Under the pieces are notes generated by a model. That model did not search any database, was not told the origin of the DNA, and saw only the letters and a list, made by a program, of their open reading frames with translations. From the NCBI RefSeq assembly GCF_023638035.1, contig NZ_JAKRVX010000011.1:1-61322 (forward strand): a DNA stretch of 61,322 nucleotides. The letters run 5' to 3'. The position numbers and the translations under genes were made by a program. Source of the DNA: Natronocalculus amylovorans (GTDB lineage: Archaea; Halobacteriota; Halobacteria; Halobacteriales; Haloferacaceae). Below, in pieces: positions 1 through 61,322 of this stretch; within the stretch, counting starts at the first letter, position 1, and every line of letters begins with the position of its first letter.

Positions 1-500
1 ACGAACCATTCGCCGGTCGTCTCTTTCTTTATCGTGACTTCTTTGATGTCCGCGTGGTCAGGAATCGGGCGGTGGTAGTGAATCCGTATGTCTCCGACTT
101 TGGAGAGTTCTAACGTTGCACGTCGGCCACTCGTGTTTTTGAGTTCGAAGCCGGACTGCGAGTAAGTCATACTCTGGTACTCGGTCGGAGACTTCCACTT
201 CAACTTCCCAACCTTGTGCCCGTTCTGTTTCTTCTCGGAGAGGTTCGAGAGGTTCTGATAGAACCGCGTGACGGTTCGTTGCAGAGCCTTCGAATTGACC
301 TTGGAGAAGACTGGGAACTGGTCTTTCCAACCGGGGAGTCGGTAGTGGTGTTTGTACGCTGACCCGATATTGTCGGCGTCGACGTTTTCGTACTCGTATC
401 GGGTGTAGTTGTACGCTTGGCGATGAACGTCAATATGGTATTCTAGTCGATCCGCTACTGCTTGTGTCGGATAAGCGTGGTAGCGGTGACTGTATTCCAT
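1..500 (-). CDS. TnpB (IS1341/IS605 OrfB-type) N-terminal part, cut by window edge
   Basis: The reading frame on the minus strand starts at the ATG at 500-498 and stays open to the window edge. It begins MEYSHRYHAYPTQAVADRLE and continues with a basic, aromatic-rich region (KSKLKWKSP-like segment, then HYHRPIPDHADIKEVTIKKE), the usual N-terminal layout of haloarchaeal TnpB: a helix-turn-helix followed by a beta-rich wedge region. TnpB proteins are RNA-guided nucleases that help IS200/IS605-type elements persist. The RuvC and zinc-ribbon parts lie outside the window, so activity cannot be judged. A hairpin-rich left end sits 50-150 bases upstream at 551-650. Confidence 0.85.
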   Translation of the reverse strand, partial: MEYSHRYHAYPTQAVADRLEYHIDVHRQAYNYTRYEYENVDADNIGSAYKHHYRLPGWKDQFPVFSKVNSKALQRTVTRFYQNLSNLSEKKQNGHKVGKLKWKSPTEYQSMTYSQSGFELKNTSGRRATLELSKVGDIRIHYHRPIPDHADIKEVTIKKETTGEWF

Positions 501-550
501 CGCTGTCTACTGGTTAGAATTGTATCAATTTAATGGTTTGTTTCACAGTT

Positions 551-650
551 TGTCGGATTCATCCCCGAGGTCAAGTCTTTCGAGAATCTGTGATTCTCGT
601 GATCACGGAAACCAAAGGTTTCCGAACAACCTCGGGGCATTCTCCTTGCA
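551..650 (-). repeat. Left end (LE) of the TnpB element, multi-hairpin
   Basis: The end begins with TCGGATTCATCC, the same string found at 42127 and 58851, and closes with a TTCTCCTTG-like tail. Between them are an outer 9-bp inverted repeat (CCCCGAGGT at 563-571, ACCTCGGGG at 629-637) and two perfect inner hairpins with three-base loops: CGAGAATC-TGT-GATTCTCG at 581-599 and CGGAAACC-AAA-GGTTTCCG at 606-624. Position just upstream of the TnpB start and the shared terminal string identify it as an IS200/IS605-type left end. Confidence 0.75.
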
Positions 651-896
651 CTTCCGTAAAACTGTGGACAACCGATCGGTTGACATCCTCGAAAAGAGGT
701 ACGGATCACTCCTTGGGTGCGTATAGGTGCTCCGCGTGGACAGAAGGCAACCGATGACGATCTGTGAGTCCTCCCACGCCTGTTTGATGCCGCTGAAGAA
801 GTCCAGTTGACATTCTGTGCGGTGTACCTGCGAAATTGACTCCCGCCAATAGAGAGTCGGCAAAAGGTTCATTAGGTCCCTCGAAGGAGTTCATAT
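651..896. other. Gap without recognisable gene; short right-end-like string
   Basis: No convincing gene is seen. At 680-690 there is TTGACATCCTC followed by a weak 4-bp stem, which resembles the right end of the TnpB elements elsewhere in the window and may be a worn relic. A minus-strand open frame (about 603-872) has no family I recognise. Confidence 0.3.
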
Positions 897-1277
897 ATGA
901 CATACCGGAAGGTAAACTACGAAGAAGTCGATCGCGTTTCCGGGGCGATGCATTTTCTCCGCGAGCCACTCGACTCCGAACAGGTTGGTGTGACAATTGC
1001 AAAGTGTGAACCCGGCTGGATCGGTCAGCGCCACGATCATACCGAAAACGGCCACGAAGAGATCTACATCCTCATTGATGGGCGCGCAACGGTCGTCGTC
1101 GATGATGACCCGGTGAAAATGAAACAAGGTGATGCATTGTGGATTGACCCAACCTCTGATCGACAGATCCGAAATAGCGACCAAGAGAGCACATTTGTGC
1201 TTGTCAGTGCTCCAGAGTTGGTTGATGGTGATGGAAATACAGGCGGTAATTGGTCCTTAACCGGATTTCAAGGCTGA
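897..1277 (+). CDS. Cupin domain protein
   Basis: 126-residue single-domain cupin. The conserved metal-binding motif is visible around residues 42-62: the RHDHTENGHEEIYILIDG stretch supplies two spaced histidines, a further His-Glu pair and the closing glycine of cupin motif 1. The second motif around residues 72-92 (GDALWIDPTSDRQIRN) lacks a clear histidine, so metal binding may be partial. Small haloarchaeal cupins of this kind are generally of unknown substrate. The gene stands alone between mobile-element debris and a small membrane protein gene. The ATG at 897 is the first in frame; a longer start is not supported. Confidence 0.8.
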   Translation: MTYRKVNYEEVDRVSGAMHFLREPLDSEQVGVTIAKCEPGWIGQRHDHTENGHEEIYILIDGRATVVVDDDPVKMKQGDALWIDPTSDRQIRNSDQESTFVLVSAPELVDGDGNTGGNWSLTGFQG

Positions 1278-1333
1278 GACAGCTCGATTATACACGTAGC
1301 TTTGTACGTTGAACATTTCAGCATTGCATACAG

Positions 1334-1343
1334 GTTATTTTTA
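1334..1343 (+). promoter_or_regulatory. Putative TATA box of the 1367 gene
   Basis: TTATTTTTAT lies 24-33 bases before the ATG at 1367, the spacing expected for a leaderless haloarchaeal transcript. No Shine-Dalgarno sequence is present before the ATG. Confidence 0.5.
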
Positions 1344-1366
1344 TCACCAGACGTGTAGATACGAGT

Positions 1367-1870
1367 ATGCTGTCTCTCGGTGGTAACGGTATTTTGCTTT
1401 TCATCGACACTATTGTCTCACTTCTTGCGATTCTTGGGTTTCTTTTCGCTGTCGTATCCTATTACATACTTCGTACGACTGTGCTCCCCCGAATTGGCCA
1501 GTTTCAGGTCACGTCAGACCCGACAGGGACGATCGTCACGCGAATACGACAAGAGAGACATCCGGGAGAATTTAGCAAACCAACGACTGAACTACACGTG
1601 AGCCTTCAAGCACGTAATCCAACACATGGTTCAGTGTATATTTATGCGATTGAGCTCACACTTCCCGAACTAGAGTGGCCAAAACAGCTGCTTGAATCTG
1701 AGGTCGAACTTCCGCCGCAACAGCTCTTTACGGAAACGTTTGTCCAACCAATTCACGACGCAAAATCGTTTTCGGGGACCGTAGAGGGTGAGATTAGATT
1801 TAAAACATCTGCAGGTGACGCTCGCCGACCGATCCGGTTTTCCAAACATACGATCGACAAATACCAATGA
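1367..1870 (+). CDS. Small membrane-anchored protein of unknown function, C-terminus altered by IS
   Basis: 167 residues. One hydrophobic segment at about residues 8-35 anchors the protein; the remainder is beta-rich and probably forms one globular domain. I do not recognise the family. The stop codon TGA at 1868-1870 belongs to the TGACATCCTCC right-end sequence of a TnpB relic, so the original C-terminus was probably longer and has been cut by the insertion. The TATA box at 1334 supports the chosen ATG. Confidence 0.65.
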   Translation: MLSLGGNGILLFIDTIVSLLAILGFLFAVVSYYILRTTVLPRIGQFQVTSDPTGTIVTRIRQERHPGEFSKPTTELHVSLQARNPTHGSVYIYAIELTLPELEWPKQLLESEVELPPQQLFTETFVQPIHDAKSFSGTVEGEIRFKTSAGDARRPIRFSKHTIDKYQ

Positions 1871-1902
1871 CATCCTCCTCGCCGTGAACGGCGAGGTTTC
1901 CT
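1868..1902 (-). repeat. Right end (RE) hairpin of a TnpB element
   Basis: TGACATCCTCC is followed by the stem CCTCGCCG-TGAA-CGGCGAGG (1877-1896). The same pattern, TTGACATCCTC plus an approximately 8-bp stem with a 4-base loop, occurs at 41790 and 57416, and reversed at 13429 and 54048. The stem sequence differs each time but pairing is kept. It lies 3' of the TnpB tail relic on the minus strand, as expected for a right end. Confidence 0.75.
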
Positions 1903-2305
1903 CACGCTGGGGGTATCGCTTACCGACCCACGGAGGCAACTTGCGGGTTCGTATGCTCCTCGTTGGGAACTGAGCGTGGTGACTCTGACCATGAATGGTC
2001 GTCCCACTTGAGACATACAGGCCGTGCCATCGACCGTGTTACCGTCGTCTGCCGTTGACGAGACGCGAAACGTCTCGTTCGCCAACCAGAACTCGTCGAG
2101 TTCTGGTGACGTCGAAGGAACGTCTCTAACGCTGTGAGGTCGGCGTGCCCCTCGAATCCACACGGACACGTCAGCGTGTCGCGGTGACGTGTCGTGTCCT
2201 CCGTCGAGCCGCAGTTCGGACACTCCTGACTCGTCCACGCTTCAGACCGTACCTCCACCGATATGCCGTATTCTTCAGCGGTACACGCCAGTCGCTCCAC
2301 GCACT
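1903..2305 (-). pseudogene. TnpB C-terminal relic
   Basis: On the minus strand the fragment encodes [30 protein letters not shown] and a following LETFLRR stretch. These are the two CxxC knuckles of the TnpB zinc ribbon and the third catalytic aspartate region. Everything N-terminal to about residue 290 of a normal TnpB is missing, replaced at about 2305 by a DDE transposase fragment on the opposite strand. After ADLTA the frame shifts relative to the tail, so this is a dead gene. The right-end hairpin at 1868-1902 belongs to the same element. Confidence 0.8.
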
Positions 2306-3010
2306 CGCTTTACACTTGATGTTTTCCCGATGGATGCGAACGGCTTTCGCGCTAAGTGCGAAGCCGTTCGATCCCTCATAGAAACCGCACGTGAGTACGT
2401 TTCGATTCGACAGGTCTACCTTGATCGTGGGTTCTATCAAGTTCACGTTGTCTCAGAGCTGGAACAGCTGGGGGTTGATTACATCGTTCGTGCACGTGCG
2501 AGTAGTGGGATGAAAGGCCGTCTCAGCGCCGGTGCTGAGACGGTCGTCGATGACTATACGATGCAGCGAAACCGTCCGCCAACAGCGACAGTTGATGTGA
2601 CGGTTTTCGCGGTTCCTCACCGTTCGAACGATGACGAACACGTGTGGTTTGTCACGAGCTTGGATGTAGATAGTTCAACAGCGAAAGCGTACGCGGCGGC
2701 GGCGTTCCGCCGCCGCTGGGGCATCGAAACCTCATATCGGTAGATCGGTGACTTTCTCCCGAGAACGTCGTTGAGGACGTTCTTGGTTCGGTTATTCTAC
2801 TTTCTGTTCGCTGTTGCGCTGTACAATCTGTGGGTGCTCGCAAACATCCTTGTTGGTGGAAAAATCCAACCGAAGAAACCGCCGATTTCGACGCGGCGCT
2901 CCCTCACTCCCTTCGAGTATCTACTGCTGGGAGAAGAGCCACAGTCGGTTCGATTTCGGAGCAAATTCTGTCGTGGCTTGCTTCGGCGAGAATCTGATTC
3001 GGCAACTACT
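2306..3010 (+). pseudogene. DDE transposase relic (IS4/ISH3-like), 5'-truncated with internal amber codon
   Basis: In one frame the sequence reads LDVFPMDANGFRAKCEAVRS, VYLDRGFYQVHVVSELEQLG, HVWFVTSLDVDSSTA, RRRWGIETSYR, then a TAG stop at 2741-2743, and continues in the same frame with IGDFLPRTSLRTFLVRLFY and FAVALYNLWVLAN. The second catalytic aspartate (YLDRGF) and the glutamate of the IETSYR signature are present. The first aspartate and whole N-terminus are absent, because the fragment abuts a TnpB relic at about 2305. One base change such as TCG to TAG would explain the stop. The 3' boundary is approximate and I found no terminal inverted repeats. Confidence 0.8.
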
Positions 3011-3070
3011 GTAAACGGCGGGACTCTCTCCTTGAGTCAGGTAGTCTATCACTGTCGATATTCACGACCG

Positions 3071-3081
3071 CTTATTTATTA
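3071..3081 (+). promoter_or_regulatory. Putative TATA box of the 3105 gene
   Basis: CTTATTTATTA lies 24-34 bases upstream of the ATG at 3105, typical spacing for a leaderless haloarchaeal promoter. Confidence 0.5.
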
Positions 3082-3104
3082 GTAATCGTGACGTTCTGTC
3101 TATC

Positions 3105-4604
3105 ATGATCTTCAAGCACCGCCCGTCGTCGACCGAAGACTCGACGTCACGTGGACAGTCAGAGGTGCTTGGATTTGTTCTCCTTATTGGATTGACAATG
3201 GCTGTGATCGGTGCAACCGTTGCTGTTGGGTCGGTTGCGTACTCGAGTGCAACCGCGGATGCGGAGTATGCAAGTGTGGAGAATGCAATGTCAAAACTCT
3301 CCTCACAAGCAAGTCTTGTTGCACTTGGCAGTCACGAATCGCGATCGTTCGACCTCGGCTCAATGCGGGATGGGAGCGTCCATGTTGACGAGTCACAAGG
3401 GTCGATCCAGATGTACTACGATGAAAATGCAACGTCGATCGCAAATGCCACACTGGATGAACGCACCCGATTCTACGATGAGTCTCTTGGTGCAGTTGTC
3501 TACCGCGATGGAGAGAGGGAGCTTGCAATGCAGGGTGGTGGCGTTTGGAAACTTGAAAATGGTGTTGGATCGATGGTCTCCCCACCGGAGTATCACTACC
3601 GACAGACAACACTGACATTCCCGATTGTCCGTGTCACTGGTGAGGGCTCAACGAGTGGCCGTGTTGGTGGCTCTGTCGAGAAAGTGTCTGCCGATCGAAT
3701 CACGAATCCAAATGCGCCGTCGAATCCGATCGATAACGGTACCGTTGTGATCACCGTTCAGAGCGACTACTATCAGGGATGGTACAACTTCTTCCAAACG
3801 CGATCGGGTGGAAGTGTGAGTATTGACCACGAAAATCAGACAACAACGGTTGATCTACAGTATCCACAAGAACTCTCATTCAAAAGTGAAACTGGGTTGT
3901 TACTTCCGTTCGATGCCGAAATTGACGGTGATTCTGGACAAGGAAACGACTGGAGAGACAACGTTGATGGATTTGATCAGACTGCACTTCCATCAATGGA
4001 GCCGATAGTATCCTCACAGATTGAGAGTGCACGTAACAACGAAGACACGATCGACCTCACAGAAGCGGACCTCTCTGAGGGGCTTGAGGCCGGAGTCTAC
4101 TATGCGGATGATGACTTTACGATCTCAGATGAGGTGACAATCAACACAGATGATGGAAATGTAACAATTGTAGTTGATGGCGATCTTACTATTGACTCAC
4201 CGATCACGGTGACTGGTAACAGCGAAAATGGCGTCCGCTACTACGTTAACGGGTCGTTACAAGGCGGCAATCAAGATATTACCACCGATAACGAGAGCCC
4301 AGAGTCACAGAGAAACGTCTTTTTTGTTGGCGGTGATGCATTCACTGATACAAGCGGAACGCTGGGAACAATACATGCCTATCTCATCGCAACGGACGGA
4401 ACCGTCGCATTTGGACAGGGTGGAGGTAATACCGAGTTTATTGGTGGTGTCGCAGCAAATGAATTTAATCCAGGACAGTCCGCTCAATGGAACCTCCGCG
4501 CACCAGCAGATCAGAGTGATGACTTTGTCATTGATTTGGGAGTAAACCCAAACACAATTACGTATCTTCATCCGAGCGAAAACACGGTCCGTATCGAACT
4601 TTGA
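3105..4604 (+). CDS. Large pilin-like surface protein (DUF7289-type)
   Basis: 499 residues. Residues 1-45 carry a class III (prepilin) type signal: a charged N-terminus, RGQSEVLGFVL, then a hydrophobic segment to about residue 46, expected to be cut by the PibD peptidase. The large remainder is extracellular and beta-rich. Residues about 345-480 (VTIVVDGDLTIDSPITVTGN and GGDAFTDTSGTLGTIHAYL) have the repetitive pattern of a beta-helix or adhesin-like fold. The gene runs towards the pilus operon and ends 62 bases from it, so it probably supplies an adhesive or tip component. The family name is from memory; function is inferred from signal and context. Confidence 0.75.
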   Translation: MIFKHRPSSTEDSTSRGQSEVLGFVLLIGLTMAVIGATVAVGSVAYSSATADAEYASVENAMSKLSSQASLVALGSHESRSFDLGSMRDGSVHVDESQGSIQMYYDENATSIANATLDERTRFYDESLGAVVYRDGERELAMQGGGVWKLENGVGSMVSPPEYHYRQTTLTFPIVRVTGEGSTSGRVGGSVEKVSADRITNPNAPSNPIDNGTVVITVQSDYYQGWYNFFQTRSGGSVSIDHENQTTTVDLQYPQELSFKSETGLLLPFDAEIDGDSGQGNDWRDNVDGFDQTALPSMEPIVSSQIESARNNEDTIDLTEADLSEGLEAGVYYADDDFTISDEVTINTDDGNVTIVVDGDLTIDSPITVTGNSENGVRYYVNGSLQGGNQDITTDNESPESQRNVFFVGGDAFTDTSGTLGTIHAYLIATDGTVAFGQGGGNTEFIGGVAANEFNPGQSAQWNLRAPADQSDDFVIDLGVNPNTITYLHPSENTVRIEL

Positions 4605-4666
4605 TCGGTTTCGATTTTCAACTGGCAGTGCTGAACAGCCCGGATTGAATTATAATTATTATCGTG

Positions 4667-5446
4667 CTATGGTTCAAGCCACACCCGTGTTGTTTTTCGA
4701 ACCGTTGTCACGCTTGTTTCTTCAATCGTCACAATGAGAACTTCATCTGACTTCCGCTCCGTCTCAAATCCGTGCGATGTCAGCGTCTCATTCCAGACCC
4801 CTACGTGTGATGACTCAATGCGAATGGCGATCGGTTCGTCTGATTCGAGTGTTGTCGTTCTTGATAGCGACGTGGTACTCGCGACCACTCGTGCACTACT
4901 GCTTTCGGTGATTCGTTGTTCACCACCTCCCCGAACCATTTGCAGTAACGGTATTGTGACTGCGTCATCTGTGCTAACGATCGGTGGTTCCCGCACGACC
5001 CATGACGAATCAGTGCTCTCTTGATAAACTAACCCTGCTTCGTACACCACTTTTCGATCGTCAACCTGATACACAACTGTGCGCGTCGTGATTGTCCGGT
5101 TATTCGCTGTGAATGCATCAAACTCTCCATCCGATTCAGTGAACGTTCCAACCGTTATCGATACTGGGTCGCCGATCCGAAGTTCACCGTCTAGCACACG
5201 CATCTCGGTGGACCGACTCCGATCGCCATGCCGCTGGATATCTCGCAGGTTATCCGCTAATACGTCAAAGGATCGCTCCACATTATTGAGTTGCTCTGCC
5301 TGCTGTCTGTCCATGAGGGTACTCATTCCCAGCACAGTGACAGTGCCAATCGTTGCAATGACAAGCGAGAAAATCAGCACATAGCTCACTAATTCTGTGA
5401 CACCACGATCATCAGTGCTCAGGGACCGTCTCTCACCAGCAATCAT
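4667..5446 (-). CDS. Pilin-like protein, last gene of the pilus operon
   Basis: 259 residues. N-terminal prepilin-like pattern: DDRGVTELVSYVL at residues 12-24 followed by a hydrophobic helix to about residue 45, a heptad-rich stretch (residues 48-75, QQAEQLNNVERSFDVLADNL) and a beta-rich C-terminal domain. The ATG at 5446 overlaps the stop of the preceding gene as ATGA, so the genes are translationally coupled. It belongs to the set of haloarchaeal pilin-like families always found beside pilB-pilC. The specific role (minor pilin, assembly factor) is not known to me. Confidence 0.75.
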   Translation of the reverse strand: MIAGERRSLSTDDRGVTELVSYVLIFSLVIATIGTVTVLGMSTLMDRQQAEQLNNVERSFDVLADNLRDIQRHGDRSRSTEMRVLDGELRIGDPVSITVGTFTESDGEFDAFTANNRTITTRTVVYQVDDRKVVYEAGLVYQESTDSSWVVREPPIVSTDDAVTIPLLQMVRGGGEQRITESSSARVVASTTSLSRTTTLESDEPIAIRIESSHVGVWNETLTSHGFETERKSDEVLIVTIEETSVTTVRKTTRVWLEP

Positions 5447-5904
5447 ACTGATCGAACCTCCACTGTCGCATCAGTCGTGAGCCGGAGTTGGAGTTCACCA
5501 CCGGGGAGTTCAAACTCCGTCTCCCCGTCAGCATTTACCAGCGGTAGCTCGCTTCGATATGGAACCACCACAGACAACGGGTCGTTCCGTGGAGAGAGCT
5601 CGATCGTATTCTCTGTAATCGAAATTCGATACTGTTCGTCACTGATCCGCTCAGGGAGCCTGACTTGTTTTTGAACAACAGTCTCATCGCCACCAGCTCG
5701 TGCAAGGCGATCGACACTCATCACTTCTGCTGCAAGTTGGTTGCCTGCAACGTCCATCTCCGTCGCCGAAACGCTCTGTCGTTCGCTCTGAATAACGCTT
5801 CCAGCAGCAGAGATCAGTCCAATGAAAATCACGGTCATAATTACAATATTAATTGTATATCCAATGTTGACAGACACTGCTCGATCTGTCCCGCCGTTAT
5901 ACAT
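5443..5904 (-). CDS. Pilin-like protein
   Basis: The start is placed at the ATG at 5904, giving 153 residues beginning MYNGGTDRAVSVNIGYTINI. The prepilin-like motif DRAVSVNIGYTINI is directly followed by a hydrophobic segment (residues about 16-36). The longer open frame (to 5997) would run deep into the upstream gene and is rejected. The start overlaps the TAA of the upstream gene by eight bases and the stop overlaps the next ATG. The C-terminal half is beta-rich with an acidic surface. Probable minor pilin or pilus accessory protein. Confidence 0.7.
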   Translation of the reverse strand: MYNGGTDRAVSVNIGYTINIVIMTVIFIGLISAAGSVIQSERQSVSATEMDVAGNQLAAEVMSVDRLARAGGDETVVQKQVRLPERISDEQYRISITENTIELSPRNDPLSVVVPYRSELPLVNADGETEFELPGGELQLRLTTDATVEVRSV

Positions 5905-6811
5905 CTGGCTCACCTGGGGCAACCCGTATCTCTGTCGCGTATTCAAGCTGGTCAGTAACGTATGTGACCGAAGTGTTAATTGAATAAATTGCGTCAAATG
6001 TCGATATTCGATCGTCTGTTGTGTTCGTATCTCCGGACTCGTGTGTTACAAAAGATAGCTCACCAGTCGTTGCCGATCCGTTCACGATCGAAATCGAATG
6101 TGTGCCAACAGCGGGCCACTGGACGGTACACTCCTCACCGCTAAACACCCCCGCTGAAATGTCGAGCACTGGCTCTGAAGCGCTGGTTGTACACACTTCA
6201 TCATCGGATTCAACAACAAACTCTCCCGCTCCATTCTGATAGAGGTTGATCTCCGAGATTGAAGCTGTCTCAGTATCTTCTATCAAAACCCGTGTCTGTT
6301 CGCTCTCACTTGGAAGATCAGTCAGCCTGAGTTGAAATGACCGTGTTTCGCTAGTGGCATTGACAATCTCAACCGGATCTGTACTAGCGGTTAGCTGTCC
6401 CTCATCTACACTGGTGACTTTTGTCCCATTTGTCTGAGAGAGATATTCAATAGAGAGCGACTGTCCTTGGCGAAGCGATCGCTCTTCATGAGGGTCACGC
6501 AACGAGACGAAGTCCGATTCCGCATCCGCTCGCGAATGAGCGCTATTATCCTCTGCAATCGCCTCATTTTTCCGCTCAATGTAAGATGCAACTGTGGACT
6601 CCACGGTCGCGTGTATTTCAACTGCTTCTCGCGTATCATCCGCTGTCGATCGTGTTGCAATATTTTCGGTATAAATTGCGGTATTTAATAATAGCACGAG
6701 CGCAAGGAGGACGACTGCAATGGCAAACCCTGTGACGAGAATGAGCTGGCCACGGTCTACGTTTTCGTCACCGTCAGACGACTGCTTGCGTAGGGTTCTT
6801 ACATTCGCCAT
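5897..6811 (-). CDS. Pilin-like protein (DUF7261-type)
   Basis: 304 residues. DRGQLILVTGFAIAVVLLAL at residues 19-38 is a prepilin-like boundary followed by a strong hydrophobic helix to about residue 48. The rest is a long extracytoplasmic domain with several Asn-X-Ser/Thr sequons and one cysteine pair around residues 206-233. It overlaps its upstream neighbour by 13 bases and its downstream neighbour by 8. The DUF assignment is from memory. It is likely a structural or accessory part of the pilus whose motor genes open the operon. Confidence 0.7.
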   Translation of the reverse strand: MANVRTLRKQSSDGDENVDRGQLILVTGFAIAVVLLALVLLLNTAIYTENIATRSTADDTREAVEIHATVESTVASYIERKNEAIAEDNSAHSRADAESDFVSLRDPHEERSLRQGQSLSIEYLSQTNGTKVTSVDEGQLTASTDPVEIVNATSETRSFQLRLTDLPSESEQTRVLIEDTETASISEINLYQNGAGEFVVESDDEVCTTSASEPVLDISAGVFSGEECTVQWPAVGTHSISIVNGSATTGELSFVTHESGDTNTTDDRISTFDAIYSINTSVTYVTDQLEYATEIRVAPGEPDV

Positions 6812-7440
6812 ACAACCACCTCTACTGTCACCTGTGTGGGGTACGACATCTGGTCAGGCCGGTCTTCTTGATACAGGCTCGTCTCATCAAGACGTGTTTG
6901 CTCACCTGCCAATACACGATCGTTCGCAAACAGTGGGACTGTTCGGCTTGCAGCGACGGCACTGTCGCTTGGGTCACCCATGCTAATGAGAGGCTGCCGT
7001 TTTGTCTGTGCGGTGCTGTTTTGGTAGATGATATGGACCGAGTATGCGATCTGTCGATCGCCAAATGTCTCTTCAAGCATCGCACCAAATGACCCACACC
7101 CAGCAGTGCCCTGTTCGATTCCATCACTGTAGGCACCCGTTGGCAGTGATGACCCATTGAATCCCCCTTGGGATTCATCCCAGCAGAGAACTGCCGCTTC
7201 TAGATCACCGCGCTCCGCAGCGATCGCTAATACATCGTTCGCCTCTGCCCGTTGCTGGTTCTCAATGTGTTGATTTGAGGTACTTGCAGACAGTGGTGTC
7301 ACTGCAGTCGCCTGCAGTGCAAACAATACTGCACTCACAAGAAGGAGTGCAGCGACAAACGCTTCAAGCGTGTGTGCTTGGCCACGATCAGTAGTCCGGT
7401 TACGTTCACGATCACGATCGGCTGGTGTCCATCTACTCAT
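6799..7440 (-). CDS. Pilin-like protein (DUF7288-type)
   Basis: 213 residues from the ATG at 7440, which overlaps the preceding stop as TAATG; a second ATG two codons upstream is possible. TTDRGQAHTLEAFVAALLLV marks the prepilin-like boundary and hydrophobic helix at about residues 16-42. A cysteine pair (AVLCWDES and TAGCGSFG) could form a disulfide in the exported domain. The gene is in the tightly overlapped pilus operon. No enzymatic motif is seen. Confidence 0.7.
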   Translation of the reverse strand: MSRWTPADRDRERNRTTDRGQAHTLEAFVAALLLVSAVLFALQATAVTPLSASTSNQHIENQQRAEANDVLAIAAERGDLEAAVLCWDESQGGFNGSSLPTGAYSDGIEQGTAGCGSFGAMLEETFGDRQIAYSVHIIYQNSTAQTKRQPLISMGDPSDSAVAASRTVPLFANDRVLAGEQTRLDETSLYQEDRPDQMSYPTQVTVEVVVWRM

Positions 7441-7967
7441 TACCATACCCTCACAGTCAGTCTGAACTCCGCACTCTCTGAAGCGATACGTGATGTGTCT
7501 CCAATTGTGACTACCCGTGAGGAGACGACTGCATCGGATGGTGGATCCGGGTCCCCTCCAGTTAGTGGTTCTCCATCTTCGGTCTCGATCGGTGTTGCTG
7601 GACCTGTCGAGAGTTCATGTACGGTGATATTCACCGATCGATCGACCGGTTGGCTTCCATGCACACCAACAACCGCTCCAATCTCGCCATCCATCTCAAA
7701 CCGACAATCATCTCCTGAAGACTGACTAAAGAAGGCAATCGTACACCCTGCATCCAACACTGCAGGCTCAGATACAGCATATACCAGTGCATCTTCCACA
7801 AGGTAGCCCGCTGTTCGATCGGCGACAATAAACAGTGCCCCATCACCACCTCTGAATGGCTCAAACATTGACGGAATAAACGCAACGACAAATGCAACTG
7901 CAAGCAAAAACACGCTTGCACCGATCGCAAAATCAAGCGTTGTCTGCCCACGCTGTTCATCTATCAT
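7440..7967 (-). CDS. Pilin-like protein (DUF7287-type)
   Basis: The start is set at 7967 because that ATG forms an ATGA overlap with the pilC stop; the open frame extends five codons further upstream without support. The protein has 175 residues and begins MIDEQRGQTTLDFAIGASVF. The RGQTTLDFAIG motif and hydrophobic stretch to about residue 35 form a type IV prepilin-like N-terminus. Two cysteines (residues about 87 and 100) may pair outside the cell. First of five small pilin-like genes after pilC. Confidence 0.7.
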   Translation of the reverse strand: MIDEQRGQTTLDFAIGASVFLLAVAFVVAFIPSMFEPFRGGDGALFIVADRTAGYLVEDALVYAVSEPAVLDAGCTIAFFSQSSGDDCRFEMDGEIGAVVGVHGSQPVDRSVNITVHELSTGPATPIETEDGEPLTGGDPDPPSDAVVSSRVVTIGDTSRIASESAEFRLTVRVW

Positions 7968-10003
7968 CCAATCACCACCCACGTACCAAGTGCAATCGTC
8001 GAGAGGACGACAACAAATTTGACACCGGCAACGATGTCTGCATTTCGAATGTACCCACAGATCAACCCAGCCAGTACCGCTTGGATAGTGACCGCGTGGA
8101 AAAACAGCAGTGACAACAGTGCTGGATCAAATCCACCACCAAAGTCAGGACCACCGCCTACGCCTTCCAATTCCGCTTGTGAGCCTTCTCCCGCAATTCC
8201 GGTCATTGCCTCAATAAACTGCGTTTGCAAAATTGCCATCACCGCAAGCAATGTTAAATATGTCATAATAATAATCGTTACCTGCATCCGGGTCCGGGAA
8301 ATCCGCTCTCGTTCAATATCATCTTGGTTTTCGCTTGCTTGTGCTGCTGTTGAGAGTACATCTGTAATCTGGCTGGACGCCTCCTGTGCTTCGGTGATGA
8401 GTTTCACTGTCCGTGCAAGCCGTGGGATATGGTATTTGTTGTTAAACTCAACAAGTGCATCCCGGATACTCATTCCATAGTTTACTTTTGCGTACATAAT
8501 CTCGAACTCATCTGCCAACTTTCCAGATGAGGTATCCGCAACCGTATAGATCGACTCAACAAGCGTTTGTCCGGTATCGTTCGCACTGGAAAGCTTTCTG
8601 AGTGTATCAGAGAGTTTTCCAGTTACAGCATGGCGCGATCGCACATTCCATTCATGGAAGATTGCGAGCGGTGTGAATATGAAGTAGATCGGCAGGTAGA
8701 CCCAGATTAGTGTGCTCCAGATTGGTTGCTCAATCCATTCGCTGTAGGCAATCGGCGCTCTCCCACCAACAATTGCAATCAACAATAACACCATCGTTGC
8801 TGGGACGGTCAGTGCAAGCGTAAACAGCGGGTTGTCACGGAAGAAGATGTGTGGCGCTTTGAGTATCTCCGTTGTTTTGTACGTCCCTTCACGTGATTTA
8901 ATTCGATCGAAAATCTGTTTGTCACCAACAAACCGCTCAACCAACCCAAGGTGAAGCAACCCTTCTTTCGAGACGTCTTGTAGTCGTTCGCTGGCCCCTT
9001 CAGCACCAAGATAGCCGTTTCCAGGCTCATCCTGCTTCACCGTCGAAATAAGCACCAAAAATCCGACCCCAACCAACGGAATAAGCGCATAGATCGTTGC
9101 ATACAGCAACGTTACGTCCGCATCGCCCATCATCCCCATGATCACGAGGATGATGACCAACAGAAGCGGGAACAGCGAGAGCGTCATATACATCTCGCCG
9201 AACAGCTCTAAGGTTTCAAGCGTCAGCTCTTGTTGCTGTTTTGCTGTTCGCATATGCGCGTCTTTCTTATCATCAAGAAACGACTCCATATCGCCACCGG
9301 AGTTGACGATCGAGAGCATATCCGTGAGAAACTGCGACAGATCGCTGCTTGGAGTTTCAAGCGCCTGCTGACGGATTGCGTTCCGATAATCCGTCCCAAA
9401 ATACTCCGTCTCTCGGACAATGCTCTGGAACTCACGAGACACCTCCCCGTAGGTATCATCTGCTTCGGCCATTGCTTCGAGAATCTCTAGTTGATTGAGG
9501 CCACCAACAGAGAGCGCATACATGAACGCGATTGCATCCGGAAGCAACATATTGATCTCTCGTTTCCGGGTGTCCGCCCGAGAGTACGGAATCGCAAGCA
9601 GTGACCCGAATCCAGCCGCAAACCCGATCGATCCAAACACAATTCCGGTAATCCCAATAAACGCCGGCATTGCAAGCGAGCGAAGCAGGGTTCGGATCTC
9701 CGGTGACGAAACCGGGATTCCGAGGCTCAATGAGGCAGGATTGACAACCCCTGCCCAGAAGAGTCCATACCCAAGTACAGTCCCGAGGACCCAGAGGATA
9801 CCGCCTGCAATAACCCCAAGTGCAAGCGATCGGGACATGTATAGCTCAACCGGATCACCCATCCGTGCTTCAGTGAGTTTGCGGTCAATGTCTGCGACAA
9901 AATCGCCATCTGGATTAAATACAACGCGAAAGAGCGGATAGAACAGGTCTGAGAGAATATCACTATCAGGGTTCGATCCAGGCCTGTCGAACTGTTCAGA
10001 CAC
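7964..10003 (-). CDS. pilC: Type IV pilus platform protein, PilC/TadC (GspF) family
   Basis: 679 residues, start codon GTG at 10003. It has two GspF/TadC domains in tandem, each with a cytoplasmic helical bundle and transmembrane segments; hydrophobic stretches are visible near residues 60-85, 110-150, 275-335, 405-435, 445-465, 580-600 and 630-679. The first cytoplasmic domain (LLPDAIAFMYALSVGGLNQL) and the second (LSDTLRKLSSANDTGQTLVE) carry the family's pattern. PilC is the inner-membrane platform that couples the PilB ATPase to pilin assembly. It starts two bases after the pilB stop and overlaps the next gene by four bases. The resemblance to the haloarchaeal PilB3/PilC3 pair is inferred, not computed. 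Confidence 0.9.
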   Translation of the reverse strand: MSEQFDRPGSNPDSDILSDLFYPLFRVVFNPDGDFVADIDRKLTEARMGDPVELYMSRSLALGVIAGGILWVLGTVLGYGLFWAGVVNPASLSLGIPVSSPEIRTLLRSLAMPAFIGITGIVFGSIGFAAGFGSLLAIPYSRADTRKREINMLLPDAIAFMYALSVGGLNQLEILEAMAEADDTYGEVSREFQSIVRETEYFGTDYRNAIRQQALETPSSDLSQFLTDMLSIVNSGGDMESFLDDKKDAHMRTAKQQQELTLETLELFGEMYMTLSLFPLLLVIILVIMGMMGDADVTLLYATIYALIPLVGVGFLVLISTVKQDEPGNGYLGAEGASERLQDVSKEGLLHLGLVERFVGDKQIFDRIKSREGTYKTTEILKAPHIFFRDNPLFTLALTVPATMVLLLIAIVGGRAPIAYSEWIEQPIWSTLIWVYLPIYFIFTPLAIFHEWNVRSRHAVTGKLSDTLRKLSSANDTGQTLVESIYTVADTSSGKLADEFEIMYAKVNYGMSIRDALVEFNNKYHIPRLARTVKLITEAQEASSQITDVLSTAAQASENQDDIERERISRTRMQVTIIIMTYLTLLAVMAILQTQFIEAMTGIAGEGSQAELEGVGGGPDFGGGFDPALLSLLFFHAVTIQAVLAGLICGYIRNADIVAGVKFVVVLSTIALGTWVVIG

Positions 10004-10005
10004 GA

Positions 10006-13000
10006 TTAGCCCTCCGTTCGATCGTCTGCATCTGTTGAGCCGCGCTCATCCTCACTCTGGCGCTCATCCACATTCGAATCTTCAGCGTTGGCTTCAGCTT
10101 CATCAGCAGCAAGATATTCATCAAAAACGCCTGCATCATCCGATGCTACTTCGTCTCTGTCGGCTTCGGAATCGGGCTTCATATCCATATCAGCGTCGGG
10201 ATCGGGCTCTGTATCCGTAGCCGTCTCGTCACCAGTGGCTCCTTGCTCATCAACCTCTTTTGGTGTAACAGTGATCTCTTCTGCTACCGCTAGCCCTTTG
10301 AGTGCGCTTGCAACGGATTCGGTAACCGTTCCACGGTACGACGGGAAGAGTGACTCTTCGGCTTTCTTCAGTATCCGTGTTGCCGTCTCAGATTGGAGCG
10401 TCCCAGGGTCTGGCCGTGGCACTAACGCCTCTGTATCCGGGTCAATATCAATGAGAACAGACTCCATCTCCCGGAGGTCCTCTAGACTTGCCTCCAGCTC
10501 ATCGTTTGCCATGAGTGCCAAAATTGTATCAGGGTCATTCATAAATGCCTGAATCGTCGCTGCAACCTGTGTGTAGGTGTTGAGACCGCGATCGATCAGA
10601 TATGCAAGTACCACTTCACGCTGGAACTGCTCGCTTTTTAATTCCTCGTGAGTCCACCCGCGATCGAATTTGATGCTCTCTAAGGTGTTTGATGTGCCAA
10701 GCCGGAGGAACTCATCCGTTTCCGCCTGCCATTGGAACACATCTTGTACGTTGATTTCGTCATTTTCCGCATCATAGTGATTGATTTCGGTGATCGACTT
10801 GTTCCGTCGTACCTTTTTGCCCTGCACCCGCGTCGAGGTCTGGATTGAGACCAGGTCTAACGCGGTAAACATCGTTTTCGAAACGTTGATCGGCTCAGTC
10901 GTAAACCGTTTTAAGACCTCGCCAACCGTGTCCGCGTGGAATGTGGTGTATGTGGTGTGTCCCGTGGACATGACCTGAAAGAGCGTTCGACCCTCTTCAC
11001 CGCGGATCTCACCCATCACGATGTAATCCGGTCGCTGTCGGAGCGCTGCCTCAAGCAGGTCGAACTCATCAACATCGCCTTTGTCATCGTCAGAAAAGGA
11101 TGGCCGAGTCACTGAGGCAATCCAGTTTCGCTGTGGGAGTTCGACCTCTCTGGTATCTTCGATCGAGACGATCTTTGAATTCGATGGAATGAACAGTGAG
11201 ACTGCGTTCAGACTTGTTGTTTTCCCGGATGCAGTCCCACCGGCGAAAATGAGGCTTTTGTTGTTCTCGATGCAAAGCCACAGATACGCCATCTCCTCCA
11301 GCGAGAACGTGTGCCAATTGATGAGGTCGATCGGTGTGAACGGGACTTCCTTGAACTGCCTGATGGTATAGTTTGTCCCGTGATCCGAGACTTCACGACC
11401 AAGCGTAAGCTGTGCACGGGAGCCATCCGGGAGCGTTGCATCCACCTGTGGCCGACGTTTTGAGATCCCCTTCCCCGATCGCTGTGCGAGCTTGACAACG
11501 AAGTCGTCCAGCCGTTTTTCTCCGTGGGTAATATTCGAAATAAGCTGCTCGTATTCCGAGTGATAGACAAAGACGGGTGAGTTGTACCCATCACAGGAGA
11601 TGTCCTCAACATTGATGTCGTGTTTGATCGGGTCAATTCGCTCGTACCCAATAAAGTCGCGTTTGAGAATGTACAGCAGCTTTTCAACTTGGTACTCGGT
11701 TAGTGTCTCCGAATTCTCCGCAAGCACAGCAGGCTCCGGGCGAGCAGCGATGCCATCTAGCTGTCCATCATCTTCGACAGCATCTCTGTACCCGATCTTT
11801 CGTAGTGCCTTTCCAATGGGCGTGTCTGGCCGTGTATTGAGTGCGAGCTTCGGTTCAAACTCCGCAAATGCCGGTTCCCGATCGAACCGAGCAGCAAGTT
11901 GTTTCATCAGCGACAAGAGCTTTTGCCATCCCGTTTCGAGTTGATTGCCCATCGGCTCACTCGGCGTTTGGCTATACAAACTGTATCGCTCCAGCAAGCG
12001 GTATGCCTCATCAGTGATGACCCCAAGGCGATGTTGGTCATCGCTTGCTGCTGTCCCCTGCTCGCGGTACTTGATCGCCGTTCTAAGCTTCTCTGTTAGA
12101 TACTGGGTTACGTCACGCTCGATCGAGTTTTGGTACGGCTCAATAACGTAGTATTTTTTCTCGTTCTCTTTCTGTGAGTGAAAAATAATAATGAACGCAT
12201 ATGGTTTGTTCACCCAGTAGCGTTCGATCTCTTTGAAATGCAGTTTCTTCGCCATGGGGACTGCCTTTTCGAGATCATATCTGTTTGCGACAGTTGTGAT
12301 CCCGTTTTCATCTGAAAAGAACGTATCCTCATCAATATCATCCTGTATATTGACCGTGCGCTCATCCACTACTTCAGAGAGCTCTTCGGCTCGTGACGCT
12401 CCGAGCGAAAGCATCGCTTCGAGATTGTTCGGATCAAATCCAAGCGCTTCCTTTTGTTCAAACCGAATAATCTCGCCACCCTCATCTCGTGGACGGCTTC
12501 CATCCGCATTGTAGTAGTAGAGCCGTTTGTAATGCTCCCACATCCAGATATCCTTCACGACTGGTGTCGTGTGTGGGTTACAGAATTCCTCAAAATAGTC
12601 GTCTAAGCCGACGATCCGTGGTGCTGCATCATCAACCGCTTCCTGACCGGTAACAAGCCCAATTCCAAGCGCTTCTCGCTCACTGAATGGGAGCACCATC
12701 CCATCATCTCTCCGCGGTCGAGTGCCGTCCGCTTCGTAGTAGTATGCTCGCTTATAATGTTCCCACAGCCACTCGCCACGGCGTACTGGTGTTGTATCTG
12801 GATCGCAGAACTGTTTGAAATATCGTTCAAGACCACAGGCAGCCTCCGCTGCGGTGGTCGCAACATCGGTTATCTCCGCAGGGTGAAACCCAAGCGTTGA
12901 TTGGATAGATTTGGTCTTCCCAAGTTGCTCCCACTGTGATCGAGTAAACGGCGGTTTTGACCCTCCCGATCGGATTTGGCTCACCCGCTGGGCAGACTCA

Positions 13001-13128
13001 GTCTCTCCGATCGTTTTAAAATAGTCTTCCCACGTAAACTCTCCGACGGAAACTGCTTGCTGATCCTTCTCAGTAGACGACACCACAGCGGCGACATCCT
13101 CAACGTTACTGGTGTCGTCAGTTGCCAT
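10006..13128 (-). CDS. pilB: Type IV pilus assembly ATPase PilB (GspE/VirB11 family)
   Basis: 1040 residues. The ATPase core lies at about residues 470-800: Walker A FAGGTASGKTTSLNA, the Asp box (SIEDTREVELPQRNW), Walker B-like region RQRPDYIVMGEIRGEEGRT and the His box TTFHADTVGEV. It energises pilin polymerisation at the cytoplasmic face of the membrane with PilC. The N-terminal region carries repeats: residues 100-158 and 174-236 share YF..FC.P.TTPV...W.WEHYKR.YYY.ADG.RPR, and residues 34-86 look like a third, worn copy ending in LGFHP. The last ~90 residues are a disordered, very acidic tail typical of halophiles. First gene of the operon; a TTTAAA box lies 22-27 bases upstream. Confidence 0.93.
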   Translation of the reverse strand: MATDDTSNVEDVAAVVSSTEKDQQAVSVGEFTWEDYFKTIGETESAQRVSQIRSGGSKPPFTRSQWEQLGKTKSIQSTLGFHPAEITDVATTAAEAACGLERYFKQFCDPDTTPVRRGEWLWEHYKRAYYYEADGTRPRRDDGMVLPFSEREALGIGLVTGQEAVDDAAPRIVGLDDYFEEFCNPHTTPVVKDIWMWEHYKRLYYYNADGSRPRDEGGEIIRFEQKEALGFDPNNLEAMLSLGASRAEELSEVVDERTVNIQDDIDEDTFFSDENGITTVANRYDLEKAVPMAKKLHFKEIERYWVNKPYAFIIIFHSQKENEKKYYVIEPYQNSIERDVTQYLTEKLRTAIKYREQGTAASDDQHRLGVITDEAYRLLERYSLYSQTPSEPMGNQLETGWQKLLSLMKQLAARFDREPAFAEFEPKLALNTRPDTPIGKALRKIGYRDAVEDDGQLDGIAARPEPAVLAENSETLTEYQVEKLLYILKRDFIGYERIDPIKHDINVEDISCDGYNSPVFVYHSEYEQLISNITHGEKRLDDFVVKLAQRSGKGISKRRPQVDATLPDGSRAQLTLGREVSDHGTNYTIRQFKEVPFTPIDLINWHTFSLEEMAYLWLCIENNKSLIFAGGTASGKTTSLNAVSLFIPSNSKIVSIEDTREVELPQRNWIASVTRPSFSDDDKGDVDEFDLLEAALRQRPDYIVMGEIRGEEGRTLFQVMSTGHTTYTTFHADTVGEVLKRFTTEPINVSKTMFTALDLVSIQTSTRVQGKKVRRNKSITEINHYDAENDEINVQDVFQWQAETDEFLRLGTSNTLESIKFDRGWTHEELKSEQFQREVVLAYLIDRGLNTYTQVAATIQAFMNDPDTILALMANDELEASLEDLREMESVLIDIDPDTEALVPRPDPGTLQSETATRILKKAEESLFPSYRGTVTESVASALKGLAVAEEITVTPKEVDEQGATGDETATDTEPDPDADMDMKPDSEADRDEVASDDAGVFDEYLAADEAEANAEDSNVDERQSEDERGSTDADDRTEG

Positions 13129-13148
13129 AGGAATATCTTGCTCCTTTT

Positions 13149-13156
13149 CGTTTAAA
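13149..13156 (-). promoter_or_regulatory. Putative TATA box of the pilus operon
   Basis: GTTTAAAG on the plus strand (CTTTAAAC on the minus strand) lies 21-28 bases upstream of the pilB ATG at 13128. This is the right spacing for a near-leaderless archaeal transcript. Confidence 0.45.
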
Positions 13157-13428
13157 GGGTTCCGGGTAAGTTATCATATTTGATATGTTTTGGTCATCTG
13201 AACAGTACACTGGTAGTACATGAGTTTTGATTGAGCCGAGAATCATTCACGATAAGTAATATATCATATTCTGTGAGTTTCATATCGTAGAGGGGGGTGG
13301 GGCCTCTTGGTTACTAAGTGGCTACTTGCGTTCTAGGCACTTCTTTCTCCCCGTTGTTACGGCAATATGGCTACCTTTGAGCCATACGAGTAGATAACCG
13401 GCGATGAGGCGTAGTATGGACGTTTCAA

Positions 13429-13465
13429 GGGTAAACCTCGCCCTTCAGGGCGGGGAGGATGTCAA
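13429..13465 (+). repeat. Solo right end (RE) hairpin of a TnpB-type element
   Basis: GGGTAAACCTCGCCC-TTCA-GGGCGGGGAGGATGTCAA: an 8-bp stem (one G-T mismatch) with a 4-base loop, ending in GGAGGATGTCAA, the reverse complement of TTGACATCCTCC. The orientation implies a former element to the left on the plus strand, but none remains. Confidence 0.65.
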
Positions 13466-13642
13466 TAGTACAAAAGAAGCCACAGTGAGCAGACCTGTCT
13501 CTTATTGGCCCTCGGGTGGTCGATTGCGATCGGCTCCAATCTCGACATTAGTACCGTGATCGTCCGTCTCAAATTCTATGATATGAAGTATAAAAGCCCC
13601 GGGCTGCTGATTTGACGGTCATACATCTGTTTCCTTGAAAAT

Positions 13643-13653
13643 CTTAATTATAC
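13643..13653 (+). promoter_or_regulatory. Putative TATA box of uspA
   Basis: CTTAATTATAC lies 23-33 bases before the ATG at 13676, consistent with a leaderless transcript. Confidence 0.5.
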
Positions 13654-13675
13654 ACTTCCCGATCAAGGTACTACC

Positions 13676-14095
13676 ATGAGCTCCCGTGTGTTGGTCGCCA
13701 TGGATCACTCTGATATGAGTGAGAAGGCCCTCAGATATGCACTTTCAGTACATCAAGATGCGAAAATAACCGTCCTACACGTCGTTGGGGAACCCTCTTC
13801 GATGTGGGGGCAAGCAGTTTCACTTGCGCTCGAAGATGACATTGAACAGGCTGCACGCGATCGGGCGAAAACGGTAATCGAAACCGCGGAAGCGATCGCT
13901 GCAGAATACGACACAACAATCGACACAAAAGTACTGGTCGGTCACCCTGCCAGAGCAATCATCAACCACGCCACAAACTACGACACTGTGATTATTGGCT
14001 CACATGGTGGGACGCTTGCAGAACGCCTGTTTGTCGGAAACGTCGCTGAGCAGGTCTTTCGTCGATCGCCAATTCCGGTAACTGTTGTTCGATGA
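13676..14095 (+). CDS. Universal stress protein, UspA family
   Basis: 139 residues, the standard length of a single-domain Usp. It starts SSRVLVAMDHSDMSEKALRY, the usual first strand and helix, and ends with the ATP-binding signature GSHGGTLAERLFVGNVAEQV (G-2x-G-9x-G-S/T/N pattern) and SPIPVTVVR. Likely an ATP-binding stress or growth-arrest protein in the cytoplasm; its partners are unknown. It lies tail to tail with the Pit phosphate transporter gene (17 bases between stops), so no operon link. Universal stress proteins often neighbour transporters in haloarchaea. Confidence 0.9.
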   Translation: MSSRVLVAMDHSDMSEKALRYALSVHQDAKITVLHVVGEPSSMWGQAVSLALEDDIEQAARDRAKTVIETAEAIAAEYDTTIDTKVLVGHPARAIINHATNYDTVIIGSHGGTLAERLFVGNVAEQVFRRSPIPVTVVR

Positions 14096-14112
14096 GTGTG
14101 GTGTGGCTCCGA

Positions 14113-15282
14113 TCAGAAACCGATCTCAAGTACAGTAAAGAAGGCGTATGAGAGTCCAAGCGAGACAGATGGCCCAATAATCCACATTGAGACGTATTTT
14201 GCAACTGCTTTTGGATTAACCAATTCACCTGAGCCTACCACTTCTTTTGGCTCTTCTTCACCAATCTTTCGTACAGGCGCCCCTGCCTCTGCACCGATCG
14301 CCCCGGGAACAATTTCTGCATCCACATCCCCAGTCACTACGTCACTCGCTTTGATCGGGCGTGTTGCACGACCCCATCCAAGGCCGACAATTGTCATCAC
14401 CATTGCCATCACAAGACTGATTGGGATTCCAATGTAGGAGAGCGCTGTTGTGATTGTGGCGGCAGTGAGCATCACGATGAGCGCTGCAAGCAGTGGAATA
14501 TCGCTTAGTTCGGTTCCAACAGAGTCCATCGTTCGTCGAGCGATGGTAAATCCACCCAATCCGATCGCAAGCGTGGCAATAATAATCGCCGTATTCGGCT
14601 CAATTGCACCACTGCTAACAAGCGGGGCAGCGGCGTTCGGGACATTGCTTGCCCCTGCGCTGAACGCCATATAACAACCAATAATCAATACCACAACTGT
14701 TGTTCCCATCTCTTTTGAAGTTGTGTTTGGCCCACGCACTGGCGTTGGGATCGTTCGAGTTCGATCGAGTACAAGCAGTGGACCATCAGACGATCTAATA
14801 GCAAACCGACGATTAAGTTCAGGATAGAAATAGCGACCAATAATTCCACCAACCCAGAATCCGATTACGGGCGTCACAACCCACCACATGACGATCCGTC
14901 CCATTGTCTCAAAATTGAGTGTTCCAGTTGCGAGCCCAAGGCCAGCAATTGCACCAACTGTGGTCATTGACGTTGGTACGGGGACGCCGAAGAGATTTGC
15001 GACAAGAATGCCCATACCAATGAAAAATAGTACCGCAACACCCGCTTCAAGCGAGATTGGGGTCGTAATAATCTCACCGGAAAGCGTGTCAATCACGTTT
15101 CGTCCAACAGTCCAACCACCAAGAAATACAAAAAATGTCATCGCCACCGCTGCGGCCGTCTTCGAGATGACTCCTGCCCCAACTGCTGGCCCCCACGCAA
15201 CAGCAGTTGAGGAGCCTCCAATATTAAATCCGACAAAGATAGATGCAAAAATACCGATCGCCAATATTGTCGTAAGAGACAT
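14113..15282 (-). CDS. Inorganic phosphate transporter, Pit family
   Basis: 389 residues from the ATG at 15282; the open frame extends 40 codons upstream through non-membrane sequence and is not used. Two homologous halves carry the Pit signatures: FNIGGSSTAVAWGPAVGAGV near the N-terminus and FSAGASNVPNAAAPLVSSGA near residue 190. About ten to eleven hydrophobic helices are visible, with a polar loop (residues about 315-345). The family moves metal-phosphate or phosphate with protons or sodium ions. Many archaea place a PhoU-like DUF47 gene beside pit; none is seen here. Convergent with the uspA gene. Confidence 0.88.
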   Translation of the reverse strand: MSLTTILAIGIFASIFVGFNIGGSSTAVAWGPAVGAGVISKTAAAVAMTFFVFLGGWTVGRNVIDTLSGEIITTPISLEAGVAVLFFIGMGILVANLFGVPVPTSMTTVGAIAGLGLATGTLNFETMGRIVMWWVVTPVIGFWVGGIIGRYFYPELNRRFAIRSSDGPLLVLDRTRTIPTPVRGPNTTSKEMGTTVVVLIIGCYMAFSAGASNVPNAAAPLVSSGAIEPNTAIIIATLAIGLGGFTIARRTMDSVGTELSDIPLLAALIVMLTAATITTALSYIGIPISLVMAMVMTIVGLGWGRATRPIKASDVVTGDVDAEIVPGAIGAEAGAPVRKIGEEEPKEVVGSGELVNPKAVAKYVSMWIIGPSVSLGLSYAFFTVLEIGF

Positions 15283-15538
15283 ATGAATAATATCGTTACA
15301 AAGGCGGAAAAATATTCTGAGAACATTTAAAAATAATTTGAATGACGTATTTATATTATATAATCGCAGTTCTGAGCGGATTTTAACTGGACACGCAACC
15401 AACAGGTTTGGACAGTCAGACAGGCAGTTTGATCATAACCCGGCCCAACGGGTTTTGAACTTCAGCAACCCACCTCGTTCGCCCCTCCCTAATTCGAGCC
15501 TGCGCCGTTTCGACGAGTCGATTCTGACCGTATGAAAA

Positions 15539-15611
15539 CGGGCGTGACGGGATTTGAACCCGTGATCGAGTGGTTAGGAACCGCTCGCCCTATCCGCTAG
15601 GCCACACGCCC
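15539..15611 (-). tRNA. tRNA-Arg (anticodon CCU)
   Basis: Read on the minus strand, the acceptor arms GGGCGTG and CACGCCC pair over seven bases, the T arm is ACGGG-TTCAAAT-CCCGT, and the D arm contains GCCTAGCGGATAGGGC. The seven-base anticodon loop is TTCCTAA, giving anticodon CCT (reads AGG). The anticodon stem has one C-A mismatch. CCA is not encoded. No integrase or duplicated tRNA end is seen next to it. Confidence 0.9.
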
Positions 15612-15685
15612 GCAGCATTTGGATTTCATCAGTAGTCGGCACTCACGAGCAAGATAAATCCGCAAAAACCGACGGCCAACGGTGA

Positions 15686-16015
15686 TCAGTTAGACTTTTC
15701 AGCCGCTTCAGCGGTCTCGGTTTCAGCGTCTGCTTCTGCTTCTGCTTCTTCAACAACTGGCTCGTCTTCAACTGTCGAGTCCGCCGCTGCGGTCTCTGTA
15801 TCGGAGTCGCTGGATTTCTTTTTGCTCTCGGACATCTCTTTGAGCTCTTCTTCAACCTCTTCACGGCCTTTTTTGAACTCACCCATCGCTTGACCGGTCG
15901 ATCGCGCAAGCTTTGGAATTTTGTTTGCACCAAACAGGAGCACCAGTACGAGCAGGATGATGAGCAGTTCGGGACCAACCGGCAGGCCGCCGAACAATGG
16001 AATCATAGTTGCCAT
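15686..16015 (-). CDS. tatA: Twin-arginine translocase subunit TatA
   Basis: 109 residues: a short N-terminus, one hydrophobic helix (LPVGPELLIILLVLVLLFGA, residues 11-30), the FGANKIPKLARSTGQ amphipathic helix with the conserved FG hinge, then a long acidic disordered tail typical of haloarchaeal TatA. TatA forms the pore-forming oligomer of the Tat system, which exports most secreted proteins in haloarchaea, including the Tat-lipoprotein encoded at 34567. A second ATG three codons in is also possible. Monocistronic; TatC is not in the window. Confidence 0.92.
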   Translation of the reverse strand: MATMIPLFGGLPVGPELLIILLVLVLLFGANKIPKLARSTGQAMGEFKKGREEVEEELKEMSESKKKSSDSDTETAAADSTVEDEPVVEEAEAEADAETETAEAAEKSN

Positions 16016-16222
16016 TTCTACTCGTGGATAACCCAGTCGTAATTATAGTCTTTTTGCCTTTGATGGGCTTCGGCGACCATACGACCCAGAGAGATCCGTG
16101 ATTGACAGCATATTTGCCAGCAATATGCGACAGAATGTAGTGAAATTTGGTCCGTGTCGCCAGTACGCGTCAGTAACTGGGTGGAACCATACGTACAAAT
16201 CGGTTCAGTCCAACAGTTGATT

Positions 16223-16711
16223 GTGAGTTTGGTTAATCAACAAGCACCGACCTTTACGGCGCCGATCGCAGATACAGATGGACTGTCAACGATGACGCTG
16301 TCTGATGCGCTTGGCGATGGCCCGATCGTACTCGCGTTCTTTCCGGCAGCATTTTCAAGCGTCTGCACGGCAGAGCTCTGTACGTTCAGAGATGGACTCT
16401 CAACATTCAACGAGCTCTCTGCAACAATATACGGAATCAGCACAGATCTCCCCTATGCACTTGCGGAATTTCGGACGCAGTTCGAACTTGGGTTTCCATT
16501 GATTAGTGATACAAATGGGACGATTATCGAACAGTATGGAGTCACGACTTCATTTGATCATATTGGGCTCCAACCGGTTGCCCAGCGTGCGGTTTTTGTG
16601 CTCGATGAGACTGGAAGGGTTGTATACGAGTGGATTGCAGATAATCCGGGGCAACAACCCGAGTATGATGCTGTTGAATCCGCAGTCGCGACGCTTATCG
16701 CCGAGCAGTAG
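16223..16711 (+). CDS. Peroxiredoxin (AhpC/TSA, redoxin fold)
   Basis: 162 residues from the GTG at 16223 (MSLVNQQAPTFTAP), chosen because this places the domain at the N-terminus as usual; the open frame begins 23 codons earlier. The thioredoxin-fold active site AFFPAAFSSVCTAELCTFRD contains the peroxidatic cysteine in the Thr/Ser-x-x-Cys context and a second cysteine five residues later. VYEWIADNPGQQPEYDAV near the end matches the family's C-terminal region. It reduces peroxides with thioredoxin or a similar donor; thioredoxin reductase-like genes lie at 18702-22554. The gene is followed 41 bases later by an HD-domain gene in the same direction. Confidence 0.85.
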   Translation: MSLVNQQAPTFTAPIADTDGLSTMTLSDALGDGPIVLAFFPAAFSSVCTAELCTFRDGLSTFNELSATIYGISTDLPYALAEFRTQFELGFPLISDTNGTIIEQYGVTTSFDHIGLQPVAQRAVFVLDETGRVVYEWIADNPGQQPEYDAVESAVATLIAEQ

Positions 16712-16752
16712 GCGGGCAACTGTTTTTACTCACCGCCTCGAATCACAGTCGG

Positions 16753-17556
16753 ATGACTGACACTGCTGAATACTCTCGTAGATACGATCCTGATGCACAA
16801 CACGCATTTCCGGACGATCGACTCAACGAAATCCTCCCTGAACTGACGTCCGATCCAGAGGTCCGAACGCTACTGGATGCACAGAATGTGAATGCAGTCG
16901 TCAGAAAACGATACAACGACCATGGGCCAAAACATATTGAGATTGTACGCAATCAAGCACTCCGGCTCTATGACCTTTTGAAAGCCGCTGGTATCGAATT
17001 TAATGGCGCACAAGATCAGGGTCTTGAAGAAGAAGATGAGGCTGTTATTATCGCCCTTGCTGCAACACTACACGACATTGGCCACATCGTCCATCGAGAC
17101 GATCACTCCTACTACTCGATTCCGCTTGCGGGGTCATTCCTTGATCGGTTTCTCCCACAGTTTTATGAGACTGAAGCAGCCGTCCGTGTAAAGGCAGAGG
17201 TACTCCATGCTATTCTGTGCCATCATACAGAAGAAGAACCGCTCACACGAGAAGCGGGGGTGATCCGGGTTGCAGATGGTCTTGATATGGAGCGTGGGCG
17301 ATCGCGAATTCCGTATGAGAGCGGTGGCCGTGGAATTAACACAATCTCAAGTCAGGCGATCGATCAGGTGACGCTCAAACCAGGGACAGATGCTGCAGTC
17401 CTCGTTGAGATTGAGATGGTAAACGCGGCCGGTGTCTATCAGGTAGATAATCTTCTCAAAGCAAAGCTTGAGCGGTCGCTCATCGAAGATGAGGTTCGGA
17501 TTATTGCCATCAACACAAAGGCGGAAGACCCGCTCGTTGAACGGATCGAATTATAA
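16753..17556 (+). CDS. HD-domain metal-dependent phosphohydrolase
   Basis: 267 residues. The HD signature is clear: NDHGPKHIEIV (first His), LAATLHDIGHIVHRDDH (His-Asp pair plus His) and LHAILCHHTEEEP, followed by a conserved Asp in IRVADGLDMERGRSRI. Such proteins hydrolyse phosphate esters of nucleotides or phosphorylated metabolites with bound divalent metals; the substrate of this haloarchaeal group is not known to me. The C-terminal 70 residues form a separate beta-rich domain (ITSQAIDQVTLKPG region). Likely cytoplasmic and possibly co-transcribed with the upstream peroxiredoxin. Confidence 0.85.
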   Translation: MTDTAEYSRRYDPDAQHAFPDDRLNEILPELTSDPEVRTLLDAQNVNAVVRKRYNDHGPKHIEIVRNQALRLYDLLKAAGIEFNGAQDQGLEEEDEAVIIALAATLHDIGHIVHRDDHSYYSIPLAGSFLDRFLPQFYETEAAVRVKAEVLHAILCHHTEEEPLTREAGVIRVADGLDMERGRSRIPYESGGRGINTISSQAIDQVTLKPGTDAAVLVEIEMVNAAGVYQVDNLLKAKLERSLIEDEVRIIAINTKAEDPLVERIEL

Positions 17557-17567
17557 GCGATGGGTTA

Positions 17568-17789
17568 CTATTCGTCTGCTGATTCGGTCGTATCAATTCC
17601 AAGTGCTTGATTTACGCCACAAAAACAGGTTGTCGCATTGAAGCCTAATCCAACCGCCCCAAGCGCTGCAAGGACGCCAATTAGTTTTCGACCACCAGTG
17701 ATCGACCGAACAGCAACAAGTGTGAGTACTACAGCCCCTGCTGCACGGAGTAGTCGATCGGTTCCACCAACGTTTTGTTCAGATCCCAT
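17568..17789 (-). CDS. Small membrane protein, DUF2892 (YgaP-type) family
   Basis: 73 residues starting MGSEQNVGGTDRLLRAAGAV; the ATG at 17789 is preferred to one seven codons upstream because the family starts with N-V-G-x-x-D-R. Two hydrophobic helices (residues about 12-32 and 38-56) are followed by CFCGVNQALGIDT. DUF2892 proteins are small inner-membrane proteins often linked to sulfur-transfer rhodanese domains; no rhodanese is fused here. Convergent with the HD gene, 11 bases between stops. Confidence 0.75.
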   Translation of the reverse strand: MGSEQNVGGTDRLLRAAGAVVLTLVAVRSITGGRKLIGVLAALGAVGLGFNATTCFCGVNQALGIDTTESADE

Positions 17790-17911
17790 ACACACAGTAC
17801 GAACGCCCACTACTTGGAATTACGGTCGAAAAGCATCCCAGAATCTGAACCTTGCTCTGCTCCGTCAAAATGGGGAAAAGAGCGATGGCTCGCAGGCTTG
17901 TTTCAAGAGAA

Positions 17912-17982
17912 TGCACCGGCCGGGATTTGAACCCGGGCCATGAGCTTGGAAGGCTCAGGTCCTACCACTAGACCACCGGTGC
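17912..17982 (-). tRNA. tRNA-Gly (anticodon UCC)
   Basis: On the minus strand: acceptor arms GCACCGG/CCGGTGC, D arm TCTAGTGGTAGGA, anticodon stem TGAGC/GCTCA with loop CTTCCAA (anticodon TCC), and T arm CCGGG-TTCAAAT-CCCGG. All stems pair fully. Discriminator A; CCA not encoded. Confidence 0.95.
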
Positions 17983-18158
17983 AAGCATACAACACCGCCG
18001 TGGACAGTGTCCTCGTGTCAGTGTGTACTACAACGTTTTCCGCGGAGCATTAATTACCTTACTCTTTTGATTGAGAGGGCAAATCAAGTCGCTCGCCCTT
18101 CTCTAGCCACTGAAATCCGGCGATTCTCTCGTTTGTTCCTGATTTATTAGCATTGTTT

Positions 18159-18512
18159 GTGAAGTACCTCGGGGACAAGCCCCGAGGCTTCACCGTTTTG
18201 CCCATGCCGTCCAGAAACGGACGGATGGACGCAGGCGAATTTAATTCCCCTCGACCTCCCAGAAATGGGTCGGTTGGAATTAACACCCGAACACCCGTTG
18301 TGTCCGTGAGGGCCGGTCGCTCCACCACGACCCGACAACACCCGTCTCACCACGCCAAAAGCGCGGGTTTTGAGAGGTGTCGCATTCCTCGCAACTGCGC
18401 GCAGTTGCTTCGGATTAAGGTCTTTAATCCACGTCGCGACTGTACTCGTTAATATGGTGGAACTAGGAATAAAGCTTACGCGATTCACCCTCGGGGTCAA
18501 GCCCCGAGGCAC
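18159..18512. repeat. Short element bounded by two near-identical GC hairpins
   Basis: The left hairpin, CCTCGGGG-ACAAG-CCCCGAGG, is extended outward by GTGAAG/CTTCAC (18159-18194). The right hairpin is CCTCGGGG-TCAAG-CCCCGAGG (18489-18509). About 290 bases lie between them with no clear gene; a minus-strand frame exists but I do not recognise it. The CCCCGAGG arms also occur in the TnpB left end at 563-637, so this may be a transposase-less derivative. The flanking stretches 17983-18158 and 18513-18701 hold nothing I can name. Confidence 0.5.
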
Positions 18513-18701
18513 TCTCGCTGTATCTCTGTAGATTCAGTCATAACCCTCGAATATGAACTGAAGTCGACTGAGTCATCGAGTTCTTTTGTGAGATCTGTTT
18601 TATCTACTACCAGAGATATCTCTAATTAGCTCTGTTGAAATTCTCCTGAGGTGACATATTATGGATTGTTGTGGTCAATACAGCGGATGGGCGTATCGCA
18701 A

Positions 18702-19733
18702 CTAGTCGTCATCGCCAAAGGCTTGCGCAGCATCCCGAAGTGTTGCCGACACCGCTGGAACATCTTTGGCATCGACCGCGCCGTTCGCTTCAATTTCTGA
18801 GAGCGATCGCGGGAACTCACGAAGCTCTTTGTGAATGGCAAGACCCGCTTTCGCACCGTCCCCCATTGCAACTGGGACTTGATTATGGCCGGGAGCCAGA
18901 TCACCAACTGCGTAGACTCCCTCAACCGTTGTTTTTCTGTGGTCATCTACAACGACTGTTCCATCGTCGGTGAGTTCACAGCCGAGCGACGCTGGCAACT
19001 CGTTGTTGTAGTTGGATCCATACATTGGGAATCCGCCTTTGTACTCTCGGACCGAGCCATCTTCAAATTCAAAGCTCTCAAGCCATCCATCATCGCGCTT
19101 GTTCATTCCAGTGATCTCTTCATGGATGACATCAATCGGATGTCCGTCAAGCAGTGTTTGCGTTTCGTCACTCCATGCTGGGTCTTCACCGCGAGTCAAC
19201 AGATCAACTTCATCAGTGAAGTTGAGCATAATCATTGCCACATATGCAGCGCTATCTCCGGTTCCCATCACATACACGGATTCGTCGATGAACATGTACG
19301 CATCACAGTGCAGACAGTAATGTAGCCCCCGCCCGGTTCGTGGAAGCGGTGGCGATGGCCGCTCATCGGAGAAACCAATCGCAAACACGACCCGATCGGC
19401 AGTGAACTCACCACCGTTTGTTGTGAGTACAAACCGATCGTCGTCTCTTTTTTCAACGGTAGTGACAAGATCTCGGACAACATCTCCACCATACTCTTTG
19501 ACCTGTTCGGTTGCGGTTGCTAGAAACTCGTTCCCCGAGACATCTTCAGTCACTCCAATGACGTTGTGCGTATCAAGCATCATCGCTGCTCGGCCACCTC
19601 CCCGGTCGATTACAACTGTATCGTGGCCTAGCCGTGTAGTATACAATCCCGTTGTCAGTCCCGCCGGGCCGCCACCGATAACTGCGACCTCATATGATCG
19701 AGCAGCGTCACCGTCTGCATCCGTCTCACTCAT
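18702..19733 (-). CDS. FAD-dependent oxidoreductase, thioredoxin-reductase-like, CLHC active site
   Basis: 343 residues. N-terminal FAD motif VIGGGPAGLTTGLYTTRLG (residues 18-36), a central NAD(P) domain with VMGTGDSAAYVAMIML, and the C-terminal FAD motif EGVYAVGDLAPGHNQVPVAM. The redox motif is CLHC (HYCLHCDAYMF, about residues 138-141) in place of the CATC of classical thioredoxin reductase. The C-terminal ~45 residues after the FAD motif are an extra acidic tail. Such TrxR-like proteins reduce small disulfide proteins or use other donors; the partner is unknown. It lies in a cluster with two more flavoproteins of the same superfamily (20598, 21748). Confidence 0.85.
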   Translation of the reverse strand: MSETDADGDAARSYEVAVIGGGPAGLTTGLYTTRLGHDTVVIDRGGGRAAMMLDTHNVIGVTEDVSGNEFLATATEQVKEYGGDVVRDLVTTVEKRDDDRFVLTTNGGEFTADRVVFAIGFSDERPSPPLPRTGRGLHYCLHCDAYMFIDESVYVMGTGDSAAYVAMIMLNFTDEVDLLTRGEDPAWSDETQTLLDGHPIDVIHEEITGMNKRDDGWLESFEFEDGSVREYKGGFPMYGSNYNNELPASLGCELTDDGTVVVDDHRKTTVEGVYAVGDLAPGHNQVPVAMGDGAKAGLAIHKELREFPRSLSEIEANGAVDAKDVPAVSATLRDAAQAFGDDD

Positions 19734-19809
19734 GTAAGTAATAGTTACCAGTCAAACCGTATAACTTCCCAGTTTATGTGCGCCGAACCTGCACAATAGT
19801 GTAGGACTA

Positions 19810-20478
19810 TTACAATTGCGGCTCGACAACTGCGTAACAGTTCCCGCTTGAAATTTCCATCTTCACGGTGTCTAGCGCACTTTTATCAAGATCTGATTGA
19901 AATTCATCTGGGTCATAAATATGGTAGTATCGAGGAACCGTCCGTCCACCGGGAAGCGTCCAGTCAACCAGTGTGTCAAATCCCTCTGTCTCGTCAAACC
20001 GATCGTGCTCGGTACTCCACGTGCTGACAAGCGCCTGTCCATCTGTGGTGAGGACGCGTGCAAGCTCATCCAGGCTGGCAATGCGGGCAGATCGCGGGCG
20101 GAGATGATGAATCGTCGCCACATAGACGCCAGTCGTGAACTGATCCGATCGAAGCGGGAGCCGAGACGCATCTGCGCAAACCCATCTTGCGATGAACTCA
20201 CGTTCTGACGCACGCTTTTGACCCTCTTTCAAGAGGCCATGGCTCACATCTGCCCCAACAACCGACGCACCGTTTTCTGCGAGAAGCTGCGTATGTCGCC
20301 CGTTCCCACAGCCAAGATCGATCGCATTATCCAGCTCCCCAAGCCGGTCGACCTCTGCAGCGACGAACGATCGAACTTCCGGCCATGGATACTCTCGTGT
20401 CGTCGCGAAGTGTTCCGCGATATGATCATATGTCTCTCGGACAGATCGATCGGCTGTCCCGTCTGTACCCTCTTTCAT
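19810..20478 (-). CDS. SAM-dependent methyltransferase, Trm9/ALKBH8-like
   Basis: 222 residues from the ATG at 20478 (MKEGTDG); the open frame starts 23 codons earlier in low-complexity sequence. The class I methyltransferase motif I is AIDLGCGNGRHTQLL, motif II around VVGADVSHGLL, and motif IV VYVATIHHLR. The N-terminal YDHIAEHFATTREYPWPEV and the C-terminal RYYHIYDPDEF match the pattern of Trm9/ALKBH8 tRNA wobble-uridine methyltransferases. Whether the archaeal protein modifies tRNA is not established here; a small-molecule substrate is possible. Divergent from trxB. Confidence 0.75.
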   Translation of the reverse strand: MKEGTDGTADRSVRETYDHIAEHFATTREYPWPEVRSFVAAEVDRLGELDNAIDLGCGNGRHTQLLAENGASVVGADVSHGLLKEGQKRASEREFIARWVCADASRLPLRSDQFTTGVYVATIHHLRPRSARIASLDELARVLTTDGQALVSTWSTEHDRFDETEGFDTLVDWTLPGGRTVPRYYHIYDPDEFQSDLDKSALDTVKMEISSGNCYAVVEPQL

Positions 20479-20597
20479 ACACTGTTTCTGTGAGTCGAAA
20501 GCATAGTTCCGGCGATTGGCTCTCTGTTGTGTCCGTTTCTGCAGCAAATTCGCACGACAACATAACGTACAAACACCCAGCTGTCAAAGAGTAGTGT

Positions 20598-21677
20598 ATG
20601 ACCGATGACTCACAGGCGCCAGTTGAACACCGGCGTTTGATTATTGCTGGAACGGGGATTTCAGGCCTTTCTGCAGCAATCTATGCTGCCCGATCGAACA
20701 ACGATCCGCTTGTCTTCGAAGGTGACGAACCCGGTGGACAGCTCACACTGACCACCGATGTTGAGAACTATCCGGGATTCCCTGATGGGATCTCCGGGCC
20801 GGAACTCATCAACAACATGAAACAGCAGGCCAAGAAGTTTGGGGCTGAAACAAAGAACGGTATCATTGAATCCGTGACCGTCTCTGGAGACGGTGCCGAT
20901 CGAACGTTCCACGTTGAACTCAAAAACGGGGATGTGTATACAGCTGATGCGTTCATTACTGCTTCCGGTGCATCAGCCCGAACGCTTGATATTCCGGGAC
21001 AAGAGGAGATGATGGGTTATGGGCTCTCGACCTGTGCGACGTGTGACGGGGCATTCTTCCGCGACGAGAAAATCATGGTCATTGGGGGCGGAGATGCTGC
21101 AATGGAAGAAGCAAACTTCCTCACAAAATTTGCTTCGACAGTCTACCTTGTTCACCGACGTGAGGAGTTCCGTGCAGAGGATGTCTGGATCGATCGAACC
21201 ATGGAGAAAGTTGCGGCTGGCGAGATCGAACTTCTGTTGAACACGGAGGCGACAGCACTCCATGGCTCACGCGAAGATGGCATGAAATCCGTCACACTCG
21301 TTCGCCACCCGGACGGTCATCCGACGGCGAAAATTGATGATCCAGAGACCGAGGAGTTTGAGTTCGACGTGGGAGCCGTCTTCTATGCGATCGGACACAC
21401 ACCGAATACAGACTATCTGAGCGATCTTCCAGTCGAGACTGATGAAGATGGGTACCTGATTACTGAAGGTGGCCGCGGTGCTGGACAAACAAAAACGGGT
21501 GTCCCCGGACTGTTCGGTGCTGGTGATGTCGTTGACTTCTACTACCAACAGGCAGTGACGGCCGCAGGGATGGGTTCAGAGGCTGCGATCGACGCTGACG
21601 AGTATCTCGAAGCGCTTGAACGCGAGAGAGCAAAGGCTGAAGCAGGCGAAACGGCCGTTGCTCAATCAGACGACTGA
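20598..21677 (+). CDS. trxB: Thioredoxin reductase
   Basis: 359 residues. N-terminal FAD motif IAGTGISGLSAAIYAARSN, the classical redox motif GLSTCATCDGAFF (CATC about residues 145-148), the NADPH motif VIGGGDAAMEEANFL, and the C-terminal FAD motif GVPGLFGAGDVVDFYYQQAV. All elements of a low-molecular-weight TrxR are present; an acidic C-terminal extension of about 30 residues is haloarchaeal. It transfers electrons from NAD(P)H to thioredoxin in the cytoplasm, and could supply the peroxiredoxin at 16223 and the glutaredoxin-type protein at 47433. Followed 70 bases later by another flavoprotein gene. Confidence 0.93.
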   Translation: MTDDSQAPVEHRRLIIAGTGISGLSAAIYAARSNNDPLVFEGDEPGGQLTLTTDVENYPGFPDGISGPELINNMKQQAKKFGAETKNGIIESVTVSGDGADRTFHVELKNGDVYTADAFITASGASARTLDIPGQEEMMGYGLSTCATCDGAFFRDEKIMVIGGGDAAMEEANFLTKFASTVYLVHRREEFRAEDVWIDRTMEKVAAGEIELLLNTEATALHGSREDGMKSVTLVRHPDGHPTAKIDDPETEEFEFDVGAVFYAIGHTPNTDYLSDLPVETDEDGYLITEGGRGAGQTKTGVPGLFGAGDVVDFYYQQAVTAAGMGSEAAIDADEYLEALERERAKAEAGETAVAQSDD

Positions 21678-21747
21678 TTCGACTCGCTGTTTTGTCATTC
21701 GTTTGCACATCGTGAGAGCAAAGTAGCCGCTTATCCTGCCTGCAGAT

Positions 21748-22554
21748 ATGTCTACTTCCGATTCAGCGGACAACAGTTTGATCGATGGTGGGACACACGA
21801 TGTTCTCGTGATTGGCGGTGGTGTCTCCGGGCTTATGGCTGCGACGTTCACCGCACGAGCAGGATTAGATACGATTGTTGTTAATGACGGAGAGTCAATT
21901 CTTCGACGAAATGCACATGTCGAAAATCTCCCCGGATTCCCGGCCGGGGTTAATCCACGGCTGTTTGCAGATATGTTGCAGGCACAAGCGACTGGAAACG
22001 GAGCCGATCATGTTTCCGGAACAGTCACTGAACTCACTGGCTCTCTCAAGGAAGGGTTCACCGCGATGGTAGAGACTGAGCATGCAACGAGCAAGCTCAA
22101 TGCCGATCGAGTGATTATCTCCTCATGGAGTGACGTCTCGTACCTCTCCTCGCTTCCCGTGGATATCAGGGATGCAGGAAGCAAACAGTACATTGAGACC
22201 GACGCGTTGGGCCGATCGACAGTTGATGGCATCTACGCCGCTGGGAGGCTCACGGAAAAATATCACCAAGCCGTAATTGCTGCTGGCGACGGTGCAGAGA
22301 CCGCGATCACGCTTATCCACGATTCAGAAACACCATTCTACAACGACTGGGTTGCTCCGGAGGGGTACTTCACCGATCGGGGACGAGACGTTCCACCGGG
22401 CTGTGAAGAGATCAGCGCGACAGAAAAGCGTGCACGGGAACGGGCATCGATGGCTGCGATGCAGGAGTATTTCGAAGAGCCACATTCCGACAGACAGCGG
22501 ACACATCCAAGCTTAGTTGATGATCCGCTTGGGCGGGTTCCTACCGATGAGTAG
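21748..22554 (+). CDS. Shortened TrxR-like FAD protein lacking the NADPH domain and CxxC
   Basis: 268 residues. It has the N-terminal FAD motif VIGGGVSGLMAATFTARAG (residues 21-39), the TrxR-like ENLPGFPAGVNPRLFADML region, and the C-terminal FAD motif TVDGIYAAGRLTEKYHQAV (about residues 153-171). Between RVIISSW and the C-terminal motif only about 35 residues remain, so the whole NADPH-binding domain with its CxxC is missing. A C-terminal tail of about 80 residues follows, with GYFTDRGRDVPPGCEEI. The frame is intact, so this looks like a maintained family rather than a broken gene. Its electron donor is unknown. Confidence 0.8.
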   Translation: MSTSDSADNSLIDGGTHDVLVIGGGVSGLMAATFTARAGLDTIVVNDGESILRRNAHVENLPGFPAGVNPRLFADMLQAQATGNGADHVSGTVTELTGSLKEGFTAMVETEHATSKLNADRVIISSWSDVSYLSSLPVDIRDAGSKQYIETDALGRSTVDGIYAAGRLTEKYHQAVIAAGDGAETAITLIHDSETPFYNDWVAPEGYFTDRGRDVPPGCEEISATEKRARERASMAAMQEYFEEPHSDRQRTHPSLVDDPLGRVPTDE

Positions 22555-22693
22555 GTACTGCCTCACCGATCGGTAGTCGGTGTGTAGCTAACAACTATCA
22601 ACAAAAATGATTGTCTTGCCCACAAACCGATCAGCAGTACAGATAGTCCGTTTGAGTGTCTGTTGCTGTCTCGGATACGTGTGGTGAGACACC

Positions 22694-23158
22694 ATGAAAT
22701 CAGACAAACCCACACCAACGTTTGGATTCGGATTCTTAAGTCGCGATGACGATCGAGCTGTATCACCTGTAATCGGAACCATTCTCATGATCGCAATCAC
22801 TGTTATTCTCGCTGCAGTCGTTGGCACGTTTGTCCTCGGCTTCGGGGACTCTGCGGCTGAAACGACACCGAGTGCATCGTTTGATATGTCGTACAGTGAA
22901 AATAGTACTGAAGAGGGATATAATGTGACCGTCGCTCACGCCAGTGGACAGACATTCACCGACTCAAATACAGGTGAACTCCGTGTTGTCGCATCTGATG
23001 GACCCACCGATTCATTTGAACTCCCGGTATCAGCCACAGAAAGCGTCACACTTGAAGATGTTGCACCTGGAGAAACTGTCCGTCTCGTCTGGGAATCCCC
23101 AAGCGGCGATCGGACATCAACGTTTGAATCGATCACTGTCCCTGAGGTCGAAGAGTAG
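22694..23158 (+). CDS. Type IV pilin
   Basis: 154 residues. The prepilin motif is [20 protein letters not shown] at residues 19-38: a PibD-type cleavage site followed by the highly conserved H-domain ([20 protein letters not shown]) of haloarchaeal PilA-type pilins. The C-terminal domain (about 95 residues) is small, beta-rich and contains a GETVRLVWESPSGDRTSTFE ending similar to the pilin at 33174. It would be assembled into surface pili by a PilB/PilC machine such as that at 7964-13128, though it is unlinked. Confidence 0.88.
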   Translation: MKSDKPTPTFGFGFLSRDDDRAVSPVIGTILMIAITVILAAVVGTFVLGFGDSAAETTPSASFDMSYSENSTEEGYNVTVAHASGQTFTDSNTGELRVVASDGPTDSFELPVSATESVTLEDVAPGETVRLVWESPSGDRTSTFESITVPEVEE

Positions 23159-23212
23159 CAACGAATTGAAGAGCCGAACGACTATGTAGCTGCCCGACCG
23201 CATCTATGATGA

Positions 23213-24388
23213 ATGCTTTCGGGGGTTAACGTCGCACTTGGAGTCACGGGAAGCATCGCCGCTGTCAAAGTTGTCGAACTTGCACATGAACTTCGCAGAC
23301 AGGGCGCAAATGTCCGTGCGGTGATGAGCCACAGTGCAACGAGTATTATTCATCCGTGGGCGGTCGAGTTTGCGACCGAACACGACGTTGTCACCGAAAT
23401 TACTGGCCGTGTTGAGCATGTTGAACTGTGCGGCCGGGATGGCTGGGCGGATGTTTTTTTGATTGCCCCAGCAACTGCGAACAGCGTTGGAAAGATCGCT
23501 GCTGCGATCGACGATACACCGGTTACAACAACCGCAACAACCGCGCTTGGTGCAGATATTCCGGTTGTGATTGCACCTGCAATGCACGAGCCGATGTATG
23601 ACCACCCCGGTGTGTTGGATGCGATCGACCGAGTCGAATCGTGGGGGGTCTCGTTCGTCGATCCACGGATCGAAGAGGGGAAAGCCAAAATTGCCACCGA
23701 AGAGGCCATTGTCACCGATGTTGCCCGTGCAACGACACCACAGACGCTTTCGGACACGCACGTCGTCGTTACAAGTGGTGCCACAAGCGAGTCGATCGAC
23801 CCAATCCGATTGCTTACCAATCGCGCATCCGGAACCACTGGAAGAGAAGTTGCGAGAGCTTGTTACTGTCGCGGTGCGGATGTAACTCTCGTCCACGACG
23901 GACCGGACGTGCCATATGCGACAGTCAAGCAAGTCGAAAGCGGTCAGGAAATGCTCATTGCGACACAGACCGCTTCGACCGATGCTGACGTGCTCATCTC
24001 TGCGGCTGCAATCTCTGATTTCACCGTCGAGACAGCTAGATCAAAGATTCGATCGGGCGAGCCAATGACGCTCAAACTGACGCCAACGCCAAAGCTCATC
24101 GATACAATCCGAGAACAGCAGCCAACCCTTCCAATTGTGGGGTTCAAAGCCGAAACAACAGGCGATGATGATGCAATGATCGAACAAGCACGTTCGTTGC
24201 TCGATCGCGTCTCATTACAGTTTGTTGTCGCAAATGATGCGTCGGTCATGGGTGAACATGAAACAAGAGTGTTACTCGTTTCTTCGGATGATATTGTTGA
24301 GCAAACTGGCTCAAAACAGACGGTTGCAGGGCAGATTGCCTCGACACTTGCAATCAATCTATCAGATTCGGATACTGCTAGTAAATAG
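23213..24388 (+). CDS. coaBC: Bifunctional phosphopantothenoylcysteine decarboxylase / synthetase
   Basis: 391 residues. The N-terminal CoaC half (flavoprotein decarboxylase) starts MLSGVNVALGVTGSIAAVKV and carries APATANSVGKIA and the PAMHEPMYDHP substrate motif. The C-terminal CoaB half starts near residue 185 (HVVVTSGATSESIDPIRLLT, NRASGTTGREVA) and contains DVLISAAAISDF and ATPTPKLI-type motifs. Together they make 4'-phosphopantetheine from phosphopantothenate and cysteine in coenzyme A synthesis. Two ATG codons lie just upstream (23206, 23209), but only 23213 gives the standard N-terminus. Single gene. Confidence 0.92.
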   Translation: MLSGVNVALGVTGSIAAVKVVELAHELRRQGANVRAVMSHSATSIIHPWAVEFATEHDVVTEITGRVEHVELCGRDGWADVFLIAPATANSVGKIAAAIDDTPVTTTATTALGADIPVVIAPAMHEPMYDHPGVLDAIDRVESWGVSFVDPRIEEGKAKIATEEAIVTDVARATTPQTLSDTHVVVTSGATSESIDPIRLLTNRASGTTGREVARACYCRGADVTLVHDGPDVPYATVKQVESGQEMLIATQTASTDADVLISAAAISDFTVETARSKIRSGEPMTLKLTPTPKLIDTIREQQPTLPIVGFKAETTGDDDAMIEQARSLLDRVSLQFVVANDASVMGEHETRVLLVSSDDIVEQTGSKQTVAGQIASTLAINLSDSDTASK

Positions 24389-24527
24389 TACAATCGTTAC
24401 ATTTGTGGCAAATATCGACACATAATTTGAGAAATGAAAACATCCGTGCCAACTAATCGGCCGTCCAGTCGATCGAGATAAGAATAGTTTTGGGTCATCC
24501 GCTATTCGTTACGGGTGAGATAACCGT

Positions 24528-24566
24528 ATGATGTCTACATGTGTCATCACACAGGGGGTGGGCTAG
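24528..24566 (+). other. Possible 12-codon upstream reading frame before mnhE
   Basis: ATGATGTCTACATG begins a short frame (MMSTCVITQGVG) that ends with TAG at 24564-24566, two bases before the preferred GTG start of mnhE at 24569. A GGGGGTGGG stretch at 24553-24561 could act as a ribosome binding site for that GTG. Leader-peptide coupling is only a suggestion. Confidence 0.25.
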
Positions 24567-24568
24567 TC

Positions 24569-25711
24569 GTGGGTGACGACGTAGCCCCACCCGGGCTTCT
24601 TGTTCCTGTTAAGCGGTCAGTAACACTTCGTAAAACTGTCGCTTACGCAATCGAGGAAGCTGCTCGACACGGAACTGATGAAGATCCGGTTCCGGTACAC
24701 TTTGTCTTTCTCGCAACGTGGCGGGACGAAGACCCGGGCACTGATGCTGAAAAGAAGGGCGCACAGAAACTACTTGAACGAATAACACTCTGGGCCAACG
24801 AGGACCAATCCGAGTTTGGGGCCAAGTCATCTGTTTCGGTCTCTACAACCACACTCGGCGGGGAGGCATATCTTTTTGATCCAGCAGATTACGCCAAGAT
24901 TCTTGCAACATACGCTTCCGAGCATGAACTCGATCGCGTCATTGTTGATCCAGAGTACTCGTTGGTTGGACACACAACACTTGTCCAACCGCTTGAGTAT
25001 GAACTGACCCGAACATCCTTGCGTGTCGATGAGGCACCAGTTGAGCGACCAACGCGTCGGAATCGACTTACAGGACGTACAAGCAAGGGGCGATTTATCG
25101 CGCTCTTCGGAACCTCGTTCCTGTTCTACCAGCTGCTCGGTGGGTTCACGAATTTCATCGGACCAGGTGTATTCGATATTGTGACCGGTGCGATCACCGC
25201 GCTTGTCGTTGCACTCACGCTCTCTAATATTTCGTTCTACCGAGAGCCAACGCTTGCATCTTCACCAAAGCGCCTTGCTCGTGGACTAATTTATGTACCA
25301 TACTTGCTCTTTGAGATCATCAAGTCGAATCTTATCGTTGCAAAAGTTATTCTCGATCCACGGATGCCGATCGATCCGCGAATGACAAAAGTAAAAATGT
25401 ACGTCGGAAGTGGGCTTCCGCTGATGACGCTTGCAAATAGCATTACGCTCACACCTGGAACCGTGACTGTTCGAGCAAACGATCAGGACTTATATGTTCA
25501 TTCACTGCTCCCTGCAGCGAGAGATGGCTTGTTCGATGGGGATTTAGAAAAATGGGTTCGGTTCGTATTCTACGGCCGATCAGCCGCACGGTTCCCATCA
25601 CCACGGGAGCGTGGTGACACCGAAGTTCTACAGGAACCTGTTGCGACCGATGGTGGCCACATAGAGACAACAGACGATGCGCATACAGACACAACGGAGG
25701 ATGAACAATGA
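24569..25711 (+). CDS. mnhE: Na+(K+)/H+ antiporter subunit E with N-terminal Usp-like domain
   Basis: 380 residues from the GTG at 24569; an ATG ten codons upstream (24539) is the alternative. Residues about 5-150 resemble a universal-stress-type alpha/beta domain (LLVPVKRSVTLRKTVAYAIE, then ASEHELDRVIVDPEYSLVG). Residues about 170-330 are the MnhE/MrpE membrane domain: helices at TSFLFYQLLGGFTNFIG and GAITALVVALTLSNISF, followed by the family core LLFEIIKSNLIVAKVIL and DPRMTKV. The fused soluble domain could sense a ligand or nucleotide. First of nine overlapping genes; its TGA overlaps the next ATG. Confidence 0.9.
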   Translation: MGDDVAPPGLLVPVKRSVTLRKTVAYAIEEAARHGTDEDPVPVHFVFLATWRDEDPGTDAEKKGAQKLLERITLWANEDQSEFGAKSSVSVSTTTLGGEAYLFDPADYAKILATYASEHELDRVIVDPEYSLVGHTTLVQPLEYELTRTSLRVDEAPVERPTRRNRLTGRTSKGRFIALFGTSFLFYQLLGGFTNFIGPGVFDIVTGAITALVVALTLSNISFYREPTLASSPKRLARGLIYVPYLLFEIIKSNLIVAKVILDPRMPIDPRMTKVKMYVGSGLPLMTLANSITLTPGTVTVRANDQDLYVHSLLPAARDGLFDGDLEKWVRFVFYGRSAARFPSPRERGDTEVLQEPVATDGGHIETTDDAHTDTTEDEQ

Positions 25712-26013
25712 CGCTTGTTGAAACAACGATCGTCGCAGGCTATACGCTTGGTGACCTCATGTTGGTCGCTGCTGCTGGCTTCGTGCTGCTTGCAATCGCC
25801 ATGCTATACCGGGCGATCAAAGGCCCAACTATGCAGGATCGCGTGCTTGCGGTGAACGTACTTGGAACAAACACAGTAGTCATTCTTGCGCTGCTTGGGG
25901 CAGCGCTTGCAGAGCCATGGTTCCTTGATATCGCACTTGTGTACGCGCTGTTGAACTTTCTAATGGCGATCGCAATCTCGAAATTCACCGTCGAGCGAGG
26001 TGGTGTGATTTGA
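25708..26013 (+). CDS. mnhF: Na+(K+)/H+ antiporter subunit F
   Basis: 101 residues with three hydrophobic helices. The conserved stretch YRAIKGPTMQDRVLAVNVLG between helices one and two is diagnostic of MnhF/MrpF. Start ATG overlaps the mnhE stop (ATGA). A small membrane subunit of the multi-subunit Mrp antiporter. Confidence 0.92.
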   Translation: MTLVETTIVAGYTLGDLMLVAAAGFVLLAIAMLYRAIKGPTMQDRVLAVNVLGTNTVVILALLGAALAEPWFLDIALVYALLNFLMAIAISKFTVERGGVI

Positions 26014-26330
26014 TCGAATCCATCCGCATTGCAGCAATCTTGCTGTTCATCGTGGTTGGACTGTTCTTCACGCTTGTCTCCGCAGCGGGTGTCATTCGAC
26101 TCCCAGATGTCTTCTCGCGTGCACACACTGCATCGCAGGCTGACACACTCGGTGCTGGTTTTGCGCTTGCAGCGGTTGCGCTCACGATCGGCTGGGATTC
26201 AACTGCAGCAAAGACGGTCCTCTTGCTGTTCTTCATTTTCGTGACGAACCCAACTGCAGCACACGCGATTGCACGTGCAGCATATGAAGAGGGCGTTGAA
26301 CCGTGGACGAAAGGGGAGGAGCGACGATGA
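26010..26330 (+). CDS. mnhG: Na+(K+)/H+ antiporter subunit G
   Basis: 106 residues, start TTG at 26010 overlapping the mnhF stop. Three hydrophobic helices; AAGVIRLPDVFSRAHTASQA is the MnhG/MrpG signature, and VTNPTAAHAIARAAYEEG closes the domain. The TTG start is supported by spacing and by the family N-terminus directly following it. Confidence 0.92.
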   Translation: MIESIRIAAILLFIVVGLFFTLVSAAGVIRLPDVFSRAHTASQADTLGAGFALAAVALTIGWDSTAAKTVLLLFFIFVTNPTAAHAIARAAYEEGVEPWTKGEERR

Positions 26331-26872
26331 CAATGATTACGCCACTTGAGTTGACACTGTTCGTCTTCGTATTGATTACCGCAATAATGACGGCACTGTT
26401 CCGTGATGTGCTTGCATCGATCGTCATCTTTGCAGCCTACAGCCTTGGTCTCGCAGTTGTCTACACGTTCTATCGAGCGCCCGATGTTGGGCTTACTGAG
26501 GCTGCAATCGGAGCCGGAATCACGACGATTTTATTGCTGTTGACGATTGCGAAAACAACACGACCACGTCACGATGAGACATTTGAAAAAATCAACTGGC
26601 CGGCAGCAGGTGTATGCGGGCTCTTTGCACTCGTCCTTGGGGCAACAATGTTCGCATTCCCTGCAGTTGGGGATCCAAACGCCCCTGCAATGACAAATCC
26701 GGATGTAACGGTCTACTACATCGAGAACGCATATCAAGAAACCGGCGTTGAGAATGCGGTCACAGCCGTGTTAGCTGCCTACCGTGGATTCGATACGTTC
26801 GGCGAGGCGGTCGTTGTCTTCGCTGCCGGTGTTGCAAGCCTCATCGTCCTTGGACGGGAGGTGTTCGCATGA
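26327..26872 (+). CDS. Antiporter subunit with DUF4040 / MrpA C-terminal (MbhD-MbhE-like) domains
   Basis: 181 residues from the ATG at 26327, chosen because it forms an ATGA overlap with the mnhG stop; a GTG eight codons upstream is in frame. Residues 8-80 carry the DUF4040/MbhD pattern (FRDVLASIVIFAAYSLGLA, FYRAPDVGLTEAAIGAGITT). The second half resembles MbhE: AYQETGVENAVTAVLAAYRG and FDTFGEAVVVFAAGVASL. In classical Mrp systems these parts are the C-terminal section of MrpA; here they form a separate gene, so the MrpA equivalent is split. Confidence 0.88.
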   Translation: MTMITPLELTLFVFVLITAIMTALFRDVLASIVIFAAYSLGLAVVYTFYRAPDVGLTEAAIGAGITTILLLLTIAKTTRPRHDETFEKINWPAAGVCGLFALVLGATMFAFPAVGDPNAPAMTNPDVTVYYIENAYQETGVENAVTAVLAAYRGFDTFGEAVVVFAAGVASLIVLGREVFA

Positions 26873-27438
26873 GCACCGACAGCTCGTCCGATCGCCCCGT
26901 TCGTGAAGATGAACGACTTGATAGCGATGGCGTTGCCCGACAACGTCCAGCATACACGGAGAGTCAAGTCATTATGACGACCGTGAAGGTCGTTGTGCCG
27001 TTTGTGCTCACCTACGGTCTGTATATGATGTTCCACGGTGCTGGCTCACCAGGAGGTAGTTTCCAAGGGGGAGCACTGGTTGCATCCGTTATCATTATGA
27101 TCGCATTCGCATTCGGAATCGATGCAACACGGATTTGGGTTTCGAACACGATTCTTGTTGGATTAGCAACGGTTGGTGTCTTGATCTTCGGTGGGCTTGC
27201 GCTTGCGACGATCGCCCTCGGTGGTGCCTTCCTTGATTACTCGGAGTTGTTGATCCTCAATGCGATTGTTGAGCTTCCTGCAAATGAGTGGGCAAAGTGG
27301 GGAATGGAAACGATCGAAATCGGCGGCATTGCATTTATTGTCGCCGGTGTTTTGATGGGACTGTTCTTTTTGCTTGCTTCAGGGTATGACCCAGAGGCAG
27401 ACTCTGGGCACACAGCGGAGGTGCGAGCAGATGACTGA
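26869..27438 (+). CDS. mnhB: Na+(K+)/H+ antiporter subunit B
   Basis: 189 residues. After an acidic N-terminal extension of about 30 residues, four hydrophobic helices follow. FVLTYGLYMMFHGAGSPGGS and FQGGALVASVIIM are the MnhB/MrpB signature (H-G-x-x-x-P-G-G-G-F-Q-G-G). The start overlaps the previous stop and its own stop overlaps mnhC. Confidence 0.92.
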   Translation: MSTDSSSDRPVREDERLDSDGVARQRPAYTESQVIMTTVKVVVPFVLTYGLYMMFHGAGSPGGSFQGGALVASVIIMIAFAFGIDATRIWVSNTILVGLATVGVLIFGGLALATIALGGAFLDYSELLILNAIVELPANEWAKWGMETIEIGGIAFIVAGVLMGLFFLLASGYDPEADSGHTAEVRADD

Positions 27439-27811
27439 GGCAACGCTTGTTGATGTCTTTACGACACGACACGCCTACGTCATGTTCGTCCTTCTTGCAT
27501 CGATCGGACTCTACATGATGATTGCAAACCAGAATCTCGTTAAGAAGCTTATTGGACTCAATATGTTCCAAACTGGCGTCTTCCTCTTCTTTGTAACGAC
27601 GGCGTTTGTCCAGGGTGGATCTGCGCCAGTTATCCCACCAGACGGCTCTGGTGGCCCGTTTGTGAGCCCGCTTCCACACGTGATTGTGCTCACCGCGATC
27701 GTTGTTGGTGTGAGCCTCACAGCGGTTGGGCTTGCGCTGATTATCCGACTCTATACGGAATACGGGACACTTCGCGCTGATTCGCTTCGGGAGGTGATGC
27801 AGAATGAGTGA
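27431..27811 (+). CDS. mnhC: Na+(K+)/H+ antiporter subunit C (NuoK-like)
   Basis: 126 residues from the ATG at 27431, overlapping the mnhB stop by eight bases; an open frame 19 codons longer lies inside mnhB and is rejected. NuoK-like fold with three helices: YVMFVLLASIGLYMMIANQN, KLIGLNMFQTGVFLFFVTTA and HVIVLTAIVVGVSLTAVGLA. The loop PVIPPDGSGGPFVSPLPH is typical of MrpC. Confidence 0.92.
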   Translation: MTEATLVDVFTTRHAYVMFVLLASIGLYMMIANQNLVKKLIGLNMFQTGVFLFFVTTAFVQGGSAPVIPPDGSGGPFVSPLPHVIVLTAIVVGVSLTAVGLALIIRLYTEYGTLRADSLREVMQNE

Positions 27812-29336
27812 TGTTGTGCTTCCACTGCTTGTTGCGCTGCCGATTATGATCTCGGTTCTGCCACTCATCTTCGGCTTAAAATATGAAAACGCAGGGTGGC
27901 CGATCGCCATGGGTGGATCGCTTACCGTCCTTGCGCTCGCAGTGTACACGATCACAGAAGTTGCTGCGAACGGCCGGCTGATTCATGCACTCGGAAACTA
28001 CCCACAGCCGTACGGGATCGAACTTGTCGGTGATGAGCTTTCAACACTGATTGTACTCCTCATCGGTCTCGTTTCCGTACTCGTGCTTGTTTACTCACGC
28101 ACGCGAGGCCCATACGGCAATGCGTTCCACAGCGGCTACCTCTTACTGACTGGTGGACTGCTTGGTGTTGTCCTTACAGGCGACCTGTTCAATCTGTTCG
28201 TCTTCCTTGAGATTACAGGGCTCGTAACGTATGCGCTTGTTGCAAGCGATCGAAGCGGAAAGTCCGCCTATGCTGCGCTCAAATACGTCTTCCTCGGAAC
28301 GATTGGTGCATCGCTGTACCTCATCGGGGTTGGCTATCTTTACGTGGCAACAGGGACGCTCAACATGCGCGATCTGCAAGGTGCGATCGAAACAGTCGGA
28401 TACACCGATCCCCTGATTCAGGCAGCCTTTGGGTTCATTCTCGTTGGCTTTGCGCTGAAGGTTGCGCTGTTCCCACTACACACCTGGCAGCCGGATGCGT
28501 ACGCCTATGCGCCGGACTCGGTGTCCGCATACATCTCTGCACTGGTCTCGACCGCTGCAGCATACGCACTGATTCGGATTTCGTTCGACGTCTTCACTGT
28601 TGAGTTCTTCCTTGTAAACGATCTCATCAGCACGGCGATAATGGCCGCCGCATCCGTCAGCATCGTTGTTGGCAGTCTGCTCGCACTGATGCAGACCGAA
28701 ATCAAGCGGATGTTTGCGTACTCATCGGTCGCACAGTTTGGAATGATCGTTGCTGCGATCGCAGTCGCAAATGAGACTGCGGTTTTCGGTGCAATCATTC
28801 ACCTCTTCGGTCATGGGCTGATGAAGGCCGGCCTCTTCATGGCCGCAGGGATTCTTGCGGCAGTGTACGGCGCTCGAACAATTGATGAGTATGCTGGATT
28901 GGCGAACCGATCGCCGTTCACCGCGGCCTCGATCGCGGTAATTGGAATCGCACTGATCGGAATCCCACCGTCGATCGGCTTCCTTGGTAAATGGTTCATT
29001 GGTCTCGGTGCAGTCGAAGCCGGCGAGTGGGGCGTTGCGTTTGTCATCTTCGTCAGTACGATGTTGACACTCGCGTACGTCTTCCGTATCATCGAGAAGC
29101 TCTACTTCGATCCACCTGGTGACCCACACGGCCACGGTTCTGACCACGAGCATGAACATGAGCACGATGGCGCTGCAACCGATGGCGGCCACGAACTGGT
29201 TGCAGATACCAGTGCAGTGACTGTTGGGATGGTCGTCATGGTCGTGTCGATCACCATTGCGGTCGTCGCACTTGGCTTCTCGTGGGAACTGTTCTTCGAC
29301 CTGCTTGCCCCAGTACTTGAGAGGTTCTTCCAATGA
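27804..29336 (+). CDS. mnhD1: Na+(K+)/H+ antiporter subunit D, first copy (NuoL/M/N-like)
   Basis: 510 residues, about 14 membrane helices of the proton-pumping NuoL/M/N type. The channel signatures are present: the glutamate in FNLFVFLEITGLVTYALVA, the lysine in FVLVGFALKVALFPLHTWQP-type sequence (LVGFALKVALFPLHTWQPD), and HGLMKAGLFMAAG. A His/Asp-rich loop (GHGSDHEHEHEHDGAA, about residues 443-458) lies near the C-terminus and may bind metal. One of three paralogous large subunits in the operon; together they drive Na+ or K+ export against proton uptake. Confidence 0.92.
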   Translation: MSDVVLPLLVALPIMISVLPLIFGLKYENAGWPIAMGGSLTVLALAVYTITEVAANGRLIHALGNYPQPYGIELVGDELSTLIVLLIGLVSVLVLVYSRTRGPYGNAFHSGYLLLTGGLLGVVLTGDLFNLFVFLEITGLVTYALVASDRSGKSAYAALKYVFLGTIGASLYLIGVGYLYVATGTLNMRDLQGAIETVGYTDPLIQAAFGFILVGFALKVALFPLHTWQPDAYAYAPDSVSAYISALVSTAAAYALIRISFDVFTVEFFLVNDLISTAIMAAASVSIVVGSLLALMQTEIKRMFAYSSVAQFGMIVAAIAVANETAVFGAIIHLFGHGLMKAGLFMAAGILAAVYGARTIDEYAGLANRSPFTAASIAVIGIALIGIPPSIGFLGKWFIGLGAVEAGEWGVAFVIFVSTMLTLAYVFRIIEKLYFDPPGDPHGHGSDHEHEHEHDGAATDGGHELVADTSAVTVGMVVMVVSITIAVVALGFSWELFFDLLAPVLERFFQ

Positions 29337-31225
29337 CTGAAGTTATTGATATCCGACCACTTGCAGCTATCTTAGTATCGCTTATCGCAACCGGACTGAT
29401 CATCGCCTCCTACAAATATCCGAACGTCCGTGAGGGATGGTCAATACTTGCTGCTGTGACGAAGTTCGGTATCGTCGCCAGTATGTTCCCGGGTGTGATG
29501 AACGGGACAGTCTATGTCTCGAACATTGGGACAATTCTCCCCGGTGTTGATTTCGTTCTTCGTGCAGATCCGCTTGGAATGCTGTTTGCGACCCTTGCAA
29601 GCCTGCTTTGGGTAATTACCAGCTTCTACTGTATCGGCTATATGCGGGGGCTGAACGAACATGGACAGACACGATTCTTTGCTTCCTTTGCGGCATCCGT
29701 CTCCGCGGCGATCGGAATTGCGTTCTCCGGCAACCTGGTAACGATTTTCATCTTCTATGAACTGTTGTCGGTTGCCACCTACCCGCTCGTTGCACACGAT
29801 GAAACCGCAGAAGCACGTGCTGCCGGGCGAAAGTACCTTGGGTACACGTTCTTCGGTGGCGGTGTGTTGGTGCTTGCGGGAACCGCGCTTGTCTACTGGA
29901 TCGCAGGCACAACAGACTTCACCGCTGGTGGGATCTCTGCGCTTGCAACCGCGGATCCGCTCGTTGCACAGATTACGTTCATCATCCTTGCGATCGGATT
30001 CGGTGTCAAAGCCGGACTGATGCCGCTTCACCAGTGGCTCCCAGTTGCGATGGTTGCTCCAACACCGGTTTCAGGATTGCTACATGCGGTGGCGGTTGTG
30101 AAATCCGGTGCATTCGGTGTTGCTCGGGTTGTCCTTGACGTGTTCGGACCGGAGTTCCTCTACACGCTTGGAATGGGGCTTGTTATTTCGACGATCGCAG
30201 CGATTACGCTCACTGCAGCAAGCCTGATTGCGATCCGAAAAGACCACCTCAAACAGCGACTGGCCTACTCGACGGTCAGCCAGCTCAGCTATATTGTGCT
30301 TGGGCTCGGTTTGTTCGGCTGGTATGGGCTTGTTGGTGCACTGTTGCACATTCCAGCACACGCATTCATGAAGCTCACCCTGTTCTTCTGTGCGGGTGCA
30401 ATCCACGTTGAAACACACACAGACTACATTAGTCAGATGGCCGGGATCGGAAAACGAATGCCGGTTACGTTGGGCGCATTTACGATCGCTGCTGCCGGTA
30501 TGGCCGGGATACCGCTGCTTGCAGGGTTTGTCAGCAAATACTACATGCTCATTGGCGGAATCCAGATGGGTGCTGAACTCACACCGATTGCGTACTATCT
30601 CGTTGGTGCGCTATTGCTTTCAGGTGTGTTGAACATCGTCTACTTCTGGCCGGTTGTCTACACCGCATTCTTTGAGGCGGAAGACAAACATGACGCAAAG
30701 CCGCTTGTTGATTTCAAACTCGGTGGCGAGACTCGATCGGTGCTTCCTGCAGCAGACGGTGGCAACGATCGATCGCCACGGACAGACGGTGGAAAACCGG
30801 ATGGAGATGGAAACGACGCCGAACTCACCGGCGTTGTCGAACCCGATGTTGACCCCGAAGAGATTGAATACGAAGATAGTGAGTTCGACGATAGCAATAT
30901 TGCAGCTCGACTCAACCCGAGCGACCATACAACGCCTTCGCACAACAATGAAGAACACACTGGTGACGACACACATGCACATGACGATCACGACGACACT
31001 GAATCGCATGACGAACATCACCACCACGGTGGCCCACCAGCTGGTGGCTGGGAGCATATCCACGGCCGCGATCTCTGGCTCGGAAAAGAGACAACGTGGT
31101 TCATGCTTGGTCCGATCCTCGCAGCCGTGACTGGTGCACTCCTTATCGGTACCATCCCATACAGCGTTGGGTTCCTCGAACTGATCGAGGTCATCGTTGA
31201 GGGTGCGGGGGTGAGCCGCCCATGA
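29333..31225 (+). CDS. mnhD2: Antiporter large subunit, second copy, with His/Asp-rich insert
   Basis: 630 residues. The NuoL/M/N-like core (FIFYELLSVATYPLVAHDET, AIGFGVKAGLMPLHQWLPVA, PTPVSGLLHAVAVVKSGAFG) occupies residues 1-445. Residues about 446-584 form a hydrophilic, acidic and histidine-rich insert ending in DDHDDTESHDEHHHHGGPP, after which a last membrane helix (TWFMLGPILAAVTGALLIG) follows. The PTPVSGLLHAVAVVK motif is closer to MrpA/NuoL-type subunits than that of the first copy. Insert function is unknown; by its composition it may bind Zn2+ or similar ions. Confidence 0.9.
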   Translation: MTEVIDIRPLAAILVSLIATGLIIASYKYPNVREGWSILAAVTKFGIVASMFPGVMNGTVYVSNIGTILPGVDFVLRADPLGMLFATLASLLWVITSFYCIGYMRGLNEHGQTRFFASFAASVSAAIGIAFSGNLVTIFIFYELLSVATYPLVAHDETAEARAAGRKYLGYTFFGGGVLVLAGTALVYWIAGTTDFTAGGISALATADPLVAQITFIILAIGFGVKAGLMPLHQWLPVAMVAPTPVSGLLHAVAVVKSGAFGVARVVLDVFGPEFLYTLGMGLVISTIAAITLTAASLIAIRKDHLKQRLAYSTVSQLSYIVLGLGLFGWYGLVGALLHIPAHAFMKLTLFFCAGAIHVETHTDYISQMAGIGKRMPVTLGAFTIAAAGMAGIPLLAGFVSKYYMLIGGIQMGAELTPIAYYLVGALLLSGVLNIVYFWPVVYTAFFEAEDKHDAKPLVDFKLGGETRSVLPAADGGNDRSPRTDGGKPDGDGNDAELTGVVEPDVDPEEIEYEDSEFDDSNIAARLNPSDHTTPSHNNEEHTGDDTHAHDDHDDTESHDEHHHHGGPPAGGWEHIHGRDLWLGKETTWFMLGPILAAVTGALLIGTIPYSVGFLELIEVIVEGAGVSRP

Positions 31226-33021
31226 GCGCGCTTGGAACCCCGCTGCTTGTCGATTCCGTCACAACAATTCCACCATTCGCGTGGATCGCGCTTGCAGCAT
31301 TCGTGGTGCTGTTTTTGCCACGCCAAGCCGGTCATGCGGTTGCGGCAATCGCAACAGCACTCGTTGGCATCCAAGCATTTCTCATAGACGACGGTATCTA
31401 TGCTGAGGCTGCATTCCTTGGCTTTGAAGCCGTCTTCCTCAATGTGGATCCCGCCTCACGGACGATGGCGATCGGTGTCGGTATTATCGCCACGGCAGCG
31501 GTCATCTACTCGTGGGGATCGGAGGCGTCGAAAGTACAGACTGCATTTGCACTGTCGTACGTTTCAAGCACGCTCGGTGTCATTTATGCTGGTGACTGGC
31601 TCTCGCTCATCTTCTTCTGGGAGCTGATGGCCGTCACAAGCACGGCGCTTGTTTGGTACTATGGCGGTGACGCAATCCGTGCAGGGTATCGGTATGCGAT
31701 CGCTCACGGTATCGGTGGCACACTCTTACTTGGTGCGGTTGTTGTCCACTATGTTGCGGTCGGCTCGTTCCTCTTTACCGCCGAGCCTGGAATTGCAGCA
31801 GGTGCAGCTGCACTGCTTGCCGCGCTCGGGATTGGTGTGAACTGTGGATTTATTCTGCTTCACACCTGGATTCCAGATACCTACCCGCGTCCACACATTG
31901 CTGCATCCGTCTTCCTCTCCGTGTTTACGACGAAAACTGCGGTGTTAGTCATGTACCGTGCGTTCCCTGAGGGAGCACTCTGGCTTGCATACCTTGGTGG
32001 ATCGATGGCCGTCTACGGTGTCTTCTTTGCCCTGCTGCAGTACAATCCACGTCGTCTCCTTTCCTACCATATTCAGGCGCAGGTTGGATACATGCTCGCG
32101 GGGATTGGGGCTGCAGCCCTTGTAACAAGCGAGCCAAGCAGCTTTGCGAGTGCATCCGGTATCGCACACGCGTTCAACAATATTCTCTACAAGAGTCTGT
32201 TGTTCATGGCTGTTGGTGTTGTGATCTACCGTACTGGTGAGAATGATATCCGGAACCTCGGTGGGCTCTGGAAGGTGATGCCGATCACATTTGCTGCGTA
32301 TCTCATCGGTGCGCTCTCAATTACTGCCGTTCCTGGATTCAGTGGCTTCATTTCGAAAGGGATGGTACTAGATGCGGCCCACGATGTTGATACCGTTCCA
32401 TTCCTTCTTGGTGAGGACCTCCTCTGGTGGCTCCTCATCATCGGTGGTGTTGGGACGTTCATGTCCTTCATCAAACTTGGATACTACATCTTCTTCCACG
32501 GAGAATCGGATATCCAGCCAAAAGATGCGACCACAGGGCAGATCGTCGCAATGTTCGGTGCTGGTGCGGTCTGTCTGTACTACGGAATCGCGTACGGTGG
32601 GTTTCTCTCGCTGCTTCCAGGCAGTGTTGAATGGACAACGGACCCGTACAGTACCGGCCACCTAACTGAGGCAGCGGGACTTGCGATCGCAGGCTTTGTT
32701 GGGTTTGCACTGCTGAAAAAGCCGCTTGGCAAACTTGCACATGTCATGCGAGACGTTGACACAGTTATCAACCCGGCCGTGTTTTACACTGGTCGTGTGT
32801 TCGTCTGGGGAGTTACTGAGGTGTGGGCCGCTGTCGATCGGTTCGTCATGAATACGCTCAGCACGCTCAAACGTCTCGGAAGCAACCCGGAAGCAACAGT
32901 CCGAAAAGCAGGATTTGGCACTGAAAGTAAACCGATTTATCTCCGATCGGACGTTGGACGGAGCGTTTTCATCCTGACGACGATTATGTTCGTCGCGCTT
33001 GTGGTCCTGCTGTTTGGGTAA
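31222..33021 (+). CDS. mnhD3: Antiporter large subunit, third copy
   Basis: 599 residues, NuoL/M/N family. Channel motifs: LIFFWELMAVTSTALVWYYG (glutamate), NCGFILLHTWIPDTYPRPHI in place of the usual lysine-proline segment, and HAFNNILYKSLLFMAVGVVI (lysine). The C-terminal ~90 residues after the last core helix include an amphipathic stretch (RDVDTVINPAVFYTGRVFVW) and a final helix, as in the lateral-helix subunit of complex I. Last gene of the operon; a 150-base gap follows before a pilin gene. Confidence 0.9.
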   Translation: MSALGTPLLVDSVTTIPPFAWIALAAFVVLFLPRQAGHAVAAIATALVGIQAFLIDDGIYAEAAFLGFEAVFLNVDPASRTMAIGVGIIATAAVIYSWGSEASKVQTAFALSYVSSTLGVIYAGDWLSLIFFWELMAVTSTALVWYYGGDAIRAGYRYAIAHGIGGTLLLGAVVVHYVAVGSFLFTAEPGIAAGAAALLAALGIGVNCGFILLHTWIPDTYPRPHIAASVFLSVFTTKTAVLVMYRAFPEGALWLAYLGGSMAVYGVFFALLQYNPRRLLSYHIQAQVGYMLAGIGAAALVTSEPSSFASASGIAHAFNNILYKSLLFMAVGVVIYRTGENDIRNLGGLWKVMPITFAAYLIGALSITAVPGFSGFISKGMVLDAAHDVDTVPFLLGEDLLWWLLIIGGVGTFMSFIKLGYYIFFHGESDIQPKDATTGQIVAMFGAGAVCLYYGIAYGGFLSLLPGSVEWTTDPYSTGHLTEAAGLAIAGFVGFALLKKPLGKLAHVMRDVDTVINPAVFYTGRVFVWGVTEVWAAVDRFVMNTLSTLKRLGSNPEATVRKAGFGTESKPIYLRSDVGRSVFILTTIMFVALVVLLFG

Positions 33022-33096
33022 CTACGGACCACACCACATTTCGTCTGTGAATTCCACAATATGCGGTAGGTATATGTATACCAATATCATACCATA

Positions 33097-33110
33097 TTTA
33101 TATCCTTTGC
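33097..33110 (+). promoter_or_regulatory. Putative promoter and inverted repeat upstream of the 33174 pilin
   Basis: CCATATTTATATCC at 33097-33110 is a strong TATA-like element about 65-75 bases before the ATG, implying a short leader. Just upstream (about 33070-33083) is GGTATA-TG-TATACC, a 6-bp inverted repeat with a 2-base spacer that may be an operator. Confidence 0.4.
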
Positions 33111-33173
33111 TAACGTAGCGTTACTTTGAACAGAAACTGTCGGTTACGATCGACGACTGTTCTGGAGCTACTG

Positions 33174-33617
33174 ATGCACATCAAACAATTCATCACCAGT
33201 CAACGCGCTGTCTCGCCAGTTATCGGGGTTATCCTCATGGTCGCAATAACAGTCATCCTCGCAGCTGTTGTTGGGACGTTTGTGATTGGGCTTGGCGATT
33301 CAATCGGAACTGCACCGACTGCGAACTTTAATTTCGATTACACGAATGCAACTGGGAATGACACCCTCGTAATCACACACAGCGGCGGTGACACGATCGA
33401 TGGGAGCCAGCTATCGATCGTTGCCTCTGGTGTTGAACTCTCTCCATCTGATACCACCTGGAGTGGTGGCTATGACGGCGCTGCACGGGTGAATGCTGGA
33501 CAAAGCATTACTGTTGAAGAGGGCAATCTCAGCGACGCAACGATCCGTCTCGTCTGGACTGACGCAAGCGGTGATCGAAGTGCAACTCTCGCAACGTGGA
33601 GTGGCCCGAACGCATAG
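33174..33617 (+). CDS. Type IV pilin
   Basis: 147 residues from the ATG at 33174; the open frame reaches 16 codons further upstream without support. [20 protein letters not shown] at residues 9-28 gives the prepilin site and conserved H-domain shared with the pilin at 22694. The mature domain is about 105 residues, beta-rich, Thr/Ser/Gly-rich, with [20 protein letters not shown] near the end. The two pilins share their H-domain and the VRLVW...SGDR-type ending, so they are paralogues. It likely uses the PilB/PilC machine of this or another locus. Confidence 0.88.
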
Positions 33618-33663
33618 ATTGGGCCGTGATATCAGGCCCACTACAGCGATCGAACCGCCACCT

Positions 33664-33671
33664 TTTATGTG
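33664..33671 (+). promoter_or_regulatory. Putative TATA box of hpt
   Basis: TTTTATGT at 33664-33671 lies 21-28 bases upstream of the ATG at 33692, consistent with leaderless transcription. Confidence 0.5.
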
Positions 33672-33691
33672 ACACCTCTTGTATCCGCAAC

Positions 33692-34258
33692 ATGGATCTG
33701 TTGCGTCAATCACTCCTTGATGCGCCAATTATCGAAAAAGGCGAGTACCAGTATTTTGTCCATCCGATCAGCGATGGTGTTCCAATGCTCGAGCCGGAAC
33801 TGCTTCGAGAGATCGTTATTCGGATTATCCGGAAAGCCGAACTCGAAAACGTTGATAAGATTGTGACGCCTGCGGCGATGGGTATCCACATCTCGACTGC
33901 AGTGTCGTTGATGACGGATATCCCACTCGTTGTTATCCGAAAACGAGAGTATGGCTTAGATGGTGAGGTTTCGTTAAGTCAAGAGACCGGCTACTCGGAA
34001 TCGGAGATGTATATTAATGATGTTGAGGCGGGCGATCGTGTCCTCGTGCTTGATGATGTGCTCTCGACTGGCGGAACGATGAAAGCGATTCTTGATGCAT
34101 TGACGGGTATTGGTACTGAGGTTGTGGACGTTGTTGCAGTTATCAAAAAAGCAGGCCCAAACAAATTAGACGATACTGAATACCGTGTTAAAACATTAAT
34201 TAATGTGACTGTTGAAGACGGTGAAGTTGTTATTGTCAATCCGTACGGCGATAATTAG
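33692..34258 (+). CDS. hpt: Purine (hypoxanthine/adenine) phosphoribosyltransferase
   Basis: 188 residues from the ATG at 33692, supported by the TATA box; the longer frame overlaps the upstream pilin. It starts [20 protein letters not shown]. The PRPP-binding motif is [19 protein letters not shown] (residues about 114-132), and [20 protein letters not shown] precedes it. The enzyme salvages free purine bases by joining them to PRPP; haloarchaeal members are usually called HGPRTase-like or APRTase, and the base preference cannot be read from sequence. Confidence 0.88.
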
Positions 34259-34566
34259 CTCACTTCAGGCGGTAAACCCCCTTCCTCAAGGAGCAATGCA
34301 GCGAAAGCCGTGAGCGAGTAGGGTGGGTAGTTCACAACGATCTTATTATCTAGCGTATACACTAAATAAAACTCAAAAAAGGTTTTTTCGGTTATTAAAA
34401 TTCTCTTGAGATACTCCTTGAAATTATACTAATATTTGTAATTCAAACACTCCAAGGCCCCCCAAACCGCTACACTGGAACGCTATATAATATTCCGAGG
34501 TACAAAGCAGTATTTACCGGTAAATAAAGCAATAGATTCATATAGCTAACCCAGATAGAGTTTAGT
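34259..34566. other. Intergenic region upstream of dppA with possible IS-end relic and promoter
   Basis: 308 bases without a gene. The first 80 bases include GGTAAACCCCC, a CTT..AAGG hairpin-like stretch and CAATGCAGCGAAAGCC, which resemble a worn right end of the TnpB-element family (compare 13429), at low confidence. The rest is A+T-rich. CATATAG at about 34537 is a possible TATA box for dppA. A 16-bp palindrome lies at 34511-34526. Confidence 0.4.
34511..34526. promoter_or_regulatory. 16-bp perfect palindrome, candidate operator of the dpp operon
   Basis: TATTTACCGGTAAATA reads the same on both strands. It lies 41-56 bases upstream of the dppA ATG, just upstream of the presumed TATA box (about 34537). 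That position suits an activator or a regulator with dual action. The regulator is unknown. Confidence 0.5.
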
Positions 34567-36555
34567 ATGTCACAGGACACCAAACGATCAAGTAAGGTCC
34601 TTAATCGACGACGACTCCTCCAGGGTGCAGGTGCCGCAGGTGTTGCTGCACTTGCTGGCTGTTCAAGTAACGGCGGTAACGGCAATGGTAACGGTGGTAA
34701 TGGTAACGGTGGTACCGATCAGATTCAGTTCCCACTTGAAATACAACTCGAAACAAATGCCGATAACGACGACCGTGTCCAGCTTGTTGAGCTTATTGCA
34801 GAGTCAATGGAGCAAACGGGCTACTTTGAGACCTCTGTTGAAACATACGAGTGGAACACATACTCTGGTCGCGTTTTAGACACCGAATACGCTGATGAAG
34901 GGCATATTCCATGTATTGGCCTTTCAGGAACATTCAATCCTGGAAGTTTCTGTGATGCGCTTCACCACAGCTCCAACCACGGCCAATGTTGTAACCTCGT
35001 GGGTGTCAGTAACGCCGAACTTGACGACATGATCGACTCTGCGCGATTCGGCAGCACAGAGATTGCTGAAGACCCAGAAGCACGTGGTGCTGCATATGAT
35101 GAAGTATGGCGTATGCTCGCTGATGAACGTTACAGTTCGATTACGCACTTCGGTCTCAACACTGCAGTTGCAAACATGAATGTGCACGGATTTGCCTCGT
35201 ACCCATTCGACGAGACTGTATACAGCTATGCACTCCATGCACCGTTCGACGAACAGGTTGCGTGGCTCGATGAAAGCGGTGCATCACCAAATGATACGGA
35301 TCTGAGCGATCTTCAAGAGGGCGGAACGCTTCGTGTTGGCGTTGGTGCAAACATCGACTCCTTTGACCCACCATACAGTACAGATACCACGTCGACGATG
35401 GCTCAAGGGTTTATTTTTGAGGGGCTTACTGCTACGGATGCAGAAGGTATTGTCTACCCATGGCTTGCAGAATCGTATGAGCTAGTCGATACGAACGACA
35501 TCGAGCGAGTCGCATACGAAGATTACATGATCACCGTTGATGCCGATGAAGACGGTGTAATTGACACTGAGGAGCAAGTAATTGTCCAACATCCAGAAGA
35601 TGATCCAGTCGCAGACGACGAAGTCCGCGTCTTAACCCCTGAAGAAGCAGCCGATGCTGTTGCTGATGATGTCTTTGGCATGCAGTACCGATATGAGCTT
35701 CACGAGGGTGTTGAGTTCTCGAATGGCGAAGAGCTCACCGCAGAACACGTTGTCAACTCCCTTCGACGGTACGAAAACTCCGACCTCTCTGCGCAGACGT
35801 TCGACTCAGTTCTTCATATTGAAGAAGTTGATGAGTACACCGTTGACATCTTTGGTCAAGTTGTTGACGCAGAAGGTGAACGTGAACTTCCTGGATTCCT
35901 TATATTCACTGAAGAGCAGGCCCAAGCAGAAGGTGGCGAAATCGATCCACGACAGGAGTTCACCCCGATCGGAACTGGGCCATACGTGCTTGATGACTTC
36001 TCCGATGAGCAGTTCGCTGAGTACGAACGTAACGATAACTACTGGTTAGAAGACATTGGTGTAGAGAATCTCGAATGGTTCGATGGACCGTCCGACTTCC
36101 CAAACGCACCTGTTATTGAGCGGCTCGAGCTCGAAATCATTCCAGACAATGCAACACGATCGGCTGCACTCCAGAATGACGAGATCGATGTAACAACAGG
36201 GCTTACATCCGCAACACTCGATGACTTCGACGAATCAGATGATTTCTTTGTGTACAGCGTTGAAGCAGGTGGATACGATTACATCCAGTACCCACTCGAT
36301 GTTGAACCATGGGATGATAAACGCCTCCGCCAAGCGGTGAATCATCTCGTTCCACGTGAAGCGATTGTCAGTAACATCTTTGCAGGGTGGGCAAGCGAAG
36401 CATGGACGGATATCCCAGAGCTCGCACGTGGCGCAGGTACCGCTGACTTCGACGCACTCGAAGATGAGATCCGCCCAACCAACGAGTTTGACCCGGAGCG
36501 AGCAGCTGAACTCATCGAAGAAGTTATTGAAGACCGCGGCTACCCGATGAACTAA
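34567..36555 (+). CDS. dppA: Dipeptide/oligopeptide-type ABC substrate-binding lipoprotein, circularly permuted
   Basis: 662 residues. A twin-arginine lipoprotein signal (NRRRLLQ, then LAGC with the lipid cysteine at residue 32) and a Gly/Asn linker come first. Residues about 53-237 (PLEIQLETNADNDDRVQLVE ... YALHAPFDEQVAWLD) match the C-TERMINAL part of SBP_bac_5 proteins. Residues 252-662 (GGTLRVGVGANIDSFDPPYS, then TPIGTGPYVLDDF, RNDNYW, KRLRQAVNHLVPREAIV, FDPERAAELIEE) match the N-TERMINAL two thirds. The chain ends at RGYPMN, exactly where the normal order would continue into the residue-53 block. The frame is intact and ends in a normal stop. It is followed by dppBCDF, so it should serve a Dpp-type importer at the outer membrane face. 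Confidence 0.88.
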   Translation: MSQDTKRSSKVLNRRRLLQGAGAAGVAALAGCSSNGGNGNGNGGNGNGGTDQIQFPLEIQLETNADNDDRVQLVELIAESMEQTGYFETSVETYEWNTYSGRVLDTEYADEGHIPCIGLSGTFNPGSFCDALHHSSNHGQCCNLVGVSNAELDDMIDSARFGSTEIAEDPEARGAAYDEVWRMLADERYSSITHFGLNTAVANMNVHGFASYPFDETVYSYALHAPFDEQVAWLDESGASPNDTDLSDLQEGGTLRVGVGANIDSFDPPYSTDTTSTMAQGFIFEGLTATDAEGIVYPWLAESYELVDTNDIERVAYEDYMITVDADEDGVIDTEEQVIVQHPEDDPVADDEVRVLTPEEAADAVADDVFGMQYRYELHEGVEFSNGEELTAEHVVNSLRRYENSDLSAQTFDSVLHIEEVDEYTVDIFGQVVDAEGERELPGFLIFTEEQAQAEGGEIDPRQEFTPIGTGPYVLDDFSDEQFAEYERNDNYWLEDIGVENLEWFDGPSDFPNAPVIERLELEIIPDNATRSAALQNDEIDVTTGLTSATLDDFDESDDFFVYSVEAGGYDYIQYPLDVEPWDDKRLRQAVNHLVPREAIVSNIFAGWASEAWTDIPELARGAGTADFDALEDEIRPTNEFDPERAAELIEEVIEDRGYPMN

Positions 36556-36612
36556 AATAATCTCTCTCTCTTTATTTGAATTACGTGCTAGGTACTCCGA
36601 TAACACAGTAAC

Positions 36613-37569
36613 ATGAGCTTAAGAAGATTTATACTCAAGCGATTATTGGCAATTATCCCAATCCTGTTTGGGGTCTCCGTAATTACCTTCGCAATGGTCC
36701 ATCTAACTCCGGGGGACCCGATCGATCAGATGATCGGCTTAAACCCGGATATTACTCCCGCAGACGAAGCCCAGATACGGGCACGATATGGGCTTGATGG
36801 CCCAATTTACGAGCAGTATCTCACATGGATGAGCAATGTGCTTGTTGGAGACTTTGGGGAGGTTGTCTACAGCGGTCGAGATGTATCGACAATCGTTATT
36901 GAACGGCTTCCAGAGACGATCGCACTTGGAATATTTGGATGGGTATTTGCGCTTGGAATTGCAATTCCAACCGGAATTTATGCCGCCGTGAATAAAGACA
37001 AATTCGGTGACACAGTAAGCCGATTCGTTGCGCTCTCCGGGATTTCGATTCCGAATTTCTGGCTTGGATTAATGTTGATCCTTGTCATGGCGCTATGGCT
37101 CGGGTTGTGGCCCGTCCTTGCACCATCTCGGTTACCGCTGTATCACCCTGAGATGTTGTGGTTCCTTATTCTACCTGGTGTCACAATTGGGACCGCGGCT
37201 GCAGCGAGCATTATGCGTGTCATGAGAACTGCAATGGCAGAAGAAATGAACAAAGAGTACGTCACTGCAGCACGGGCTAAGGGCCTTCCAGAGAGAAAGG
37301 TTGTATTAAAACACGTTCTCCGAAACTCACTTATTTCAGTTGTCACTCTTGCAGCAACACTCACTGCTGGTATTGTTTCCGGCTCGATTGTTGTTGAGGT
37401 CGTGTTCAATTGGCCTGGACTTGGACGAGAATTCATTAATGCAATCGACCGTCGTGAGGTGAACCTCATTATGGCTATCACGCTATTTACTGGGGTCGCG
37501 ATTATCATTGCGAATTTGATTGCAGACATACTGTACGCAGTACTTGACCCACGAATTAGATATGACTGA
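36613..37569 (+). CDS. dppB: ABC transporter permease DppB
   Basis: 318 residues, six hydrophobic helices. The N-terminal RFILKRLLAIIPILFGVSVI and VHLTPGDPIDQMIG pattern is typical of DppB/OppB. The coupling motif with the ATPases is EYVTAARAKGLPERKVVLKH (EAA loop), about residues 216-235. Follows dppA after 57 bases; its stop overlaps the dppC start. Confidence 0.92.
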   Translation: MSLRRFILKRLLAIIPILFGVSVITFAMVHLTPGDPIDQMIGLNPDITPADEAQIRARYGLDGPIYEQYLTWMSNVLVGDFGEVVYSGRDVSTIVIERLPETIALGIFGWVFALGIAIPTGIYAAVNKDKFGDTVSRFVALSGISIPNFWLGLMLILVMALWLGLWPVLAPSRLPLYHPEMLWFLILPGVTIGTAAAASIMRVMRTAMAEEMNKEYVTAARAKGLPERKVVLKHVLRNSLISVVTLAATLTAGIVSGSIVVEVVFNWPGLGREFINAIDRREVNLIMAITLFTGVAIIIANLIADILYAVLDPRIRYD

Positions 37570-38617
37570 TACACAAAATATTTCAGCCGGTCGCGGACGT
37601 ATCCAGATCACAGGGTTCGACCCAGAGCGTGTTACGGAGCGAGAGCCCCTCTCTGACTGGACTGAAGAGACAGGAACAGGCACACAAAGTAGATGGAAAC
37701 GTGGCTTCAAACGGTTCGTAAGAAATCGATCCGCCATGATCGGCGTAATTGTCGTTTCGATAATGTCGCTGCTTGCGATCTTTTCGCGGCCGATCGAATT
37801 CTTTGGATTCGTTGTCCAACCGTTTGCGATCGCACCATACGACCCGACAACAATTCTCTATCTCCAGGATCCGACAGTAAATGTGTACGATCCACCATCA
37901 AGTGCGCATCCAATGGGAATCGATGGGTCTGGGCGTGACTTGTTCTCACGTATCCTCTATGGGGGCCGATACAGCCTTTCGATTGGTTTTGTTGTCGTGG
38001 GACTTACCGCGAGTGTCGGTTTGGTCTATGGTGGTATCTCTGGATACTACGGTGGCTGGGTTGACGAACTGATGATGCGCATTGTTGATACAATCTACGC
38101 CTTCCCGGGTATTGTCCTTGCACTCATCATTGTTGCAATTCTTGGTGGGGGCTACTGGCAGCTTGTCCTTGCATTCTCCTTATTTGGATGGAATGGATAC
38201 GCGCGTCTTGTCCGCGGAGAGGTGTTGAAAATCAAGCAAAACGAGTACGTACTTGCAGCCAAAGCGCTTGGTGCACGCGATCGATCTGTTATCTTTAAAC
38301 ACATTCTGCCGAACGCAATGCCACCATTGCTTGTACTTGCATCACTCAGTATCGGTACGGTCGTGATTGGTGTTGCAGCACTTGGCTTCCTTGGATTGGG
38401 AATGCCACCAGGAACTGCAGAGTGGGGTACGATGCTTGACGCAACCCGTGAAACGCTAATCCAGGGTCCAGATGGACAGATTCCATGGTGGGCAACGATC
38501 TACCCCGGAATGGCAATCTTCATCTTTGTTATGTCAATGAATATGATTGGTGACGGTGTAAACGATGCATTGGATGCACAGGAAACTGGTGCTGGTGAAC
38601 AAGCAGGTGGCGTCTAA
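37562..38617 (+). CDS. dppC: ABC transporter permease DppC
   Basis: 351 residues from the ATG at 37562, which overlaps the dppB stop by eight bases; a longer frame starts inside dppB and is rejected. An N-terminal soluble stretch of about 50 residues precedes RNRSAMIGVIVVSIMSLLAI. PMGIDGSGRDLFSRILYGGR is the DppC/OppC signature, and the EAA loop is NEYVLAAKALGARDRSVIFK. Pairs with DppB to form the membrane channel. Confidence 0.92.
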   Translation: MTDTQNISAGRGRIQITGFDPERVTEREPLSDWTEETGTGTQSRWKRGFKRFVRNRSAMIGVIVVSIMSLLAIFSRPIEFFGFVVQPFAIAPYDPTTILYLQDPTVNVYDPPSSAHPMGIDGSGRDLFSRILYGGRYSLSIGFVVVGLTASVGLVYGGISGYYGGWVDELMMRIVDTIYAFPGIVLALIIVAILGGGYWQLVLAFSLFGWNGYARLVRGEVLKIKQNEYVLAAKALGARDRSVIFKHILPNAMPPLLVLASLSIGTVVIGVAALGFLGLGMPPGTAEWGTMLDATRETLIQGPDGQIPWWATIYPGMAIFIFVMSMNMIGDGVNDALDAQETGAGEQAGGV

Positions 38618-39699
38618 TGGCACTACTTGAAATAAAAGATCTCACGGTGAGATTTTATACACAAGAAGGTGTTGTGACTGCAGTTGACAATCTCTCCTAC
38701 CAGATCAAACGTGGTGAGAAGTTTGGTGTTGTTGGTGAAAGTGGCGCAGGCAAAAGCGTCACAGCACTCTCTTTGATGCGGCTTATTGACTCACCAGGAC
38801 GCATCGAAAGCGGGGAGATCCTATTTAAAGGACAAAACATCTTGGATATGACTGAAAAAGAAGTCAGAAGCCTTCGTGGAAACGAGATCTCAATGATCTT
38901 CCAAGATGCGCAAACTGCTTTGAATCCAGTGTACACTGTTGGTGAGCAGATCTCAGAAGCGATGCGACATCACTTGGGCTATAGCAATGAGGAAGCTCGC
39001 GAACGTTCAATCCAACTACTCGATCAAGTTGGAATCCCAGAGGCAGAGACAAGGTACAGTGATTACCCACACGAATTCTCAGGAGGAATGCAACAGCGTG
39101 CGGTGATTGCGATGGCACTGTCATGTGACCCGGACCTACTGCTCTGCGACGAGCCAACGACGGCACTTGACGTGACCATTGAAACACAAATTCTTGATCT
39201 TATTGAGGAGCTTGCAGATGAGTTTGACACTGCAGTTCAACTGATCACACATGATCTAGGAGTTGTTGCTGACATCTGCGATCGTGTAATGGTGATGTAT
39301 GCTGGCAAACCAGTGGAGAAAGCTCCTGTAGAGGAGCTGTATTATGATCCAAAACACCCATACACCGTCGGATTGATGAGCTCGATTCCACGTGTTGGTG
39401 ATACTAGAGATCGACTGCAGACAATTCCGGGGACGATGCCAGACCTCGTTGAGCTTCCACCAGGATGCAGCTTCCACCCTCGGTGTCCATTTGCAGAAGA
39501 CGCCTGTACAACAACAGAGCCCGCACTGATAGATATCGAATCCTCAGATGAAGCAACAGTAGACAGTTCTCGTGCTGCTGCCTGTCTGGAGTATACTGAT
39601 CAGTTACAAAATGGACTTGATTACGAGGTGCGTGTTGTTGATGAGAACACCGGTTCGGAGATGAACCCGACACAAACAGGAGGGTCGCAAAATGTCTAA
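38617..39699 (+). CDS. dppD: ABC transporter ATP-binding protein DppD
   Basis: 360 residues. Walker A GESGAGKSVTALSLMR, signature EFSGGMQQRAVIAMAL, Walker B DLLLCDEPTTALDVTIETQI and the switch histidine in LITHDLGVVADICD. The C-terminal oligopeptide-type extension has the cysteine cluster PPGCSFHPRCPFAEDAC, which in relatives can carry an iron-sulfur cluster. The start shares one base with the dppC stop. Confidence 0.93.
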   Translation: MALLEIKDLTVRFYTQEGVVTAVDNLSYQIKRGEKFGVVGESGAGKSVTALSLMRLIDSPGRIESGEILFKGQNILDMTEKEVRSLRGNEISMIFQDAQTALNPVYTVGEQISEAMRHHLGYSNEEARERSIQLLDQVGIPEAETRYSDYPHEFSGGMQQRAVIAMALSCDPDLLLCDEPTTALDVTIETQILDLIEELADEFDTAVQLITHDLGVVADICDRVMVMYAGKPVEKAPVEELYYDPKHPYTVGLMSSIPRVGDTRDRLQTIPGTMPDLVELPPGCSFHPRCPFAEDACTTTEPALIDIESSDEATVDSSRAAACLEYTDQLQNGLDYEVRVVDENTGSEMNPTQTGGSQNV

Positions 39700-41059
39700 C
39701 CAAACTGATAGCCCGATCTTGCGGGCGGAGAATCTGAAAAAATACTACGATACTAGTGGTGGGTTTGTTGAGAGTTTACTCAACCGAGGGAATACTGTCA
39801 AAGCAGTTGATGGCGTTAGCCTCGAACTTCGCGAAGGTGAAACACTCGGTGTTGTCGGTGAGAGTGGCTGTGGAAAAACGACGCTTGGTCGGAGTTTGAT
39901 CAGGCTTATTGAACCAACGGATGGGTCTGTGTACTACCGAGGCGATGATATTACTACCATCTCAAAAAAGGAACTCCGATCGCTTCGAAAAGATATCCAG
40001 TATATCTTCCAAGACCCATTCTCAAGCCTTAATCCACGATTGACAGTCGGTGATATCATTGGAGAGCCACTGGATATTCATGGGCTTGCAAGTGGACAGG
40101 AACGTGAGGAACGAATATATGAACTGCTCGAAATTGTCGGGCTAAATCCAAGTCATGCACGTCGATATCCACACGAATTTTCAGGGGGACAACGACAACG
40201 GATCGGTATTGCCAGAGCACTTGCAGTTGATCCAGAGGTAATCATTTGCGACGAGCCGGTGAGCGCATTAGACGTGAGTGTCCAAGCCCAGATCCTCAAT
40301 CTACTTGAGGACCTTCAAGATGAGTTTGGACTCTCTTATATATTTATTGCACACGATCTGAGTGTTGTTGAACATATCTCAGACCGTGTTGCAGTGATGT
40401 ACCTTGGTAAAATTGCGGAAATTGGACGCACTGAAGAGGTATTCACACCGCCATACCACCCATACGCTGAGGCGTTGCTCTCTGCTATTCCGGAGCCAGA
40501 CCCGCTATGGGAGGGTGAACAGATATTCTTGTCAGGAACGGTGCCATCGCCGATCGATCCGCCGTCAGGATGTTCATTCCATACGCGATGTCCACGTATC
40601 ATCCAGCCAGAGAGCTACGAGATGGAACAGGCCACGTGGCGGTCGATAATGGATTTCAAACAGCGTGCTGCAGGTGCGGATTCACTTGAGGCACTTACTG
40701 CGGTTAATACCGATGCAGACACATACACCGATCGCACTGACCCACGTGAACTACCATTCGGCGAGTTTGAGACGCTCGTTAGAAACGAATTCTCTATCCC
40801 AGACCCAATTTCGGACTCTCAAGCTGAAGCAACTTTCGTCGATGTATTAGAAACACTTCACAGCGATTCGCTTGCTATCGGGATTGACCGTGTGAGAGAG
40901 GCATTTATTTCACCGTGTGAGGAGCAATCACCTGAACTAATCGCAAATAGTGAGACACATCACATTTCTTGCTTACTCTACGATGATGAACTCGGTAGCG
41001 ACACAGGATATCAGACAGAGACAAATGGGCAGGACAATGAAACTGCACTAAGCAATTAG
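39692..41059 (+). CDS. dppF: ABC transporter ATP-binding protein DppF
   Basis: 455 residues. Walker [18 protein letters not shown], signature [20 protein letters not shown], Walker [21 protein letters not shown], switch His in [14 protein letters not shown]. The cysteine pair [14 protein letters not shown] follows. After about residue 310 there is a 140-residue haloarchaeal extension, mostly acidic, with no catalytic motif; it ends with [12 protein letters not shown] and DNETALSN. The start overlaps the dppD stop by eight bases. Last gene of the dpp operon. Confidence 0.92.
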
Positions 41060-41165
41060 TGTATCTAAAACGACAGTAGATGTATAAATCATATAGAACG
41101 ACGTACTGTTTATTTGAGGTGAGTGAACCCAACGTTTTAACGGCTACACTGCTGAGAGGGTACTA

Positions 41166-41702
41166 ATGCGTCGGATTTATGAGTCAGATGCTCTTCGCCG
41201 CGATGATGGGCCCTTTTCTCCGACAGAAGTGAAACGGCAAAAACGACCACAGCGAAACGGAACTGGTGAGCCATCCTTTTTGAGCAAGTTTATTCCACAA
41301 GCAATGGCTAATAAAGCAGTGTACGTGTCAGTCACGACACCGCGTAAAACATACCCACGTGGTGTACCGATTCCATTTAGCGTTCATTTTAAAAACTCGA
41401 TGCCATTTTCAGTATCGATTCCAACGAAATCGCCGCTACTGTGGACCTGGAACATTGATGAGATTATAGAAGCGTCGCACGTTTCGGTCCGTGACCCGCC
41501 CGATGAAACCGATCGGTTTGGATTCAATCGCGGTGAACGCAAAACGTTCACGCGTCGGTGGTCACAATCATTTCGGCTAACTGACTCAACATGGGAACCC
41601 GCAGCCACTGGTAGGTACACAATTGGTGTCGGTATTAATGTCGACGATCCTGTGTCGGCTGGGTTGTATGATGAGGTAACGATCGAGATTGTTGATGAGT
41701 AG
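41166..41702 (+). CDS. Haloarchaeal conserved protein, immunoglobulin-like domain
   Basis: 178 residues, no signal peptide. The N-terminal 45 residues are basic and probably flexible. Residues about 50-175 alternate beta strands (AVYVSVTTPRKTYPRGVPIP, FSVHFKNSMPFSVSIPTKSP, WEPAATGRYTIGVGINVD), like BsuPI/immunoglobulin-type folds found in some proteinase-inhibitor domains. The fold comparison is by eye only and the function is unknown. It lies 106 bases after dppF, so could be read through but has its own start region. Confidence 0.6.
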   Translation: MRRIYESDALRRDDGPFSPTEVKRQKRPQRNGTGEPSFLSKFIPQAMANKAVYVSVTTPRKTYPRGVPIPFSVHFKNSMPFSVSIPTKSPLLWTWNIDEIIEASHVSVRDPPDETDRFGFNRGERKTFTRRWSQSFRLTDSTWEPAATGRYTIGVGINVDDPVSAGLYDEVTIEIVDE

Positions 41703-41789
41703 TCGCTTACAATTCAGTAGGTAAGAGCCTCGTCTCTATTCTATTCCGGTTTTTAATTACGTGTACCACATAAATGCTTAAATTCCGTC

Positions 41790-42225
41790 TTGACATCCTC
41801 CACACGACTTCAGTCGTGGGATTCCTTGCGCTTGGGGTCGGGCGTTCCGACGCCAACGAAGGCAACTTTCCAACCTCAGTGGTTGGTCTCGGTTTGTAGG
41901 TTGTGCGTCGGGTGGTGAGCGCGTGGTGATGCCAGTCCGTTCAGACTCCCTCTGCTAACACCGTAGGATCGTGCCATCGACCCGGCTCGGACTCTTGTCC
42001 GAGCCTCACTTGGGCAGGGTTGCTTTTTGTTAGTGGAGACCCCAATCCAACTCCAATTTTCCCGAGCGAGTTATGGAAACATCCGACCCCATTCGGGCTA
42101 AGTATTGCGGTTTTTACGGAGATTCGTCGGATTCATCCTACGTCCACAAGAGCATTGCTCTTGTGCAGCCCACCAGAACGCAGAGCGTTCTGGGGACGAC
42201 TAAAGTCGTGCGGTTTCTCCTTGAC
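41790..42225 (-). mobile_element. TnpB-type element without transposase (MITE/PATE-like), both ends present
   Basis: The right end TTGACATCCTCC plus the CACGACTTCAGTCGTGG hairpin (41790-41820) matches that of the intact element at 57416. The left end TCGGATTCATCC (42127) carries two perfect hairpins with three-base loops, CACAAGAGC-ATT-GCTCTTGTG (42145-42165) and CCAGAACGC-AGA-GCGTTCTGG (42173-42193), and ends with TTTCTCC. Between them are about 300 bases with no TnpB frame, but a CGTGCCATCGAC stretch near 41971 recalls the tnpB 3' coding region at 2020. The outermost left arms are partly mutated. It needs transposase in trans. Confidence 0.75.
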
Positions 42226-42241
42226 TTTGTGTAATACCGAG

Positions 42242-43102
42242 TTATGCGGTTATCCCGCTATCTGTTGGTGCAGATTCAATGACTTCCGGGTCAAGTTCCA
42301 GAAGCCGCTCAGTGCAGTCCCCACATTCGACTGCAACTATCTCATATGTATGACAGCATGATTCTGCAGTTGTCGATCCGATCGAGATTTCTCCACCACA
42401 TGCAGGACATAATTCATGGAATGAGCGCAATGATTTGAGGATGTTCAGCCGCTGTGAGAGTGGCACATCCCCCCACTGTGCTGTTGTTTCGGATAACAGT
42501 TCATGGGTTGATACGTCTGCAATAAGTGCTGCATCACCCGGCCATTTCTGTACCCGTCGGTTTACGGTCACTGCAGGATACGATCGATCCTCGATGGTGA
42601 GGTCGTCTTCAGACACATCAAATAATGCCGCAAGTGATTCATTGCTAACACCAGTAGACCGATACGTTTCAAATCGATCCGCAAGGTTTCCAGCAAATGA
42701 CTCTGTGAGACAAATATCCATTCCATCCATACATGGCTCCACCGCACCAACCTCAATCAAAAACTCTTCTGGATTAATTGCGTTCTCTTTTGCGTACTCC
42801 ATTCGTTCGATCGTTTCCCAGGTTTCGGTGTCTTCAGGTGCTTTCCCAAAGAGCTCAAGCACCGCTGTTGGCAGGTACCGCTTTGTTAATTCCGGTGTGC
42901 CGGGAACGAGATAGCCTCGCACATAGATTGCTGCAAGCGACCCAGCCACAACCGGAACTGCAGCAAGCGGACTGATAATTGCAACGGCGACGGTGAGTGC
43001 ACCTGCAATCATAATATTCACTGCAGTACATGGGAGACATCGATTCTCACCAGTGTACTCTGGCTGGTGTATCCGTTCATAAAACGATGAGAGAGCCGAC
43101 AT
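42242..43102 (-). CDS. Membrane protein with C-terminal zinc-ribbon, unknown function
   Basis: 286 residues. Residues 22-66 contain two hydrophobic helices (NIMIAGALTVAVAIISPLAA and VPVVAGSLAAIYVRGYLVPG). The middle region is acidic and helical. The C-terminal region, about residues 225-275, has paired cysteines ELCPACGGEI, AESCCHTYEI and VECGDCTERL, consistent with a zinc ribbon. I do not recognise the family. The transposase-less element ends 17 bases from its stop codon, so its terminator region was probably disturbed. Confidence 0.65.
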   Translation of the reverse strand: MSALSSFYERIHQPEYTGENRCLPCTAVNIMIAGALTVAVAIISPLAAVPVVAGSLAAIYVRGYLVPGTPELTKRYLPTAVLELFGKAPEDTETWETIERMEYAKENAINPEEFLIEVGAVEPCMDGMDICLTESFAGNLADRFETYRSTGVSNESLAALFDVSEDDLTIEDRSYPAVTVNRRVQKWPGDAALIADVSTHELLSETTAQWGDVPLSQRLNILKSLRSFHELCPACGGEISIGSTTAESCCHTYEIVAVECGDCTERLLELDPEVIESAPTDSGITA

Positions 43103-43156
43103 AGCTGTCAGCTAGTACAAGCTACCGTTGAATATATGTGTTGCTCGTCAATGGGG

Positions 43157-43447
43157 TTATCGAATCGTAAACACTGCCTCGTCAATCGACTCGCTTCGAC
43201 AGTCCGGGCAGCGAGAGGGCCGATTAATAGGCTCGTCAAACCGTGAGAAGCCGCAGTTTCGGCATTCCGGTGGGGCAACAAGAAGTTCTTCATCAGTATC
43301 TTGCCCGGAGACGGATTGTGCGACGTGCTTGAGATCGTGGTACACCGTTGATCGTGGAAGTGATAGCTCCTCGGAAAGAACTGTTGCGGTTGCCGGCGAT
43401 TCTCGAAGTCGCATTGTAATCCGCTCACGTGTCGTTGCCTCTGGCAT
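43157..43447 (-). CDS. Small HTH and zinc-ribbon DNA-binding protein
   Basis: 96 residues. Residues 1-42 form a winged-helix-like HTH (TTRERITMRLRESPATATVL, SEELSLPRSTVYHDLKHVAQ). Residues 60-85 contain CRNCGF and CPDCRS, a zinc ribbon of the rubredoxin-like kind. This layout is typical of small haloarchaeal transcriptional regulators. Divergent from the sugar nucleotidyltransferase gene 59 bases away, which it may regulate. Confidence 0.8.
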   Translation of the reverse strand: MPEATTRERITMRLRESPATATVLSEELSLPRSTVYHDLKHVAQSVSGQDTDEELLVAPPECRNCGFSRFDEPINRPSRCPDCRSESIDEAVFTIR

Positions 43448-43505
43448 GTGATGCAGTATGTGCAGGAGGGAAAAAGACCTTACCCCAGTAACCTAATACG
43501 CACAC

Positions 43506-44471
43506 ATGAAAGCTATTGTTCTTGCTGGAGGGTACGCAACCCGACTGTGGCCAATCACCAAGCACCGCCCGAAAATGTTTCTCCCAGTTGGAGATCGCAC
43601 TGTTATCGACAAAACGTTCGAAAATTTAGAGGAGGACGATCGGGTTGATGAAGTATTTATTAGCACAAACGAACGCTTTGCAGAGTCGTTTGAAACGTAT
43701 ATTGATGAGCACGATTTTGAGAAGCTAACACTCTCTGTTGAAGATAGCGAAGCAGAAGGTGAGAAGTTCGGTGTCGTTGGTGCACTTGAACAGCTTGTTC
43801 GACGCGAAAACGTAGATGACGATCTTTTCGTTGTTGCTGGTGACAATCTGATTGGATTCCACCTCTCAGAGTTTCTTGATTTCTTCGATGAAAAAGGAAA
43901 CGCCGTCCTCGCGGCGTATGATGTTGGCTCAAAAGAGAAAGCAAAGTCGTACGGTCTTGTCACACTCGACGGTGACACAGTTGTTGATTTCCAAGAAAAG
44001 CCGGAGGAACCGAACAGCACGCTTGTTTCGATCGCTTGTTACTGTTTCCCACAAGAAAGCCTTCCGCTGTTGGAAACCTACTTGGACGACGGCGAAAACC
44101 CCGACGAACCCGGCTGGTTCATCCAATGGCTCCAACAACAAGAGACCGTGTCTGCGTTCACATTCGACGATGCATGGTATGACATTGGAACTGCCCAGAG
44201 CTACTTAGATGCAGTTGCGTGGGCGCTTGATGGTGGAAATGTTGTGCACGAGAGCGCAACCGTTACCGACTCAGAACTTGGCTCAAACGTCCAGATTATG
44301 GCTGGTGCAACAGTCGAAAACTCGGTTATTGATGAATCTGTTGTGTTCCCGAATGTCACGATCACGAATGCAGAGATCAAACGGTCAATCATTGATGAGG
44401 AGACATCAATTGATAACTTAGACTTCGCGGGCGCACTTATTGGTGCACATACGCAGATCGACGGACAGTAA
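43506..44471 (+). CDS. Sugar-1-phosphate nucleotidyltransferase
   Basis: 321 residues. N-terminal nucleotidyltransferase domain (MKAIVLAGGYATRLWPITKH with the G-G-x-x-T-R-L signature, PKMFLPVGDR, VVAGDNLIG). From about residue 245 the sequence shows left-handed beta-helix-like hexapeptides (SATVTDSELGSNVQIMAGAT, ENSVIDESVVFPNVTITNAE). Relatives make dTDP- or UDP-glucose or mannose nucleotides for surface glycans; AglF-type proteins in Haloferax are examples. The exact sugar cannot be read from sequence. Confidence 0.85.
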   Translation: MKAIVLAGGYATRLWPITKHRPKMFLPVGDRTVIDKTFENLEEDDRVDEVFISTNERFAESFETYIDEHDFEKLTLSVEDSEAEGEKFGVVGALEQLVRRENVDDDLFVVAGDNLIGFHLSEFLDFFDEKGNAVLAAYDVGSKEKAKSYGLVTLDGDTVVDFQEKPEEPNSTLVSIACYCFPQESLPLLETYLDDGENPDEPGWFIQWLQQQETVSAFTFDDAWYDIGTAQSYLDAVAWALDGGNVVHESATVTDSELGSNVQIMAGATVENSVIDESVVFPNVTITNAEIKRSIIDEETSIDNLDFAGALIGAHTQIDGQ

Positions 44472-44479
44472 CGCGCGAC

Positions 44480-45205
44480 TCAGTTCGGCTCACCAAGCCA
44501 CGCATCCGTAATTTGTAGTTTTCCACGACCAGCAGCGCCGTCCCATTCCGTCTCATACTCAAGTTCAATTGGTTGTGACATATGTGGCCCATTCGTCACA
44601 AGCGTTTCGAACTCGCCACCCTCCCCGAGAATGTGGACTCCATACGCTTCATTGAGCGTTTTGAGTTCCGAAATTGCCTCTGAATCAAGCGTTCGGCCAA
44701 GCCACGATTCATCCAGCCCGTATGCTGCGACTTGGACGATCGTAATCTCAAATCCAGCATCCAACATCTGTTCAGCTAGGTGTTCTGGATCCTCCTGCCA
44801 CAGTGGTGCAAACAGATCTATCTCGAGTCGATCGCACATCCCCTGAATGCGGCTTGTTTGAAACTCGCTTTCGATTGCTCCTGCCGTGACGCCTGCAAGT
44901 TCGATTTCCGTTGATAGTTCAGTAAGCGCTTCCTCAAGGGGCTCTAATTCCGAATCGCCTTGCACACCAGAATCCACTGTTGACTCTGCATCGAGTGCTC
45001 CCGGATCGACCTCAATCAATTCGATGTCGAGGCTCTCAGCAGCCAACTGTGCGAGCTGGGTTGCTGGCACATGGTACATGTATGAGTCTCCTCGTGGGTG
45101 AACGGTAAGAAGTCGAGTGACATTGAGTCCTGACTCTAAAGCCTGATACAGTGCCCACGAAGAATCTTTTCCGCCTGAAAAAAGACAAACCCACTCTGCT
45201 GTCAT
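44480..45205 (-). CDS. dph6: Diphthine-ammonia ligase (ATP-PP-loop family)
   Basis: 241 residues. PP-loop motif LFSGGKDSSWALYQALE at residues 8-24, and ITIVQVAAYGLDESWLGRTL and GEGGEFETLVTNGP are hallmarks of the DPH6/YkuJ-type (ATP-binding, MJ0570-like) family. The enzyme completes diphthamide on elongation factor 2. The C-terminal segment is short, as in archaeal single-domain members. Convergent with the nucleotidyltransferase gene, nine bases between stops. Confidence 0.85.
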   Translation of the reverse strand: MTAEWVCLFSGGKDSSWALYQALESGLNVTRLLTVHPRGDSYMYHVPATQLAQLAAESLDIELIEVDPGALDAESTVDSGVQGDSELEPLEEALTELSTEIELAGVTAGAIESEFQTSRIQGMCDRLEIDLFAPLWQEDPEHLAEQMLDAGFEITIVQVAAYGLDESWLGRTLDSEAISELKTLNEAYGVHILGEGGEFETLVTNGPHMSQPIELEYETEWDGAAGRGKLQITDAWLGEPN

Positions 45206-45281
45206 ACCAGATGATGGCAGTGCAGGCGCTAAAACAGCGTTGGTTACTATTCAAAAATGCGCACGAACGGTTTTACGTCTC

Positions 45282-46253
45282 TTACATATAGCCGAGGTCG
45301 CGAAGCCGCTGCATCAGGTTCTCTTTATCCTGTGCGCGACCTGCGCGCTCGGTTGTATTCTCAATGTCTTGGAGCCATGCTGGCTGTTCGTCGCTCTTTT
45401 TGGTCGAGATTTCGCTGCCGAGCGATCGGAACCCCTCGAAATACTTTGGTGACACTGGGATGTCTTCCTGTGTGATACCACCTGGGAGATCATCAAATGC
45501 TTGTGGAACGTAGCCATCCTCCGGGTAGCCTTGAACCGTATCCGGAACGACAAAGTGCCAGAATGCATCCCACACCGATCGTTCATCAAAGTGTAGTATC
45601 GGTTGAATCCGATCGTGTGGTGGGTAGATCTCTGGATTATGACGTGGGCTGAAGAAGGTCTCTGTCGCACGGGCTTCCTGTTCGTCCCAGCGAACGCCGG
45701 AGATTACGCCGTCAATGTTGTGCGATTCGAGTGCATCGTTGAGTGCAACTGTTTTCAGCAGATGGTTGCCAACGTATGTATCCAACAGGAACGGGAACGT
45801 CTCTTCTTCATATTCGAGAATATTGCGAACGTGGTGTTGATTGTGTTCTGAGAGCGCACCGATCTCGATATCATCGCCTGGTTGTAGGCCATGTTCGTCT
45901 ACGTATGCGCCGACGTCTTCATTGCGGGCCCAGATAACGTCAAGATCCCACTCATCGGCCCAGTGACGGACAAACGATTTGATCTCCTCGAAGTGTTGGT
46001 AGTGGTCAATAAAGACCGCGGGTGGGGTTTCGAGGTCGTACCGTTCTGCAACTTCTTTGATGAAATAGAGGACAAGCGTCGAGTCCTTTCCACCAGTCCA
46101 CATGACTGCGGGATTCTGATACTGTTCGAGGCCGATTTTTGTAACCTCGATCGCTTTCTCTATTTTGTGCTCGATGGAGGGGTAATCAGTTGGCTCTTCA
46201 CCTTCACCGTCGGTGTAGTCAACTGAGAGATACGATGGGAAGTTTTCTGACAT
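45282..46253 (-). CDS. PAPS reductase family (ATP-PP-loop) protein, substrate unclear
   Basis: 323 residues. The PP-loop is AVMWTGGKDSTLVLYFIKEV (about residues 49-68). VFIDHYQHFEEIKSFVRHWA and GVRWDEQEARATETFFSPRH are family motifs; PILHFDERSVWDAFWHFVVP follows. This resembles sulfate adenylyltransferase subunit 2 or PAPS/APS reductase-like proteins, but no cysN or other assimilatory sulfur gene is adjacent and no C-terminal ECGxxH motif is present. A sulfur-transfer or nucleotide-modification role is as likely. An 18-bp palindrome at 46258-46275 abuts its start codon. Confidence 0.75.
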   Translation of the reverse strand: MSENFPSYLSVDYTDGEGEEPTDYPSIEHKIEKAIEVTKIGLEQYQNPAVMWTGGKDSTLVLYFIKEVAERYDLETPPAVFIDHYQHFEEIKSFVRHWADEWDLDVIWARNEDVGAYVDEHGLQPGDDIEIGALSEHNQHHVRNILEYEEETFPFLLDTYVGNHLLKTVALNDALESHNIDGVISGVRWDEQEARATETFFSPRHNPEIYPPHDRIQPILHFDERSVWDAFWHFVVPDTVQGYPEDGYVPQAFDDLPGGITQEDIPVSPKYFEGFRSLGSEISTKKSDEQPAWLQDIENTTERAGRAQDKENLMQRLRDLGYM

Positions 46254-46257
46254 CTTC

Positions 46258-46275
46258 GTAATTATATATAATTAC
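46258..46275. promoter_or_regulatory. 18-bp perfect palindrome at the start of the PAPS-reductase-like gene
   Basis: GTAATTATATATAATTAC is identical on both strands and lies 5-22 bases upstream of the ATG at 46253. It may overlap or adjoin the TATA region, so a protein bound there would block transcription. No regulator gene is directly linked. Confidence 0.5.
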
Positions 46276-46427
46276 CAGCGTAAAAGCTCTTATGTCACCG
46301 TTGATGATTGTCTCAAGTTTTGACTGACGGCAACAGTTGCAGCAGCTGTGGACAGCTGTTGCTCTCATAGAGCGAATTCTGTCTTAGCCACTAATAGTAT
46401 AGAGTTGTTACTCGTCTCAAATAGGCA

Positions 46428-46673
46428 CTATCCGCGCTGTTGGAACGTCACGACTGAACCAACATCATCAGTTGCGTTTTGCTCTGTTGTCACATTCAGT
46501 CCAAAAAACCCGTCCGCACCAACTGCTTCTTCAACGATCGCGCGCAGCGCTTGCGCATCAGCATCCGCTTGCTTGACTGACAGCCGAACTGTCTGTCGAT
46601 TCACTGTGACATCGAGTAGATCGTAATCAGTGTACTCAAACGCAGCTTCCAACGAGGGAGTCATCTCACTCAT
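46428..46673 (-). CDS. Small haloarchaeal conserved protein
   Basis: 81 residues from the ATG at 46673 (MSEMTPSLEAAFEYTDYDLL); a second in-frame ATG lies three codons further in, and an upstream frame adds seven residues. Predicted mixed alpha/beta, acidic, no membrane segment or metal motif: FEYTDYDLLDVTVNRQTVRL and GADGFFGLNVTTEQNA. I do not recognise a named family. Possibly co-transcribed with the gene at 46733, 59 bases upstream. Confidence 0.55.
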   Translation of the reverse strand: MSEMTPSLEAAFEYTDYDLLDVTVNRQTVRLSVKQADADAQALRAIVEEAVGADGFFGLNVTTEQNATDDVGSVVTFQQRG

Positions 46674-46732
46674 ATGTCTACTGTACACAGCCATGTGCTA
46701 AAAATTCGAACGTCTGTCAGCTGACCAACTAC

Positions 46733-47299
46733 TTATGAGATGAACTTGTTATCGCGCCAGTTGACACCGCTGTTTTCCTGTTTGTTCTGTCGAGGGCTCT
46801 CGACAACTTCTACTGTTGCTGGGCGTTCTTCGCCCTCGACAATACGGGTCGCCGTTAGGGAGCCGCCTTCTTCCGTAATCGCAGTCAGATTTCCTTTTTC
46901 GGTTTCCATTGCGAGGTCCCGAAGAACCAAGAACATTGGATACTGCAGCGCTGAGTTTTGCAAGACCGTCTCACGGTCACCTTTGAAGCAGGCAAACTCA
47001 ACAAGCTCGGATGGAATCTCCTCTTCTTCATCTTGAACCCACTGTGGCCCGCCTGCGCGAGGTGGTTCTTCTTCGTACACGCGTGTTTCAGTAACACTTG
47101 CTTTCAGCTGTGCTGTCGGTGTGTACTTACTGAGATTGTCATCAGTTGAGACCGCTTTGATAATGAGCGTGTTATTTCGTCGTGTGATGTCTACGTCCTC
47201 AATCTCCGGTGGGAGGTTTGGATTCGTATCAAAATACGTTTCAACATCTTCGAGTGGCAGTTCTAGCGTCGAGTGAAGGCGGAATACGCGACCTGTCAT
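46733..47299 (-). CDS. Haloarchaeal conserved protein (possibly DUF7110-type)
   Basis: 188 residues. The N-terminal 70 residues are an alpha/beta domain (MTGRVFRLHSTLELPLEDVE, EIEDVDITRRNNTLIIKAVS); the middle has an acidic loop (VYEEEPPRAGGPQWVQDEEE); then VEFACFKGDRETVLQNSALQ and MFLVLRDLAMETEKGNLTAI. The C-terminus is polar. No catalytic motif or membrane helix. Such proteins are common across haloarchaea but without known function; the DUF name is from memory. Confidence 0.65.
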   Translation of the reverse strand: MTGRVFRLHSTLELPLEDVETYFDTNPNLPPEIEDVDITRRNNTLIIKAVSTDDNLSKYTPTAQLKASVTETRVYEEEPPRAGGPQWVQDEEEEIPSELVEFACFKGDRETVLQNSALQYPMFLVLRDLAMETEKGNLTAITEEGGSLTATRIVEGEERPATVEVVESPRQNKQENSGVNWRDNKFIS

Positions 47300-47432
47300 G
47301 GTAAGTGGTTGGGTTTGGTGTTTCGGGAGTCAGTTTCCCGTGACTGCGGCGATACCTACCCTATATTGGTTTGGGAGACATATATGGCCTGCCCTTCCAA
47401 TCAGTAACGATCTGTTTGAAATAAGGGGGTAG

Positions 47433-47777
47433 TTATTCGTCAGTAAGTGTTGCTTTGAGGTCTCCACGTTCATCTAATTCGGCGAGTATGTCGCTTCCAC
47501 CGATGAATTCGCCGTTAACATATGTCTGTGGAATGGTCTCCCAACCGCTCTGTCCGTTCAATGCTGCTCGATAATGGTCAAGCGCGGGGAGCACATCAAC
47601 AGTCTCAAACTCTTCTTGGTACTGACCAATGAGCTCAAGGGCACGGGCTGAGTAGCCACACTGCGGCATTAGTCGGTTACCTTTCATAAAGAGGACAACA
47701 TCATTTGACTCAATGGTTTCTACAACGCGGTCTTCGATCTCATCTGCGCTGAGATCACTCCCTGGTTGGAATGTCAT
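47433..47777 (-). CDS. Monothiol glutaredoxin (CGFS-type)
   Basis: 114 residues, glutaredoxin fold. The active site is FMKGNRLMPQCGYSARALEL, CGYS in place of the usual CGFS of monothiol glutaredoxins. The later motifs WETIPQTYVNGEFIGGSDIL (TIPQ/V and GG-C/S-D) are present. Family members carry or transfer iron-sulfur clusters and help iron regulation; few act as disulfide reductases. Stand-alone gene. Confidence 0.88.
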   Translation of the reverse strand: MTFQPGSDLSADEIEDRVVETIESNDVVLFMKGNRLMPQCGYSARALELIGQYQEEFETVDVLPALDHYRAALNGQSGWETIPQTYVNGEFIGGSDILAELDERGDLKATLTDE

Positions 47778-47848
47778 ACATCCTATTATGCGCGTCGCTC
47801 GGAAATGTATTGCGTCACGCAGCGAAAATATGATTAAAAGAGTGACTG

Positions 47849-48487
47849 TTATTCGTCGCGTTCGACTTGGACAACGTTGATCAACGAGTACACCGGAACG
47901 CCATCAATCTCATCCACACCTTGTTTATCGACAAGCACCACACAGGCAACAGGGTCGCCTCCCTGTCCGCGAATTGCTTCGATCGTCTCTCGTAGCGTCG
48001 TCCCGCTCGTAACCGTATCGTCTACGATGTAGCACTCACGGTTACGGATTGCAGCGAAGTTTCTGGAAAAGCCCCCACCGAGATCTTCGATATCACCCTC
48101 CTCCCACTGATGTTTTGCGGGTGCATAGGTTCCAATATCCGTCTCTAGTTCCTGTGCAACAACGGTTGCAATCGGTGCACCTGCTTTTTCAATCCCGATC
48201 GTGAGATCAACATCATCCCCTTCTTTCGATAGGAGGTCCGCCATTGCAAAGCCAATGTGCGTCAATCGTGCGCTATCGCGGCCGATCGCGCTCCAATCAA
48301 CGTGAATATCGTGTGGGCCAGTTTGTGATGTAGTTTCGGCTTTCGGTGTGCTTTTTACACCGCTTCGTTCAACGAGCCAGCTTGCGGTTTCTCGCGAGAC
48401 ATTAAGCTCATCTGCAATCTCTCCTTTCGCAAGCCCTCGATCGGCCAGCTCTTTTGCGCTCTCGATTAGGTCATCAACGTTCTTCAT
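47849..48487 (-). CDS. gfcR: GfcR, HTH-phosphoribosyltransferase regulator of sugar catabolism
   Basis: 212 residues from the ATG at 48487; the longer frame begins inside gdh and is rejected. Residues 1-40 form an HTH (LAKGEIADELNVSRETASWL). Residues about 60-212 are a PyrE-like phosphoribosyltransferase domain with CYIVDDTVTSGTTLRETIEA as the PRPP loop. GfcR of Haloferax activates glucose/fructose degradation genes by binding an intermediate of that pathway; older annotations call it orotate phosphoribosyltransferase-like. It overlaps gdh by 14 bases, so the two are co-expressed. Confidence 0.88.
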   Translation of the reverse strand: MKNVDDLIESAKELADRGLAKGEIADELNVSRETASWLVERSGVKSTPKAETTSQTGPHDIHVDWSAIGRDSARLTHIGFAMADLLSKEGDDVDLTIGIEKAGAPIATVVAQELETDIGTYAPAKHQWEEGDIEDLGGGFSRNFAAIRNRECYIVDDTVTSGTTLRETIEAIRGQGGDPVACVVLVDKQGVDEIDGVPVYSLINVVQVERDE

Positions 48488-49544
48488 ATCTACTGAATTG
48501 TACTGCCGTTTTAATAGTCGTGTCGTCATTAACGAATGCATCCGCAAACGAGTCCAACTCGTAGACACCCGTCACCAACGCATCTATAAATTCGTCATCC
48601 ATCCTTTGTAGCGAGTCGACAGCCGCTTCAAAATGATGGACGTGTGAGTTGACACTGCCGATTATTGCTTTATTATGTAGGACAATCTCGCGGTGTATTT
48701 TCCCCCCGTTCACCTCAAACTCCCAGTCTCCGGGGACGCCGAGTAGTGCAGCAACACCGTTTGGTGCCAGCGCCTCTACCGAATCGAATGCGTGTTTCGC
48801 GTATCCTGTTGCTTCATAAATAAGATCCGGGGCCCCATACACATCCGGAATCGCTGCAACAGGCGTCTCATTTGAGTTGATGTACGTTCCCCCGAGCGAT
48901 TCAATGATGTCGATCGTAATATCCGGCCGTTCGCGGCGGCCCAAACAGTAGGCACGATCGAATGAGTCGACAAACATTGCAAGCGTTAACAGTCCAAGAC
49001 TTCCGTTCCCAAGAATAACTGCAGAGCTTGGATTCCACTCAAATGCCGATCGACTTGCACGTGCGTGCTCAACTGCCTTCTCAGTGATTGAAACAGGCTC
49101 AACAAGGAATCCGATCTCTGCAAGCTCATCCGGAATTGGAACCAGATACTCCTCGGGGCTTGTGAAGTATTCGGACATAAATCCGTGTTTTCCGACAATC
49201 CCTCGCTCATGATACTGGCCATCTGGGGCCATGTCCGGCTCACCGCGTTCGAAGTATTCATTTGGTCCGTTCGGTGCCCGTCGAACGGTTGGAACCACAA
49301 CGTCGCCTTCGGACAGAGACGTTCCATTTGGATCCGCAACGACGCCAACCGCCTCATGGCCCAAAATAAGATGATCTTCGCCTTCTGGAGTTCCGCCGTG
49401 TCCCCCGGCAATGACCTCATGATCCGTCCCGTCAACACCGACACGGAGTGTCCGAACCAACGCTTCCCCGTCGTCTGGCACCGGATCAGGGACTTCAATG
49501 AGCTCTGGTTTTCCAGCGCCCGATTTGACAGCGATTGCTTTCAT
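48474..49544 (-). CDS. gdh: Glucose 1-dehydrogenase (Zn, NAD(P)-dependent)
   Basis: 356 residues, medium-chain dehydrogenase fold. VGVDGTDHEV puts aspartate at residue 38 in place of cysteine as zinc ligand and LGHEAVG gives His63, the known features of haloarchaeal GlcDH. The coenzyme motif is ILGNGSLGLLTLAMF, residues about 172-186. It oxidises glucose to gluconolactone, first step of the semi-phosphorylative Entner-Doudoroff pathway. The aldolase-like gene at 51457 could serve later in the same route. An imperfect TGTAT-TG-ATACA repeat lies at its start codon. Confidence 0.92.
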   Translation of the reverse strand: MKAIAVKSGAGKPELIEVPDPVPDDGEALVRTLRVGVDGTDHEVIAGGHGGTPEGEDHLILGHEAVGVVADPNGTSLSEGDVVVPTVRRAPNGPNEYFERGEPDMAPDGQYHERGIVGKHGFMSEYFTSPEEYLVPIPDELAEIGFLVEPVSITEKAVEHARASRSAFEWNPSSAVILGNGSLGLLTLAMFVDSFDRAYCLGRRERPDITIDIIESLGGTYINSNETPVAAIPDVYGAPDLIYEATGYAKHAFDSVEALAPNGVAALLGVPGDWEFEVNGGKIHREIVLHNKAIIGSVNSHVHHFEAAVDSLQRMDDEFIDALVTGVYELDSFADAFVNDDTTIKTAVQFSRYEER

Positions 49545-49597
49545 GTATTGATACAGAATCTATACCACCAAAAGATTTATTCTACAACGAGTAAAGG

Positions 49598-49756
49598 TTA
49601 ACATGTCGACGAGCGCCCGTCGAGGACGGTCCAGCCCCCGTTTTCGACCAGATGCGCGTCAGCGTTCTGTCCAGCCACCCAGTCTGCGCTCGTCGCATCG
49701 TATGATTGCGTTTCTTTTCGGGCAATTACCGCCCGACCTTTTGTCTTTGAACACAT
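49598..49756 (-). CDS. Possible small protein, 52 residues
   Basis: The frame from the ATG at 49756 encodes MCSKTKGRAVIARKETQSYD, then TSADWVAGQNADAHLVENGG and a short tail ending TC. The composition and codon use look coding, with a central acidic, Trp-containing helix. I do not recognise a family with certainty. Its start is ten bases from the NRDE gene start on the other strand, which makes divergent promoters crowded; that lowers confidence. Confidence 0.4.
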   Translation of the reverse strand: MCSKTKGRAVIARKETQSYDATSADWVAGQNADAHLVENGGWTVLDGRSSTC

Positions 49757-49766
49757 ATTGTGTATC

Positions 49767-50522
49767 GTGTGTACCTTAGCAATCGCTTGGCAATGCCTCC
49801 CTGAGACGCCGATTGCTGTCGCTGCAAACCGTGATGAGCGATTCGATCGACCCGCAAGCGCACCAACAACGTACCGCGAAACCCCATTAGTGATTGCACC
49901 ACGAGACGAAACTGCGGGTGGCACGTGGATCGGGTATAACGAGTTCGGCCTTTTTGTTGGGATTACGAATCGATGGGTCGACAGGGAGGGAGTACGATCG
50001 CGTGGAGCACTCGTTGCAGATTGTCTCTCTTACAGTACCGTTGAGGAAGCTTCGTCCTTCGTCGCTGATACCGTTTTGAAACACCGCTATGCTGGGTTTA
50101 ATCTCATGCTTGCGGATGCGACTGATGCAATCTTGTTCGAGTATGATGGAACACTTCGAAAAACGGTGTTTGATCCGGGTGTCCACGTTGTTGTCAACGT
50201 TGGTGCAGATGGGTCACGATTTGAATCAACATCCCATCCCGATCGTGGAACGGCCCAAGCAGCAGCTGCGACGATAGTTCGAAATGAGCTCGCAGTCAAA
50301 ACGGGTGAAACCACAGAAGCGTGGCTCAAACGTGCAGGTGCTGTGCTTGGTGATCACGAGTTCGGAGTCTGCATCCACGGCGATGGATTTGGCACCCGAT
50401 CGTCGTCCCTTATTAGCCTTCAAACGGATGGCGATCGGATCAGAGATAGATATCTCTTTGCGAGTGGTCCACCGTGCCAAACGGCATTTGAGCCTATTTC
50501 AGAAACAGACCGTTTGTACTGA
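49767..50522 (+). CDS. NRDE (TANGO2-like) family protein
   Basis: 251 residues from the GTG at 49767, which gives the family's start MCTLAIAW; cysteine 2 would be exposed as an N-terminal nucleophile-like residue. The NRDE signature is AVAANRDERFDRPA; DETAGGTWIGYNEFGLFVGI and TNRWV follow. In this superfamily (DUF833), members are linked to heme and lipid handling, but the archaeal role is unknown. A TTG three codons upstream is possible but would mask Cys2. Confidence 0.85.
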   Translation: MCTLAIAWQCLPETPIAVAANRDERFDRPASAPTTYRETPLVIAPRDETAGGTWIGYNEFGLFVGITNRWVDREGVRSRGALVADCLSYSTVEEASSFVADTVLKHRYAGFNLMLADATDAILFEYDGTLRKTVFDPGVHVVVNVGADGSRFESTSHPDRGTAQAAAATIVRNELAVKTGETTEAWLKRAGAVLGDHEFGVCIHGDGFGTRSSSLISLQTDGDRIRDRYLFASGPPCQTAFEPISETDRLY

Positions 50523-50587
50523 GTTCTCAGCTGAAACGCCCGGACAGAAAGCCACCTTTATGCAAGTTGCGTCCTCTCGATAGTAGT

Positions 50588-50938
50588 ATGAGTGTGTCCG
50601 AGATTGAGGCAGAACTGTCGGACGACGAACGAGCTGGGCTGGAGCTCATCCGCGAGACCGGAGGAATCCACCAAAGTGACTTCTGGAAAGAGTTGGACGT
50701 CTCTTCTAGAAAGGGAAGCCGAATCGCAGAGGCGCTTGTCACCTCCGATCTGATAAAACGAGAGAGTGCGGTATACAAAGGTCACACGACGTACTATCTT
50801 GAGCCTGCAACACGTGATCTCAACTTCGAACTACTGATGGCCGGCGACATGCTCTCTCCATTTATTGGCGAGGAGGATATTGACGCCCAAAGTGATGCAT
50901 TCTCACAGTGGCTGATGAACCTCGCATACAGCCGGTAG
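50588..50938 (+). CDS. HTH transcriptional regulator, single-domain winged helix
   Basis: 116 residues from the ATG at 50588 (MSVSEIEAELSDDERAGLEL). The HTH is ETGGIHQSDFWKELDVSSRK followed by GSRIAEALVTSDLIKRESAV, a MarR/TrmB-like wing. The C-terminal half, ATRDLNFELLMAGDMLSPFI, is helical and could form dimers. It is followed three bases later by the frameshifted MGMT gene on the same strand, so the two form an operon and the regulator could control it. Ligand unknown. Confidence 0.82.
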   Translation: MSVSEIEAELSDDERAGLELIRETGGIHQSDFWKELDVSSRKGSRIAEALVTSDLIKRESAVYKGHTTYYLEPATRDLNFELLMAGDMLSPFIGEEDIDAQSDAFSQWLMNLAYSR

Positions 50939-50941
50939 GCC

Positions 50942-51395
50942 ATGTCTCCTCCGGCTGAAGCAGATCAGTTCTGTTTTTCGCTGCATGGGCATGAGTTAGT
51001 AATCGATCGTTCACGGATCACGACTGCGGGACCACCAATTGAAACGCAGATTGACGCGTATGCGAACGGTGACCGTCGATCGTTCGATGTGACAATAACA
51101 TATCCTGATGGCCTTCTCGGGACGGTACTGCGTGAGCTTGTTGAGATCCCATACGGTGAGACTCGCACCTATGCGGCAGTGGCTTCCCAATGTGATACTG
51201 CTCCCGTTGCGGTTGGGACGATGTGTGGCCAGAACCCGCTTCCACTGTTTGTTCCTTGCCACAGAGTTGTTGGAAACGAATGGGAGTGGTGGCTTTTCTG
51301 CTGCAGGCGGTGTCGAGCAGAAACGATCCCTGCTGCAGTTTGAGGCAGCGACTGCTGGTGTCGATCGGCAAACCACATTCGAATCATTTCTTTAG
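50942..51395 (+). pseudogene. ogt: Methylated-DNA--protein-cysteine methyltransferase (MGMT/Ogt), frameshifted
   Basis: The N-terminal part and the active site are intact: EIPYGETRTYAAVASQ and PLFVPCHRVVGNE with the acceptor cysteine in PCHRV. Right after this the frame turns into a nonsense tail ending at 51343. The correct continuation, GSGGFSAAGGVEQKRSLLQF..., lies in the next frame and ends at 51395. Removing the single T at about 51281 (GAA-T-GGG) restores the full protein of about 150 residues. MGMT repairs O6-alkylguanine. It may be a recent pseudogene or a sequencing error. Confidence 0.8.
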
Positions 51396-51456
51396 ATCGT
51401 ACGGTCTACCCTGCATGGACGCAAACCACTATCATGATTGCTCATAACATGGGTAT

Positions 51457-52344
51457 ATGGATCTCCAAACTGCACTCCGTGGTGTCACACCACCACTTGT
51501 AACGCCGTTTACTGCTGATGGGTCACTCGATGAGACTGCACTCTCCGAGTTGGTGTCGTTTGTTGTCGATCGTGGTGTCTCAGGGCTCTTCCCATGTGGA
51601 ACAACCGGTGAGTTTGCAAGCTTGACGTTTGATGAGCGACTGCAGACGATCGAAACGACCGTGTCACACGCTGAGGGGGTACCCGTACTCGCCGGTGTTG
51701 CGTCCCCAAACGTCCATGATACCGTTGCGCAGATTACGGCCGCAGCAGATGCTGGTGCGGATGTTGCGGTTGTGACACCGCCGTATTTCCACACCGCAAA
51801 TGCACCCCAAGGCAACCAAGCCTACTTTGAGCAGGTTGCAGCGGATTCCGAGCTCCCACTGCTGTTGTACAATATCCCATCCTGTACCGGTGCACCGATC
51901 GATCCAGAGACCGTTGTCGCGCTCTCAACACAGGAGCAATTCATCGGACTCAAAGATTCAAGCGGCGACTTTGGCTACTTTTCACAACTGCTTCGTCAGA
52001 CTGCTGACCCGTTTCTGTTACTCCAAGGATTCGATAATCTCCTCTTACCATCGCTCCGTATTGGTGCCGATGGTGGGATTCACGCCCTCTCTAATGTGTT
52101 ACCGAGCGTCTTTGCTGAATTAGCTGGGGCTCCACAGAGCGATCGGGCAGCCGAACTGCAGCAGACGTCGATCGCACCGCTTTTTGAGACGTGTCTTTCG
52201 GTTGGGTTTGCACCAGCAACAAAAGCGGCACTCTCGCATCGATCGGTTATTCCAACAGACGCGGTCCGGCCTCCACTCGTTGAAACGGATGCAGAAACTG
52301 CAGAGACGATTACTGCACTCGTCGATCAGGCGACCAGTATCTAA
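51457..52344 (+). CDS. kdgA: DapA/KDG-aldolase family class I aldolase, probably KD(P)G aldolase
   Basis: 295 residues, TIM-barrel of the DHDPS superfamily. Motifs: VTPFTADGSLDETALSELVS at the start, GTTGEFASLTFDER, the YNIPSCTG tyrosine, and the Schiff-base lysine K166 in FIGLKDSSGDF. The residues do not separate dihydrodipicolinate synthase from KD(P)G aldolase, but gdh-gfcR 2 kb away argue for KDPG aldolase. In haloarchaea this enzyme cleaves 2-keto-3-deoxy-6-phosphogluconate into pyruvate and glyceraldehyde 3-phosphate. Confidence 0.75.
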   Translation: MDLQTALRGVTPPLVTPFTADGSLDETALSELVSFVVDRGVSGLFPCGTTGEFASLTFDERLQTIETTVSHAEGVPVLAGVASPNVHDTVAQITAAADAGADVAVVTPPYFHTANAPQGNQAYFEQVAADSELPLLLYNIPSCTGAPIDPETVVALSTQEQFIGLKDSSGDFGYFSQLLRQTADPFLLLQGFDNLLLPSLRIGADGGIHALSNVLPSVFAELAGAPQSDRAAELQQTSIAPLFETCLSVGFAPATKAALSHRSVIPTDAVRPPLVETDAETAETITALVDQATSI

Positions 52345-52350
52345 TTCAAT

Positions 52351-53862
52351 TCAGGTTGGTGGGCGAATATACTGGTCTCCTGGTCCTGTTTCTGGCTCAC
52401 GGTCGGCTGGTGCTGTTCCCTCAGCAAACACGTCTTTTCGTACCTCTCCATCCATATCGTCTGGAACTGCGTGACCATGTAGGTGCAAAAGCGTCGGCGC
52501 AAGATCAAGAATCGAAAGCGAACCAATGTCCTCGTCTGAGAATGCTGGCCCATGGGCACAAAAGAGCCCTTCACGGCGATTCACGCCTGCCCACGATCGA
52601 TCGCGCGCTGCGAATACTCGTCCCGTTCCAAGCGTTTCTCGGATATTCACCTGTGGAGCTTTATCAATGACTATATCTGGAGCTTCATCAGCAAATCGGC
52701 CACTGTATACCTCTTCTCCACGATATACGTCTCTTGCGATCGGCTGTCCGTCAGCACCTGTCAGCGACGTGAATGCATCTATCAGTTCAGTTCGAAGGGA
52801 TTCGTACTGTGGGTCAGAGGAAGGAATGGTGAGATACACTGGCCCTTGTGCGCTTGCCAATGCAAGGGTATCATCCCATTCAACTATTCCGTGTTTGCTA
52901 CCACCAAGTCCACCGCGATCGTCTGGCAGTCGATTTAACAACCACTGTGGGGCAACCGATGCAGCAACCGATTGGAGATCAATCTTTGAGAGCCGCTTAT
53001 CTGCAGGAGTCAACAGCCGCTTGATCCGATCGGTTGTGATCCCTGCGGAATGAAGCGTTTCTGCAACGTCACTCTCGTACGATAGGTAGCCTTGTTCTCC
53101 GAGCCACTCGTTGATATAAAATACGGATTCGATTTTGGCATGGCCGTGGTCGCTCATGAGGACAATATTTCGATCCTCATCAGCAAGGAACTCCGAGAGA
53201 TGCTCATCAATCAGTTTCCAGCCACGTTTTACGTACTCGTCGTTCCACCGATGGTGGTGTAGTGAGTTGATATAGAACGTTGTGACCTGCAGAAAATCAA
53301 GCGAGTGTTCGGCTGCGAGATCCTTTGCAACTGTGAAGCGAAGGTCAATAAGCTCCAATACGTCCTCAAATGCGTCCGGGTCGCCATCGCTGAGGGAGCC
53401 GTGTTTTGTCACTCGATACTCGTAGTTCGATCGAAGCGTATGCTCCAACGATTTTGGATGCGTAAACCCGGTGTTTTCACCATCTGGTGGCCCAGAAACA
53501 AGGAATTCACCAACGGACTTTGGTGGGTACGTTGTAGGCACATTTAAGACTCCAACACGGTGATCTGTTGCCAGCAGTTCCCAGTATTCCGTATTGTGCT
53601 GATATCGTTCCGCGGGGAGCCACACTCGACGGTTTTTGACATCCACATTCTGCCACCAAAAGACGCCAATCTTTCCAGGATTTTTCCCTGTTGCATACGC
53701 CTTCCAATTTGGCGATGTCACTGGGGGGAGCACGGATTGTAGCTCTCCAGTTACGCCATCAGCAAAGAGCCGCTCAAACGTTGGTAATGTTCCATCAGCC
53801 ACCCAGGAATCGATCAATCGTCGCGTTGCACCATCGATACCGACAACGACAGTTGCGGTCAT
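52351..53862 (-). CDS. Type I phosphodiesterase / nucleotide pyrophosphatase family protein
   Basis: 503 residues from the ATG at 53862 (MTATVVVGIDGATRRLIDSW); the frame allows six more codons. Alkaline-phosphatase superfamily motifs: the metal-site aspartate in VVVGIDGAT, VTSPNWKAYATGKNPGKIGV with the catalytic Thr/Ser region, IVLMSDHGHAKIESVFYINE, and LFCAHGPAFSDEDIGSLSIL near the end. Related proteins split phosphodiester or pyrophosphate bonds; some haloarchaeal copies lie in glycan clusters. No signal peptide, so probably cytoplasmic. The two opposite-strand stops with kdgA lie seven bases apart. Confidence 0.82.
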   Translation of the reverse strand: MTATVVVGIDGATRRLIDSWVADGTLPTFERLFADGVTGELQSVLPPVTSPNWKAYATGKNPGKIGVFWWQNVDVKNRRVWLPAERYQHNTEYWELLATDHRVGVLNVPTTYPPKSVGEFLVSGPPDGENTGFTHPKSLEHTLRSNYEYRVTKHGSLSDGDPDAFEDVLELIDLRFTVAKDLAAEHSLDFLQVTTFYINSLHHHRWNDEYVKRGWKLIDEHLSEFLADEDRNIVLMSDHGHAKIESVFYINEWLGEQGYLSYESDVAETLHSAGITTDRIKRLLTPADKRLSKIDLQSVAASVAPQWLLNRLPDDRGGLGGSKHGIVEWDDTLALASAQGPVYLTIPSSDPQYESLRTELIDAFTSLTGADGQPIARDVYRGEEVYSGRFADEAPDIVIDKAPQVNIRETLGTGRVFAARDRSWAGVNRREGLFCAHGPAFSDEDIGSLSILDLAPTLLHLHGHAVPDDMDGEVRKDVFAEGTAPADREPETGPGDQYIRPPT

Positions 53863-54047
53863 GTTATATGTACTTGTCAAGCACTGTCAAGAACACCACA
53901 CACTGTTTCATGATAATCCGATCTTACGCGCGTTGCAACAGACGATGCCCGTACAAAAACCATTTTGAATAGACAACAGCATTGACTGTTGTTCGGATAG
54001 GTAACCGATCGAAAAAAGGTATTACCGTATTATAGAATTTCAAGGAG

Positions 54048-54081
54048 AATACCCGCGCCTTTAGGCGCGGGAGGATGTCAA
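54048..54081 (+). repeat. Solo right end (RE) hairpin of a TnpB-type element
   Basis: CCCGCGCC-TTTA-GGCGCGGG (54052-54071) is a perfect 8-bp stem with a 4-base loop, followed by AGGATGTCAA. It has the same shape as the ends at 1868, 13429, 41790 and 57416 but a different stem sequence. It lies 11 bases from the stop of the 54093 gene; no transposase frame is beside it. It may now serve as a terminator for that gene. Confidence 0.65.
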
Positions 54082-54092
54082 TGGTCTCTCTT

Positions 54093-55151
54093 TTAATTAT
54101 CAAGTAGTAAGCCAATATCTGCACGCGCAGAGAGCAACTCGCTCATAATCTCCACAGTTCGCTCATCACGCGTTCGGCCGCTTCGGACGATCTCTTCGGC
54201 CCGATCGACAGCTGTCAACGTATCTGTGTTGAGTGCCAGTACCGGTTTTCCTTCCTCTTCTGCACGACCAAGCACAGCTGATGATGGGCGGTGTCCACCT
54301 GTGAGGATCAGACATTTCACACCAGGTGCTTCGATCGCTGCGGTGTGAATCTCTGAACGGTCACCACCAGTGATGACTGCGGCATCGCGGGCACGTCGGA
54401 AGAAGCGAAGTGCCTCATCTCCGCCCATTGCACCGACAAGGAACCGCTCAACGAACGCGTCAGTATCAACGCTCGTGAGTGTCTTTGCACCGAGCTCTGT
54501 TGCAAGCTCGGAAACGGTCACGCCTGCAAGCTCCTGCTCGTACGGAATTGCACCAAGCACTGGGATGTCTCGACTTTCGAGGAACGGAATTACGTCGGTA
54601 TCCAACTCATCAAATGCCGTGTCGGAAACACGGTTGAAGAGTACTCCAGTGAGCCGATCGCCGATATCATCTGCGGCAGCTAGGATTTCGTCGATATCTC
54701 CGGGCTGTGTGTAGTCTGCGACGAGAACAACCTCCGAGTCGAGAACGTCTGCAACCTCTGGATCTGTGAGGCCAACAATACCTCCAGTCGTGAGCGAGCC
54801 ACCACCTTCGACGACCATCAGGTCTTTGTCTGCTGCGAGTGAGTCATATTCCTCTTTGATTCGTGCACGCAGGTCGTCTGGGTTCTCCCGACCACGGATC
54901 GCACCATCAATGAATGTTGGTGAGTAGACGATCGGTTCGAGTTCGTGCATCTCTGCATCAAGCCCCAATAGCTCACGGGCAAGCATTGGGTCTTGGTCGA
55001 GTGTCTTCCCGACATTGCTCTGGAGTCGGGTTCCTTTTGGTTTCATGTAGCCGACCGACTGGCCGCGTTCGTTTGCAAGTGTCGCAAGCGCCAGTGCGAT
55101 CGCCGTTTTGCCGGTACTTTCCTTTGTTGCGGTAACGAGTATGGATTTCAT
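54093..55151 (-). CDS. Phosphotransacetylase-like regulatory protein (BioD-like P-loop plus DRTGG domain)
   Basis: 352 residues. Residues 1-200 resemble the N-terminal P-loop domain of bacterial phosphotransacetylases and BioD: LVTATKESTGKTAIALALAT is the Walker A region, DKDLMVVEGGGSLTTGGIVG the second motif. Residues about 210-320 are a DRTGG-type domain (MGGDEALRFFRRARDAAVIT, GDRSEIHTAAIEAPGVKCLI). The catalytic C-terminal Pta domain is absent. Its start overlaps the acd stop by four bases, so it probably regulates acetyl-CoA/acetate conversion. Confidence 0.82.
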   Translation of the reverse strand: MKSILVTATKESTGKTAIALALATLANERGQSVGYMKPKGTRLQSNVGKTLDQDPMLARELLGLDAEMHELEPIVYSPTFIDGAIRGRENPDDLRARIKEEYDSLAADKDLMVVEGGGSLTTGGIVGLTDPEVADVLDSEVVLVADYTQPGDIDEILAAADDIGDRLTGVLFNRVSDTAFDELDTDVIPFLESRDIPVLGAIPYEQELAGVTVSELATELGAKTLTSVDTDAFVERFLVGAMGGDEALRFFRRARDAAVITGGDRSEIHTAAIEAPGVKCLILTGGHRPSSAVLGRAEEEGKPVLALNTDTLTAVDRAEEIVRSGRTRDERTVEIMSELLSARADIGLLLDN

Positions 55152-57259
55152 AGGCTTTCTGGATCAACGGTGAGTCTAATATCGACGGCCTTGACACCTG
55201 AATCTTCGTCTGGGCCGACGGGCGTTGCGACAAGTGGATTAATATCGAACTCCATGATTGCCGGGAAGTCCGTCACCAGCTGTGAGAGCCGCTGAATTGT
55301 CTCAACAACTCCATCGACATCAACTGGCTCTTGTCCACGTGCCCCCCGAAGCATTGGGGCTGTTTTGATCTCTTCTGTCATTTCGCGTGCTTCGCTCTCT
55401 GCGACCGGAGCAACGCGGAAGGTCGTGTCTTCGAGGATTTCCACGAAGATGCCACCAAGTCCGAACATCATCAATGGACCGAACTGTGGATCTCGGTTCA
55501 TTCCAACGATCGTCTCGACGCCAGTGTCGAGATCGACCATCTCTTGAACTTGAACACCCAGCAGATTTGCATCCGGCTGATAGTTGCGGGCTCTGGTGAT
55601 TAAATCTTCGAACGCATCTTCGACATCTTCGTCTTCAACACCGACTTTTACGCCACCGATATCCGATTTATGGAGGATATCTGGGCTGACAATCTTCATA
55701 ACAACTGGGCCGTCGATCGACGCTGCAACCTCACGGGCATCTTCTGGATCGTCAATGATCTCTCCCTGTGGTGTTGGTATGCCGTAGGCGTCAAGCAATC
55801 CCATTGCCTCGACTCCAAGTCGATTGTCGCCTCGCTCTTTCACGCGGCTAAGGATCTTGTGTGCTTTTTCTTTATCAACGTCAAATCTGGTTGGCTCGTC
55901 ATATTCACGGGACTGAATGTCGTTGTACTCTGCAAGCGCATCCAGTGCGCCGATCGCACGCGATGGATCGAAGTAGTTCGGAATCCCTGCATCCTGTAGA
56001 ATACTTGCTGACGCATTCACTCGCTCGCCGCCCATGAAACACGCTGCAACCGGTTTCTGGTGTTTTTCTCGAAGTTCGACAGTCGCCTCCGCAAGCTCTT
56101 CGTAATTGAGCACCGCTGTTGGACACGACAGCACAAGCGCCATCCCAACGTTTTCGTCTGCGAGCGCAATGTCCAGTGCGTCAGTGAAGCGATCGATATC
56201 CGCATCACCGACAATGTCCACCGGATTGTAGATATTTCCTTCAACCGGGAGCTTCTCAGAGAATTCATCAAGCGTCTCCTGACTGAATGATGCCATTGAG
56301 AGATCAGAGTCACCAACCGCATCTGTCGACATCACACCCGGGCCACCAGCGTTGGTGACGATCGCGACATCTTTGTTCTCCGGCAGGGGCTGATTGGCAA
56401 GCATCTGTGCTGCATCAAACAGCTCTTGGACCGACTCAGCACGAAGGACACCCGCTTGGTCAAGACCGACCTCATACGCCTGCTCGCTCCCTGCAAGCGT
56501 CCCTGTGTGTGAGGATGCAGCCTGCGCGCCAGCGTCCGTTCGCCCTGATTTTACGAGTACGATCGGTGTGTCTTGTGTCGCCTTTCGTGCAGCGTCGATG
56601 AAGGCTCGACCATCCGAAATACCTTCGAGATAGCCAATAACGACGTCCGTCTCCTCATCATCGCCCCAATGGTCAACAAAATCAGTCTCATCAAGTACTG
56701 CTTTGTTACCCAGCGAGACGACATCTTTGAATCCAACGCCCTCGTCGTTTGCCCAGTCAAGGACTGCAGTAATGAACGCGCCTGACTGGCTCATGAACGA
56801 CATGCCGCCAGGGAGTGCGTTATCCGGTCCGAATGTGGCGTTCATGCCACCAGTCGTTGACATAATTCCCAGACTGTTCGGACCAACAACGTTGAGATCG
56901 TATTTGTCTGCAATTTCACGGAGTTGTTTTTCACGCGATGCACCTTCGCCGCCTGTTTCGCCGAAGCCCGCAGTGATGACGACGACGTTCTGAACGCCGG
57001 CTTCGCCGGCTGCCTCAACAGCGTGCAGCGCAATCTGTGGCGGGACGACGACAACAGCCATGTCTGCGTCCGCCTCGGAAATGTCTGCAACACAAGAGAG
57101 GCCCAGCACCTCGTCATATTTGGGGTTGACCGGGACGATCTCACCTTCGTAATCTGCAATGAGATTCGTGGTGACCGCTCGTCCGATCGACCCCTCACGT
57201 GCGGTTGCACCAATGACCGCGATGCGATCGGGTGCGAACAACTCGGTTAGGGTTCCCAT
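55148..57259 (-). CDS. acd: Acetate-CoA ligase (ADP-forming), fused alpha-beta
   Basis: 703 residues. The alpha part (residues about 1-460) starts with a CoA-binding Rossmann domain (FAPDRIAVIGATAREGSIGR) and holds the phosphohistidine motif AQAASSHTGTLAGSEQAYEV, around residue 259. The beta part is an ATP-grasp domain (residues about 480-690: MGLLDAYGIPTPQGEIIDDP, VMKIVSPDILHKSDIGGVKV). The enzyme makes acetate and ATP from acetyl-CoA in sugar-grown haloarchaea. First gene of a two-gene operon. Confidence 0.92.
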   Translation of the reverse strand: MGTLTELFAPDRIAVIGATAREGSIGRAVTTNLIADYEGEIVPVNPKYDEVLGLSCVADISEADADMAVVVVPPQIALHAVEAAGEAGVQNVVVITAGFGETGGEGASREKQLREIADKYDLNVVGPNSLGIMSTTGGMNATFGPDNALPGGMSFMSQSGAFITAVLDWANDEGVGFKDVVSLGNKAVLDETDFVDHWGDDEETDVVIGYLEGISDGRAFIDAARKATQDTPIVLVKSGRTDAGAQAASSHTGTLAGSEQAYEVGLDQAGVLRAESVQELFDAAQMLANQPLPENKDVAIVTNAGGPGVMSTDAVGDSDLSMASFSQETLDEFSEKLPVEGNIYNPVDIVGDADIDRFTDALDIALADENVGMALVLSCPTAVLNYEELAEATVELREKHQKPVAACFMGGERVNASASILQDAGIPNYFDPSRAIGALDALAEYNDIQSREYDEPTRFDVDKEKAHKILSRVKERGDNRLGVEAMGLLDAYGIPTPQGEIIDDPEDAREVAASIDGPVVMKIVSPDILHKSDIGGVKVGVEDEDVEDAFEDLITRARNYQPDANLLGVQVQEMVDLDTGVETIVGMNRDPQFGPLMMFGLGGIFVEILEDTTFRVAPVAESEAREMTEEIKTAPMLRGARGQEPVDVDGVVETIQRLSQLVTDFPAIMEFDINPLVATPVGPDEDSGVKAVDIRLTVDPESL

Positions 57260-57415
57260 CAGTTCAGCCTACTCACTGAGTCTTCTTAAAGAACGGTGTG
57301 GTTCTTGTGACACGGGAATCGGTATACAGTCACGTTCCACTATATTCATGAAATATATAGAATTATCACAACAAATCAGTCCAAATATGGATATTTACTA
57401 GTAGTTTGTATTTCA

Positions 57416-58890
57416 TTGACATCCTCCACACGACTAACGTCGTGGGATTCCCGACCGCCGTTGGGATATTGTGGTTTACGACGTGACCTGTTCTTGAGGT
57501 GCGAACGCACCAGCTTCTTTGTCAAACAAGAACGTCGATGGCTGTGCCAACCAGCCGTTACTCCTATTCACCGATAGATTCGGTGAACTCGGAGATACTT
57601 TTTCTCGAATGTTCTCAGCACCGTTCACATCAGCGTTCGCTACCGTGCCACACTCATTGCACACGTACAACCCGCGTTCAACACGGTTTGAATCACGCTT
57701 ACGACCACAACACGAACACGACTTCGACGTATCCCGTTCCGACACGTACTCAACCGTTATACCTTCCATCTCGGCTTTGTAGTCCAACAGGTCGCTGAAG
57801 CGGTTAAACGCCCACGAATGCAAGTCCAAGTTCCCATGTTTGCCCCAGTTCTTCGCCTCACCGTGCTCCTCGTCCTCACGAATACCAGATATATCGCCCA
57901 CCACGATCGTTCCAACACGTTCGTCCACACACCGTCGAACGATGTGTTTGGAGAGTGTGTGGAAATAGTGGGTGCGGCGAGCCGACTTCTTCTGGCTCAA
58001 CCGAGTAGCTTGCTCGGAGTCCGAGTCGTCACACCGAGCAATACGTTTGCTGAAGTAGTAGTCGTCTTGTTTTAGGCAGTTGAGCGGATACAACTCGGCG
58101 TGGCCGTCCTCGTAGGCGAGGGCGGCGAAATTGTTGATGCCGAGGTCAACACCTACGGTCTTCTCACCGGGTGCTTCCAACACTTCGATTTTGACTTTAC
58201 AGACCAAGTGGAGTCTCCACTCGTTACCTGTCCAGACGCCCCTGACTTGTTGGACGTTCTCCACGGTGGAGAGGTCAACGTCGGGGCGAGTTTCGTACTC
58301 GCAGAGGATGAAGTCCGACCAATATTCTTTAAGATTCGAACCTTTTGAGAGCCGAACTCGGTTGTACTGGGTGTCGAGTTTAAAACCCGCGGCTTTGAAC
58401 GTGATCGTGCTTCGTGGGTGTTCGTCACCGTGTTTGCGGTAGCCGGGCGGGTTCGCTTTTGTGTCTCCGTTGCGTCGTTTGCCGTACCAGCCGTTGAACG
58501 CTTCAGCGAGTTCTTGAAGGACTCGTTGACTTGACTGAGAATGCAGGTCATCGTAGCGCTCGTGGCTCTTGAGGTACGCAGTGAGTTCGTCGTGTTCTGG
58601 GATGTAGTCGATTTCGTCCCAGACACGACTACACGTCCAGCGTCCGACGTTCCAGAGTTTCGAAGCGGCGAATCCGAGCGAATCGAGGTCGTCAGACACC
58701 TGTTGCTGATTCTTGATGGAAGCAGTGTAGGTGCGAGTAACGACCTGTTTCGCCATACATAACCTATGTAGAGAAACCTACTTGAAGGGATGGATTACGC
58801 AGCGTGGAATATCCTGCCCTGCTATCGAACAGTAGACAGTCTAGGGGGTGTCGGATTCATCCCACGACTTCAGTCGTGGGCTTTCTCCTC
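57416..58890 (-). mobile_element. Intact TnpB-only insertion sequence (IS200/IS605, IS1341 type)
   Basis: Right end: TTGACATCCTCCACACGACT at 57416, with the CACGAC/GTCGTG hairpin to about 57447. Left end: TCGGATTCATCC with hairpin CCCACGAC-TTCA-GTCGTGGG and TTTCTCC at 58851-58890. A full-length tnpB lies between, on the minus strand. There is no TnpA, so transposition would need a Y1 transposase elsewhere. The target is just downstream of the acd promoter side, in an A+T-rich gap (57260-57415). Confidence 0.85.
57476..58756 (-). CDS. tnpB: TnpB, RNA-guided nuclease-like protein of IS1341 type, full length
   Basis: 426 residues. N-terminal HTH and wedge region (VVTRTYTASIKNQQQVSDDL; KANPPGYRKHGDEHPRSTIT), then RuvC motifs: D204 in VGVDLGINNF, E294 in GDISGIRED, D376 in ANADVNGAENI. 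A zinc ribbon with C347/C350 and C366/C369 (SKSCSCCGRK, YVCNECG) lies between motifs two and three. All key residues are present, so it could be active. Its guide RNA, if made, would overlap the 3' end and right end (about 57416-57600). Confidence 0.93.
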   Translation of the reverse strand: MAKQVVTRTYTASIKNQQQVSDDLDSLGFAASKLWNVGRWTCSRVWDEIDYIPEHDELTAYLKSHERYDDLHSQSSQRVLQELAEAFNGWYGKRRNGDTKANPPGYRKHGDEHPRSTITFKAAGFKLDTQYNRVRLSKGSNLKEYWSDFILCEYETRPDVDLSTVENVQQVRGVWTGNEWRLHLVCKVKIEVLEAPGEKTVGVDLGINNFAALAYEDGHAELYPLNCLKQDDYYFSKRIARCDDSDSEQATRLSQKKSARRTHYFHTLSKHIVRRCVDERVGTIVVGDISGIREDEEHGEAKNWGKHGNLDLHSWAFNRFSDLLDYKAEMEGITVEYVSERDTSKSCSCCGRKRDSNRVERGLYVCNECGTVANADVNGAENIREKVSPSSPNLSVNRSNGWLAQPSTFLFDKEAGAFAPQEQVTS

Positions 58891-58916
58891 GATGTTCTGT
58901 AACCGTCAAAAGAATG

Positions 58917-59936
58917 TTAATGCGCTGACACGGTTGAAAGGCCCCGCTCCGAGAGAATAACTGCTGCAGCATAGAAAAATACTGCAATCATCACGATCGA
59001 TCCACCTGCAGGAAGCCCTGCTTGATGCGCAGCGAGTATCCCAACAATCACTGAGAACTCACCGACGAGAATCGAAATGTAAACCGCTTCTCTGAAGCTC
59101 GTTGCGATCTGCGAGGCCGCAGCGACTGGAACAACCAACATTGCTGCGACCAATATCACACCCAAAATCTGCATTGCGCCCACAACAACCAGTGCGGTCA
59201 ACACAACAAGCAGTGAGTTATATAGTGAGACATCAAACTGTGCAACCTTTGCGGCCTGCTCATCAAACGTAATAAACAGCAACTGCTTGTATTGTGTTCC
59301 AACGACAGCCAATACAATTGCGCTAAGGCCGAGCATCATTGCACCGCCGCTTGGATGAACAACACTTACATTACCAAAGAGAACGCCTTCGATCGAAATC
59401 CCAGTTAGTCCCCCACCGAAACTAATGACGAGCGTCCCGAGTGCAAAACTTCCACTCAACATGATTGCAATTGGAACGTCACCGTAGGAACTCGATCGAT
59501 CGGCTAGATACTGCACAATAAAGGCACCAATGATTGCCACAACCAGTGCCGGGACGAGATAGCTTGTCTGAATGCCTGTCACAGATGTAAACAAGAGCCC
59601 AATTGCGACACCTGCAAATGCGGTATGTGCAAGCGTTTCTCCAATGAGCGCCATCTCTCGATGCACAATATACATCCCAATGAGTGGGCCAACAATTCCG
59701 ATAAGCGCACCGATTGCGACCATTCGCCAGCCAAACCGGAACGACAGTAGTGTGAAGCCTGTTAGTTCTGCGATCGATCGGCCGACTGAGACAAATAGGC
59801 CCGCAATAGTGCCGCTGGTAAGCCCGTATTCAAGGAGTGTGTCACTGAGCAGAAACAGAGATAGAACTGCAACAAGTGCACAGATCCCAACAGTTGCTAT
59901 TCGTAAAACCCGGAGTCGTGGTGTTGTCCGTTGCAT
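58917..59936 (-). CDS. znuB: Zinc/manganese ABC transporter permease ZnuB
   Basis: 339 residues, about eight to nine helices, ABC-3 family. Signatures: LIGMYIVHREMALIGETLAH (the conserved E/H loop), GVLFGNVSVVHPSG and the C-terminal HQAGLPAGGSIVMIAVFFYA. The segment VVGAMQILGVILVAAMLVVP is the core helix of this family. Last gene of the znuA-znuC-znuB operon; the tnpB element lies 26 bases past its stop. Confidence 0.9.
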   Translation of the reverse strand: MQRTTPRLRVLRIATVGICALVAVLSLFLLSDTLLEYGLTSGTIAGLFVSVGRSIAELTGFTLLSFRFGWRMVAIGALIGIVGPLIGMYIVHREMALIGETLAHTAFAGVAIGLLFTSVTGIQTSYLVPALVVAIIGAFIVQYLADRSSSYGDVPIAIMLSGSFALGTLVISFGGGLTGISIEGVLFGNVSVVHPSGGAMMLGLSAIVLAVVGTQYKQLLFITFDEQAAKVAQFDVSLYNSLLVVLTALVVVGAMQILGVILVAAMLVVPVAAASQIATSFREAVYISILVGEFSVIVGILAAHQAGLPAGGSIVMIAVFFYAAAVILSERGLSTVSAH

Positions 59937-59957
59937 TGCTAAAGATATTGTAGAGTG

Positions 59958-60698
59958 CTAGTGGTGATGATGAACAATCCGCCCGGATGCTCCGTAGGCA
60001 TCTGCAAGTGCATTACTCTCAACGAACGACGCTGTATCGCCATGATGGAACAGTTCACGGTTGATGCAGGCAATTCGACTTGCACGATCCGTAACAACTC
60101 CAATGTCGTGTTCGATTAGGACGATTGTGATTCCGTTGTTGTTAAGATCGTCTAACAGACCATAGAATTGGTCTCTGGATTCGGCATCAACACCAACTGT
60201 CGGTTCATCGAGTGCGAGAAGGTCCGCTTCCGAAGCGAGTGCGCGAGCAATGTATGCCCGCTGTCGCTGTCCACCGGAGAGCGCATTCACACGACGATGC
60301 TGTAGAGTATCAATATTGACCGTCTCCAATGCATCGTCAACGATCGCATGGTCGTCCGCTCCGAGCCGTCGCGAACCAACATGTGAGAAGCGACCCATCT
60401 CGACAATTTCACGAACGGTGACGGGCATACTGGAGCCCTTGTTCGTCGATTGTTGGGAGACATACCCGATTCGATGTCCCTCATCGAACGCATCGATTGG
60501 CGTTCCAAACAGCTCCACAGACCCGGTGTCTGGCTCTAAAAGCCCCAACATAATGTGAAGCAGCGTTGTTTTTCCGGAGCCGTTTGGCCCGATAAGCCCG
60601 AGGAACTCACCTGTTTCAACCGTTAGAGAGACGTCACTCACTGCGGGGGTATCCCCGTAGGATAGCGAAACGTCCGTAATGTCAATAACTGAGGTCAC
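59958..60698 (-). CDS. znuC: Zinc/manganese ABC transporter ATP-binding protein ZnuC
   Basis: 246 residues, start GTG at 60698 overlapping the znuA stop as TAGTG. Walker A GPNGSGKTTLLHIML, signature ALSGGQRQRAYIARALASEA, Walker B DLLALDEPTVGVDAESRDQF, switch His VLIEHDIGVVTDRASR. The C-terminus ends in several histidines (GRIVHHHH). Metal-ion importer ATPase. Confidence 0.92.
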   Translation of the reverse strand: MTSVIDITDVSLSYGDTPAVSDVSLTVETGEFLGLIGPNGSGKTTLLHIMLGLLEPDTGSVELFGTPIDAFDEGHRIGYVSQQSTNKGSSMPVTVREIVEMGRFSHVGSRRLGADDHAIVDDALETVNIDTLQHRRVNALSGGQRQRAYIARALASEADLLALDEPTVGVDAESRDQFYGLLDDLNNNGITIVLIEHDIGVVTDRASRIACINRELFHHGDTASFVESNALADAYGASGRIVHHHH

Positions 60699-61322
60699 TA
60701 GTGTGCGTCAAGCGCTGCTTCGAGGGTCGGAAGGTTAATCTCTTCCATCTGCTCGATATAGCCCCACCCATCATCGTTCCATTCTGGTGTACTTCCCTCC
60801 GCTGGTGTCAGTGTTGCAACCTCTTCTGCATCGCTCTCTGCAACAATCTGTTGTGCGAGGTTGTCAGACTCGAAATAGTCATACGTTACATGAGAGATTC
60901 CAAGCTCATTGACGAGTTCGATCGAGTCAATAATGTCTGACGTTGTCGCCTCATCCTGTGGTGAGACTCCCTGCGGTGAGTGAATCTCGAAATCATAGCG
61001 TTCTGCGAGATACTGCAACGAGTCGTGTCCAGCAAGAACGAGTGTGTCTATGTGTTTATGAGCAAGTGCTGACTCAAACTGTTCGTGGAGGTCTTGGAGC
61101 TCGTTTTTGTAGGCCTCTGCGTTGTCGTAGTAGTCGTCGGCGTTGTCTGGATCTGCCTCTGCAAGACCATCTGCAATGTTGTCAACACATGTCTGCGCAA
61201 GTACTGGATCAACCCACACGTGCGGGTCATAATCACCATGTTCGTGATCGTGGTCATGGTCATGGTCGTCGTCGTCGTGATGGTGATCGTCGTGGTCGTC
61301 GTCGTGATGGTGATCGTCGTGG
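60698..61322 (-). CDS. znuA: Zinc/manganese ABC substrate-binding protein ZnuA, C-terminal part
   Basis: The frame is open to the window edge. At the window edge it encodes a His/Asp-rich loop (DHDHDHDHEHGDYDPHV) before the conserved HVWVDPVLAQTCVDNIADGL. Then follow HKHIDTLVLAGHDSLQYLAE and YDFEIHSPQGVSPQDEATTS, the metal-ligand histidine and the second-lobe region of cluster A-I proteins, and ISHVTYDYFESDNLAQQIVA. About 208 C-terminal residues are visible. The His-rich loop is common in zinc-specific members. Confidence 0.88.
   Translation of the reverse strand, partial: HDDHHHDDDHDDHHHDDDDHDHDHDHEHGDYDPHVWVDPVLAQTCVDNIADGLAEADPDNADDYYDNAEAYKNELQDLHEQFESALAHKHIDTLVLAGHDSLQYLAERYDFEIHSPQGVSPQDEATTSDIIDSIELVNELGISHVTYDYFESDNLAQQIVAESDAEEVATLTPAEGSTPEWNDDGWGYIEQMEEINLPTLEAALDAH
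61245..61322. repeat. Imperfect GTC/GTG tandem repeat inside znuA
   Basis: The final 78 bases consist of GTC/GTG/ATG triplet repeats with two copies of a GTCGTCGTGATGGTGATCGT unit about 30 bases apart. They encode the His/Asp-rich metal loop. Such repeats are prone to length change by slippage. Confidence 0.7.

Follow-up and report, generated by a model that had tools for sequence, protein, structure and literature searches.

A circularly permuted family-5 substrate-binding lipoprotein in Natronocalculus amylovorans and the apparent recurrence of its permutation

The window, the 61,322-nucleotide stretch of Natronocalculus amylovorans DNA analysed here, carries an open frame of 662 amino acids (34567-36555) that encodes a substrate-binding protein (SBP) of family 5 (Table 1). 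The RRRLL and AGC motifs at its start can be read by eye; the Pfam TAT_signal model reaches 14.6 bits where its cut-off asks for 22.7. The Gly/Asn-rich linker that follows is encoded in part by a 15-nt tandem repeat (34681-34710). By Pfam, the genes 3' of the SBP make up a DppBCDF-type importer operon, for whose dppC we favour the ATG at 37562 over the listed TTG at 37520. The signal peptide, lipobox, linker and dppBCDF genes that a preliminary description had read from the sequence are all in place. Just upstream of the operon lie an archaeal type IV pilin-like gene (33126-33617) and a phosphoribosyltransferase gene (33596-34258), both assigned by Pfam.

Table 1. Parts of the SBP gene and the importer genes downstream of it.
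Feature	Position	Strand	Basis
Putative Tat-type signal peptide RRRLLQG, lipobox AGC with Cys32	34567..34662	+	read directly in sequence
Gly/Asn-rich linker, residues 33-51	34663..34719	+	sequence
C-terminal segment of family-5 SBP, now first, residues ~52-237	34720..35277	+	normal-order HMM 352-530; 3m8u chain 351-503
Joint of old C-terminus and old N-terminus, LDESGASPNDTDLSDL	35266..35313	+	junction comparison; length 13 aa
N-terminal two thirds of SBP, now last, residues ~249-662	35311..36552	+	Pfam SBP_bac_5 16-275; HMM 10-352
dppB-type permease	36613..37569	+	Pfam BPD_transp_1, BPD_transp_1_N
dppC-type permease	37562..38617	+	Pfam BPD_transp_1, OppC_N
dppD-type ATPase	38617..39699	+	Pfam ABC_tran, oligo_HPY
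dppF-type ATPase	39692..41059	+	Pfam ABC_tran, oligo_HPY

The protein matches Pfam SBP_bac_5 (PF00496) at 178.5 bits, far above the cut-off of 32.4, and the best stretch pairs residues 371-652 with profile positions 16-275 of 368. The order of the matches departs from the canonical one, in that the match to the end of the profile precedes the match to its start. PDB entry 3m8u is likewise matched in swapped order (residues 381-658 to chain positions 91-345, residues 58-221 to 351-503). We obtained the same picture with an HMM built from canonical-order proteins and run against the 669-residue open frame, whose numbering is 7 higher: residues 60-243 correspond to HMM positions 352-530 and residues 248-666 to positions 10-352. 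The reversed order of the PF00496 matches identifies the protein, by homology, as a permuted variant of the family, and these alignments make the mature chain a genuinely circularly permuted SBP_bac_5 protein. The cut falls between the helix FDPERAAELIEE (end ...PERAAELIEE) and the strand PLEIQLETN, and around residues 315-370 the chain carries an acidic insertion that is extra with respect to SBP_bac_5 proteins. AlphaFold2 models were too poor to judge closure of the fold, both without an alignment (pLDDT 33.6) and with a nine-row alignment that contained no permuted homologues (pLDDT 52.8, pTM 0.45); the best Foldseek matches of the poor model were family-5 SBPs, at TM scores of 0.3-0.4 of the query.

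A survey of 391 haloarchaeal genomes for the swapped order in a single frame recovered it as an uninterrupted ORF from 35 further genomes, spread over 8 other genera and 3 families. Several of these are single-contig assemblies, three more cases come from the window's own family, and we confirmed the order by reading the homologues' frames directly. A dppB homologue stands beside the SBP gene in every locus of the clade to which the window protein belongs (clade A), whether the SBP is permuted or normal. Among close permuted pairs dN/dS lies between 0.06 and 0.28 in both halves, which indicates that both are under purifying selection. The preliminary description had proposed a circular permutation cut at this place and a search for homologues of the same order; the homologues, the Pfam and PDB match order, dN/dS and the trees described below all bear the proposal out. 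What it had presented as a singular case is, however, a widespread and recurrent arrangement. In genome G012 the permuted gene has, ~1.4 kb away, another SBP_bac_5 match that is interrupted by a TAG codon (L098, G012:C1:410258-411382, + strand); at only ~25% identity it is possibly a decaying paralogue.

The window's own genome encodes two further permuted family-5 SBPs, P0002 (G000:C12:285661-287367, - strand), in which Pfam positions 283-367 come ahead of 2-286, and L108 (G000:C2:288895-289914, - strand). Many haloarchaea have co-linear relatives of P0002, and proteins of the P0002 type, their order checked by HMM, occur on alphaproteobacterial plasmids of Nitratireductor, Ketogulonicigenium, Microvirga, Roseomonas and Maritalea. 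Like the window protein, P0002-type SBPs are cut at the same site and have ABC-importer genes alongside in annotated loci; unlike it, they lack the long insertion, are only ~24-31% identical to it and, by AU test, have a separate origin. Across 17 sampled haloarchaeal genomes, a set weighted to genus g13, Pfam SBP_bac_5 matches are of two kinds, with their ends at profile positions ~326-366 or ~257-288. By our count the second kind comprises 33 of the 84 family-5 ORFs (about 39%), and those of its members that we inspected are permuted. Scans of viral contigs gave no match.

Could all these proteins descend from one ancient permutation that was later undone on many occasions? In favour of such descent, every group is cut at almost the same site. 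Yet AU tests reject A+B, A+D, B+D, D+E and all permuted proteins together as single clades (p from 9e-5 to 3e-57), and the joint, measured relative to the HMM ends, varies by group, from 12-15 aa in A to -2 to 1 in B and -7 aa in P0002. We regard a single event as very unlikely. By these tests groups B, D and E arose separately, each cut at about one helix/strand boundary, and in Halorussus pelagicus a normal-order protein is 46% identical to a permuted member of group E. The phylogenies point to four or more independent permutations, all near a single site; because the deep branches are long, an exact count of events is unsafe and this lower bound is the safer statement. The draft genome G049 (L100:2906-4909, - strand) carries another kind of circular permutation, whose cut lies within the acidic insertion loop, and a search of 292 genomes for this type of cut returned no second case.

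Canonical-order relatives of the window protein are numerous (G001, G048, G014, G275 and many more), and for tree building the permuted sequences were first rearranged into normal order. Its nearest relative, from G001 (L018), is ~73% identical and of normal order. The two share the signal peptide, the operon and both halves, and differ in that the G001 orthologue has the normal N-C order. Their pairing is supported at 100/99 by the whole protein, 87 by the N part, 95 by the C part and 93 by dppB; the window row is absent from the 125-row broad tree, from which de-duplication had removed it. The N-part and C-part trees name the same nearest relative, so the two halves have a common history. 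Haloarchaeal genomes hold several family-5 paralogues each, from one of which the C-segment could have been acquired by fusion rather than by permutation of one gene. A C-segment from another paralogue would not be expected to place the window protein beside G001 in both trees, nor to be as similar to G001 (72.7%) as the N part is (73.8%), and we give the fusion reading very little credence.

With permutation of one gene as the preferred reading, the history of clade A can be considered. Monophyly of its permuted members without G001 is rejected (p-AU 0.0002), while monophyly including G001 (p 0.158), including G001 and G275 (p 0.246) or leaving out the window protein (p 0.118) is not. Together with the pairing with G001, these results imply that the order switched at least twice within clade A, and the tree fits a reverted G001 and a window protein permuted anew alike. 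The joints help to choose between the two. Setting aside readings of -222, which stem from a stray HMM match, the C-N joint measures 12-15 aa in all measurable clade-A proteins (13 in the window) and carries a recurring DLSDLQEGG-like motif; the N-C joint of G001 is 16 aa (RA..FP) versus 18 aa in most outgroup proteins of normal order. The uniform length supports one gain followed by a return to normal in the G001 lineage, and so favours that history over a fresh permutation of the window protein. We would put at about even the chance that permutation in this family is frequent and bidirectional, clade A having been permuted once and G001, perhaps with G275, having gone back to normal, which would leave orthologous operons at ~73% identity with opposite orders.

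Two remaining explanations hardly merit consideration. The window is a 61-kb draft contig of a genome in 20 contigs, so that assembly or binning might have exchanged two parts of a gene of normal order; but the same order in one frame across many independent genomes, some of them single-contig, excludes misassembly, related permuted SBPs sit on finished, named plasmids, and in our view the homologues have already disposed of this reading. A programmed, reversible DNA switch that flips the order within a population would suit the difference in order between near relatives, but is almost certainly wrong: neither long repeats nor inverted sites flank the gene closely, the genome holds a single copy, and the full-length clade-A members found in genus g13 are all of one order.

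We are highly confident that the gene encodes a lipid-anchored, probably Tat-exported, circularly permuted SBP of a DppBCDF-type ABC importer, with its old termini joined by a short acidic linker. The permuted chain would adopt the normal two-lobed fold and deliver its substrate with DppBCDF as usual. It may have originated when the mature part, behind the signal and linker, was duplicated in tandem and the outer segments, the first N-segment and the last C-segment, were then lost. The tether, attached before at the old N-terminus, would now enter at the cut within the C-terminal half, and might thereby sit on another face of the binding protein, as the preliminary description had proposed. 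We found no DNA scars or repeats of a duplication at the joints. It is tempting to speculate that Tat export, in which the protein is folded beforehand, eases tolerance of such changes. By our reading some alphaproteobacterial members have apparent Sec-type signals, so Tat would not be a requirement.

The preliminary description had named the protein DppA. As a family-level label this stands, but the specific identity does not, as the DppA equivalog model NCBIfam NF043070 scores 44.7 bits against a cut-off of 1005. At 34927-34950 (residues 121-128, GTFNPGSF), NPGSF aligns with the GDPDNF of dipeptide and glutathione binders, and Asn124 replaces the Asp of the DppA-like motif; Asn is found in 34 of 41 permuted rows. 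Most of clade A shares this replacement, which raises the possibility that the substrate is something other than a peptide with a free N-terminus. Separately, a vicinal Cys pair at 34984-34998 (residues 140-144, QCCNL) is kept in 37 of 41 relatives with the permuted order and in 32 of 36 with the normal one, and could possibly form a vicinal disulfide or a metal site.

Most circular permutations in nature are old and happened once. In this case at least four independent permutations near one site, in a large ABC-importer family, can be compared with normal-order relatives, and the opposite-order sisters at ~73% identity and the second cut site (in one draft genome) add to the material. The system allows direct tests of the origin of permutations, of the preference for one site, and of whether the position of the tether or export in the folded state by Tat lets such changes be tolerated. 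There is also a practical side, since a large share of the binding proteins of haloarchaea is cut into pieces or shortened by linear profile methods. The records that we inspected are annotated only as 'ABC transporter substrate-binding protein', with the permutation unmentioned, and we found no report of a permuted family-5 SBP in the open-access literature that we searched.

With SBP_bac_5, or cluster C, proteins such as DppA, OppA, NikA and GsiB (PF00496), the window protein shares homology of both segments and the type of operon, with BPD_transp_1 permeases and oligo_HPY ATPases; it differs from them in the swapped segments, the acidic insertion at residues 315-370 and Asn124. The nearest precedent that we found is TpMglB-2 (Tp0684), a sugar-binding lipoprotein of cluster B with a permuted chain; its authors proposed the designation 'Type Ic / cluster Bc' and did not decide whether the permuted portion stems from another gene (PMC4990184). 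We considered a Type Ic / cluster Bc identity for the window protein and rejected it, the sequence being family 5 and no MglB-like protein appearing among its matches. Both proteins are natural circular permutations of a tethered ABC-importer binding protein, but TpMglB-2 is bacterial and has the Type I (cluster B) sugar-binding fold.
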